This document shows positions 1 to 38,366 of a stretch of DNA of 38,366 bases, one piece after another; positions within the stretch are counted from its first letter, which is position 1; the number at the start of each line of letters is the position of its first letter. The translations under genes and the position numbers were made by a program. The notes beneath the pieces were generated by a model, which searched no databases, had not been told where the DNA came from, and saw only the letters and a program-made list of their open reading frames with translations. The DNA lies in IMG/VR virus record IMGVR_UViG_3300034072_000712, positions 1-38,366 of that record; one strand, written 5' to 3'. The stretch is from a virus.

Positions 1-1327
1 ACCACGCGCCGCTGACCGGCATTCCAGTGGTGATTGCGGCCCACGAAACCGTATCCAAAAGGCCTTGCACGTTTAGGTTGTTCCATGCACCAGTATTGTT
101 CCAGCGGTATTCTACAACGCCGTCAGCCGTGCCAATCCAGTAGAGGTCTGCCCCCGAAAGAACAGGCGTAGCAGTGCCTGAAACGGACTGCGAAGCCCCG
201 GCACTCGATGATATGGCGTGACTGCGATCCGGCGAAGCTGGTGAGGTATTGTAAGCGTCGGTCCACGTTCCGGTGCGGGTCAGCGGATAATCAGTCCAGT
301 TCCAGGATCCGTTGACCGATGCAGCATCGCCGCTAATCGTGCGACCAAACCCGACCCATCCGGGGGCGGCTAGGCCGATTTCACCTTCCAGATACTCGAC
401 AAAGCGCTGCACCCACCGGTCATTCGTGCGGGTCCAGCTATCCCCGATGGCGCTGATCCGGAATTGCCCCGCCACGCCCATCGCCGCGTTGCCGAAATAG
501 GCCAAGGTCTGACGCAAGTTGTGCCGGAACGACACTTGTTCACGGCGCAGGCCGTAATCATCCAGTGCCGCCGAAAGCCTGTCATTCAATGCAGCCTGAT
601 CGCCCCGCGCTGCTGCTATTTCTTCATCAAGCGAGAGTGCGCTCGGGGCTGGGGCGTTCCACAGCAGTTTTCCTGCACCGTCAAGAATTACAATCGGCCA
701 ATCGTAGCCAATTCGCTCTTCCCAAGTGATTTGGAAATCGCCAGTTTCCAACGCGGCCAACGCTATATCCCACACCCCATCCAATGCGACTTCGCCAAAC
801 ACGCCGCCGTCAGCGTCCTGAAAAACCAACAGCCGATCTTCACGTAGGAAATCGACCTGCGAAATACGGTTATTAAGTGATGCAGCACTTGCCGCTGCTT
901 CGGCCGCCCAGCCCTTCGCACTCTTCGTCCCAGGCCCACCCGGTTCTGTGCCTTCTGCCAATGCTTGGGAGAGGTCTGACCAAGGCTTTCCGGCTGCCTG
1001 CAAAGCGTCGTGAACCACGGTTGTAAGAGTCCATGACCCGGCCCCACTGGCTCCAACCTTGAAGTAGATATCGTTGTTGGTGTTTGTTGCATCGCCCCAG
1101 ACGAGCGCTTTTACACCCTCTGCATGGGCAAGGTCGGCTTCGAGTAGGGCTCGGGTCTCTTTGAACACCTCGACGCCACCGATCAGGCCGGCACCAAGTA
1201 CCTCCTCAATCACGGGCCCGATTGAACGAATGTCAGCCTTGCTAGGTTCGTTAAGCCCGCTGCTCGACACCCCTTCTGTCACGAAATCACGCCATACCCA
1301 CGCAATTGCGTCACTGATCTTGCCCAT
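1..1327 (-). CDS. Tail fibre / tailspike with SGNH-hydrolase-like motif (partial)
   Basis: An open frame of 442 codons starts with ATG at 1327 and runs off the window without a stop, so the C-terminus is missing. It lies 13 bases after the tail-tip gene, the usual place for a receptor-binding fibre. The N-terminal half (about residues 1-280) is Ala-rich and helical, with no recognised domain. Near residues 291-300 the sequence reads FRISAIGDSW; a hydrophobic strand followed by GDS is the nucleophile block I motif of SGNH/GDSL esterases, with Ser near 297. Such domains in phage fibres deacetylate surface polysaccharides. The remaining blocks, including the Asp-His pair, would lie outside the window, so catalysis is inferred. 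The fibre role rests mainly on position. Confidence 0.7.
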   Translation of the reverse strand, partial: MGKISDAIAWVWRDFVTEGVSSSGLNEPSKADIRSIGPVIEEVLGAGLIGGVEVFKETRALLEADLAHAEGVKALVWGDATNTNNDIYFKVGASGAGSWTLTTVVHDALQAAGKPWSDLSQALAEGTEPGGPGTKSAKGWAAEAAASAASLNNRISQVDFLREDRLLVFQDADGGVFGEVALDGVWDIALAALETGDFQITWEERIGYDWPIVILDGAGKLLWNAPAPSALSLDEEIAAARGDQAALNDRLSAALDDYGLRREQVSFRHNLRQTLAYFGNAAMGVAGQFRISAIGDSWTRTNDRWVQRFVEYLEGEIGLAAPGWVGFGRTISGDAASVNGSWNWTDYPLTRTGTWTDAYNTSPASPDRSHAISSSAGASQSVSGTATPVLSGADLYWIGTADGVVEYRWNNTGAWNNLNVQGLLDTVSWAAITTGMPVSGAW

Positions 1328-1340
1328 GTCCTGCCCTTCC

Positions 1341-3407
1341 TTAGGTCACGGTCGCGGCGACAGGACCGGTGAGGGCTGAAGATCCCCCCGATCCGTTGAA
1401 GGCCCGCGCCCAATAGTAAAAAGTCCCGGCCGTAAGGCCGCTGTCGTTCCGACTCACCAGCGCGCCTGCCGCAGCGGTGATATCGCTGCCCACTTGCGTC
1501 GGACTGGTGAAGCTCGTGCCAGTCGTCCGATAGAGCCGCGCAAAGCTCAGGCTCGCACTCGTAGGCATTGCGAAGCTGATCGATACAGCCCCGGTGCCAC
1601 CCGTTGCCGCCAGCGAGGTAGGCGCGCCGATCGTCGCGCTGGCCACAGGCGTGATTGTCACGCTGCTGCTCCAGGCGCTGGCGCGGTAGCCGATAGTCAG
1701 CGCGCGGACTTGCACCTCGTATTCGGTGCCGCTGTCCACTGCGCCACTGCGGGCAGTGAACGCATCGCTGTCAGTCGCCATCAGCACCCATGTGCCGCCA
1801 TCTGTCGGCCGATACCGGACTTCGTAGATCAGGTCGGCGCGCCCGGCCGACCAGGTCGCCTCGATCGCCACGCCATTGCCCTCGGCCAGCGCGATCTGCA
1901 CCGCCGTTGCGGCAAGCCCGGTCGGCACCGGCACGGTTATGGTCGGAACGCTCGTGCTACCAGCGGAAACGGGAGGCGTGCCTTCTTCGGTCGCCGCGTC
2001 AAAATCCCAATCCTCAGGTCGAACCTCGACCAGGCCAGCGCTGATCGTGATACGATCCTTGCCGATCGCCAGCTTCACCCCACCGTCGATGGCGAACACG
2101 GCATCGATGCCGAGCTGCTGTGATTGCACCCGGCAGAACCGTTCACCAAACAGGTTGAGGCCATAGAGGTTGGTGGTCATATCCAGATGCCACCGGTCGC
2201 CCAGGCGCGCTGCCAGCAACTTGCCCACACGCACCGCCTGGTTGTGATGCGGGGCCCAGAACATCTCCACCGCCTGCGGATCGGTATTCGGGTCTTCGTC
2301 TGCGCCGGGTACCAGCACCAACGCGCTTTCTTGCTCGCGGTAGGAAACCTCGGCTTCGGTATAGAGCACCTTCAGCGCGCTTACCCGCTGTGCAGCCTTG
2401 GGCCCCAGCGTTGCGCCAACGGCAAGGATGTGATCGTCCGTGAAAGTGACTGTCGGCGCTTCGTAGCCGCCCACGCGCAGGTTGAACTTGAAGTCCGCGC
2501 CCTGCCAGCAAAAGCCATCGACGGCTTTGAGCATGTCGGCCAGCACTTGCCGCCGCTCGTCCATGGAAAGCTTGTAGCTGCCCCACAACCGCCACCGCTT
2601 GATCGTCTCGGCCGTCACGGTGGTCACCAGCTCGTCGGCGATGTCAGCCTCGGTCGCGATGTTGGCCCAGTTGACGTTGTCGTAGCCAAGGCCATAGCCG
2701 TCGGGGTGCGCGATATAGTCGGCAATCACCAGCGGGCCGTTGTCACTCCATTCCCAGGTGCTCTTGTCGTTCAACCGATGGCTGCCAGTGCCACCGTTGG
2801 TCGAGTCCTTGCGGGGATCGTAAACCTTCACCGCCTTGCGCACCTGAGTGTAGGTCGGCGGTCGGCCGTTATAGACCTCGCTGAAATGCTCCTGCTTGAC
2901 CGGCGCGCAGATGATCGCGGCATGGGCGCAGCCGCGCTGGCGATGATCGCTGGTCCACTGCGGGAAGATCGATGTCAGCTCGCCTATGGCAGTCTGGCTG
3001 TCACTGCCCGGGCGAGTAAGGATGCGCACAGCGTTGCGAAAGCTCGCCTGGGTGACCGTGCCACCGCCGCCCAGCGTTACAACCTGGTCGTTGATGCGGT
3101 GCTCAAGGATCTCGGTTTCCTCGCCGGTCCCCAGCGTGACCACCATGCCTAGCGTGCCGTTGGCGCTCTCCTCGAACGTCATCGTGCCGCCCGAGTGAAC
3201 AATGCCGTAGTGCCGCTTGCGGGACTCGACAGAGCCGCGAACGTTGACCTGGCCGTCGCTCGGCTTGGGGCGAGATGATCCGAAGATGCTCTTCCACAGC
3301 GCGTTGACGCCGATGTTGATCGCTACCGTCAACAGCGCGGCCACGATTGCCGATCCCACCATCGGCGTAACAACCGCCACCAGCGCTGCGACGATCAGCT
3401 GAGGCAT
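1341..3407 (-). CDS. Tail tip / host-specificity protein with fibronectin III domains
   Basis: This 688-residue protein is the likely central tail-tip (lambda J-like) protein of a siphovirus tail. An extension upstream of 3407 is possible, but ATG 3407 (MPQLIVAAL) is preceded by a perfect AGGAGG at good spacing, so I place the start there. The N-terminal 45 residues are hydrophobic and glycine/alanine-rich, as in many tip proteins. The middle (about 60-480) is the tip body. From about 500 on there are two fibronectin type III-like repeats with the typical Y-x-V-x-V-R-A and YYWARAFN strands. It follows the peptidase gene with a 13-base overlap and precedes the fibre gene. Function is inferred from order, size and domain layout. 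Confidence 0.75.
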   Translation of the reverse strand: MPQLIVAALVAVVTPMVGSAIVAALLTVAINIGVNALWKSIFGSSRPKPSDGQVNVRGSVESRKRHYGIVHSGGTMTFEESANGTLGMVVTLGTGEETEILEHRINDQVVTLGGGGTVTQASFRNAVRILTRPGSDSQTAIGELTSIFPQWTSDHRQRGCAHAAIICAPVKQEHFSEVYNGRPPTYTQVRKAVKVYDPRKDSTNGGTGSHRLNDKSTWEWSDNGPLVIADYIAHPDGYGLGYDNVNWANIATEADIADELVTTVTAETIKRWRLWGSYKLSMDERRQVLADMLKAVDGFCWQGADFKFNLRVGGYEAPTVTFTDDHILAVGATLGPKAAQRVSALKVLYTEAEVSYREQESALVLVPGADEDPNTDPQAVEMFWAPHHNQAVRVGKLLAARLGDRWHLDMTTNLYGLNLFGERFCRVQSQQLGIDAVFAIDGGVKLAIGKDRITISAGLVEVRPEDWDFDAATEEGTPPVSAGSTSVPTITVPVPTGLAATAVQIALAEGNGVAIEATWSAGRADLIYEVRYRPTDGGTWVLMATDSDAFTARSGAVDSGTEYEVQVRALTIGYRASAWSSSVTITPVASATIGAPTSLAATGGTGAVSISFAMPTSASLSFARLYRTTGTSFTSPTQVGSDITAAAGALVSRNDSGLTAGTFYYWARAFNGSGGSSALTGPVAATVT

Positions 3408-3865
3408 GACAACCTCCTGTGCACCACTGCCGGCACCGCCCAGATCGCCTCGGCTTCCAGCGCGAACATCACCACACCGTCCTGTCCGCGCGCGGCCCAT
3501 CTATCGCCCAGGCACAGGCAGGCGGTCGGCCCCGTTCCCGGAATGTCGATAAGCCCGACGTCACCGCGCTCAGGGAATTCGGTGCGGGTGCAGCCGAGCC
3601 GATCGAGCACCTTCGTGGCATAGCCTTCAAGGCCACCGTGCCGCCGCAGTATCCGCAATGCGCCCGCGCCCGATGAATAGCGCGGCCAGCGTGGCATCGG
3701 CCTGCCCGCAGCTTCGGCCACATAGCGCACTACGGACACCAGGCAGTCGCTTGTCCCCCAGGCAAAGGCGGACTGCGCCCACAGGCGGACCGTGGCTGAC
3801 ACCAGATCGCCGTCGACCAGGCGCGATGCCGGCATTGATGGTGCAGGTCTCAGTAATCCGGCCAT
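3395..3865 (-). CDS. NlpC/P60-like tail assembly protein (DUF6950-type)
   Basis: This 156-residue protein contains WGTSDC (around residue 40), followed by a helix and an aromatic/proline segment. That is the pattern of the small NlpC/P60-like cysteine peptidase family called DUF6950 in phage tail modules, with Cys as the candidate nucleophile. A later GDVGLID segment matches the conserved GDv strand of the fold. In gene transfer agents and siphoviruses the equivalent peptidase sits next to the tail-tip proteins and helps cell wall passage. It overlaps the upstream gene by 16 bases and the tip gene by 13. The catalytic His was not clearly assigned. Confidence 0.7.
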   Translation of the reverse strand: MAGLLRPAPSMPASRLVDGDLVSATVRLWAQSAFAWGTSDCLVSVVRYVAEAAGRPMPRWPRYSSGAGALRILRRHGGLEGYATKVLDRLGCTRTEFPERGDVGLIDIPGTGPTACLCLGDRWAARGQDGVVMFALEAEAIWAVPAVVHRRLSCLS

Positions 3866-4449
3866 GTCACCACCTTGTTGACCAGGCCTGCGACGAACTC
3901 GAAGCCGCGATCGCCGGGGAAGCGGCGCTTCTGGTCAGCATCGGTGTACATCGAATACTTGGGCCGCGATCGCAGGCTGAAAAGGCTCTCTGCCTTCAGC
4001 GTGATAGTGTTCTCGTTGCCTTCTCGCGCCAGGTTGAACTCCGGTCGAAGGCAACGCCCGGCCGCGATCGGGTAGGGCAGATCAAGTGGGCGCTGGTTGT
4101 CCGGGTCCGCGGGATCGGCCACGCCGAAGAACTGCACCAGGACATAGACCATCCGGCCCTTGACCTCGGCCTCATACTCGTCGCGCGTCATGCGCAGGAT
4201 CGCCGCATCCACGCCCGAAAGCGAAAAGCTCATCTCCGGGGCGTCGCCGTTGACGGCCTGCTCCACGCCGCTGATCGAACCCAGCTGACCAAGTCCCTGC
4301 CACTCGGCACCATCGTTCGTCTTCAGCCTGCCATTGCCGCCGATCCACAGGTTCATCGGCCCGCTGGTGAAATCGAACTTCACCAGGAAACATGCCTGTA
4401 CCTTCTTTCCGGCAAGATCGGCGGCGATGGTGTCGGGGAACAGGCTCAT
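3850..4449 (-). CDS. Tail tip assembly protein (DUF2163-like)
   Basis: This 199-residue protein has the beta-rich character of distal-tail proteins, with segments on tail-tip geometry such as FDFTSGPMNLW and W-x-GLG-x-L near the N-terminus. Its place between a minor tail protein and the NlpC-like peptidase matches the DUF2163 component of alphaproteobacterial siphovirus and gene-transfer-agent tails, which forms part of the hub. The start ATG overlaps the stop of the upstream gene (ATGA). Assignment is from order and general resemblance, not a decisive motif. Confidence 0.6.
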   Translation of the reverse strand: MSLFPDTIAADLAGKKVQACFLVKFDFTSGPMNLWIGGNGRLKTNDGAEWQGLGQLGSISGVEQAVNGDAPEMSFSLSGVDAAILRMTRDEYEAEVKGRMVYVLVQFFGVADPADPDNQRPLDLPYPIAAGRCLRPEFNLAREGNENTITLKAESLFSLRSRPKYSMYTDADQKRRFPGDRGFEFVAGLVNKVVTWPDY

Positions 4450-5120
4450 GCAAAGAGCCCGTCCGCAAAGTCCTCGACAAACGTGACGCTGGGCGAGCCG
4501 TAGCGCATGTTGGTCAGCTTCAGCGCCATGCCGTCGTCATTGGTCAGCCGCCCGATCATCGTCGGCCGCAGCTTCAGCGCCGCATCGGTGTAGTCGCGGC
4601 GCAGGGTGGGCGAACAACGGATCGTCGCCACCGTGCCGGCCCATGTCACGCCACTGGCGATGTACGGCTCGTCGCCGATCCCGAAATACAGCCCCGCCTG
4701 CAGCAGCTCGCCATACACGCCGAAGTCTGCCGTAATCGTGCGCTGCCCCTGGACACCGCTCACCAGCACGCCGCTCAGGTCGGCCGTCAAGTATCCGGCG
4801 CCATCGGAAAAGTAGCTGCCGTCGCTGTGTGGGACGATGCCGGCCCCCAGCTGAGCGTTGGTCGCCGCGTACCACATGTCCCACAGCGGCAGGCGGACGG
4901 TATTGGCCCGCCCTTCCAGCAGCGCTTCCATAGCCCGCCAGGCCAAAACCTCGCCGCCTTCGAGCGGGTCGAATTCCAGGCTCACGGTGAACGGCGGCCG
5001 GATCGCGGGAATGACCTGGACGAAGTCCGTCAGGCTCGTGGCCAGGCCTTGCGTGCGGCGAGGTGGCTGTATCTGGATATTCCGCGGCACCAGCGTGGCG
5101 GGCCAGTCAAAGGTAGCCAT
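4446..5120 (-). CDS. Minor tail / distal tail protein
   Basis: This 224-residue beta-rich protein lies directly after the tape measure gene, where distal tail proteins are encoded. The N-terminal region includes a conserved-looking FTVSLEFDPLEGGE segment followed by a helix (WRAMEALLEGRANTVRLPLW), a pattern I know from phage proteins of this position. No enzyme motif is seen. Its stop overlaps the start of the next gene, and its own start overlaps the tape measure stop by one base, so it should be made in step with both. Confidence 0.55.
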   Translation of the reverse strand: MATFDWPATLVPRNIQIQPPRRTQGLATSLTDFVQVIPAIRPPFTVSLEFDPLEGGEVLAWRAMEALLEGRANTVRLPLWDMWYAATNAQLGAGIVPHSDGSYFSDGAGYLTADLSGVLVSGVQGQRTITADFGVYGELLQAGLYFGIGDEPYIASGVTWAGTVATIRCSPTLRRDYTDAALKLRPTMIGRLTNDDGMALKLTNMRYGSPSVTFVEDFADGLFA

Positions 5121-7399
5121 CAGCCGCGCCTTTCCAGGTGCTCTTTCACCCGTTCGGCAACGATCGGGTCGTATTGGGCAAAGCCATTCGCCGTTGTTTC
5201 CTGAGCGATCTGCGACATCTGCTGCAGCAAATCTTCGGTCATCACCGCGCCGCGCAGATCGAACTGCAGGACCGTCTGCCCGCCTCGCCCACCGCCACTA
5301 CCCATCGAGCTGTTCGGCATCACAACCGCACCGCTGCGGCTTGCGAAAACGGGTTCGGGCCCGGCCTCGCCAGCAATGCCCCAGCTGCCTGCCGGGATCT
5401 CGCCACCATTGGCAAACAGGCCCGCATAGGCAGGATCGCTGATCGTTGCCGAAGCGCTGCTCGCCAGCGAGGCCAGCGACGAACCGCCACCCCCGCTACT
5501 GAAAAGCGAACTGACCAGCGAAGAGAAGAAACCACCGCCGCCGCCACCGCCAGCACCGTTGCGGCTCGCCTGTTGCAACGCCTCGGCCATCGGTCGGATG
5601 AACACGTCTTCGATGAACATGTCGATCAGGCCGCGCAGGAACGGGTCTTTCACGCCAAGCCGATCGGCAATGGAATCCGAGATGGACTGGTGAACATAGT
5701 CCAGCTCCTGGACCATCAGCTCCTCGACCCGCTCGCCCGTCTCCAGCTTGTTGCGGCGCAGCTGATCCGTGTACCGCTCCAGCGGCCCGGCATTGGCCTG
5801 GCGCTGCCCTTCGCGCTCGGCTGCCTGTCGGCTTTCAAGAAGGGCACGCGCCTGTGCCGCGTCGGCGATCTGGCCCGTGGCTATCTGCTGCTCCAGCAGG
5901 TTGCGCTCGATCTGCTGCTGCAGCTGCAACGCCTGCAGCTCAAGCGCGGCGCGATCGCGCGATGTTCCGGCAACGCGCGCCCAGGCTTCCAGCGTCTGTT
6001 GCTGGCGGCTCAGCATCTCGGCATCGAGCCGTTTTTCCGCCTCGATCTGGTCGCGGGCGATCCGATCCTTCAGCAAGCCGCCGCTGACAAGGATGGTGCC
6101 GTCCTCGGACCGCTTGCCGTAAAGCACGTCCAGTTCGGCCAGCAGCTTCTTCTTCTGCGCCTCGCTGTAATCCTTGTTCGCCCGGATCTCGCGCTCGCGC
6201 TGCTCACGCTGGTCGGCCAGCATTTGGTAAGCGATGTCGGCGCGTTCACTCGCCGAAGTAGCCAGTGCCAGGCGCGCCTGAAGCTCCTCTTGGTTGAGCG
6301 AGACGAGTGCTTGGAGATACTGGGCTTCGATCTGCTCTTCCGTCTTCCCATTCGCACCTTTGCGCCCCGTGCGTTCCTTTCTCTCTCGCTGATTTCCACC
6401 CTTCAGCAGCCCCATCGGATCGTCAAACTGATCCGGGGACATGCCAGTTGCGCGAATGCCGCGCTCCCGATCAATGTCGGCACGCGCCTTGGCAATGTCA
6501 GCGTTAACTGCCTTCAGCTCTTCTTGCTGCTTGTAAACGAACTGCAAATCACCAGTTTTGGGGTTACGCACGCCTCTGCGGGCGATTTCGTCCTGAAGCT
6601 TCTGCTGACGATCTAGCAGGCCATTCAGTTCCTTTTCCGCATCGATCAGCGTGCGTCGTTCGGTCAAAGCGTCCTGCCGCTTTTTGGCTAAACGGTCCAA
6701 TGCGCTCGTCGCGCCGTCAGCCGCATCTGCGGTTTCAAACAGCTTGGCAATCAGCGGACCAAGCGCCTGCACGCCGATCATGACCGCTATGCCCCACGGA
6801 CCCGACAGGAATGAAGCGAACTTGCTTCCCTCACCTGCCAGCATCTGCACTGCGCCGGTCACCTGACCGACTTGGCTGGCGAAGATTTGCGCAGGCTTCA
6901 TCCCCAACGCATACATCGTTGAGATATCGCCGAGCTGATAACCGAGTTGCTGCAAGCCCGCCCGCTGCTGCCCCGATGCGCCAGTGGCAGCGTGGGTCGT
7001 GGAGATCATCTGTTTCAGTTCGGCTTGCGCCTGCCGGTGCTCTTCTTCGACCTGCGCCAGCGCCGCCTTCGAAAGCAGCAACGTGCGATTGTAGTCTTCG
7101 AGGCTGGATTTCCCGGCGTCCATTGCCGCTTTGGCATTGCCGATTTCGGTTTTTGACTGAGCCTGCGCCGCCGCTAACATGTCGATCGACGCGGCCGCAC
7201 GCTGCCAAACCGCCGCGCTCTGCCCGCCCTCACGCCCGGCCTGGGCCATCTTGTCGGCCAGCTCCAATGCACTGCCCGCCGTCATGTCCAGCGTGGCGCC
7301 CAGCTGCTTGGCACGGCCCTCGGCCTTGTCGACGCCGGCATTGAATTCACTGCCGACAGTGCGCAGTTCCAGTACCGCCTCGCCCAGCTTCTCAGCCAT
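5120..7399 (-). CDS. Tail tape measure protein
   Basis: This 759-residue protein is the longest in the tail module and lies after the tail chaperone genes. It is almost entirely helical: coiled coils with many Gln/Glu/Arg/Ala heptads at about 40-130 and 240-560, a hydrophobic stretch near 190-220 (LSGPWGIAVMIGVQALGPLIAKLF), and a glycine-rich, low-complexity region near 615-655. The C-terminal part contains GEAGPEPVFA, a signature often seen near the end of lambda-type tape measure proteins. It sets tail length and is ejected with the DNA. About 760 residues predicts a fairly short siphovirus tail of roughly 110 nm at 1.5 angstrom per residue (inference). Confidence 0.9.
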   Translation of the reverse strand: MAEKLGEAVLELRTVGSEFNAGVDKAEGRAKQLGATLDMTAGSALELADKMAQAGREGGQSAAVWQRAAASIDMLAAAQAQSKTEIGNAKAAMDAGKSSLEDYNRTLLLSKAALAQVEEEHRQAQAELKQMISTTHAATGASGQQRAGLQQLGYQLGDISTMYALGMKPAQIFASQVGQVTGAVQMLAGEGSKFASFLSGPWGIAVMIGVQALGPLIAKLFETADAADGATSALDRLAKKRQDALTERRTLIDAEKELNGLLDRQQKLQDEIARRGVRNPKTGDLQFVYKQQEELKAVNADIAKARADIDRERGIRATGMSPDQFDDPMGLLKGGNQRERKERTGRKGANGKTEEQIEAQYLQALVSLNQEELQARLALATSASERADIAYQMLADQREQREREIRANKDYSEAQKKKLLAELDVLYGKRSEDGTILVSGGLLKDRIARDQIEAEKRLDAEMLSRQQQTLEAWARVAGTSRDRAALELQALQLQQQIERNLLEQQIATGQIADAAQARALLESRQAAEREGQRQANAGPLERYTDQLRRNKLETGERVEELMVQELDYVHQSISDSIADRLGVKDPFLRGLIDMFIEDVFIRPMAEALQQASRNGAGGGGGGGFFSSLVSSLFSSGGGGSSLASLASSASATISDPAYAGLFANGGEIPAGSWGIAGEAGPEPVFASRSGAVVMPNSSMGSGGGRGGQTVLQFDLRGAVMTEDLLQQMSQIAQETTANGFAQYDPIVAERVKEHLERRG

Positions 7400-7652
7400 G
7401 GCTCAAGCCCTCCTGAGAAGGTCCCGAGCTGGCACTTTTGACCGGCACCAGCTTCATGCCGATGCCCATCGTGCCCAGCATGGCTGGCTTGGGCTTGCGT
7501 GCGCGCTGGCGGCGCTCGTGGCCATTCGCCGTCTTGTGCAGGCGGTCCATCATCTCGCGCTGTGCCTCGGGCTTGTAACTGCCAAACGCCAAGCCACCCG
7601 CGCGGATCGCGTCCATCTGCTCTTCGGCCTGAAGGCGCGGCAGCATCGTCAT
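7392..7652 (-). CDS. Small tail protein, second chaperone-like product
   Basis: This 86-residue, basic protein lies between the predicted tail assembly chaperone and the tape measure. Its start overlaps the chaperone stop (ATGA at 7649-7652) and its end overlaps the tape measure start by 8 bases. In many siphoviruses a frameshifted second chaperone reading frame occupies this spot (G/GT). Here a separate frame coupled by ATGA seems to replace it. No slippery sequence was identified with confidence. The QAEEQMDAIRAGGLAFG segment is probably helical. Function is from position only. Confidence 0.5.
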   Translation of the reverse strand: MTMLPRLQAEEQMDAIRAGGLAFGSYKPEAQREMMDRLHKTANGHERRQRARKPKPAMLGTMGIGMKLVPVKSASSGPSQEGLSHG

Positions 7653-8191
7653 GAACGCCCGAACCAGCGACGAAGGCGCTTCAACCAGCCACCACTGCGG
7701 CTGTCCGCCAAAGAAACGGACGAGACGGGGGATGGTCTCTCCCCAGTCGGCAGCCTTTCGCTGCTCTGTGTCGTCCCCAGGCCCGCCGCCCCCAACCCGG
7801 CCGCTTTCGCGATCGCTCCTGCCACGCCGAGACGATTGCGCAGCAAGAGCCCGGTAAAAACATCGCTGATCGCCTGCCGATGCGCGCCGGGCAGCTTGGC
7901 AAAGACTTCGTCAGGCACGCCCACGGTGACCTTGCGGGCCACCTTGCTCACCAGTTCGGTAAGCTCCTTTTCGGCGTCATCGCCCTCGATGTCGGCCAGC
8001 GCCTGGATGCGCCGCCCCCACAGGCCAAACCGGTGGCTGTCGATGATCGAAACTTCGTCGGGAGACAGGATCTCGAAGATCTCTTCGTCGATCCTGATTG
8101 TCGGCCGCGTGATCAGCGTGGTGAGATCGAGCAGCGGCCCATCGGCAGTGCCGGGAGCTTGCGGTCTTTCAGGAGTATCGGGCGTGTCCAT
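7649..8191 (-). CDS. Tail assembly chaperone
   Basis: This 180-residue, acidic protein with helical segments is the first gene of the distal tail unit, just before the tape measure genes, as expected for a tape measure chaperone (lambda gpG role). The N-terminal third is strand-rich (LITRPTIRIDEEIFEIL), followed by helices around residues 65-130. The C-terminal 40 residues are Ser/Arg/Gly-rich and probably disordered. The gene is preceded by a 160-base gap that carries one of the four shared late-promoter-like motifs 35 bases upstream, so it may head its own transcript. Confidence 0.6.
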   Translation of the reverse strand: MDTPDTPERPQAPGTADGPLLDLTTLITRPTIRIDEEIFEILSPDEVSIIDSHRFGLWGRRIQALADIEGDDAEKELTELVSKVARKVTVGVPDEVFAKLPGAHRQAISDVFTGLLLRNRLGVAGAIAKAAGLGAAGLGTTQSSERLPTGERPSPVSSVSLADSRSGGWLKRLRRWFGRS

Positions 8192-8225
8192 GCCCGAGCG
8201 TATGCAAGGTGCCGCCGCTCCCGCG

Positions 8226-8246
8226 CGCCCCGGTCATCTGCGCAGG
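8226..8246 (-). promoter_or_regulatory. Late activator site candidate, copy at tail operon
   Basis: On the minus strand the core TGACCGGGGCG (8226-8236) is identical to three other intergenic copies. With the upstream bases it forms an imperfect 8-2-8 dyad (right half CCTGCGCA, matching CCCGCGCA at the endolysin copy in seven of eight bases). It lies 35 bases before the tail chaperone start. No convincing -10 box is visible. The rest of the 8192-8353 gap holds no gene that I can support. Confidence 0.6.
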
Positions 8247-8353
8247 TGAGCAAAAGGCTCAAGCTGTCTGGACGAGCCGATGTCTACGCGAAACCAACTG
8301 CTCGTGCAATATTGGGCGAAACAGCCGCTATTTCGGGAGCCGCCCTTGGGAGT

Positions 8354-11068
8354 TTAGCTCCAAGCCGATCCTGAAACCGGCGTGACCGCAGCAGAGCCGA
8401 CAGGGTTGTGCACCCCACCGGAGCCACGGTTGAGCCCGGCATTCCACTGTGCATCGTTCCCGACCAGGAAGATGACCGGCTGCGCCCCGGTTGGTCCCGT
8501 GCCATTGGTGCCGATCAGATCAGGGGCGAACTTTGCGCGGTTGGATGCGTCGGTCAAATCAACGCGCGCAGCAACGTTGAGGTAGAAGGCGCCGATCTCG
8601 ATGTTGTTACCGGTCGCCGGGCCGAACTGATAGGCGTTGATCGAGGCACTGTAGCTGACAACCTGCCCGCCCGTACCCCACGTCGCCGCCGAACTGCTGT
8701 CGGGCAGTCCGTCGATATAGACACTGCGCCCCGCGCTTTCGGTCGTCTGGGACGTATCCCACGACACCAGAATATCCCGCGCCACGCCGTCGCAGACGTT
8801 GATGTTGCTCTCGATCCGCCACAACTGCGAGGTGCCATTGTAGAGGTTGATGCGCAGCTTCCCAGTTGTGCCGACAAGCTGCACCTGGACGCGAGCGGTG
8901 CCAGAGGACGAACCGAAGATCGTCTGCACCGCTCCCGGAGGCGCCGCCATCTTGAACCGGGTCAAGGCGATCGTGCCGACATTCGCATCGGCTCCCAGCG
9001 AGCCAGATGCACGCCTGAATAGATCGGGCGTTGCGGAATCCATCGCGACAACCGGATAGCTGGCTGCCGATGCAGTAGTGGAAGCAAACGACCGCGCCCA
9101 GGCGCCGTTAAACGTGATCGTGGCAGTCGTGGCAGTCGAACCCGATGCACTGTTCGTCAGGTTGAGCCGCATATACTTGCCGCGGGTATAGCTGCCGCTG
9201 GTCGTAGCCGCCGTCGCGTTGGTGCCTGCTACGTCATCGGCGAACTGCACGGTGCCGTTCGAAACCGTGTAGGTTCCGGTCGCCGGGCCGCCGAGTATCT
9301 TGCGCCACTCCGAACTGACGGCCGAGCCGGCCACCTGGTTCGACAGGTTGGTGAACTTGACGAATACCGGCTCCATTGCCGTGTTGATCGTCCGTGCGGC
9401 GTAGTCGATGTAGCCGTCAGACCCGCCCGCGCCTTTGCCGACATAACCTGCGGTCGGCGAGAATGCCGCCACAACGTCAGCGCGGGTTGTCGGCCAAGTG
9501 CCGGAACCTGCAGCCGCGGTAGGCGGTGAAGTGAACACGGTGGCATAGGCGATGCTGGCACCCTGCGAGCCGAGCACCACCCCGTTGCCGGTGGTTACGC
9601 CACCGTCCATGCCGCTGAAACTCTCCGCGATATTGCTATCGAAGAAGGTCTGCTCGCCAACGGGATTCCAGCCAGGGTTTGGCGGCGTGATGCTGCAATT
9701 TACCGAATTCCCAACGTTGTCGGTGGCGTCATAGGTAAAGCGCGCAATCGTGTTGCGGTAGATGTAGCCGTTGCGGATACCCTCGGACTGCATGCCGACA
9801 GTGGAAAGGCGCGAGAGGCCGATGTTGCCGACAATGCGAACATCCTTGTAGTAGATGTTCTGTGGGTTATCGGCCATCAGGATCATCTGGCCGTGACCGC
9901 GAGTGTCGCCGTCGAATACAACATTGCCTTCGACCGTAATCGGACCCCAATCAACGGAAGTTTGAGTTCCACCGTTGTCGTCCATAAACATCTGCAACAT
10001 CATGTCGGCGTGGGGATCGCCGGGATCACCCTGTTGCGAGAAGCCCGTAGAAATGCTGTTGAAGCGCACCGTAACCGGCCCGCCCGTGGCGTTGTCCTGC
10101 GCAATCCCGAGGGCGATCGTGTCCATGTAGGTGCGCCGGAATGAGCACCCTTCCAGGAACGCTCCGCCTGTCGGGATGAATTTTACGCCGTTCAAGAGAT
10201 CAGCAAAGTCACAGTCAATCCATGACTGTAGGCCGGTAACGGTGATACCGGATTCACGCACCACCCCGAACTTCAGGTAGTCGATCATGCGTTGCTGACC
10301 GGCCCAAGTGATGATTTTCGAGCGGACGCCTACGCCAGTCAGCAGAGTGCCATTTGACGCTCCAGTTGTTCCCTTGGTCACGGTCGTAATGACACCGCCA
10401 GAGACGGTCATGGTCCAATCGGTAGGCAGCGTTGTAAACGTCACGCCGTCATTGGTGAATGTCAGCGGATAGGTGCCATCAGCCATCAGGCCCGCCACAT
10501 TGTTGCGCGATATGCTGTAATCGACAACGGCGCCGGTTCCGTCGAAAACAGGCAGAATGCATGCGTACTCAGGATAGCGGGTCTTTCCGGTAGGATTGAT
10601 GTCGTTATCCCATAGGTTGCCAGACGAACCAGGTCCGCCATAGCCACCCTTGAAGCCGCATCGCGTCCAGGTGCAGGCCCCGACATTGCCTGATCCGGAA
10701 TATGCAAACACGTCTGTGCCGTTAGATGTACCCCAGCTATCAGTAACGAAACGCAAATCTTCGAAAAACAGGTTCGCCGCGCCAGCACCAACCCTCCAGC
10801 GGATCAGGTTCGGACGGGATGCCGGGTTCTGCGCAACGAAGGTGACCTTGCTTGCGGGTGCCAGCGTGATCGTGCGCTGCGCCCAGTTGCCGCTCGCAAG
10901 AGCAACCCGCTTGTTGTTGAGCGTGGCGGAGCCGAGCGCGAGGATATCGGTCAACTCGCTTTCGGTTGTTGCGGTGTAATCAGCCGGCGTTGGTGTTGGC
11001 GTCGGTGTGCCTCCGCCAACGCAGCGTACAGCCAAGCCGGGACCAAAGCCAAAACCGAACCGGCCCAT
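8354..11068 (-). CDS. Large beta-helix spike / fibre protein
   Basis: This 904-residue protein begins with a Phe/Gly-rich segment (MGRFGFGFGPGLAVR) and a TPTPTPTP linker at about 22-30. A long region (about 35-520) follows, with repeated strand-turn patterns and many Asn/Asp/Gly turns typical of right-handed beta-helix proteins such as tailspikes and polysaccharide depolymerases. The last 250 residues look like a jelly-roll/LamG-like carbohydrate-binding domain (RVQVQLVGTTGKLRINLYNG). It directly follows a gene-transfer-agent-type spike base gene with two bases between them, so the short N-terminus may dock on that base. Placing a spike between the tail tube and tail chaperone genes is unusual. 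The ligand and any enzyme activity are unknown. Confidence 0.65.
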   Translation of the reverse strand: MGRFGFGFGPGLAVRCVGGGTPTPTPTPADYTATTESELTDILALGSATLNNKRVALASGNWAQRTITLAPASKVTFVAQNPASRPNLIRWRVGAGAANLFFEDLRFVTDSWGTSNGTDVFAYSGSGNVGACTWTRCGFKGGYGGPGSSGNLWDNDINPTGKTRYPEYACILPVFDGTGAVVDYSISRNNVAGLMADGTYPLTFTNDGVTFTTLPTDWTMTVSGGVITTVTKGTTGASNGTLLTGVGVRSKIITWAGQQRMIDYLKFGVVRESGITVTGLQSWIDCDFADLLNGVKFIPTGGAFLEGCSFRRTYMDTIALGIAQDNATGGPVTVRFNSISTGFSQQGDPGDPHADMMLQMFMDDNGGTQTSVDWGPITVEGNVVFDGDTRGHGQMILMADNPQNIYYKDVRIVGNIGLSRLSTVGMQSEGIRNGYIYRNTIARFTYDATDNVGNSVNCSITPPNPGWNPVGEQTFFDSNIAESFSGMDGGVTTGNGVVLGSQGASIAYATVFTSPPTAAAGSGTWPTTRADVVAAFSPTAGYVGKGAGGSDGYIDYAARTINTAMEPVFVKFTNLSNQVAGSAVSSEWRKILGGPATGTYTVSNGTVQFADDVAGTNATAATTSGSYTRGKYMRLNLTNSASGSTATTATITFNGAWARSFASTTASAASYPVVAMDSATPDLFRRASGSLGADANVGTIALTRFKMAAPPGAVQTIFGSSSGTARVQVQLVGTTGKLRINLYNGTSQLWRIESNINVCDGVARDILVSWDTSQTTESAGRSVYIDGLPDSSSAATWGTGGQVVSYSASINAYQFGPATGNNIEIGAFYLNVAARVDLTDASNRAKFAPDLIGTNGTGPTGAQPVIFLVGNDAQWNAGLNRGSGGVHNPVGSAAVTPVSGSAWS

Positions 11069-11070
11069 GA

Positions 11071-11337
11071 TCAGGCGTACCCGATGATCGTGCCGGTCAC
11101 GGTCGTACCCGTGGCGCGAACGTATTGGGCGCGAACGTTGATGACTTCGCCTGCCAGCACCGGATGTGGCACGTCAGTCGAGCTGTCTATGCCCCGCAGC
11201 GTGATCACGCCGTCGCTTGGCGCACGAATGGCCTTGGGCACGATCGCCAGCTCGTTGCTGTCGTGAGGTGTGATCACGAAGGGATTGCGCGAGGGCAGAG
11301 CCACGCTGTCCCTGTATCCCTGGAAGGTATCTGACAT
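11071..11337 (-). CDS. Spike base protein, Rcc01079-like
   Basis: This 88-residue protein starts MSDTFQGYRDS. I chose ATG 11337 because GGGAG stands at good spacing; a longer start at 11373 lacks a ribosome binding site. The sequence has the layout of the RCAP_Rcc01079 spike base family: S-R-N-x-F-x-I-T-P near the N-terminus, LRGIDSS in the middle and V-R-A-Q-Y-V-R-A-T-G-T near the end. In the Rhodobacter gene transfer agent this protein forms the base of head spikes that bind capsule. The neighbouring 904-residue protein is the probable spike. Family assignment is from memory of the pattern. Confidence 0.7.
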   Translation of the reverse strand: MSDTFQGYRDSVALPSRNPFVITPHDSNELAIVPKAIRAPSDGVITLRGIDSSTDVPHPVLAGEVINVRAQYVRATGTTVTGTIIGYA

Positions 11338-11452
11338 TGTCACTTCTCCCACCGGCCACGAAAAAGGTGGCACTGGTCACTGCAAATCGTAACGAATCAG
11401 GCGTAGAAGGTGCTTGCGACCCGAAGGGCACATCCCGTGCTCTGACACTCGG

Positions 11453-11486
11453 CCCTGCTGCCTCCCTTCTGGCAGCAGGGCTTTTT
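11453..11486 (+). terminator. Strong hairpin followed by T-run on the plus strand
   Basis: A perfect 10-bp stem (CCCTGCTGCC / GGCAGCAGGG) with an 8-base loop is followed by CTTTTT. The shape is that of an intrinsic terminator for plus-strand transcription, yet all nearby genes are on the minus strand. On the minus-strand transcript the same hairpin sits just after the tail tube stop codon without a U-tract, so there it would act as an mRNA 3'-end stabiliser or attenuator rather than a terminator. Confidence 0.5.
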
Positions 11487-11488
11487 CA

Positions 11489-12085
11489 TCAGAGCGCCGC
11501 CTGATGTTGCGCGATCAGGCTTCCGAAGCGTTCGTCCTCGCTCGCCGCGTCCAGGTCTTCCAGCGCCTCGAACGTCAGCTCGATGCCGGCAGGCTGGCCC
11601 TTGCGGTAGACGATCGCCGGGCTGCCCGAAACATAGCAGCGCGGCACCTGATACTGCGCCGTGTACGTCGGATCATACGGCGAAACGCCGCGCGCCAGCA
11701 GCGCATAGACCGTAACATCCTTGCCGCGGCTCAGGCCCATCTTCTTGGTGCCGGCAGTGCCGACGCCCGCCGCCGTGGTGATCAGGGCATTACCGTTCAC
11801 CGCAACCTTGTACTGCTCCAGGCTGACATCCATCAGCGTGACGCGGAACATCAGGTCTTCTTCAGGGCGGAAAGCCTTGATCGCGCCGACCGAGCCGCCA
11901 GCGCGGACCTTGTTGATCGTCTGGCTGTGCGTAACCGTCACGCCTTCCTCGGTCTGGCTGCGATCGCCGCTGGTGCCGACCAGCACCCAGGTGTTGGCAG
12001 GTGCATCGTCGATTGCCGGGAATGCCGTCCCGACCGGTGCCAGCCACAGCTCCAGTGGCTGCCCTACGATTTCATACGGTTCCAT
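11489..12085 (-). CDS. Major tail tube protein
   Basis: This 198-residue, beta-rich protein has a size and position (after the tail terminator and before spike and chaperone genes) that fit the tube subunit of a siphovirus tail. The start MEPYEIVGQPLELWLAPVGT resembles the N-terminal strand of lambda gpV/HK97-type tube proteins. The central AFRPEEDLMFRVTLMDVSLEQYKVA segment and the C-terminal ELTFEALED strand also fit. A strong GAGGAGG stands before the ATG, consistent with high expression. The hairpin immediately downstream may protect this abundant mRNA. Confidence 0.75.
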   Translation of the reverse strand: MEPYEIVGQPLELWLAPVGTAFPAIDDAPANTWVLVGTSGDRSQTEEGVTVTHSQTINKVRAGGSVGAIKAFRPEEDLMFRVTLMDVSLEQYKVAVNGNALITTAAGVGTAGTKKMGLSRGKDVTVYALLARGVSPYDPTYTAQYQVPRCYVSGSPAIVYRKGQPAGIELTFEALEDLDAASEDERFGSLIAQHQAAL

Positions 12086-12098
12086 CTAAACCTCCTCT

Positions 12099-12530
12099 TC
12101 AGCTTACTTTGACCAGCGCGTACTGGATCTGGAACGATCGCCATGCGCGCGGCCAATCGGTCACCGGCTCCCGCCCGCTCGAAAACCCGCCCGCGCTCTG
12201 CACCCAGTGGACGAAAGTCCCGTCGGCCACCTGGGCGCGTGCCCGGCGCAGCTTCAGCGCGCACAGGTCGGCCAGCGATGCGGCCAGCGCCGGCGTCGGC
12301 CCGAAGGCGTACAGGTCCACCCGCTGCGTATCGAACTCGGCGAAGCCGCGCCCATTTGCCGCGACCCCGCCCGATGCTTTGACGACGAAGGCATCGCGCG
12401 GCATGTCGTCGGTCTCGGCCGCTGGCAGCTCGCCGCCAAACCCGCGTGTGCCCACGCGCGCAGCCACGTCGGCATCAGCCAGCAGGATCGCCACCACGGC
12501 GCCAACCGGATCGGCAGGAACGTCAGGCAT
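12099..12530 (-). CDS. Tail terminator / completion protein (DUF3168-like)
   Basis: This 143-residue protein starts at ATG 12530, chosen because AGGAGG lies seven bases upstream; a frame extending to 12578 has no such site. The order PVGAVVAILLADADVAARVGTRGFGGELP...VDLYAFGPTP...LHALKL-like helix resembles DUF3168/tail terminator proteins, which cap the tube and join it to the head. It lies between the gp10-like protein and the tube gene, as in HK97-type modules. Confidence 0.65.
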   Translation of the reverse strand: MPDVPADPVGAVVAILLADADVAARVGTRGFGGELPAAETDDMPRDAFVVKASGGVAANGRGFAEFDTQRVDLYAFGPTPALAASLADLCALKLRRARAQVADGTFVHWVQSAGGFSSGREPVTDWPRAWRSFQIQYALVKVS

Positions 12531-13116
12531 CGCCGTTACCTCCTGCCGATCCGCCTCCCGAACCTTCTGGCCCGCCACCTGCGCTGCCCGGCTTCAGTCG
12601 CTCCCAAGCCTTGCGGATGTTTCCTGCCAGCTCGGGATAGGCCGCATCGCCTGCCGGGCGCAGGTATGGCCGCGCCGGGATCGTGACGCTGCGCTTGAGG
12701 ATGTAGTGAACCTCGCCGCTGAATTCGTCGACCAGCATGGGCTGGCCCTTGATGCTCTGCACATATGCCAGGCCAACCAGGTTGCGTGGGCTTCCGGCCT
12801 TGCGCGCCAGATCTGTCACCGGGATCGCCAGGAACTTTGTGTTCTTCGGCTCGATCACGCCACCCAGTTCGTGGATCAGCGCATACTCCACGTCCTGCAC
12901 GCCCCAGGTGCCGCTCACACCTTTCTCATCGGGCGCCGCATATTGGACCACGTTGATGCCACGCGTCAGGTTGCCGCTGTCATCCTGCCAGCTGTGATTG
13001 CGACGGGCGTGGTTCACTGCCCCACCCATCGTACGGTTCACGCCCTCGATCTGCGCGGCAAGCATCCGCGCCTTGACCGCCTTGCCGTTCCAGCGAAGCG
13101 AGCTTTGGACCGCCAT
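12523..13116 (-). CDS. Head-tail joining protein, HK97 gp10-like
   Basis: This 197-residue protein carries the sequence feature YALIHELGGVI (about residues 78-88), typical of HK97 gp10/Mu gpG-like morphogenesis proteins, and a C-terminal RPYLRPA segment also seen in that family (I/V-PARPxLxPA). The last 25 residues are a Gly/Ser-rich tail. It probably helps tail-to-connector attachment. It overlaps the downstream gene by 8 bases. Confidence 0.7.
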   Translation of the reverse strand: MAVQSSLRWNGKAVKARMLAAQIEGVNRTMGGAVNHARRNHSWQDDSGNLTRGINVVQYAAPDEKGVSGTWGVQDVEYALIHELGGVIEPKNTKFLAIPVTDLARKAGSPRNLVGLAYVQSIKGQPMLVDEFSGEVHYILKRSVTIPARPYLRPAGDAAYPELAGNIRKAWERLKPGSAGGGPEGSGGGSAGGNGDA

Positions 13117-13358
13117 CAGCAGTACCTCCCGCTGATGAGGCCTTCAGCGGATCGCCACGCGGGTCTTCCATTGATGCGAGGGTGCGGACGCCAAGTTTCG
13201 CAACCGGCGTCTAGCCAGTCGAGATCGACCGGACCATAGAGGCGGTCGCTCACCAGATCGGCGGCGCGCTGGCCGGTGACAGTGTTCTCCGAATACTGCC
13301 AGCACCCCTTGATGCCGCAGACCTTCCAAGCGAACAGCGAACCGATGAAACGAAGCAT
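13116..13358 (-). CDS. Small hypothetical phage protein
   Basis: This 80-residue protein shares one base with each neighbour's stop or start, so it is clearly part of the operon. It starts with a short hydrophobic/aromatic segment (LRFIGSLFAWKVCGIKGCWQY), continues with ENTVTGQRAA and is rich in Trp and Gly. I do not recognise the family. The position between the head-closure and gp10-like genes suggests a minor head-tail or assembly protein, but nothing in the sequence proves that. Confidence 0.5.
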   Translation of the reverse strand: MLRFIGSLFAWKVCGIKGCWQYSENTVTGQRAADLVSDRLYGPVDLDWLDAGCETWRPHPRINGRPAWRSAEGLISGRYC

Positions 13359-13705
13359 CAGCCGATCCTCCGCAATGTGGCTTCAAGGTGCGTATGCTTG
13401 AACTGCACCGGACCTTCGACCAGCAGCGGCCCGGCGTGAAGCACCGCGCCCTTGCGATCCGTGACGCTCGCCAGCCTGTCGCCCGGCCGCAGATCGGTGC
13501 CCAGCGCAAACAGGCCGCGCGCCCCCTCGATCTGCGCCTGTTTCTGCCCGTCGATCAATTGGGTGCTGCTGCCCGACCATACAAAGCACGCCACCGGATC
13601 GCCCAACGGGCTGTAGCTGCCGGCGTTGGGCGCGTTCCATCCATCGGTGCCGGTGCTGGTCGCCCGCTCGATCTGCGCCCGCATGGTCAGCCTGCCCGCG
13701 ATCAT
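13358..13705 (-). CDS. Head closure / head-tail adaptor protein
   Basis: This 115-residue protein starts at ATG 13705, which overlaps the upstream stop (ATGA); the frame reads further upstream, but that part is a shadow of the next gene. The sequence MIAGRLTMRAQIERA...DPVACFVWSGSS has the layout of SPP1 gp16-like head closure proteins (short beta-barrel, R-x-T/Q-I-E-R start). It lies before the gp10-like protein, as in HK97-type gene order. Confidence 0.6.
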   Translation of the reverse strand: MIAGRLTMRAQIERATSTGTDGWNAPNAGSYSPLGDPVACFVWSGSSTQLIDGQKQAQIEGARGLFALGTDLRPGDRLASVTDRKGAVLHAGPLLVEGPVQFKHTHLEATLRRIG

Positions 13706-14007
13706 GACAGGCCACCCTCGTGCGCAACCTTCAGCGCCAGCCCGCCGATCACATTGGCGAACTGGGCTTCGGTCATCTCGGGGCCCAGGATGGCCTCGCC
13801 TTGGCACGCCATGCACCGCGAGCCGCTTTCCGATCGCAGGTAGTTGCGAGAGACATGGCCCTTGGTGCAGAACCAGTGCGGCTCTTCGAACCATGCATCA
13901 GGCACGACCATGAACATCTCGTCCCCGCGCGCCTCTGCCGCCTTGGCCAGATCGTCGCGCCACTCGACCAGGGCGCGGAGCATGGGGGAGAGATCGGCGA
14001 GGTTCAC
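13702..14007 (-). CDS. Small protein with Cys/His metal-site candidate
   Basis: This 101-residue protein has an N-terminal acidic helix region, then FCTKGHVS and, about 15 residues on, SRCMACQGE. The Cys/His set C-x3-H ... C-x2-C is a plausible zinc site. The C-terminal half (EMTEAQFANVIGGLALKV) is helical. It overlaps both neighbours by 4 bases. I do not recognise a family. It belongs to a run of five small genes inside the head-completion cassette, so an accessory rather than structural role is possible. Confidence 0.55.
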   Translation of the reverse strand: MNLADLSPMLRALVEWRDDLAKAAEARGDEMFMVVPDAWFEEPHWFCTKGHVSRNYLRSESGSRCMACQGEAILGPEMTEAQFANVIGGLALKVAHEGGLS

Positions 14008-14561
14008 GCCCCGTCATCCCCGTCGCTGTCTGCAATCGTGTCCGGCACGCGCGCTACCGGCGCAGCAGCGGGTTGCCCCAGCATATGCCTGATCATTTGC
14101 TCGGCCTGCGCGGCAGTAAACAGGTTGGTGCCGACCGGGGCACGGTGGAATTCGTGCGGCGTCCCCTGGCAGGAAACCCGCTCAAACGAGATGCCGCAAT
14201 CTGGCGCAAAATCGGTGGGCAGCTTCCACGCCAGAAACCGATCAACCATCTGCTTGATCTGCACGTCGGTCATTTCGACATCCTCGACCGGCGCCACTAT
14301 CGGCGCGCGCGAACCTTTCGGTTCGAAGAACCTGGCATCCGGCCCGCAACACTCGCGCTTGGTCAATGTCCTGGTGCGGCTGCGCTCCAGTGCCGCGCCT
14401 GCATGCAGCCGCTTGCGATAGCCGTTGCTGCCGGCGTCGAAGTGCAGCCCGATCAGGCGCACGCATGTGCCGCCGCTGATATGGTCGCAATCCTTGCACA
14501 GCACGCGGCCCGGCATCGGCCCGTTGACGGGATCACCCGCCGGGTTGGCGTTGGCGCTCAC
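14004..14561 (-). CDS. Cys-rich N-terminal domain fused to a common phage domain
   Basis: This 185-residue protein starts with GTG at 14561, overlapping the upstream stop (GTGA) with GGGGAG upstream. The N-terminal domain holds CKDC, a further Cys, then CC within KRECCGPDARFFEP (about residues 22-82), a likely zinc-binding fold seen in small phage proteins. The C-terminal part (about 95-165) has TDVQIKQMVDRFLAWKLP and GTNLFTAAQAEQMIRHML, which I recognise as a widespread phage hypothetical domain normally encoded alone. The combination looks like a fusion. Function is unknown. Confidence 0.55.
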   Translation of the reverse strand: MSANANPAGDPVNGPMPGRVLCKDCDHISGGTCVRLIGLHFDAGSNGYRKRLHAGAALERSRTRTLTKRECCGPDARFFEPKGSRAPIVAPVEDVEMTDVQIKQMVDRFLAWKLPTDFAPDCGISFERVSCQGTPHEFHRAPVGTNLFTAAQAEQMIRHMLGQPAAAPVARVPDTIADSDGDDGA

Positions 14562-14770
14562 CCCTCGATCTCCCCAACCGATCGCACCAGCAGGCGGGCC
14601 CCCATCACCACACAGTAAGCGACAACGATCGGCCAGAAGATCGAGAACACGATCCCGAACATCACCGTGATCGCCCCGCCGATCGGGTCCATCGGTTGGC
14701 GCGACTTCAGCCAGGTCCACACCAGGCCAATGGCCAGGCCCGCGACGTAGACGAGCAGTACCGTCTTCAT
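14558..14770 (-). CDS. Small inner-membrane protein
   Basis: This 70-residue protein starts at ATG 14770 (MKTVLLVYVAGLAIG), overlapping the stop of the upstream gene (ATGA). Two hydrophobic segments at about residues 3-17 and 28-55 predict a helical hairpin in the membrane. It is too small and isolated from the lysis genes to be called a holin. It is part of the accessory run of small genes at 13.7-15.2 kb. Confidence 0.5.
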   Translation of the reverse strand: MKTVLLVYVAGLAIGLVWTWLKSRQPMDPIGGAITVMFGIVFSIFWPIVVAYCVVMGARLLVRSVGEIEG

Positions 14771-15027
14771 GCCGCCCGCCTGCGGTTGCGCCTGCGCACG
14801 CGCCGGGAAATGTGCAGGCGGTTCGCTCTGCGGCGCAGATGTGCAGCAGCCCCACGGCTGCGGCGGCGTACCCAACCGCTATGCGCAAGGCGACGTGCCT
14901 TGCGGCGGCGGGTAGTAGTGCGCGGCGCGACGACGATGGTGATCGCGCGCTCCGACATCATCACCGGAGATGACAGGCCAAAGGCAAGCGCTGCTGCGAG
15001 GCCCAGTCTTGAGAACAGCCCAACCAT
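14767..15027 (-). CDS. Exported or anchored arginine-rich small protein
   Basis: This 86-residue protein starts at ATG 15027 (overlap ATGA with the upstream stop). It has an N-terminal signal-like segment (MVGLFSRLGLAAALAFGLSSP) followed by a 53-residue tail with about 22 arginines, grouped as RRR, RRRKARR, RRRSR, RRRAN, RRVRRRNRRR. No family is recognised. Such a tail could bind nucleic acid, lipopolysaccharide or another acidic polymer after export. Its start and stop fit the coupled operon, which supports it being a real gene despite the odd composition. Confidence 0.45.
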   Translation of the reverse strand: MVGLFSRLGLAAALAFGLSSPVMMSERAITIVVAPRTTTRRRKARRLAHSGWVRRRSRGAAAHLRRRANRLHISRRVRRRNRRRAA

Positions 15028-15233
15028 CAGAGAACCTCGAAGATCGGTTCGCCGCCAACGGCATTTGCTGTCCACAGGAACGCGGTTTCGAACTGGGTTC
15101 GACAGACAGCCATGCCGCGAGGATCGCAGTTCGCGGCCCTCATCGTGGCAAGCATTTCAGCCACTGCCTTGATTGCAGTCGCGGTCTTTTCGGTCAGCGC
15201 TGCTGCAGCTTCCGAATTGTCGATATCGATCAC
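15027..15233 (-). CDS. Acb2/Tad1 hairpin-like protein (candidate anti-CBASS sponge)
   Basis: This 68-residue protein starts with GTG at 15233, overlapping the connector gene stop (GTGA). It is two helices: residues about 8-34 (ALTEKTATAIKAVAEMLATM) and about 38-60, joined by NCDPRG. The second helix reads RGMAVCRTQFETAFLWTANAV, which follows the Acb2/Tad1 hairpin (DUF7681) pattern: D-P-R ... A-x-R-T-x-x-E-x-A/G-F-x-x-x-x-x-A-V. Characterised Acb2 proteins are small hexamers that sequester cyclic nucleotides made by CBASS and related defences. Whether the binding residues are kept cannot be judged here. Confidence 0.6.
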   Translation of the reverse strand: MIDIDNSEAAAALTEKTATAIKAVAEMLATMRAANCDPRGMAVCRTQFETAFLWTANAVGGEPIFEVL

Positions 15234-15796
15234 GCCATCACCATCCCGCGCCGCTGCGCGAGCCCTTCGAAAATCTTCTCGCGATCGGCGCTCATGTCGC
15301 CCGAAAGCGTGAAGCTGTAATCGCCGGCCCGCTCGCTGCGCAGGCCACCGCGATAGGAAAGCTGGAGCTGCACAAGCTGGATCGTCGCTTCGTCGCGCGC
15401 AGCCTGTTCGCCCAGCGGTGTATAAGTGATCTGCACCATCGGCGCCCAAAAGGTGCGCCCGTTGGTTCCAGTGGTCAGACGCTGCAGCGTGCGCCCGCCA
15501 TGCATCACGCGGTAATCGTCCGCCGCCAGTGTCACCTGGGCGGATGCGTCGCCGCTGTTGCCGGGATCGATCTCGATCACTTCGACAGGCGCGGCCGTGT
15601 CGATCGGCCGCACCAGGCGCAGCGTGCGCAGGTACGTTGTCGCCGGATCAGCCGGATCGCCCAGCAGCAGCTCGACCGGACCGGCCGGGCCAAAGCGCAC
15701 GTCCATTTCGCCGGCAATGCCGTCGATCATGGATTGCAGCTCAGCGTCCGAAAGGTCGCTGCCCGTGCGTTCCTTGACCCGGTCGATCAGCGCCAT
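15230..15796 (-). CDS. Head-tail connector protein, gp6-like
   Basis: This 188-residue protein starts MALIDRVKERTGSDLSDAELQSMID. The N-terminal helical region with a helix ending in G-x-M-D-x-R-F-G, followed by a central beta part (ADDYRVMHGGRTLQRL, VQITYTPLG) and a C-terminal helix, matches the HK97 gp6/SPP1 gp15 adaptor family that docks on the portal. It lies downstream of the capsid genes and upstream of the head-closure gene, the expected order. Confidence 0.65.
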   Translation of the reverse strand: MALIDRVKERTGSDLSDAELQSMIDGIAGEMDVRFGPAGPVELLLGDPADPATTYLRTLRLVRPIDTAAPVEVIEIDPGNSGDASAQVTLAADDYRVMHGGRTLQRLTTGTNGRTFWAPMVQITYTPLGEQAARDEATIQLVQLQLSYRGGLRSERAGDYSFTLSGDMSADREKIFEGLAQRRGMVMA

Positions 15797-15799
15797 GGC

Positions 15800-16195
15800 T
15801 TACTGGCCCCCACCTTCGCCGCCAGCGCCGTCAGCCGGCTTGCCATCGGACTTGTCCGATCCCGCACCGGCGTCCTTGTCCTGGCCGGGCTTGGCTTCCT
15901 TGGTGGTCGAAGCCCCCTTATCGGCCTTTGCCTGGGCCTTCGCCTGCCGCTGCGCAGCCTTTTCCTTCGGCCCGGGTGGCGGCGCGACATTCGGCACCTG
16001 CTCGCTGATCTCGCTTGCAGGTTCCTTGAAGCCCGGCAGCGCACCGTCTTCCAGTTCGAACAGATCGTGCGCGTCTTCTGGAATTTCGTCGCCCGGCGCG
16101 ACATAGAGGAACGCGCCATCGGTATCGCCTTCAGCCACGAGCTTCGTCTTGTCGGAGTTGAGGAACAGCCGCTGCCTTGCAATCACGCTACCCAT
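15800..16195 (-). CDS. Hypothetical head-region protein with disordered Ala/Lys/Gly tail
   Basis: This 131-residue protein starts at ATG 16195 (MGSVIARQRLFL) with AAGG upstream. The frame continues further up without start signals and overlaps a real gene there. The first 65 residues look folded and beta-rich (KTKLVAEGDTDGAFLYVAPGDEIPEDAH). The last 55 are low complexity, Ala/Lys/Gly/Asp-rich and ending in GGEGGGQ. I do not recognise it. Its position between a decoration-like and a connector gene suggests a small head protein. Confidence 0.5.
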   Translation of the reverse strand: MGSVIARQRLFLNSDKTKLVAEGDTDGAFLYVAPGDEIPEDAHDLFELEDGALPGFKEPASEISEQVPNVAPPPGPKEKAAQRQAKAQAKADKGASTTKEAKPGQDKDAGAGSDKSDGKPADGAGGEGGGQ

Positions 16196-16211
16196 TGCAT
16201 CGAACCTTTCG

Positions 16212-16760
16212 TCAGAGCGTCTCGTAGAAGTCGACGAGAACCGCCGTCCCATTGAGCGCGGAATTGAGGGTGACGGTGTTGCTCTCCAGCGCCGTGGCCG
16301 AGAACGCGACAGTAGGCGCGGTTCCTTCCAGCACGCCGCCCAGGAACGCCCGCAGCACGCTGTTGCGCGAAAGGAGCGCGCCAAGGCCAAGCTTCGCCCC
16401 GGTGCCCACGCGGATGCGTTCGGTGTTGGCCGAAACCCACGCCGGCAGGGTGATCTGTGTGATCGTCTTGAACGCCTTGTTGCCGACGACAGTGGCAGCA
16501 CCGGCAGCAACGATCGTCTCTGTGATGGTCTCGCCACCGGCATTGGTGCCGACGATCACAACGTTGCCCGCCACAGCCGCACCGTTGCCGGTCACCGTCA
16601 CATTGCGCGGCACGTCCGGCTGCGCGGCGAAACTGGTGACGACAGTGGTGGCCCCGCTGGCCATCGCCGTATCGCCCAGAATGCGGGAATTGACGCCAAG
16701 CAGAGCCGCGCCAAGTGCCGCCAACAGAATGCGCGATCCCGCGCCCAAAATCTTGCCCAT
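16212..16760 (-). CDS. Head decoration-like protein
   Basis: This 182-residue protein has a short hydrophobic N-terminus (RILLAALGAALLGV) and a body of regular beta strands containing VPRNVTVTGNGAAVAGNVVIVGTNAGGETITETI, a repeat-like pattern I know from phage head-associated proteins of the decoration/hypothetical type. It is encoded next to the capsid gene. It could decorate the capsid surface; no direct functional motif is visible. Confidence 0.5.
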   Translation of the reverse strand: MGKILGAGSRILLAALGAALLGVNSRILGDTAMASGATTVVTSFAAQPDVPRNVTVTGNGAAVAGNVVIVGTNAGGETITETIVAAGAATVVGNKAFKTITQITLPAWVSANTERIRVGTGAKLGLGALLSRNSVLRAFLGGVLEGTAPTVAFSATALESNTVTLNSALNGTAVLVDFYETL

Positions 16761-16790
16761 CGGACCAATCCTTTCGAGGGTTTGCCCGCT

Positions 16791-16919
16791 CTATTCGGCG
16801 GCGGGCGAGCGGCCCTGGACCATCAAGGGCTGCGGCTGCAGCGTGATGATCCGCCCACTCATGGCCTTGCCAGTGGCGCGCCGCCCCGAATGGCAGCTAC
16901 CGCCCCTTTGGGCTTGCAT
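16791..16919 (-). CDS. Possible 42-residue small protein
   Basis: A short open frame occupies the gap between the capsid and decoration genes. It runs from ATG 16919 to TAG 16791-16793; an internal ATG gives a 23-residue version starting MSGRIITLQPQ. Ribosome binding sites are weak for both. It may be a real minor gene or chance in GC-rich DNA. Confidence 0.25.
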   Translation of the reverse strand: MQAQRGGSCHSGRRATGKAMSGRIITLQPQPLMVQGRSPAAE

Positions 16920-16930
16920 TCAGGTCCGGC

Positions 16931-18247
16931 TTAGAGACCGGTGACCGAGCAGAACGCGGCCGGGCGCATCCACACCATTGCCGCACGGGCGTCGGCACGC
17001 ACGGTGCGCTTGCCCTCGGTGAACTGGCTACCGACATAGCCGACCGCCACTTCCACGCCGCGGCGTTCGAACAGGCTGCACCAGGCAGGCTGGAACGAGC
17101 CGGTATAGCCCGTGCCTGCGCTGTCCGCGTCGTTCTGCACGACCGGCAGGCCCCACAGGCGCTCCGGACCGCTTTCGGCCGGCGATCCCCAGATGTAGAT
17201 GCCGTCGGCCGTGCGCAGCAGGCGCACGCCCTGCCAGTCGGTCGGGTGCATCACGTGGTGCGTCGGCACGGCGCGGCCGGTAACGCGGATCTTGGTCATG
17301 GCCTTGAAGAAGGCATCGGGAACCGGATCAGCACCCTTGGCCTGGGTCTGGATGCCGCTCACGTTCTTAAGGCCGCGCAGGTTGGGCGAAGAGCCATCGC
17401 CGATCAGAACCTGCCGATCGAGCCGCTGGCGCACGCCGAAGGTCAGGCGGCTGTTGATGTAGCCCCGCATCATGGCCACATCTTCAAGTTGCTCGTCCGT
17501 CACCGGCACGCTGTCAGTGATCTTGGCGACCGACGACGTGCGCTCGGTGAACGCGAAGGCGCTTTCAGCATAGGCGCCGCCTTCGGCCGTCTCTGCCGCC
17601 GCGTGGGTCCGCGTGGTTTCTTCCATGAACTTGATCGCGGCCTGCGTCGTCGGGAACATCGGAATGATGTCCAGCAGCTGGATCGGGCGCGAGGTAGCTT
17701 CGACAAACCCGGGCAGACGCACACTTTCCGGAGCATAACCGGCGCTGGTGGTCATCAGCGTCTTGGCGCGCAGGGTGGCGAACTCTTCGCCCTTCACCAG
17801 CATGTCGGACAGCAGAAGGTCCGGGAAGGAAAGATCGATGCCGCCCGGCGACCCGCGCCCGGCGTAATCCTGGTAGGACTTGGCCTCACCGATCAGTTCG
17901 CCAAGCGACTTCACGCGCTCCTGCTCGCTGCGGTGATCGCCCTTGCCGCCCGGAAGCGGGAAGCCGCGAACCGCCTTGGACCGCGCCGCATGCTCCGCAG
18001 CCGCCTTCTCGGCACCTTCGAGCTTGTCGGCCTTCTCGCCCAGATCGTTCAGCTCGTCGTTCAACGCCCTGACCTTTTCGGCCACTGCGATCGAGCCCTT
18101 GACGTCAGCGCCAAGGCAGGTGACGCGATTGAAGTCGTACTTCTTCTCGCCGCCATCGCTGATCAGCGCTTCGGCAAAAACCTTGCCCAGCTCTTCCTGG
18201 CGCGCCTGCATCTTCTCGCGCACCTGGTGCAAATTCAAATCCGACAT
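16931..18247 (-). CDS. Major capsid protein, HK97 fold
   Basis: This 438-residue protein starts at ATG 18247, with GAGGAG eight bases upstream (GTG 18256 is too close to that site). The N-terminal ~120 residues are charged coiled coil (REKMQARQEELGKVF..., AEKVRALNDELNDLGEKADKLEG), the scaffolding delta domain removed by the protease. The rest fits the HK97 fold: PSV-like strand, E-T-T-R-T-H-A-A-A-E-T-A-E-G-G region, a long spine helix (DEQLEDVAMMRGYINSRLTFGVRQRLDRQVLIGDG, given in parts) and a C-terminal G-x-Q-F-x-E-G-K-R-T-V-R-A segment. The gene is separated from the protease gene by a 372-base gap with a late-promoter candidate. Confidence 0.9.
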   Translation of the reverse strand: MSDLNLHQVREKMQARQEELGKVFAEALISDGGEKKYDFNRVTCLGADVKGSIAVAEKVRALNDELNDLGEKADKLEGAEKAAAEHAARSKAVRGFPLPGGKGDHRSEQERVKSLGELIGEAKSYQDYAGRGSPGGIDLSFPDLLLSDMLVKGEEFATLRAKTLMTTSAGYAPESVRLPGFVEATSRPIQLLDIIPMFPTTQAAIKFMEETTRTHAAAETAEGGAYAESAFAFTERTSSVAKITDSVPVTDEQLEDVAMMRGYINSRLTFGVRQRLDRQVLIGDGSSPNLRGLKNVSGIQTQAKGADPVPDAFFKAMTKIRVTGRAVPTHHVMHPTDWQGVRLLRTADGIYIWGSPAESGPERLWGLPVVQNDADSAGTGYTGSFQPAWCSLFERRGVEVAVGYVGSQFTEGKRTVRADARAAMVWMRPAAFCSVTGL

Positions 18248-18315
18248 GCCCGTCACTCCTCAGGTCCAAAGGCCGAAACTCTGAGGGCCATGTGGCAGGA
18301 GGATGCGCAGGCTAT

Positions 18316-18336
18316 CGCCCCGGTCAGGTGACCGGG
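18316..18336 (-). promoter_or_regulatory. Late activator site candidate, copy at capsid gene
   Basis: This is the most symmetric of the four copies: a perfect palindrome CCCGGTCA-GG-TGACCGGG spans 18319-18336, and the shared 11-base core covers 18316-18326. It lies 69 bases before the capsid ATG. On the minus strand the core extends to CTGACCGGGGCGAT, identical over 14 bases to the endolysin copy. Confidence 0.65.
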
Positions 18337-18384
18337 TGTGCTGGGTTCCTGAAGAAGGGAATGCCCGTTGCCGCGGCGGGCGAA

Positions 18385-18419
18385 GTGACAACCGATGTGG
18401 ATCGGGCATCGGTTGTCAC
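18385..18419. repeat. 13-bp perfect inverted repeat upstream of capsid gene
   Basis: GTGACAACCGATG (18385-18397) and CATCGGTTGTCAC (18407-18419) flank nine bases. Further partial copies, TAACCGATGA near 18434 and GACAACCGGTC near 18453, follow in the same gap. The gap 18248-18619 has no gene I can support. Besides the late-promoter motif it holds this array, which may be a binding site or a mRNA structure. Confidence 0.6.
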
Positions 18420-18619
18420 GCAAAGCGGTGTAACCGATGAAACCCGCCGATGACAACCGGTCGCGCACCAAACCGCAAATCGCGTCGTCGAGAAGGGTTC
18501 GAAGTGCCCCACAGGGCGGTTTAAGAAGGGCTAAGAAGGCAGGTGAGCGCAATTCGCGGGGGACAGAGCCGTCAGGAGCCTCACAGAGCGTCCTGACGGC
18601 AAATTCAAGTTGGCCGGCT

Positions 18620-19330
18620 TCAGGCCTTCAGATGCTTGCGCGACTGTTGGTGCAGCCACCCTGCCATGGCCTGCTCGGCAATCAGCGCGTCGGCCTCTTC
18701 CGGCCCTTCTGCCGCCTTCTGCAGCACCAGCCCGATCGCGCCGTGGATCTCGCACAGCTGCTTAAGCCCCGTCGCCGAAACAGAGGCCGGATCGTCGCCG
18801 ATCGCCGCCGCCATCTCGGCGAGGTTGCCGATCAGCGGCGCGAACTTGGCTGCCTTCAGCTCGGCCGACTTCATCGACAGTGTTCCCGTCCCCACGCCAG
18901 CGCCGCGCAGGACGGGCGAGATTTCATCCACGTCCAGCTTCTTCAGGATCTGGACGTACTTGCCGTCACGCTGCTCCTGGACGGCATCGAGCACCTGGTA
19001 GCCGTAGGACCATTCCTGCACGGGCAGGCCCTTGGCCAGGTCGAACTTCAGCGTGGCATGCCAGTCCTTCCCGGCTTGCGTTTCCAGGTTGAGGTAAAGG
19101 TCGGCCACGCACCAGTCGCCGTCCTCGTGCAGCCAGGCCTTGCCGAACGGCATCGCCCGCCGATCGTGCGCCGGGATCATGTTGACCCATTGGCCGCCAC
19201 CTTGTTTCCAGCTGAAGGCACCCGGTGCGTAAGTGTCGCCGTCGCTGTCGATCGCCGAAAGCTGGGCAATGCGGGCGCGGCCGCTTCCGGCCTCGTCCAT
19301 CTTCTCGATCGTCATGCCCTTGATCTTCAT
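18620..19330 (-). CDS. Prohead maturation protease (HK97/S78 family)
   Basis: This 236-residue protein uses ATG 19330 with GAGGAG at good spacing (GTG 19339 overlaps that site). Catalytic residues are visible: His55 in MIPAHDRRAMPFG and Ser108 in VQEWSYGY, both in the setting of the U35/S78 prohead protease family. EISPVLRGAGVGT further on fits the conserved D/E-x-S-P-V strand. It cleaves the capsid delta domain. The C-terminal helical third may serve in assembly. Confidence 0.88.
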   Translation of the reverse strand: MKIKGMTIEKMDEAGSGRARIAQLSAIDSDGDTYAPGAFSWKQGGGQWVNMIPAHDRRAMPFGKAWLHEDGDWCVADLYLNLETQAGKDWHATLKFDLAKGLPVQEWSYGYQVLDAVQEQRDGKYVQILKKLDVDEISPVLRGAGVGTGTLSMKSAELKAAKFAPLIGNLAEMAAAIGDDPASVSATGLKQLCEIHGAIGLVLQKAAEGPEEADALIAEQAMAGWLHQQSRKHLKA

Positions 19331-19335
19331 TGGTC

Positions 19336-21438
19336 TCACTCCTCGAAATTGGGCGCGAAGCTCAGCGTCCCGTTGGGATGCTCTTCATCCGCCATGATCA
19401 GGGCCTGCTCGATGTTCACGATCGAGCCATTGCGGGCCATGTGCTCTTCGGTCGATCGGCCGGGGCCCAGCAGCCCGTCATAGACGATCAGCGTCGTGAT
19501 GCCGGCTTCCCGCGCGCGCTCTATTGTCGCCACGTTCTGGGCATAGGCAGTTTCGGTGCGGGCGATCCGGCGCGCCCGAAGCAGCGGCGAAGTGTTGGGC
19601 CCTTCCTCGACCAGGTCGGAAATGCGCATGGCAAGCCGAACCGGGCTTTCGCCTTCCGCGCGGCCCTGCGCCAGCGCCTTGAACAATGCATCGCGCGTCT
19701 GGCCTTCCAGATCGACAAGGCCAACGCGCTTGCCGCCTGCTGCGATGATGGATCGCGCTACCGCATCGGACAGGCCCACGCCGATGCCGCCATGCTCGGC
19801 AGCCGCACTGGAGGCCTTGGCAACCTCAAGATAGTGCGCCTCGTAGATTCGCCGCAGGTCTGCCTGCCACTGGTCGATCCCAAGCTTCTCCAGGATCATT
19901 TCCGTCAGCAGCTCGTCGGACTTCTGCTCCTTGCCCTTCAGGGTAGGATCGCGCTCAAGGAACGGCAGCGCCTCCTCCTCGGCTCGCTTGCCCAGGCTCG
20001 CAAAGAACCGCGTGAGGCGCTTCTCAGCGCTTGTCTGAAGCCCGGTCGCCTGCCGCTGCAGCAACAAAGCCCAGGCATAGCCTTTCTTGTACGCAGCCTC
20101 GCTGGCCTGATCCTTGGCACCCTTCCATTCCTTCGGCGGCGTCAAGAGCGGCATGCTGGTCTGTGGCTCCAGTCGGATGCCCACTTCGGCCACCGGCACT
20201 TCGTTCACCGATATCGGCCGCAGGTAGAAGTCGTTGGTGGAAAGCGGCTCCTCGCCCAGAATACGCAGCGCCTGGTGATGGCTGATCAGCCCTTCCTTGA
20301 ACTGCTTGATCGCACGGTCGCTGCGCTTGTCCTCGTCTTCCTGCAGGGCGACGACATCGTCAGTATCCCAGCACACATGCAACGCTTGCGATCCGGCAAA
20401 CTGGCTCAGCAGCGAACGCTTCAGCTCGTCGGCCAGCATACGGCCGATCGGGAGCACGCCATTGTTCCAGGCAAGCTTGCGCAGCTCCTCCATCGTCGCG
20501 CCAACCTTGGTCGACTGGAGCCCGGCGCCGAAGCCCACGATTGCAGCCGGGATGCCAAGGCACGCACAGACACGCTCCTCGGCAACGTCGCGGCCCTCGC
20601 TCATGTTCATCTGCTGCGGATTGAAGCCGTAGGCTTGCACGTCAGTCGGCGCACCCATCACCAGCGGCCCACCGCGGTTGTCCCCTCCGAAAGCCTGGGC
20701 AAACCATGTCTTGGTGGCAGCCACGTCCTCCGGTGCTGGCATAGCGCCAGCCTTCGGGCTGATCACCACGCCAGGCACACCCATGTTCCGCAGCAGGCTG
20801 GCCACAAAGTTGCTGCTTTCGAGATCGATGAATATCTCGCGGATCACGCCTTCCAGCGGGGACAGACCCATGCGCGGATTGCGCGGGTTGATGCCGTGCC
20901 GGAAATGCACCACGTCTTCTGGGCGGATGTGGAACGTCTCGCCAGCGCTTCCGCCTGGCCGGTAGTGATAATGACGGATGAACTCGCTGCCGTCCTGCGG
21001 CCAGCACGGTTCCATGTTCCAGCTCGGCACAAACCACAGCTCGGCAGGTTGGCCATATCCGTTTCGCACGATCAGCCAGTAGGCGTTGCCGGTGATGACG
21101 AACGACACGATCGTCGCCATCCACAGCGCGATATCGCCATAGAACGGATTTGGCGTCTGGATCAGCGCGAGCATCGGGTGATTGTCCACCTCGCTCACAT
21201 TGCCCTTGGCATCCTTGCGCCTCACCTTCAGCTCGGCCTCGGGCAGTGCGCGGCCAATCCACATCGCAGGCGCGGTCACAACCGAGGAATCGAGGCAGTC
21301 GCCCACTTCCTTGCGATAGTCGAACCGCGTCCGCCGCAGCAGGCCCGACAGGAAAGGCACCCGCCCGCCATGGCGCATCTCGCGCCAGGTCTCCGCAGCC
21401 TTCATGCTGAAGGACTTGAAGGATTGAAGCCAGTTCAT
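19336..21438 (-). CDS. Portal protein fused to MuF-like minor head domain
   Basis: This 700-residue protein has an HK97-family portal in the first ~430 residues: an N-terminal clip region, TGNAYWLIVRNGYGQP, HFRHGINPRNPRMGLSPL and VPGVVISP. The region from about 530 to 690 is a Mu gpF-like domain with the conserved R-R-I-A-R-T-E-T-A-Y-A-x-N run and a Y-D-G-x-x-G-x-G end. Usually portal and MuF are separate genes. Here no stop or start codon lies between them. MuF domains act inside the head and can carry toxins or aid ejection. The start overlaps the terminase stop (ATGA). Confidence 0.82.
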   Translation of the reverse strand: MNWLQSFKSFSMKAAETWREMRHGGRVPFLSGLLRRTRFDYRKEVGDCLDSSVVTAPAMWIGRALPEAELKVRRKDAKGNVSEVDNHPMLALIQTPNPFYGDIALWMATIVSFVITGNAYWLIVRNGYGQPAELWFVPSWNMEPCWPQDGSEFIRHYHYRPGGSAGETFHIRPEDVVHFRHGINPRNPRMGLSPLEGVIREIFIDLESSNFVASLLRNMGVPGVVISPKAGAMPAPEDVAATKTWFAQAFGGDNRGGPLVMGAPTDVQAYGFNPQQMNMSEGRDVAEERVCACLGIPAAIVGFGAGLQSTKVGATMEELRKLAWNNGVLPIGRMLADELKRSLLSQFAGSQALHVCWDTDDVVALQEDEDKRSDRAIKQFKEGLISHHQALRILGEEPLSTNDFYLRPISVNEVPVAEVGIRLEPQTSMPLLTPPKEWKGAKDQASEAAYKKGYAWALLLQRQATGLQTSAEKRLTRFFASLGKRAEEEALPFLERDPTLKGKEQKSDELLTEMILEKLGIDQWQADLRRIYEAHYLEVAKASSAAAEHGGIGVGLSDAVARSIIAAGGKRVGLVDLEGQTRDALFKALAQGRAEGESPVRLAMRISDLVEEGPNTSPLLRARRIARTETAYAQNVATIERAREAGITTLIVYDGLLGPGRSTEEHMARNGSIVNIEQALIMADEEHPNGTLSFAPNFEE

Positions 21439-22835
21439 GCCGGGATCCAGTCATCGTCGAGAGTGCGAGGCGCGCCGGGCCGCTTCGGCTCGATCAGCGG
21501 CTTCCACGCCGGGCCTTGTCCGTTGCCGGCCGCATGGATCGCCAGCGCCAGCGCCCAGAACCGGTCCGAGTGGCCATCCTTGGTGCGCTCGGCGGTGAAG
21601 CGGATGTTGCCCGCCGCCGTCGTTGTCTTGGTCACTGCGCGCAGATCGGCGCGGATGGCCTTGTCGTAGGGAATGCGCAGGCGGCGATCTTCCATCTTCG
21701 CGCGCAGCGGGTAGGCCAGCTCTTCCTTGACCCGGCCGGAGAAGTTCACGCCTTCGACGCGATAGGTGCCGAAGGCCTTCTGCGCATCGTCCGTCCAGCC
21801 AATGCCAAGGCCGGTGCTGTCGATGCACACCCGCTGGCAGCGTTCGAACCATGGCCACAGGATCTTCTCCTGGTCGCCCTTGGTCATTGCCCGCATGGTC
21901 TCGACGTGGCGCGTGTAGAGCACGTCCCCCAGCAGCTCGACGATCCACAGCACGGTCAGGTCCTGCTTGCGGCCGATATCCACTCCGGCGAACAACGTGC
22001 CGCCCTCGATCCGGCCCCAGTCGGTCCCGGCTGCATACTCGGCCGATGCGATCAGGTCATATTCCAGGAACGCCGCATCGTCGTCGGCGGGCTGGCACAT
22101 GTACTCCTGCAGGAAGCTTTCCTCGTCCGCGCAGCCGGATTTGACGAAGTCGTAGTAATCGGCCTCGGTCATTTCCTGCTGCTCGGCATCGGCCGGCAGC
22201 GACTGCTGCAGCTTGTAGAGGAAGCCCTGATCGAGCGCGTCCTGCAGGGTCACGGTGTGCAGGCTGATCTTCTTCGGGTTGCCCTGTTCCTTGATCTCGC
22301 GGACCAGGCCGTTGAAGAAGTTGTGGCTGCCACGGTGCGTGCTGATCAGCTCCATGTTGCCGCCCCAGGTGGTGCCCGGATAGGCAATCGCCCACAGCTT
22401 GCGCGGATCGGGATGCAGCGCGAATTCGTCGAGGATGCGCCCACCGCGTTTGCCCGCCTGCGCATCGGGATTGGACGACATCGAATTGATGCGCTTGCCC
22501 GTGGCGAAGTTCAGGACATAGGCAGTGTGCTTGGTCGCCTCGTCCACGATGCGCTCGCCCAGGTCCTGCGCGGCCATGTCGAGGATGCCGGTGAACAGCT
22601 TGCAGTCTTCCAGGAACAGCCGCGCCTGGATGTCGTCGCGCGAACTGACCCACTGATCATGCCGCGCGCCTTCCTTGCCGGTGCGCGCCACGGCGGCATA
22701 GGCCGTGGACCAGGAGATGCCGATCTGGCGGCTCTTCTCCATCAGCTTCAGCCGCGAATCGTCGGCGATCCACTTGCCCTGGTAAGGCAGGAAGATGGCG
22801 CCTGGGTTGGCAGGGATGATGCGCGCGTTGCCCAT
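21435..22835 (-). CDS. Terminase large subunit, Mu gp28-like
   Basis: This 466-residue protein has an ATPase part with a Walker A-like EKSRQIGISWS (about 33-43), in the R-Q-x-G-I/K-S/T form of phage terminases, and a Walker B GGRILDEFALH (about 130-140). The nuclease part begins at GVDIGRKQDLTV, first acidic residue of the RNase H-like fold, and includes a late acidic DRFWALALAIHA. Mu-type terminases package host-flanked DNA headfully. Order with gp25-27 homologues upstream supports the Mu gp28 assignment. Confidence 0.88.
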   Translation of the reverse strand: MGNARIIPANPGAIFLPYQGKWIADDSRLKLMEKSRQIGISWSTAYAAVARTGKEGARHDQWVSSRDDIQARLFLEDCKLFTGILDMAAQDLGERIVDEATKHTAYVLNFATGKRINSMSSNPDAQAGKRGGRILDEFALHPDPRKLWAIAYPGTTWGGNMELISTHRGSHNFFNGLVREIKEQGNPKKISLHTVTLQDALDQGFLYKLQQSLPADAEQQEMTEADYYDFVKSGCADEESFLQEYMCQPADDDAAFLEYDLIASAEYAAGTDWGRIEGGTLFAGVDIGRKQDLTVLWIVELLGDVLYTRHVETMRAMTKGDQEKILWPWFERCQRVCIDSTGLGIGWTDDAQKAFGTYRVEGVNFSGRVKEELAYPLRAKMEDRRLRIPYDKAIRADLRAVTKTTTAAGNIRFTAERTKDGHSDRFWALALAIHAAGNGQGPAWKPLIEPKRPGAPRTLDDDWIPA

Positions 22836-23092
22836 CAGCTTCGCCGCGCAATGAGCTTTGATTTCAAGAACTGAAGCTTGCGATCGACGCCAGCAATGAA
22901 CTGGCGGACATGTGATCCCTTGGTCACACCGGCCACCTCGTGAAGTACGTAAGTTGAGCCTTGTTCGTCACTTTCCGCGCCGACCACGATGACCAGCACA
23001 CAGCGACCATCTGTTGCAAGCAACTCGGCCAGAGCGGCTGCTTCCTGCTCGGCGAACTTGTTCCATGCCTCTTTTTGGGGTTCGGCACGCAT
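22835..23092 (-). CDS. Small hypothetical protein between terminase subunits
   Basis: This 85-residue protein is linked to both neighbours by one-base overlaps (TGATG). It has an N-terminal helix (KEAWNKFAEQEAAALAELLAT), a strand CVLVIVVGAES and a C-terminal basic helix. I do not recognise it. Placement between small and large terminase genes suggests a packaging accessory, but this is only positional. Confidence 0.5.
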   Translation of the reverse strand: MRAEPQKEAWNKFAEQEAAALAELLATDGRCVLVIVVGAESDEQGSTYVLHEVAGVTKGSHVRQFIAGVDRKLQFLKSKLIARRS

Positions 23093-23679
23093 CAGCCAAC
23101 CCCCAGGGCGCGGTTGATTTCGGCCAAAGTCTCGGCCGAAACACCGGCTTTCTTGACCTTCTCGGTTACCTCTTCGGCAGCCCTGGCCATCTTCTCAGCC
23201 ACTCGCGATTCCAGCTGGCGGCGGTATTCGTCTGACCCCTTCTGGGCAGAGACGGCCGACTGCAGCGCGCGGCTCAGTTCCATGATGCCCTTGGTCGAAA
23301 CCTCGCCACCTTCCAGCAGCTGGAACATTGCCGTCTTCAGCATCTCGGCCACGGCCACGGTCACCTGATCCGGGCCATCGGTGCCGAGCGAAGTCACCAG
23401 CTCGCCCGACATGCGCTGCACTTCGTCCAGCTTGCGGAACTGGATCGCCTTGCGCACGGCATAGCGCGACCATGCAGACTTCGAGATCGGCGCGATGCCC
23501 TTGTCGGCTAGCCGCTCGTTGAACTCCATCAGGATCGTGTTCTGCGGCAGCTTGCGCTCGCGCAGCTGCTCCAGCGCCCAGATCACGTCGGCCTCGGCCT
23601 CGTCCGGCAGCTGGTCGATCGACGATAGCCGACCGCGGCCCTCCCGGCGGTTCTGCTCAGCCTGATCCCCCCCGGCCAC
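23092..23679 (-). CDS. Small terminase / DUF3486 protein, Mu gp27-like
   Basis: This 195-residue protein starts with GTG at 23679. The order GRGRLSSIDQLPDEAEADV, a helix, NTILMEFNERLADKGI and ISKSAWSRYAVRK follows the DUF3486 (Mu gp27) family, which lies just before the large terminase and is thought to be its DNA-recognising partner. ISKSAWSRYAVRK looks like the recognition part of a helix-turn-helix. The C-terminal half is long coiled coil suitable for ring assembly. Confidence 0.85.
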   Translation of the reverse strand: MAGGDQAEQNRREGRGRLSSIDQLPDEAEADVIWALEQLRERKLPQNTILMEFNERLADKGIAPISKSAWSRYAVRKAIQFRKLDEVQRMSGELVTSLGTDGPDQVTVAVAEMLKTAMFQLLEGGEVSTKGIMELSRALQSAVSAQKGSDEYRRQLESRVAEKMARAAEEVTEKVKKAGVSAETLAEINRALGVG

Positions 23680-23680
23680 G

Positions 23681-23980
23681 TCAGATCGCCTCGGAAGGCG
23701 GCGTGATCCCTTCGATCACCACGCGCTCGTCGAGGAAGTCGCGGCCAAGCGGCAGGATCTTCGCGACCAGGACCGACCCTGCAGACTGCAGCTCGATCGC
23801 GCCCAACGCTTCCAGCTTGCGCAGCTGAGTGGCGATCCAGTCGCGATCCCGCTTGATGCCAAATACGTCCAACGTGCGGCGGATCAGCAGCTCGTTAAGC
23901 CGCCCATCTACCTGGCGCTTCAACTCGCGCAGGATCTGCAGACGTGCGTCTGCGGCGATCGCGTCGGCCAGGTTGCTCAC
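23681..23980 (-). CDS. Mu gp26-like protein (VpaChn25_0724 family), winged helix
   Basis: This 99-residue protein starts with GTG overlapping the upstream stop (GTGA). The segment ADARLQILRELKRQVDGRLNE, then RTLDVFGIKRDRDWIATQLRKLEALGAIEL, has the helix-turn-helix plus wing of the VpaChn25_0724 family that accompanies DUF3486 genes in Mu-like phages. Its role in packaging is not established. Confidence 0.8.
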   Translation of the reverse strand: MSNLADAIAADARLQILRELKRQVDGRLNELLIRRTLDVFGIKRDRDWIATQLRKLEALGAIELQSAGSVLVAKILPLGRDFLDERVVIEGITPPSEAI

Positions 23981-24318
23981 TTGCCCAGTCCTTTCTCGAT
24001 CAGCATGCGCTCAATCCGTTCCACCGATCGCGCGGTGCGATCCGCTGTTTCACGCTGGGCAGCAGTGCGTTCGTCGATCAGCTGCTCGATCCGCTGGATA
24101 TCCTTCGCGGTTGCAGCCTCTTCCTTCAGCTCCGCCACTTCTGACTCGAGATGCCCCACCCGCTGCGAAAGCGTGTTCACCTTGCCAGACAGGCCGCTGA
24201 CCTTGCGTCCAAGCTGGCCCGTGCCCTCAGGGTTTGCCGCCCCGCCACGCCACACCACCGTGCCGATTGAGAAGACGATGAAGATGATGATGGCCCATTC
24301 CAGCCAACTGCCGGTCAT
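23977..24318 (-). CDS. DUF2730-like protein, Mu gp25-like
   Basis: This 113-residue protein has one N-terminal membrane helix (WLEWAIIIFIVFSIGTVVW) followed by a coiled coil (LGRKVSGLSGKVNTLSQRVGHLESEVAELKEE, in parts) and a basic C-terminus. This is the layout of DUF2730 proteins at this place in Mu-like phages. Its function is unclear. Overlaps of 4 bases on both sides. Confidence 0.75.
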   Translation of the reverse strand: MTGSWLEWAIIIFIVFSIGTVVWRGGAANPEGTGQLGRKVSGLSGKVNTLSQRVGHLESEVAELKEEAATAKDIQRIEQLIDERTAAQRETADRTARSVERIERMLIEKGLGK

Positions 24319-24797
24319 TGGTCGGTTCCCGTCTGCTTGGAGTTGCCGCCACCCGGTTTGCCGCTAGCAGGCGCAGTGCCTGCCGACAGGCCGATGAGGC
24401 GCTTGATCATGCCTTCGATCTCGCGCCCGGCGAACTCGATCAGCGAATAGCCGGAAAAGCCCAGCCCGATTGAGACCACGAATGTCAGGAGCGGGCCTGG
24501 ATGCGATTGCGCCACCCAGATCACGGCCACGATTGCCATGATCGCGGTCACAAGGGCGAAGCGCAGCCAGCCCACTTCCACCTCGCGGCGCGGTGCCAGT
24601 GGCCGTGCCATCAGTACGCCGACGACGGCAAGCACGGCCTGCAAGACCGGCACGGCCAAGCTGTCGATCTGAAGCACCATCCCCGGTGCCGCATGGGCCG
24701 CAAGGCGTGGCTCGCCCACCGCAGCGGCCAACACCGACATCGCCCACGGACCGTAGAAGGCCGCTAGCTGCTTTATCGAAACCGCAGGCTCGATCAT
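24315..24797 (-). CDS. Holin candidate, multi-pass membrane protein
   Basis: This 160-residue protein has three to four predicted membrane helices: LPAVLQAVLAVVGVLMA-like, WLRFALVTAIMAIVAVIWVA and LLTFVVSIGLGFSGYSLIEFA, with a polar C-terminal tail (GGGNSKQTGTDQ). It follows the muramidase and spanin genes, so a holin role is the simplest reading. No motif distinguishes it from other membrane proteins. Confidence 0.55.
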   Translation of the reverse strand: MIEPAVSIKQLAAFYGPWAMSVLAAAVGEPRLAAHAAPGMVLQIDSLAVPVLQAVLAVVGVLMARPLAPRREVEVGWLRFALVTAIMAIVAVIWVAQSHPGPLLTFVVSIGLGFSGYSLIEFAGREIEGMIKRLIGLSAGTAPASGKPGGGNSKQTGTDQ

Positions 24798-25417
24798 GGT
24801 TGCGGCTCCGGTGAAGTGTTCACATTCGCTGCCGCTTCCACGGCATCGATCAGCCGATCGAGCTGGTAGGCTTGCTCGCTGGCGATCAGGCGCTCGGAGA
24901 TCGTCATCCCGCTGGCGACGGGGCAGGCTGCTCCAGCACCTTCAGGAAATCCTTGATCACCGGCCGTTTCAGCAATTCGGGTGCCGGCCGGAATGGTGCC
25001 GGGCAAACCAGCTCCATCGGCGCTGCCGGCAGGGGCTGCGGCCTGTGCTGCCCGCAAGCGGCCAGACAGAAGCTCAGACCGGTAGCGTAAAGCCGCCACC
25101 TCGGAATGTAGGGCACTTACGTTCTCCCGGTTGATGGCATCGTGCACGGCATCCACTCGGACGATGTTAGCCTGCTGCCGGATCGCGGCCTGGCGCGCGG
25201 CTTCCTGCAGGTTGGCGATCGTGCCACGCGCGGCATCGCGCTCGTCTGCCCGATGCTGGATTTCGCTGCGAAGCCTTGGTGCGACCCGAAAGGCTTGATT
25301 GGCGAGGTCGATGGTCAGGACGGCGATCACGATGTGCCGCCAGTCAGCGAACAGCCATTTGAGAAGGGCTGCAAAGGGCTTTCCCAGCCACTTGAGAAGG
25401 GTGACGGCGAGGCTCAT
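24794..25417 (-). CDS. Inner-membrane spanin (i-spanin) candidate
   Basis: This 207-residue protein has one membrane helix near the N-terminus (about 25-45, WRHIVIAVLTIDLANQAF) and a long periplasmic coiled coil (RAPRLRSEIQHRADERDAARGTIANLQEAARQAA, in parts), as in Rz-like i-spanins. It sits between the muramidase and holin candidates, and an outer-membrane spanin is encoded within it in another frame, strongly supporting the assignment. Confidence 0.7.
   Translation of the reverse strand: MSLAVTLLKWLGKPFAALLKWLFADWRHIVIAVLTIDLANQAFRVAPRLRSEIQHRADERDAARGTIANLQEAARQAAIRQQANIVRVDAVHDAINRENVSALHSEVAALRYRSELLSGRLRAAQAAAPAGSADGAGLPGTIPAGTRIAETAGDQGFPEGAGAACPVASGMTISERLIASEQAYQLDRLIDAVEAAANVNTSPEPQP
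24904..25116 (-). CDS. Embedded outer-membrane spanin (o-spanin), lipoprotein
   Basis: A 70-residue frame lies wholly inside the i-spanin gene in a different phase. It starts with GTG at 25116 and GGGAG seven bases upstream. It has basic residues (R6, R8), a hydrophobic run and a lipobox LAAC with Cys21. The mature part is short and proline-rich (PAPFRPAPELLKRP). This is the classic embedded Rz1 layout. The two partners span the periplasm and fuse the membranes at the end of lysis. Confidence 0.75.
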   Translation of the reverse strand: MPYIPRWRLYATGLSFCLAACGQHRPQPLPAAPMELVCPAPFRPAPELLKRPVIKDFLKVLEQPAPSPAG

Positions 25418-26094
25418 GCGAAGCCCCGGCCAAGCTGGTCGGCGCGGTTGAGCCAGCCATTGAGATAGCGCTTCTGCGAGGGATCGAGCCGCGCGATCGC
25501 GCGATAGCGATCACGGGCAGCATCCCGGTAAGCGGTCACCAGTGCCGGAAGGCCAAGCCCCGGCCATTGCAGGACTTCGAGCATCGCGTTTCGCGTGACG
25601 TTGCCGATCACGCCATCCACCTTCAGCAGCGCTATCCGCGTCTTGCTGGCCGGCATCAGCAGGATGCACGAATTGATCGCCCGCTGCAGCAACTTGCGCG
25701 CCGAAGCAAGGCCCCCGTTGACAGCCTGGTCGAACAGCATTTCGCCGATCGGGGCGGGGAACGTCTCGGCCTGCAAACGCAGCCAGAAGCACTTGTGAAA
25801 AAGGAAGATCGCATCGCCGATGGTCAGCTTGCGGATGTCGGCGCCATCAATGTCGCCATCCATGTCGAGATCAAAGTCAGCGAGCCCGTCGCGGTCTTCG
25901 TCGAAGGCTCCTTCCGCCTTCAGAAAGCGCAGCGAGATCCCGAACTTGGTCTCGCCACCCCGGTCGATCGGGTCATTCACATGCCCGCCTTCGATGCCCA
26001 GCAGGTGCAGAGCCGCCTTGCGATAGCGCGGGCTGTAAGCCTGCACCACGATCTCGACGGGCGTATTTTCAGGGGAAGGATTGGCGCTGCTCAT
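25414..26094 (-). CDS. Endolysin, GH108 N-acetylmuramidase with EF-hand-like loops
   Basis: This 226-residue protein starts at ATG 26094; an upstream start at 26127 would sit in the promoter motif. The signature IEGGHVNDPIDRGGETKFGIS (in parts) carries the catalytic Glu35 of glycoside hydrolase family 108. The C-terminal region (DGVIGNVTRNAMLEV) fits the peptidoglycan-binding domain 3 that follows it in this family. Between them lie two Asp-rich loops, DEDRDGLADFDL and DLDMDGDIDGAD (about 65-86); the second fits the EF-hand/dockerin calcium pattern. It cuts the glycan backbone. There is no signal peptide, so it depends on a holin. Confidence 0.85.
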   Translation of the reverse strand: MSSANPSPENTPVEIVVQAYSPRYRKAALHLLGIEGGHVNDPIDRGGETKFGISLRFLKAEGAFDEDRDGLADFDLDMDGDIDGADIRKLTIGDAIFLFHKCFWLRLQAETFPAPIGEMLFDQAVNGGLASARKLLQRAINSCILLMPASKTRIALLKVDGVIGNVTRNAMLEVLQWPGLGLPALVTAYRDAARDRYRAIARLDPSQKRYLNGWLNRADQLGRGFA

Positions 26095-26127
26095 GGGCCG
26101 CTTGTGGCCGCTGCAGCGCCTGTGCAT

Positions 26128-26148
26128 CGCCCCGGTCAGATGCGCGGG
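26128..26148 (-). promoter_or_regulatory. Late activator site candidate, copy at endolysin
   Basis: The minus strand holds TGACCGGGGCG at 26128-26138, inside an imperfect 8-2-8 dyad (CCCGCGCA / TGACCGGG). It lies 34 bases before the endolysin ATG and 16 bases after the end of the Mor-like gene, at the boundary between early and late genes. Confidence 0.65.
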
Positions 26149-26163
26149 GGATACTTGGTTTCG

Positions 26164-26565
26164 TCAGAAGAGGGACATCTGCCTCTCGTCGCCCTTTTTG
26201 CCAAGCCTCGCACGGCGGCGGCGAATGGTGCTCGCGCTATAGCGTGTGGCCAGCGCGATTTCACGTTCCGAGTAGCCTTTCGCAATCATCGCGTCCAGTC
26301 GCTCCTGCATCTGCGCACGGTGCCCGGCCGGACCGAGCGGCAGGTTTATGCGCTGGCCGATGCCAAGGCCCGCGGTGAGGGCATCGGCCAACTCATTGGC
26401 GGGGCGATGCCCGATCGCTTCCGCAAGCCAGTGATCGGCGGAGATGACGGGCGGGATATAGACCTGCGTTCCGCCGCGTAGGCGTGCAATCTTCAACGCC
26501 GCTTCCTCGCCGACCACGGCGGCGATCTGCGCCAGCACGGGAGGAAGAGGAAGCGCGTTGCTCAC
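26164..26565 (-). CDS. mor: Mor-family transcription activator
   Basis: This 133-residue protein has the layout of Mu Mor/C activators: an N-terminal dimerisation part (LPPVLAQIAAVVGEEAALKIARLRGGTQVYIPP) with the conserved helix then G-G-x-x-V-Y-I-P strand, and a C-terminal helix-turn-helix (YSEREIALATRYSASTIRRRRARLG). Mor activates middle transcription in Mu. Here it is the last gene of the early operon, and the late genes begin just downstream. The dyad sites upstream of four late units are its probable targets (inference). Confidence 0.85.
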   Translation of the reverse strand: MSNALPLPPVLAQIAAVVGEEAALKIARLRGGTQVYIPPVISADHWLAEAIGHRPANELADALTAGLGIGQRINLPLGPAGHRAQMQERLDAMIAKGYSEREIALATRYSASTIRRRRARLGKKGDERQMSLF

Positions 26566-26927
26566 TGACCGGCGTCCCCGGCAGGAACCTGCTCTCGACC
26601 GAGCGCCAGAGGCTTCTTGCCGAACTCTGCGCAGTCATCGAGAACAGTGGTGACCAAGTCGTCGCGCACCACGAACAGGTGCCCGTCCATCTTGATCACG
26701 AAGTCGGAATCGCCCATGCCCCGTGCCGCCGTAGCCGCGCGAGACAGGCCAACCTGCAGGCTCATGCGAACGCTTTCCACGTCCATGCCGCCACAGCGCT
26801 CCAGGAAGCGCACCAGGGCATGATCGGAAACGGGCACAAGGCCCGCCTGGCGCGCCGCCGTGGCTTTGGTCACCCCTTGGCAGGGACGGTTGCGGACATC
26901 GTTCTGCCGCTGTCTGTGTCTGCCCAT
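26562..26927 (-). CDS. Hypothetical early protein
   Basis: This 121-residue protein starts at ATG 26927 (MGRHRQRQNDVR), one base after the stop of a tiny upstream gene. SDHALVRFLERCGGMDVESVR (about residues 34-54) is a pattern common in phage hypotheticals. The rest is beta-rich (DFVIKMDGHLFVVRDDLVTTVLDD). The N-terminus is basic. Function is unknown. It overlaps the mor start (4 bases), so it may be co-translated. Confidence 0.55.
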   Translation of the reverse strand: MGRHRQRQNDVRNRPCQGVTKATAARQAGLVPVSDHALVRFLERCGGMDVESVRMSLQVGLSRAATAARGMGDSDFVIKMDGHLFVVRDDLVTTVLDDCAEFGKKPLALGREQVPAGDAGQ

Positions 26928-26928
26928 A

Positions 26929-27066
26929 TCAGAGCACTCCCAGCAGGTAGAACGCCGCACACGCGCAGAAACCGGCGACGAGCGCCAGTTCGCGCAAAAA
27001 GCGCCACCGCTCCCAGCTATCGTTCCGGCGGCGCCAGTCCGTCAGCCGATCACGCTGCTGCCGCAT
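26929..27066 (-). CDS. Tiny membrane protein
   Basis: This 45-residue protein has GGAGG before ATG 27066. Residues 1-25 are charged and Arg/Trp-rich (QQRDRLTDWRRRND), and residues 28-45 form one membrane helix (ELALVAGFCACAAFYLLGVL). It is coupled to the upstream gene by overlap and to the downstream gene by TGATATG. It fits the size of small phage membrane proteins that alter host envelopes, but no family is recognised. Confidence 0.5.
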   Translation of the reverse strand: MRQQRDRLTDWRRRNDSWERWRFLRELALVAGFCACAAFYLLGVL

Positions 27067-27274
27067 GTTCGCCTCCTGTCATCGCGTCGAGGTCAGCGAA
27101 CGCCGCTTCGATCTCGTGGCGCTTCTCGATGATGCGCTGGGCGAGGCCTGCGGTTAGCGCGCTTTCCGCGCCGATCCGGCCAAGGATCATGGTCAGGTCA
27201 GCCAGCACGGCAGCTTCTGCCGTCGGGTGCAGGTTGCCCTTGTTGTCGGCAAATGCCGTGGCGACCTTAGCCAT
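27050..27274 (-). CDS. Small hypothetical early protein
   Basis: This 74-residue protein starts at ATG 27274 with GGGGGAGG upstream (a much longer frame exists but is a shadow of gemA). It is mostly helical (LHPTAEAAVLADLTMILGRIG, EKRHEIEAAFADLDAM). I do not recognise the family. It follows gemA with an overlap, so it belongs to the early operon. Confidence 0.5.
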   Translation of the reverse strand: MAKVATAFADNKGNLHPTAEAAVLADLTMILGRIGAESALTAGLAQRIIEKRHEIEAAFADLDAMTGGEHAAAA

Positions 27275-28004
27275 TTGCGCCTCCCCCGTTACCGTTCCTG
27301 GCGAAAGCAGCCTTGTGCGCACGCAGCTTGCCGCCCAGCGCCTTGGCCAGAGCTTCGTAGTCGCTGGCTGTCCAAGGGTCCGCCTTGGCGTTCTCGATCC
27401 CGCACAGCTTCCACGCGGCATCGTGTAGCGCCCAGTCTGACGGGACGATCCCGGCATCCTTCAGCTTGATCAGGATCGCCGCGCATAGCGACGCCTGCAG
27501 TTCGATCGGGCCGAAGGCCTTGCCCGTCGCACGATTGTGCTGAAGCCAGCCATGACGGGTTGCCATGTTCTTCAACGCCTCGATCAACCGGAACGCATCA
27601 GACTGCCTTGCCCACTGCAGGCGGTCGCACTTCAGCTGGCGCTTGGCGAAGGCCTCAAGTGCCTGCTCGGCCGGATTGTCGACCGCGCCCAGATGGTGCA
27701 GCGAGATCCACAGCGCCCGCGCCTTCATCGCCATGGGATGGCTCGCCGCCTTTTTCGAAGGCAGTGGCTGGAAACCCTTCGCCTTCATCACGTCCAGGAC
27801 GCGGGCAAGCTGTGGCTCGCTGCATTCCTTCAGGCTCGTCTTGCCCGTCTGATCGAACAGGATCTGGCGATAGTCGTCCTCGTTCATCGCCAGTTGCGTC
27901 TTGGCGATCTGCACCTTGGCAATCATCGCGCGGCGGTTCTGGCTGCTCTTGTCGAACTGGGCCGGGACGGCCCGCCCGAAGTTGGTTTGCGGGTTAGTTG
28001 CCAC
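27267..28004 (-). CDS. gemA: GemA/gp16 family regulatory protein (DUF1018)
   Basis: This 245-residue protein starts with GTG at 28004, GAGGAG upstream. The N-terminal part (NRRAMIAKVQIAKTQLAMNEDDYRQIL) and the following LWISLHHLGAVDN segment fit Mu GemA (gp16, DUF1018), an early Mu protein that alters host gene expression and is linked to DNA supercoiling and replication. The protein is longer than Mu GemA by some 80 residues, with a C-terminal basic tail (GKLRAHKAAFARNGNG). Confidence 0.75.
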   Translation of the reverse strand: MATNPQTNFGRAVPAQFDKSSQNRRAMIAKVQIAKTQLAMNEDDYRQILFDQTGKTSLKECSEPQLARVLDVMKAKGFQPLPSKKAASHPMAMKARALWISLHHLGAVDNPAEQALEAFAKRQLKCDRLQWARQSDAFRLIEALKNMATRHGWLQHNRATGKAFGPIELQASLCAAILIKLKDAGIVPSDWALHDAAWKLCGIENAKADPWTASDYEALAKALGGKLRAHKAAFARNGNGGGANG

Positions 28005-28410
28005 GGGGAAGTCTCCTCGACATGCCGAAGTGCAGGCAGATCGCCTCGCAGGTCCGGGCGAACCGCTCGTCTTCGAGCCTCAGCCGGATTGCGATTTGAT
28101 GCTGGTGCATGATGCTCGTGTGGTCTCTGCCGCCCATGGCGCGCCCGATCTTCGGGTAGCTCATGGGCTGCACCGGCACGGTTCGCAGTATCCAGGTCAC
28201 CATCGCCCTGGCACGGACAAGCGCCGGGTCGCGCCGATGCGAAAGAATGGCGTTGCGAGGCACGTTGAACAGCGCTGAAGCCAGCGTAATCGCGGTGTGG
28301 GCGGAAACGAACCGGGGCCCGTCGCTTTCACCACTGGCATCTTCCAGCAGTGCAGCGACAGGAACACGCAGCGCGTCGATATCGCGCCAGAAGGGCTGCC
28401 CGCCGATCAT
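27994..28410 (-). CDS. DnaA domain IV-like DNA-binding protein
   Basis: This 138-residue protein starts at ATG 28410, overlapping the upstream stop (ATGA). Its C-terminal half contains YPKIGRAMGGRDHTSIMH (about residues 85-102), the recognisable signature of DnaA domain IV (G-R-D-H-T-x-V/I) that binds DnaA boxes. No AAA+ part is present. The N-terminal part (PAVLLEDASGESDGPRFVS) is unlike DnaA. It sits next to MuB and GemA, so a role in recruiting or competing with host replication initiation is plausible. Confidence 0.78.
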   Translation of the reverse strand: MIGGQPFWRDIDALRVPVAALLEDASGESDGPRFVSAHTAITLASALFNVPRNAILSHRRDPALVRARAMVTWILRTVPVQPMSYPKIGRAMGGRDHTSIMHQHQIAIRLRLEDERFARTCEAICLHFGMSRRLPRGN

Positions 28411-28802
28411 GGCCAGATCCCCGAAGCCAAAGGCAGGCACACGACAAGCGCGATCACCGCCACCGCGCGCACGGCCTGATCCCAGAAGCTCCAGTCGCTC
28501 CGTTCGATCACGGCCACAGCGGGCTTCTCGTTGCCTTCCAAAGACCGGATGCTGATCGTCTCAATCGACTGGCGCCGATCCCGCAGTGCCTGCTCCATTC
28601 GCTCTACTGCGAAAGGCAGCGCCGTCGGCTCCAGGTTGACCGTGGCATAGGGTACGCTCAGCTCGTGCGTGTAGCCAAACAGCGGCGTCTCGATCCGGCC
28701 CATCACCACGAAGCCGGTGCCGCGCAGGCCCACGGCGATCGTCTGAACCTGGTCACAGGCGGCGGCTGCCTTCTCGGCAGCGTCGATCAGCCCGGCCATC
28801 AT
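28407..28802 (-). CDS. Hypothetical protein with C-terminal membrane helix
   Basis: This 131-residue protein is mainly a soluble beta-rich domain (RGTGFVVMGRIETPLFGYTHELSVPYATV), followed by a helix and a C-terminal hydrophobic helix of about 20 residues (AVRAVAVIALVVCLPLASGIW), so it may be tail-anchored. It begins at the MuB stop (ATGATG). I do not recognise it. Confidence 0.45.
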   Translation of the reverse strand: MMAGLIDAAEKAAAACDQVQTIAVGLRGTGFVVMGRIETPLFGYTHELSVPYATVNLEPTALPFAVERMEQALRDRRQSIETISIRSLEGNEKPAVAVIERSDWSFWDQAVRAVAVIALVVCLPLASGIWP

Positions 28803-29761
28803 GCTGCAAGCGCCCGTGCCGAGAGCTGCGACCAGGCGTCCTGCAAATGTTCCTTTGCCAGCGGACGCTGATCAGCCGCCGCGATCATCCACGCCAGTTC
28901 CAGCGCCATCGTCCCGCCGCGCAGTCCGCCCGGCATCCCCACGATCTTGCGCACCAGGCCAAGCGTGCCATCGTCTTCCACCTTCCACGCTTTGGCCAGC
29001 GCGTCGGCATCGGCCTGGAGCGGCAGCGGACGGATCATCCGCATCGAGACACGGCTGTAGAGCTGGGCAAACGCCGCGCTGCGTGTGCCGCCTTCCAGTT
29101 GCTGCATGACCTTGATGTTGCCCAGCAGGGCGATCCCAACGCCCGTGGCATCGTGCCAGCTGCGGACCTCCTCGATAGCCTTTTCCGAGAGGTGCTGTGC
29201 TTCGTCGATAATGATGAGCGGCTTCGACATGTTCCGGACGCGCTCGCGGATTCGCCGGGAAAGCTTTTGCGGCGTGCCCACGGCATCGCGCTCGCCCAGT
29301 GCCTCAAGCACTTCGATCTGCATGTTGTTCACACCAGCGGTCGAAGGCGACATGGTGGCGTGGAATACATTGGGAAAGCATGCGCGATACTGCTCGGCAG
29401 TCTTCGTCTTCCCGAGGCCAGCGCCGGTGGCGATGACGACGATGCGGCCGCGCTGTCCCCAAGTCAGCAGGCTGGTGATTTGCTCGCTTGTGGGCGTGGA
29501 AAAATAGTCGGGAAGCTCCGGTGCTTCGACCTCGATCCGTGCCTGCTCGTCGAGCAACTGCTGATAGCGATAGACCTTCTCGGCGAGGCGACGCTCGTCA
29601 CCCGCATAGCCCTTCGGGCTGCCGAACTGGCTGAGCGTGCCTTGGGGAATATCGATGCGCTTGGCCAGTTCCGACCAGCTCAGCTGGGTGCTGGTGCGAT
29701 GGTCGATCAGCCACTTGCGCTGCTCTTCGATATCAATGAGTGCGGTTGCCGGGTCATTCAT
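28799..29761 (-). CDS. B: MuB-like transposition ATPase
   Basis: This 320-residue AAA+ protein has an N-terminal helix-turn-helix (LSWSELAKRIDIPQGTLSQFG, about 27-47), Walker A GAGLGKTK (113-120) and Walker B LIIIDEAQ (182-189), then a sensor LLGN. Mu B selects target DNA and activates transposase. It follows the transposase gene after a 70-base gap with two hairpins, the second of which overlaps the AGGAG ribosome binding site, so expression relative to transposase may be set there. Confidence 0.88.
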   Translation of the reverse strand: MNDPATALIDIEEQRKWLIDHRTSTQLSWSELAKRIDIPQGTLSQFGSPKGYAGDERRLAEKVYRYQQLLDEQARIEVEAPELPDYFSTPTSEQITSLLTWGQRGRIVVIATGAGLGKTKTAEQYRACFPNVFHATMSPSTAGVNNMQIEVLEALGERDAVGTPQKLSRRIRERVRNMSKPLIIIDEAQHLSEKAIEEVRSWHDATGVGIALLGNIKVMQQLEGGTRSAAFAQLYSRVSMRMIRPLPLQADADALAKAWKVEDDGTLGLVRKIVGMPGGLRGGTMALELAWMIAAADQRPLAKEHLQDAWSQLSARALAA

Positions 29762-29771
29762 GTAGAGAACT

Positions 29772-29793
29772 CCTGTCTCTCGTTGGGGACAGG
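29772..29793 (-). promoter_or_regulatory. Ribosome-site-sequestering hairpin before MuB
   Basis: On the mRNA, CCTGTC and GACAGG form a 6-bp stem around ten bases. The GACAGG arm includes the AGG of the MuB ribosome binding site (AGGAG at good spacing to ATG 29761). The neighbouring larger hairpin uses the same two outer bases, so the two structures could compete. Confidence 0.45.
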
Positions 29794-29828
29794 TGCGCGG
29801 GGAAGTTTCCTAGGCCGCCCCGCGCACC
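29792..29828 (-). repeat. 11-bp inverted repeat between MuA and MuB genes
   Basis: GGTGCGCGGGG (29792-29802) and CCCCGCGCACC (29818-29828) flank 15 bases just after the transposase stop codon (TAA, 29832-29834). The stem is GC-rich and has no U-tract after it, so it looks more like a mRNA stabiliser or processing stop than a terminator. Confidence 0.55.
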
Positions 29829-29831
29829 AAC

Positions 29832-31808
29832 TTAATCGTCGCGCCTCACAAGCTTCAGCGCGCCGAAAACTCGATCTTCACTCTTCGCGGGATGGCTCTC
29901 AGGGAGGGCAGAGGGCGCAATCTTCAGCGCCGCCGCTGTCTGCCCACGATGACGAACCGGGCGCACAACTTGCGCCTCTGGCTTTTCAGGCTCCGGCGCA
30001 TCGACCTGCACCGTCACCAACTGCGGCATGGTCAGCAGGCCTTCAGCTTCCAGTCCGTCCCGAATCCGCTTGCGGTAATCGGCCACCATCTTGCCGGTCG
30101 CCTTCGCCTGGGCGGCGTCGAGAAACTGCACATCGCCCCACTGCTGCGCGGCGCAAAGGTAGTGCCCGGCCTGGTCGTAAAGGTGGATATCGCGCAGCAG
30201 GTTGTCGGGATCGAACCGCACCGTAACCGTCTGCCCATGGAACCGTGCGCACTCGGGTGACCAGTAGCGATTGCCGAACAGGTTGATTTCGCTGGTCTGC
30301 TTGTTGATCCGCTTCTGCTCGCCTGCCAGCAGCGCCCAGCGCATCGCCTCGGGCGATGCCTTGCCGATCGGCGCGGTGGCATAGGAATCGGCGAACACTT
30401 CGTCGAAGCTGCGCCCGCGGGCCGTCTCGGTCCTGCGGTTCATCTTGGCGTTGTGGCGGGCGATTTCCTTGTCGACGCGCGCCACGAATGCATCCCAGCC
30501 CACAGCCCGGCTGCCATAGTTCTCGGGTTTGGCAGTAGGGTTGTTGCCCACATAGGCCCCGTGGAACTCGGGATGCTTCGCCACCCGGTCGCACATGTCG
30601 CGGAACGCGCGTTCGATCGGCTTGGACTGGCCGCGATAGGGCGTCGCCCAGTGGATATGGATGCCAAGGCCGGTCAGCAGGCCGGTCGGCTCTTCTTCCT
30701 TGATCTTGAAGCGGAAACGGCTGTTGGCCCCGCCTGTGATCCACTTCGAGGCAAAGGCCCGCCCGTTGTCGAGCACGCATTCCTTGGGGATACCCCAGTT
30801 CTGGAACAGGTCGGCAAAGCATAGCCGCGTCTGCACCGCGCTTTCCTCGCCACCGATCCGCCAGGCCAGAATCTTGCGGCTGAAGATGTCCTGGATCGTC
30901 ACCATGATCGGACGGATCACGCGGCCTTCGCCCGTCTTTACAAACACGTCGAACTTGTGACCGTCGATGTTCACCACTTCCAACGCATGCAGGTGCGCCA
31001 CCGTGCGCCGCTGGGCCGGGATTGACCGGCGCAAGTTTTCCTCACCCTTCCGGCCAAGGCGCAGCACCTGCGGATCGACTTCGCGCTCCAGTTTGCGGCG
31101 GATCGAACGCTCCGAAGGCATCGGCAATCCGCGCGCTTCGGCGATATCGCGGGTGCGGTCATAGCAGCTGGTCAGTGTCGGCTGCTCCAGGCGCAGATAG
31201 TCCGAAAGGAAAACGCGCCACAGATCTTCATCGATATCGGCCTCGCGCCCGCCTGCCTTGCGGCGTGGTGCCAGCGCAACGATGCGGTTCTGCCGCGCCA
31301 CGCCTTTGATCAGCCTGCGCCAGTTCCATACCGTGGATTCGGCGATATCGTGCTCGATCGAAACGGCCTGCACCGCCACGTTCTTCAGTACGCCTGCCTG
31401 TTCCAGCAGTTCGATCTGCGCGATGATCCCGGCGCGGCGCTGTGCCTCGCCTTTCACCTTGTCGCTCTGCAGGTCGAACCATTTCCAACCTGCAGCCGTC
31501 GGATCTTCGGCTTCGATCAGCAGTGTCTCGCCGAGCTTTCGCGCCAGTTCGACGCGGGCCGAGCCCGGCAGCAGCGAAACGTGGAATTCGATTCCGCCAC
31601 CGCGCCCGGCGCGAGGCCGCGAAAGCGGATTGCCTGCCTTGTCGCACTGGATAGTCCAGCGATGATCGCGGGCATGCCGGTTCACCGCACGTTTGTCATG
31701 GGGCAGGCCCGGCAGGCGAAAATCGGCCAGCTCGGCTGCAGTGAACCACTCGCGTGCCTCACTGGCGGCATCGGCCTTGGTAACCTCTTGATGCGCCCTG
31801 TGCTTCAC
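29832..31808 (-). CDS. A: MuA-like DDE transposase
   Basis: This 658-residue protein starts with GTG at 31808 (GTGA overlap). An N-terminal winged helix region (WFTAAELADFRLPGLPHDKRAV) fits the Mu end/enhancer-binding domains. A further helix-turn-helix lies near 150-165. The catalytic DDE residues are visible: D282 (NIDGHKF), D347 (VLDNG) and E399 (KPIER). The C-terminal region continues as a beta-barrel (VRFDPDNLLRDIHLYD). It cuts phage ends and joins them to target DNA in integration and replicative transposition. Confidence 0.92.
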   Translation of the reverse strand: MKHRAHQEVTKADAASEAREWFTAAELADFRLPGLPHDKRAVNRHARDHRWTIQCDKAGNPLSRPRAGRGGGIEFHVSLLPGSARVELARKLGETLLIEAEDPTAAGWKWFDLQSDKVKGEAQRRAGIIAQIELLEQAGVLKNVAVQAVSIEHDIAESTVWNWRRLIKGVARQNRIVALAPRRKAGGREADIDEDLWRVFLSDYLRLEQPTLTSCYDRTRDIAEARGLPMPSERSIRRKLEREVDPQVLRLGRKGEENLRRSIPAQRRTVAHLHALEVVNIDGHKFDVFVKTGEGRVIRPIMVTIQDIFSRKILAWRIGGEESAVQTRLCFADLFQNWGIPKECVLDNGRAFASKWITGGANSRFRFKIKEEEPTGLLTGLGIHIHWATPYRGQSKPIERAFRDMCDRVAKHPEFHGAYVGNNPTAKPENYGSRAVGWDAFVARVDKEIARHNAKMNRRTETARGRSFDEVFADSYATAPIGKASPEAMRWALLAGEQKRINKQTSEINLFGNRYWSPECARFHGQTVTVRFDPDNLLRDIHLYDQAGHYLCAAQQWGDVQFLDAAQAKATGKMVADYRKRIRDGLEAEGLLTMPQLVTVQVDAPEPEKPEAQVVRPVRHRGQTAAALKIAPSALPESHPAKSEDRVFGALKLVRRDD

Positions 31809-32263
31809 TGGAAACGGTCCCCTCGGATCAGCGGCGCATGCGCCGCCAGCTTCTTCTGTTCTTCACGCAGCCGCGCGATCTCGCGGTCGATCTGGCCAAG
31901 CCGCGCCGTCTTGACTTCCGCGCCGATCAGCCCGGCCATGCCGATCTCGCGCAGCAGCGGGTCCATCAGGTCATGGCGCTTGGTCACCAGCACCAGCGCG
32001 AAGAAGCGCGACATCGGCACGCGGTGCTCGGCCCGCGCAGGACTCGAGTAGGCATCGAGCATCGACTTGCTGACATCCTCGCCCAGCAGGATGCTCATCT
32101 CCGCCGCGATGATCTCACGCGGGCGGGAATCGCTTGCGAGGATCGAGCCGACCGTGGTGCAGATCATCGCTTCCAGCCCGGCCAGACCGGCCGCGCCTTC
32201 GCGGGCAATCGGCTCCGCAAAAGTGAAACCGAGCTGATCGGGATGGGGGCGGGCCTTAGGCAT
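31805..32263 (-). CDS. Hypothetical early protein before transposase
   Basis: This 152-residue protein starts at ATG 32263 (MPKARPHPDQLGF; 32269 and 32275 are alternatives). The central part (EIIAAEMSILLGEDVSKSMLDAYSSPAR) is a pattern I have seen next to transposase genes in alphaproteobacterial Mu-like phages. The C-terminus is a charged helix (LGQIDREIARLREEQKKLA), probably coiled coil. Function is unknown. Its end overlaps the transposase start by 4 bases. Confidence 0.55.
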   Translation of the reverse strand: MPKARPHPDQLGFTFAEPIAREGAAGLAGLEAMICTTVGSILASDSRPREIIAAEMSILLGEDVSKSMLDAYSSPARAEHRVPMSRFFALVLVTKRHDLMDPLLREIGMAGLIGAEVKTARLGQIDREIARLREEQKKLAAHAPLIRGDRFQ

Positions 32264-32531
32264 TGTCATTCCCACGGGCGAGGCGCGGATCTTCCGAGCG
32301 GCGCGGCACGTTCACGAGCTTGATTGGCAGGACTGGCAAGGTGATGACATCGGCGCCGACGCCGCGTGCCCGCTCCTGGGCAAGCTTCACGATCGCCGCG
32401 ATCCAGACTTGGCCGTCCTCGCTGAGGCAATCCCACTCGCAGGCAGCGAAAACGCGCAGCACTTCATCACTGTCGACGATGGCTCGCGCCTCACTCAGCT
32501 GCTGCTGAGAAGGGTGGAATTCGGCTCTCAC
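32256..32531 (-). CDS. Small hypothetical early protein
   Basis: This 91-residue protein starts with GTG at 32531 (GGGGAG upstream, GTGA overlap); a frame reading up to 32804 is not supported. The middle (WDCLSEDGQVWIAAIVKLAQERARG) is a helix. No family is recognised. It lies in the run of small genes between the ASCH and transposase genes. Confidence 0.45.
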   Translation of the reverse strand: MRAEFHPSQQQLSEARAIVDSDEVLRVFAACEWDCLSEDGQVWIAAIVKLAQERARGVGADVITLPVLPIKLVNVPRRSEDPRLARGNDNA

Positions 32532-32758
32532 GCCATGTCTCCCCTCTGATACCAGAGCGTTGGTTCGCGCAGTTCTTCCACTTCGCGCGTCACGGCAGGC
32601 TGGCTGCTGTCCAACTGCGCCATACGTGCGCGCAGGCGGCGGTCGGTCTCGTTCCAGCGCAGCTTCGCCGCCGCCTGGCGCGGGGTGCAGCCCATCTGCA
32701 TCCCGGCCTCGAACGCGAGGCGCGCGGCGCGGAATCGTTCGGCGAGAGACTGGGCCAT
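32528..32758 (-). CDS. Small helical early protein
   Basis: This 76-residue protein starts at ATG 32758 (ATGA overlap). MAQSLAERFRAARLAFEAG and TPRQAAAKLRWNETDRRLRARM make a helix-turn-helix-like arrangement, so DNA binding is possible but not certain. Function is unknown. Confidence 0.45.
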   Translation of the reverse strand: MAQSLAERFRAARLAFEAGMQMGCTPRQAAAKLRWNETDRRLRARMAQLDSSQPAVTREVEELREPTLWYQRGDMA

Positions 32759-33165
32759 CACTTCGGCTCCCACCGGATGACGTGCCCGATGAACTCACCG
32801 GCACCGTGATGGCGCATCCAGAAGTTGCCCATCGCCCGCCGCGCGCTCACACCCTCGCTGGCGGTGAAGCCGTCAGCCACGGCAAAGCGTTCGATCTCGT
32901 GGTCGAGCAGCAAGTCGTTGCCATGAAAGGCAATGCTTGCGATCCGCTCGGGGTGGTTTTCGTTCACCGTGATCAGCACCAGAAAAACCTCGGTGCACGG
33001 CACATCAGGAACGATCTTTCGGCAGTGCTTGGTGCGCATTGCCGTGTAGAGCTGGAGCATCTCGCCCACGCGCGGCGGACGCTTGCGCTGCATGCGCACG
33101 GTCTGGCGCTTGGTCCCGGCCACGATCGGCCCGGCGAATTGCCCCTTGAAGCTGAGTGCCACCAT
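32758..33165 (-). CDS. ASCH-domain protein
   Basis: This 135-residue protein starts at ATG 33165 (ATGA overlap). The pattern LSFKGQFAGPIVAGTKRQTVR and PPRVGEMLQLYTAMRT fits ASCH domains (PUA-related beta-barrels that bind RNA or modified nucleic acids): G-T-K-x-x-T-x-R near the start, then G-x-x-x-x-L-Y. Phage ASCH proteins are of unknown role; links to RNA binding or modified bases are suggested for the superfamily. It is near an orphan methyltransferase. Confidence 0.7.
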   Translation of the reverse strand: MVALSFKGQFAGPIVAGTKRQTVRMQRKRPPRVGEMLQLYTAMRTKHCRKIVPDVPCTEVFLVLITVNENHPERIASIAFHGNDLLLDHEIERFAVADGFTASEGVSARRAMGNFWMRHHGAGEFIGHVIRWEPK

Positions 33166-33470
33166 CACAGACGCTCCCCACTGAAACGCACTGGCTTGCC
33201 GCTCACGATTGGCATGGCGCAAAGCCGCGCGCCCACGTTCGAGCCGATCGGGATCGGAGCCAGCAATTCGATATCGCGCGGGCAGAACTTCCCGCGGCGC
33301 AGCCATCCATGCGCTTCCAGAATGGTAAGCATGCGGTGGGCTTGGCTTTTACTGGCAAGCCCCAGGCCCCGCGCGCATTCCAGCAAGGAAGGCGACTTTC
33401 CTCTGTGCGCCACCTGAAAGCCGCAGATGAACTGCAGCAATTGGAGCTGGCGTGGCATCACCCCGATCAC
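33165..33470 (-). CDS. Winged helix DNA-binding protein, LexA N-terminal-like
   Basis: This 101-residue protein contains LQLLQFICGFQ, then SPSLLECARGLGLASKSQAHRMLTILEAHGWLRR, then a strand RDIELLAP. The order helix, SPS/T-x-x-E-x-A, recognition helix SKSQAHRML and wing follows LexA-type winged helix domains without the protease. It is a probable early regulator. Overlaps of 4-6 bases with both neighbours. Confidence 0.65.
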   Translation of the reverse strand: MIGVMPRQLQLLQFICGFQVAHRGKSPSLLECARGLGLASKSQAHRMLTILEAHGWLRRGKFCPRDIELLAPIPIGSNVGARLCAMPIVSGKPVRFSGERL

Positions 33471-33700
33471 CGGCTCACACTCCGATGCCGTTTGCCGGTC
33501 AGCTGGATCGCCCTGAGTAGAAAAGCCGATCCCCGGCGCAGTTCGGCTTTGCGGCGGCGCTCATCGCTCGCGCCATACGCCTTTACCGTGCTTTCAACAG
33601 CAGCCTTGGCCATGCCCAGGCTGCACGCGATCACCCAGATCGGCGTGCCGGTTGCATACAGCTGCAGCGCCGTCAGCTGCTTGGGGCTCAGCTTCGCCAT
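33467..33700 (-). CDS. Helix-turn-helix protein, sigma-region-4-like
   Basis: This 77-residue protein starts at ATG 33700 (ATGA overlap). The sequence KLSPKQLTALQLYATGTPIWVIACSLGMAKAAVESTVKAYGASDERRRKAEL (in parts) reads as a four-helix LuxR/sigma-4-like DNA-binding domain. The C-terminus is basic. It may regulate early transcription together with the winged helix protein encoded next. Confidence 0.55.
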   Translation of the reverse strand: MAKLSPKQLTALQLYATGTPIWVIACSLGMAKAAVESTVKAYGASDERRRKAELRRGSAFLLRAIQLTGKRHRSVSR

Positions 33701-34422
33701 CAGCAGGGCACTCCGCTCAGGTCGGCCAACGGCGGCAGCCAGATCGTGCGCGTTTCGCCCGCAAGCGTCGGCTTGCGCACATCCCAAACGACTGCGCAGT
33801 AATCGACCATCCCGCCCCGGAAGGCGCGGCTGCCCATCGCCGCGATCATGTCGCCAGGAGGCATGGAAGGCCGCTCGCAGAAGTGCAGTACGAACTGTGG
33901 CGGATGGTCGATCCGCACCAGGCGCGAACGCTTCTTGCCCATCGCCAGCCACTTGGCGGGCAGGATCATCACAACGCGATCGGTGGCCAGCTGCAGCGCG
34001 CGGCGCACAAACGCCTCGCTCACGATCATCTGCCGCCCGCCCAGCCAGTACTTTCGGTAGCTAAAGGGCGGGTTGCACCAGATCGAGCGGCGCGGGTTTG
34101 CGCGCACGATCCCGTCAAGCGAATCCTCAACAAAGCAGACGTTGTGAAAGCTGATATTCTCCGGGCGCTCGAATACCTGCCAGCGTTCCGGCGTGATCCG
34201 GTTCACGATGTCCGAAAGCACGAACCGGCCTTTGAAGCCTGCGCTTTCAAGCCACTCGGCGCTGTGCCCTTCGCCCGCAGCCGGGTCCCAGATCGTGGTG
34301 CCGGTGTCGGCCTCTTCCAGGCCGATCGCCTTGGCGATCTGCTCCCATTCCCAGCCCTCTTCGACATACCAGTCGTAGGGGTGGCGCTTGGCAGCCCGCC
34401 CGGTTGAGACCTCGCCACGCAT
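33700..34422 (-). CDS. Orphan DNA N6-adenine-type methyltransferase
   Basis: This 240-residue protein has a SAM-binding motif DPAAGEG (46-52) and catalytic motif NPPF (117-120) preceded by SIWC, typical of N6-adenine or N4-cytosine methyltransferases. The order is motif I then motif IV. No restriction endonuclease gene is nearby, so protection of phage DNA from host restriction is the likely role. It starts inside the ParB-like gene's stop (overlap). Confidence 0.8.
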   Translation of the reverse strand: MRGEVSTGRAAKRHPYDWYVEEGWEWEQIAKAIGLEEADTGTTIWDPAAGEGHSAEWLESAGFKGRFVLSDIVNRITPERWQVFERPENISFHNVCFVEDSLDGIVRANPRRSIWCNPPFSYRKYWLGGRQMIVSEAFVRRALQLATDRVVMILPAKWLAMGKKRSRLVRIDHPPQFVLHFCERPSMPPGDMIAAMGSRAFRGGMVDYCAVVWDVRKPTLAGETRTIWLPPLADLSGVPC

Positions 34423-35513
34423 CAGTCGGCGCCCCCAGCCTGCGCCATCAGCCGCTGCAGTTTGTCGGCGGCATCCTCCAGCTGCACGTCGCCAACCGGT
34501 TCGCCATCGATCAGCGAAGTCACGATCTGGAAGGCAAGGTCGATCGCGGCCGGCGCACCCAGCTGTTCGTTCAACGTGTCGCGCAGCTGGCGCTTCACCT
34601 CGTCGCTCTTCAGCACACTGACGATCTGCGAAACGTACCGCTTCTGCTGCGGCGCGGTCAGACGGCCAAGATTGCCGATCGCCGCCTGCGCCTTCTTTTC
34701 CTCGTCGCTCGGCTTGCGCCCTTCATCGCCAGGGACGCCTGCCGCGATAAGCGCCTGGTCTGCGCTCATTTCCGCATCGGCCAGCAGCGCCTCGATCGCG
34801 CGGCGGCGCATGTCTTCCTCGCGGATCGTCGCGATCATCTTCAGTTGGCTGGCATTGCTGCCCACCACGGGATGCGCAGCCAGCGCCTCAATCAGGTCCG
34901 GGAATGGCTCGATCAGGAGACGGAAAAGCTGCAGGTCGTTGTGGATCGAGCGGCGCGACATACCGAGCGCTTCACCCGCCGATTCCTCCCATCCGTATAC
35001 GTGTGCAATCTTTGCACACGTATCGTTGACCTCTTCGGTGAGGGCGTCGTCAGGCCGGATTTCATGGGCTTTCACGCGCTGCCAGCGAGCACGGATAGCC
35101 AGCTGCTGCTGCTTCAGATTGCCGTTCTCGCGCGCAATGCGCTCCTGCGCCGCCTGCACCAGCGCAGCCGTGAACTTCGCCCGCTCCAGCGGCTCCAGGC
35201 GGCGGCGGTGCAGGTTCTCCGATGCTTCCTGGTCGGCCAGGTCTTCCGGCCTTCCGGTCACTTCCACGGCATAGACCGGGATACCTTCCAGCCGAGCGCC
35301 CGCCGTGCGGTGCATGCCCACAACCAGCTTCCATGGCTTATCGGAACCCTTGCCACCTTTGGTGACGCTGATCGGCGTGCGCTGCCCGTCGACCTTCATC
35401 AGGCGCCCAAGCGCCGCCGCCTTGTCCGGGTAGAAGAACCCGATGCGGCCGGAATCGTCGATATCGTTCGGATCAAGCTCCAGCATCTGTGCGCCGGAGA
35501 GCAGACTGTTCAT
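34422..35513 (-). CDS. ParB N-terminal domain protein
   Basis: This 363-residue protein begins with a ParB/Srx-like domain: a strand around VDGQRTPISVTK, then KLVVGMHRTAGARLEG (the G-x-x-R-x-x-A box) and DLADQEASENLHRRRLEPLERAKFTAAL (the Q-E-A-S-E-N-x-H-R nucleotide box seen in ParB). A helix-turn-helix follows around residues 170-195 (YGWEESAGEALGMSRRSIHNDL). The C-terminal part is coiled and may dimerise. Its own gene contains a 27-base near-perfect palindrome (34997-35023). ParB-like proteins occur in Mu-like phages; their role there is unclear. Confidence 0.8.
   Translation of the reverse strand: MNSLLSGAQMLELDPNDIDDSGRIGFFYPDKAAALGRLMKVDGQRTPISVTKGGKGSDKPWKLVVGMHRTAGARLEGIPVYAVEVTGRPEDLADQEASENLHRRRLEPLERAKFTAALVQAAQERIARENGNLKQQQLAIRARWQRVKAHEIRPDDALTEEVNDTCAKIAHVYGWEESAGEALGMSRRSIHNDLQLFRLLIEPFPDLIEALAAHPVVGSNASQLKMIATIREEDMRRRAIEALLADAEMSADQALIAAGVPGDEGRKPSDEEKKAQAAIGNLGRLTAPQQKRYVSQIVSVLKSDEVKRQLRDTLNEQLGAPAAIDLAFQIVTSLIDGEPVGDVQLEDAADKLQRLMAQAGGAD
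34997..35023. repeat. 12-3-12 perfect palindrome inside the ParB-like gene
   Basis: ATACGTGTGCAA (34997-35008), TCT spacer, TTGCACACGTAT (35012-35023). All 12 arm positions pair. It lies within codons for NDTCAKIAHVYG, so the protein sequence would normally constrain it. Its form matches a protein binding site such as a parS-like or operator element. Confidence 0.65.
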
Positions 35514-35977
35514 TTGCGGTTCTCACTTAGACGATGCGCGGCATCGGCCGCGGCAGTAGGGTTCTCGAAGCCAGCCTCACCGGCCACGGCGCTTCCAAAG
35601 GAGACACTCTGTGACTGCAGCTTCTCGTGACGTTCTTGAGCCATTGGTTCTGGCAGGATTCCGCCTGGCCGTGATTTCGATCGCAGCGCAGTTGAAAGCT
35701 GGCGCGCTGTCGCAATCACAGCGCGAAGATTCAGCCCAGATATTGGACGAGATGTGCGAGGAGCTTGAGCAGATTGCGACCGATGGCGAATTGGCGCGCA
35801 GTTCACTTCTGAATGTGCGTGCGCTGATTGATCGCCTGTCAGATCAAGCGCCGCAATAGCGCCAAGCACGCGGGCTTCGCGTGCGATCTTGGCATCGGCC
35901 TTAAGCTGGTCGATCCTGGTGTAATAACGCTCAGCTTTAGCCTGGTCCGTGCCGGGGAAGCGGTAGTGCCTCATCAC
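35510..35977 (-). CDS. Early hypothetical protein, overlapped by an antisense gene
   Basis: This 155-residue frame starts with GTG at 35977 (GTGATGA overlap with the Cro-like stop; ATG is the second codon) and ends in an ATGA overlap with the ParB-like start, so operon continuity favours it. The first ~43 residues (MRHYRFPGTDQAKAERYYTRIDQL) and last ~28 have phage-like codon use. The middle is Ser/Arg-rich and its third-position GC is only about 45 percent in this frame, as in a shadow of the plus-strand frame at 35611-35859. It may be real, or partly replaced. Confidence 0.45.
   Translation of the reverse strand: MMRHYRFPGTDQAKAERYYTRIDQLKADAKIAREARVLGAIAALDLTGDQSAHAHSEVNCAPIRHRSQSAQAPRTSRPISGLNLRAVIATARQLSTALRSKSRPGGILPEPMAQERHEKLQSQSVSFGSAVAGEAGFENPTAAADAAHRLSENRK
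35611..35859 (+). CDS. Antisense small protein inside early operon
   Basis: This 82-residue protein starts with GTG at 35611, with AAAGGAG seven bases upstream. The sequence is a plausible helical protein (LVLAGFRLAVISIAAQLKAGALSQSQ, ILDEMCEELEQIATDGELAR). Base use by codon position (about 66, 45 and 56 percent GC) suits coding in this frame better than the opposite one. It runs against all neighbouring genes. No family is recognised. It might regulate, or be a passenger gene. Confidence 0.5.
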   Translation: MTAASRDVLEPLVLAGFRLAVISIAAQLKAGALSQSQREDSAQILDEMCEELEQIATDGELARSSLLNVRALIDRLSDQAPQ

Positions 35978-36249
35978 GCCACCGCCTTGCGCGCACGGCG
36001 GCGCTCGATGGGATAGATGTCAGGGCGCAGCTCGTGGCGAGAGACGCCAGTACGCGCCTCCACTTTGAGTACGAACTCGGCAGGGACACGCTTGCTGAAT
36101 GTCACCCACTTCCAGACGGCGGTGGTTGAGACACCGCAAACGCGGGCGATCTCGGCCTGAGAACCGGCAATGCGAATTGCCTGCTTCAGAGCCTCAAAGG
36201 TTGTCGTTTCAGTTCCCATAGGCATCGATATGGCAACTTTTGTTGCCAT
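35974..36249 (-). CDS. Cro/Ner-like early regulator
   Basis: This protein (91 residues from ATG 36249, GGGA upstream; shorter starts at 36225 and 36219 are possible) has TTFEALKQAIRIAGSQAEIARVCGVSTTAVWKWV, a YdaS/Cro-type helix-turn-helix, followed by PAEFVLKVEARTGVSRHELRPDIYP, a typical Cro-family end. It diverges from the repressor gene, across a 55-base gap holding a perfect dyad. It probably turns down repressor and early transcription during lytic growth, as Mu Ner does. Confidence 0.78.
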   Translation of the reverse strand: MATKVAISMPMGTETTTFEALKQAIRIAGSQAEIARVCGVSTTAVWKWVTFSKRVPAEFVLKVEARTGVSRHELRPDIYPIERRRARKAVA

Positions 36250-36255
36250 GGTCAA
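36227..36255 (-). promoter_or_regulatory. Early promoter candidate with operator dyad
   Basis: ATGGCAAC (36230-36237), TTTT, GTTGCCAT (36242-36249) is a perfect 8-4-8 dyad. On the minus strand TTGACC (36250-36255) lies 17 bases before CATATC (36227-36232), with the dyad in the spacer, the usual placement for repression of an early promoter. The -10 match is weak. If right, the transcript begins near 36220 and the shorter starts of the Cro-like gene would be used. Confidence 0.5.
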
Positions 36256-36303
36256 TCCCACAAGAATAGCGCGCGCCAGCAACCTAAGTTTTAGAAGGGT
36301 GCC

Positions 36304-36975
36304 ATGAGCTTAGCTGAACGGATCGAAGAGCGCCGGACGCTCAAAGGCTGGACACAGGCCGAGCTTGCACGCCGAGTTGGTGTCAAATCGACTTCGATCT
36401 GGAAGCTCGCCTCTGGCCAATCGCAGAGTTCCAAGCACCTGCATAAAATCGCGCGATTGCTCGATACTTCTCCTGAATACCTTCTAGGCGAAACTGACAA
36501 CCCGCTGCCCGTGGCGTACAAAATCGACACAGATGCGCTCGATACGTCTCAAATGCCTGACGACCATGATATCGTCCAACTGCGCGAAATAGATTTGCAG
36601 TACGGGATGGGCGCTAGATATCTCGATATCCCAGTTAATACGGAAATGCGCACCTTCTCGCGCGAGTGGCTGCGAGGCATAACGAAGTCTCCACCAGAGG
36701 TACTCTTTTGGGCTTCAGGTGACGGCGACAGCATGGAGCCAACCATCAGGGCAGGCGAAACCTTCCTGATCGACACATCACAGCGCACTCCTCGGATGAA
36801 CGACGGCATATGGGCGCTCGCCCTGGGCGAGATCGGCATGGTCAAGCGCCTGTCATTCCAAGGCGGTGGCTTCATCGAGCTGCACAGTGATAACCAGCTT
36901 GTGCGACCGATGTCCGTCTCCGAAGACGAACTCCACATAATCGGTCGCGTGATCGCGGTGGTCAGGAGGCTTTGA
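36304..36975 (+). CDS. CI/LexA-type phage repressor
   Basis: This 223-residue protein has AGAAGGG before ATG 36304. The N-terminal HTH (TQAELARRVGVKSTSIWKLASGQSQ, about 17-41) recognises the operator; the C-terminal S24 peptidase domain has Ser143 in GDGDSMEPT and Lys181 in GMVKRLS, the self-cleavage dyad. RecA-stimulated cleavage would induce the prophage on DNA damage, unlike Mu's own repressor, which lacks this domain. It is the first gene of a rightward lysogeny unit. Confidence 0.9.
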   Translation: MSLAERIEERRTLKGWTQAELARRVGVKSTSIWKLASGQSQSSKHLHKIARLLDTSPEYLLGETDNPLPVAYKIDTDALDTSQMPDDHDIVQLREIDLQYGMGARYLDIPVNTEMRTFSREWLRGITKSPPEVLFWASGDGDSMEPTIRAGETFLIDTSQRTPRMNDGIWALALGEIGMVKRLSFQGGGFIELHSDNQLVRPMSVSEDELHIIGRVIAVVRRL

Positions 36976-37325
36976 TGGATACCTCTGCTTACTTTGTTGC
37001 AGGGCTTTTCGTGCTTTGCCTTGGCTTTGCCATCTGGGAAGGCGGGCGCGGACCAACTGCCGGTGGCTCTCTTCAGCCGCTCGGCATTATCTGTGCGATC
37101 GCTGGCTTGGCCGGCGCAGGCTGGGCAGCCTTCTATTTCGACGTGACTGTATCCTCTTATGACGGCGACGATATCGTCAACTTTGACGCCGTCGGCATGC
37201 GCACGATCTACTTCGTAGCAGCAGCTGCAGTCTTCATCGTCGGCGCGGTCATGGCTGCAGCAGGCTACATAGTCGACAGCTTGCGCCCCCGCGCAACCCC
37301 GGAAGAACCTTCCCCAGCAGAGTAA
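36975..37325 (+). CDS. Lysogeny-region membrane protein
   Basis: This 116-residue protein starts at ATG 36975 (AGGAGG upstream; one-base overlap with the repressor stop). It has three membrane helices (VAGLFVLCLGFAIWEGG, LGIICAIAGLAGAGWAAFYF, IYFVAAAAVFIVGAVMAAAGYIV) and an acidic C-terminus. Coupled to the repressor, it should be expressed in the lysogen, so superinfection exclusion or another host-altering role is a reasonable guess. No family is recognised. Confidence 0.55.
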   Translation: MDTSAYFVAGLFVLCLGFAIWEGGRGPTAGGSLQPLGIICAIAGLAGAGWAAFYFDVTVSSYDGDDIVNFDAVGMRTIYFVAAAAVFIVGAVMAAAGYIVDSLRPRATPEEPSPAE

Positions 37326-37338
37326 GGACAGGCCAACT

Positions 37339-37620
37339 ATGGACCTCGATCAGACACCGGAACCAACTCGCGAATTGGTGCTGGAACTGGCTGTCCATCG
37401 CCAGCTAATGGCGTCCTTCATTGCACCGCTGATAGCCAACGTTTTCGGAGATGCCGCCGTGGAGCAGATCCACATTATGCGCGACAGTTCTTTGGCGGCT
37501 GAGGATGAACTGGCTCTTGGCAAGCTTGGCCCCGATCTGGGCAACAAGGCCATTCACTTTATCGAGGTCTATTGGCGCGACCTTGAACAGTTAGTTCGGG
37601 AATGCTTGTGTCGCGATTGA
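37339..37620 (+). CDS. Lysogeny-region hypothetical protein
   Basis: This 93-residue, acidic and helical protein follows the membrane protein gene after 13 bases, with AAGGA upstream, so it is probably in the repressor unit. ELAVHRQLMASFIAPLIANVFGDAAVEQ and DLGNKAIHFIEVYWRDLEQLV are helical. I do not recognise it. Its 3' end overlaps the minus-strand gene at 37559-37804 by 62 bases (convergent). Confidence 0.5.
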   Translation: MDLDQTPEPTRELVLELAVHRQLMASFIAPLIANVFGDAAVEQIHIMRDSSLAAEDELALGKLGPDLGNKAIHFIEVYWRDLEQLVRECLCRD

Positions 37621-37804
37621 GCAGCTTGTCGCGCAACCACCGCAGCTTGCCGCGCCAGCCCCAATACCGGTATCGGTGCGCAATCCGCTTCATCTCGGCA
37701 TACAGGTCATCTCCCCGTATCGCATTGCTCATGTCGAACTGGAGGAGCGGCTTTCTGTCTTCAGGCACTGGCAGTCTCCGGTCTCGTGTCAATGGCTTCG
37801 CCAT
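37559..37804 (-). CDS. Left-end basic small protein
   Basis: This 81-residue, basic protein starts at ATG 37804 (MAKPLTRDRRLPVPED) with GGGAGG some bases upstream. LQFDMSNAIRGDDLYAEMKRIAHRYRYWGWRGKLRWLRDKLL is rich in Arg, Trp and Tyr. A late-promoter-like motif lies 22 bases upstream. The gene ends inside the convergent lysogeny gene. No family is recognised. It could be a late-expressed left-end gene. Confidence 0.45.
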   Translation of the reverse strand: MAKPLTRDRRLPVPEDRKPLLQFDMSNAIRGDDLYAEMKRIAHRYRYWGWRGKLRWLRDKLLNRDTSIPELTVQGRANRPR

Positions 37805-37825
37805 GCATTGCCTGCCCTCCCGTTT

Positions 37826-37846
37826 CGCCCCGGTCAGGCGCCGAAA
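37826..37846 (-). promoter_or_regulatory. Late activator site candidate, left-end copy
   Basis: The core TGACCGGGGCG occurs on the minus strand at 37826-37836, identical to the three other intergenic copies. The second dyad half (TTTCGGCG) is the most degenerate. It lies 22 bases before the small left-end gene and points antisense through the repressor cassette. Confidence 0.5.
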
Positions 37847-37849
37847 AAC

Positions 37850-38119
37850 TGCCCCACTTCCCCTTTGCCAGGCACGGGGTTTGATGTGCGCCTGATCCGC
37901 TTGAGATGCCCGATTTATCGGCATTTCCGCAATCTGGAGCGTTGTTTTCCAAACTGGGGTACGGATTGCCCCACTTCCGCCCACTTCGCGCACGCCTCAG
38001 AAGGCTCTCATACGCCCCAAAGTGCCGGATTTATCGGCTCTGAGAGGCTGAGAGCCCAAACGGTCCGACTCCAGCCGCTCTTGGCAAAACGGTGTCTAAA
38101 TGCCCCCGAACTCTAGACA
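37850..38119. repeat. Degenerate tandem repeat, candidate transposase-binding end array
   Basis: TGCCCCACTTCC occurs at 37850 and 37967 (117 apart), and TGCCsGATTTATCGGC at 37907-37922 and 38023-38038 (116 apart), giving two ~117-base units. Related TGCCCC/GCCCC motifs recur near 38013 and 38101. Reading inward on the minus strand from 38119 the sequence begins TGTCTAGAG and includes TGTCTA/TAGACA (38093-38098 and 38114-38119), so this is my best guess for the phage end. The 37805-38315 stretch holds no gene; apart from this array it holds the promoter copy above and the host terminator. Confidence 0.45.
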
Positions 38120-38258
38120 GTTCCAGCCACTTCGGAGAGACCCGCTTGCGCCGCCAAACTCCCGAAAATCCGCCGATTTTTCCCGCATACCCCCGCCCAA
38201 TCCCGGAAAACCCCGCTACTCCGGAACCTCATGTCACCTCACATTGGCGATAGCCAAC

Positions 38259-38287
38259 AAAAAGGCCGCCCCTTCGCAAGGGCGGCC
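38259..38287 (-). terminator. Intrinsic terminator of host gene
   Basis: GGCCGCCC (38264-38271) and GGGCGGCC (38280-38287) form an 8-bp stem with an 8-base loop, followed on the minus strand by TTTTT (38259-38263). It lies 29 bases past the stop codon of the partial gene at the window end. Beyond it, TTGGC-GATA-GCCAA (38244-38257) is another small hairpin. Confidence 0.75.
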
Positions 38288-38315
38288 CTTCTCAATTCAG
38301 CAATCAGCCGAAAGC

Positions 38316-38366
38316 TCAGCTGTCCGAAATACCTTCAGCGCGGCGGGCAGCCAGCCATGCGGCCGC
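38316..38366 (-). CDS. Host gene, C-terminal end only
   Basis: The last 16 codons read AAAWLAARRAEGISDS and stop (TGA, 38316-38318). Too little is present to name it. The following intrinsic terminator and the lack of phage features suggest it is chromosomal, so the prophage ends between here and about 38119. Confidence 0.5.
   Translation of the reverse strand, partial: AAAWLAARRAEGISDS

Follow-up and report, generated by a model that had tools for sequence, protein, structure and literature searches.

A hairpin-only relative of Acb2 and Tad1 among the head genes of a Mu-type phage, probably a counter-defence sponge without the dinucleotide site

Acb2 and Tad1 are "sponge" proteins, which sequester the alarm molecules of bacteria. 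Acb2, represented by T4 Vs.4 (PDB 7uq2) and PaP2 p26 (PDB 8h2j/8ixz), consists of two long antiparallel helices preceded by an N-terminal segment of its own, in which an invariant Y11 contributes, together with K26, R85 and P90 (PaP2 numbering), to the pocket for cyclic dinucleotides. In T4 Vs.4, the contacts to cGAMP are made by Y8, H11, K23, R79 and F82, and the hexamer interface includes L29, A66, A73 and A77 (PMC10097602). Either Y8A or F82C alone abolishes or weakens dinucleotide binding by T4 Acb2. Tad1 of a C. botulinum prophage (PDB 7uav, 8kbe, 8smd) shares the helical hairpin at its C-terminus and also binds gcADPR, in a site that depends on loops of an N-terminal beta-sheet domain (PMC12043709). 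In the hexamers of both Acb2 and Tad1, trinucleotides are held at the trimer interface, away from the dinucleotide pockets (PMC12043709, a review; PMC11044969).

The window, that is, the whole stretch of 38,366 nucleotides analysed here, is the genome of a Mu-type transposable phage of sphingomonad bacteria, with a MuA transposase (29832-31808) and MuB (28799-29761). Its head set is HK97-like, comprising a portal fused to a Mu-F-like part, an S78 protease and a capsid protein. The features of the locus under study are as follows, with residues numbered along the small protein.

15230..15796, minus strand, head-tail connector/adaptor gene (PHROG 442 "head-tail adaptor", E 2.6e-4), upstream of the hairpin gene and forming the near edge of a variable cargo slot
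15230..15233, minus strand, GTGA overlap of the connector stop and the hairpin gene start; ATGA at the equivalent place in relatives L002 and L011/L094
15027..15233, minus strand, hairpin-only Acb2/Tad1-like gene of 68 codons plus TGA, with a GTG start
15135..15224, minus strand, predicted helix 1 (residues 4-33), the counterpart of Acb2's second helix, lacking the N-terminal GY-containing segment of Acb2
15057..15122, minus strand, predicted helix 2 (residues 38-59), which is the conserved one of the hairpin pair
15117..15119, minus strand, R39, aligned with R67 of PaP2 Acb2 and with the arginine of SRENA in Tad1
15072..15098, minus strand, TQFETAFLW (residues 46-54), in which T46 and A51 correspond to T68 and A73 of T4 Vs.4
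15063..15065, minus strand, N57, in place of a near-invariant, cGAMP-contacting Acb2 arginine (R85 of PaP2, R79 of T4)
15054..15056, minus strand, G60, in place of F82 of T4 Vs.4, which stacks on the cyclic dinucleotide

The frame had been singled out from the letters of the sequence as a candidate anti-CBASS protein of the Acb2/Tad1 type, and the accompanying description of the frame and its motifs proved accurate. The frame at 15027-15233 is open on the minus strand and translates into 68 residues (VIDIDNSEAAAALTEKTATAIKAVAEMLATMRAANCDPRGMAVCRTQFETAFLWTANAVGGEPIFEVL), with the three motifs originally named, DPRG, CRTQFETAF and NAV, at residues 37-40, 44-52 and 57-59, respectively. The proposed GTGA coupling to a connector gene was also borne out, as the GTG start overlaps the TGA of an upstream gene that matches PHROG 442.

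Scans of viral contigs and bacterial genomes identified 12 distinct relatives of the gene in phages and prophages of sphingomonads, with Novosphingobium, Sphingopyxis, Sphingomonas and Sphingobium as named hosts; four of the viral contigs carrying the gene are the same prophages as four of the genome hits. In an alignment of the resulting branch of 13 members, the stretch TQFETAFLW is invariant (13/13), R39, A42 and G61 are almost invariant and a GGEPIF tail is conserved in most members, while the N-termini vary. Comparison of the window gene with six relatives gave dN of ~0.28-0.46 and dS of ~1-3, with most change at third codon positions. The 12 relatives, the nine invariant consecutive residues and the low dN relative to dS indicate that the frame is a real gene and not a chance one. 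The gene appears to be rare, since a search of 398 Sphingomonadaceae genomes with the branch alignment matched a single genome, already in the set. No matches were obtained when 50,697 phage records were searched with the protein by tblastn.

The original prediction expected a significant full-length match to the hairpin family in a profile search, an expectation that fails for the window sequence alone. Pfam PF24729 (Acb2_Tad1_hairpin) is its sole Pfam match, at 14.2 bits (E 0.051) and thus under the curated cut-off of 27 bits, and on this sequence alone is a lead rather than proof; the T4 Vs.4 control scores 70.3 bits. Searches of PHROGs and NCBIfam returned nothing useful, and phmmer against the PDB gave only one spurious match to a thioredoxin domain. 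The placement in the family is instead supported through the relatives. PF24729 is matched by 12 of the 13 branch members, with L012 (29.0 bits) and L008 (28.3 bits) over the cut-off. An HMM built from 18 Acb2 proteins (T4 Vs.4, PaP2 p26 and homologues) scores all 13 members at 16.8-30.7 bits, including 19.5 for the window protein, against a maximum of 7.7 bits among 1942 shuffled sequences. Likewise, hhalign of the branch profile against the 18 Acb2 proteins gave an E of 1.5e-9, where the best of 60 column-permuted controls reached 0.017. Pairwise BLAST of L012 against one Acb2 gave no match, so profiles are needed to make the link.

The Tad1 hairpin was recovered weakly by a mixed profile searched against the PDB (E 0.018, aligned to RGMAVCRTQFETAFLWTANAV), with coinciding residues at R(-7), A(-4), T(0), E(+3), A(+5) and W(+8), corresponding to R39-A42-T46-E49-A51-W54 of the window protein. 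The R, T, E and A positions coincide also in the 76-aa "Acb2 homolog 43" of PDB 9ptq (GREKSVFKTKLEEA; GREKSVFKTKLEEAMFF), of which a partial sequence was compared. A search for a paper on this entry found none, and the likeness suggests that diverged short homologues are already under study. Helical hairpins are commonplace and the single-sequence E is only 0.051, so that a chance resemblance between short helical proteins might be suspected. This is extremely improbable, however, given the agreement of 12 of the 13 members on PF24729, the motif common to Acb2, Tad1 and PDB 9ptq and the genomic slots shared with Acb2 genes; the far lower scores of the shuffled and permuted controls led us to reject it.

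The two-helix hairpin foreseen in the original prediction was recovered in an AlphaFold model of the window protein made with the branch alignment, with a mean pLDDT of 86.5 and no predicted strand. The protein thus resembles Acb2 in its two long antiparallel helices, in the conserved second helix with the pattern R..A..K/R-T......A and in being encoded by a small phage gene of the kind often found between head genes in late operons. It is unlike Tad1 in being all helical and 68 aa long, with no counterpart of the beta-sheet domain that makes most of the gcADPR site. Foldseek searches of the window model against the PDB and BFVD returned no significant match, and the L012 model found Tad1 chains only at a non-significant E of 2.5-4 (~30% identity over 42 columns); a bare hairpin holds little fold information.

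The function first proposed was sequestration of cyclic nucleotide signals such as 3'3'-cGAMP, with an alignment of the ligand-binding residues as a check. The outcome of this comparison is divided. Among the 18 Acb2 proteins, Y11 is present in 18, and K26, R85 and P90 are each present in 17; all four are missing in the window branch. The segment carrying Y11 is absent, with 36-46 residues ahead of the conserved threonine as opposed to at least 49 in Acb2. The position of R85 is occupied by N, S, H or V (R in 0/13), and P90 is kept in 1/13. On the other hand, an equivalent of R67 is kept in 12/13 members, and both T74 and the interface alanine are kept in all 13; R67 is itself not universal in Acb2 (14/18). 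The branch differs from Acb2 further in its invariant W54 and E49, at positions where Acb2 has mostly A/W and Q, respectively. An intermediate was observed in L012 (5884-6081), which retains an Acb2-like N-terminal segment (DKGQPLTDEER) with Q for the invariant Y.

Sequestration of 3'3'-cGAMP by the Acb2 mechanism is therefore not supported, judging from the residues present, and this part of the original prediction did not stand. A full, functional Acb2 acting on this molecule would suit the Pfam family name and the homology, but is very unlikely, because the cGAMP-contacting residues of T4 Vs.4 (Y8, H11, K23, R79 and F82) are missing or replaced, and the loss of Y8 or F82 singly suffices to impair dinucleotide binding. 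A plain cGAMP-binding Acb2 was rejected on the absence of Y11 and the counts for R85 and P90.

The gene product is instead a probable counter-defence sponge that would lack a dinucleotide site. With modest confidence, we propose a minimal hairpin of the Acb2/Tad1 superfamily, most likely serving as a sponge for cyclic trinucleotides. Such a protein would comprise the two-helix core alone, lacking both the N-terminal helix that Acb2 has and the beta-sheet domain found in Tad1, and would assemble into a trimer-of-dimers hexamer as known for both. A cyclic trinucleotide (cA3, cAAG) may sit at the three-fold axis of this hexamer, and its capture during infection or prophage induction would shield the phage from trinucleotide-signalling CBASS. 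We infer the hexamer, the nucleotide binding, the class of ligand and the anti-CBASS effect from these comparisons. Trinucleotides are the most likely cargo because the dinucleotide pocket is gone while the R-A-T-E-A face has been kept under strong selection, and trinucleotide binding may accordingly be taken as a leading guess. Cao et al. (2024) reportedly describe contact of the trinucleotide with R67 of PaP2 Acb2; the assignment of ligand is weak. If trinucleotides are bound, a hairpin of 56-68 residues would demonstrate that a counter-defence sponge can work with nothing but the trimer-axis site.

A sponge for some other signal, for example of the gcADPR type, or one with a re-invented dinucleotide pocket in which N57, E62 and the GGEP tail stand in for R85 and P90, was also considered. 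Conservation of the GGEPIF tail would fit substitution, as opposed to simple loss, of the missing Acb2 residues, and Tad1, with the same hairpin, does bind gcADPR. However, the branch has no conserved N-terminal aromatic residue for stacking, its N-termini differing among members, and the beta-domain loops required for the gcADPR site of Tad1 are absent here, leaving this reading unlikely.

The position of the gene bears on another alternative, in which the hairpin homologue has lost nucleotide binding and works as a small oligomeric phage protein with a structural or regulatory role. The gene follows the connector in the window and in L002, L003, L005, L011 and L013, and lies one gene further on in L004. 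It is located between the terminase and a Mu-type portal in L006-L009 (Pfam was used to check the terminase in L007 and the portal in L007 and L008; the remaining assignments follow the shared layout), ahead of the tail sheath in L010 and ahead of Mu gp36 in L012. Every known copy is in a virion-assembly operon, the window gene and its L002 and L011 counterparts begin within the end of the connector gene, and ligand binding is only inferred, all of which would suit a structural or regulatory role. Against this, the protein occurs in four distinct slots, adjoining unrelated head genes, and the gene is present in only 2 of 11 relatives with a connector 64-85% identical to that of the window, the others having unrelated small frames or nothing between the connector and closure genes. 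An essential structural protein was rejected on these grounds, and the distribution among the 11 connector relatives marks the gene as optional cargo rather than part of the virion; the structural or regulatory reading as a whole is decidedly unlikely.

The slots of the trinucleotide-sponge candidate are comparable to those of Acb2 genes. In Pseudomonas phages AV002 and Ps60 the order is capsid-x-[Acb2]-adaptor, in Marinobacter PS6 terminase-[Acb2]-x-portal, and in RcapMu capsid-x-[Acb2]-gp36 adaptor, while the Acb2 gene of Ab9 adjoins the protease. Others, including T4 vs.4 and PaP2 p26, are located outside the head genes. From its position, the hairpin protein would be produced late. The slot before gp36 in L012 is that of RcapMu gene 44 and of an Acb2-like protein in L044. 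Among relatives with the same head module, the interval from connector to head closure (window 14000-15230, L091-L101) is a variable cargo slot with differing small frames of, for example, 69, 89, 104 and 116 aa, and may hold other counter-defence genes. Adjoining the hairpin gene downstream in the window is an 87-aa frame (14767-15030, minus strand; RRANRLHISRRVRRRNRRRAA) whose N-terminus is hydrophobic and whose tail is rich in arginine; it is found also in L002, L091 and L093 and has no Pfam match.

A further, speculative extension of the trinucleotide sponge concerns Panoptes-type defences, which detect sponges through decoy cyclic dinucleotides. The Y8A and F82C changes in T4 Acb2 stop Panoptes activation, and both positions are lost in the hairpin branch. 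It is conceivable, if improbable, that the branch shed the dinucleotide pocket of Acb2 and kept only trinucleotide binding, so that it could silence trinucleotide CBASS while evading such sensing; a sponge of this kind would represent the minimal core common to Acb2 and Tad1. If the branch does bind trinucleotides, the two binding activities of Acb2 would be separated in nature, and it could cleanly be tested whether immunity based on decoys (Panoptes) pushes sponges off dinucleotide binding. Searches of 200 genomes each for mCpol (Panoptes) and bacHORMA_2 gave no matches, and no control match was obtained either.

The hosts do possess cyclic-nucleotide defence, as indicated by their CD-NTases, SAVED domains and CBASS loci. 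Of 200 Sphingomonadaceae sampled, 17 have a SMODS-type CD-NTase, as do 2 of the 5 genomes that carry the hairpin gene in a prophage. SAVED domains were present in 5/200, four of them sharing a contig with a CD-NTase that lies within a few kb. In the sampled sphingomonad CBASS loci, PADLOC profiles recognised cyclases accompanied by phospholipase, 4TM and 2TM effectors. An effector specific for trinucleotides was not found beside these loci, which counts against the trinucleotide reading.

Genes of this branch are missed in annotation by single-sequence Pfam cut-offs. The record of one Acb2 homologue, RcapMu44 (L085, 2977-3267), describes it as "similar to cyclic-nucleotide binding domain", which fits the later discovery of Acb2. 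Several other Acb2 homologues in phage records (L090, 1986-2216; hits H26, H75, H77 and H79) carry the label "NAD/FAD-utilizing enzyme", probably a propagated misannotation.
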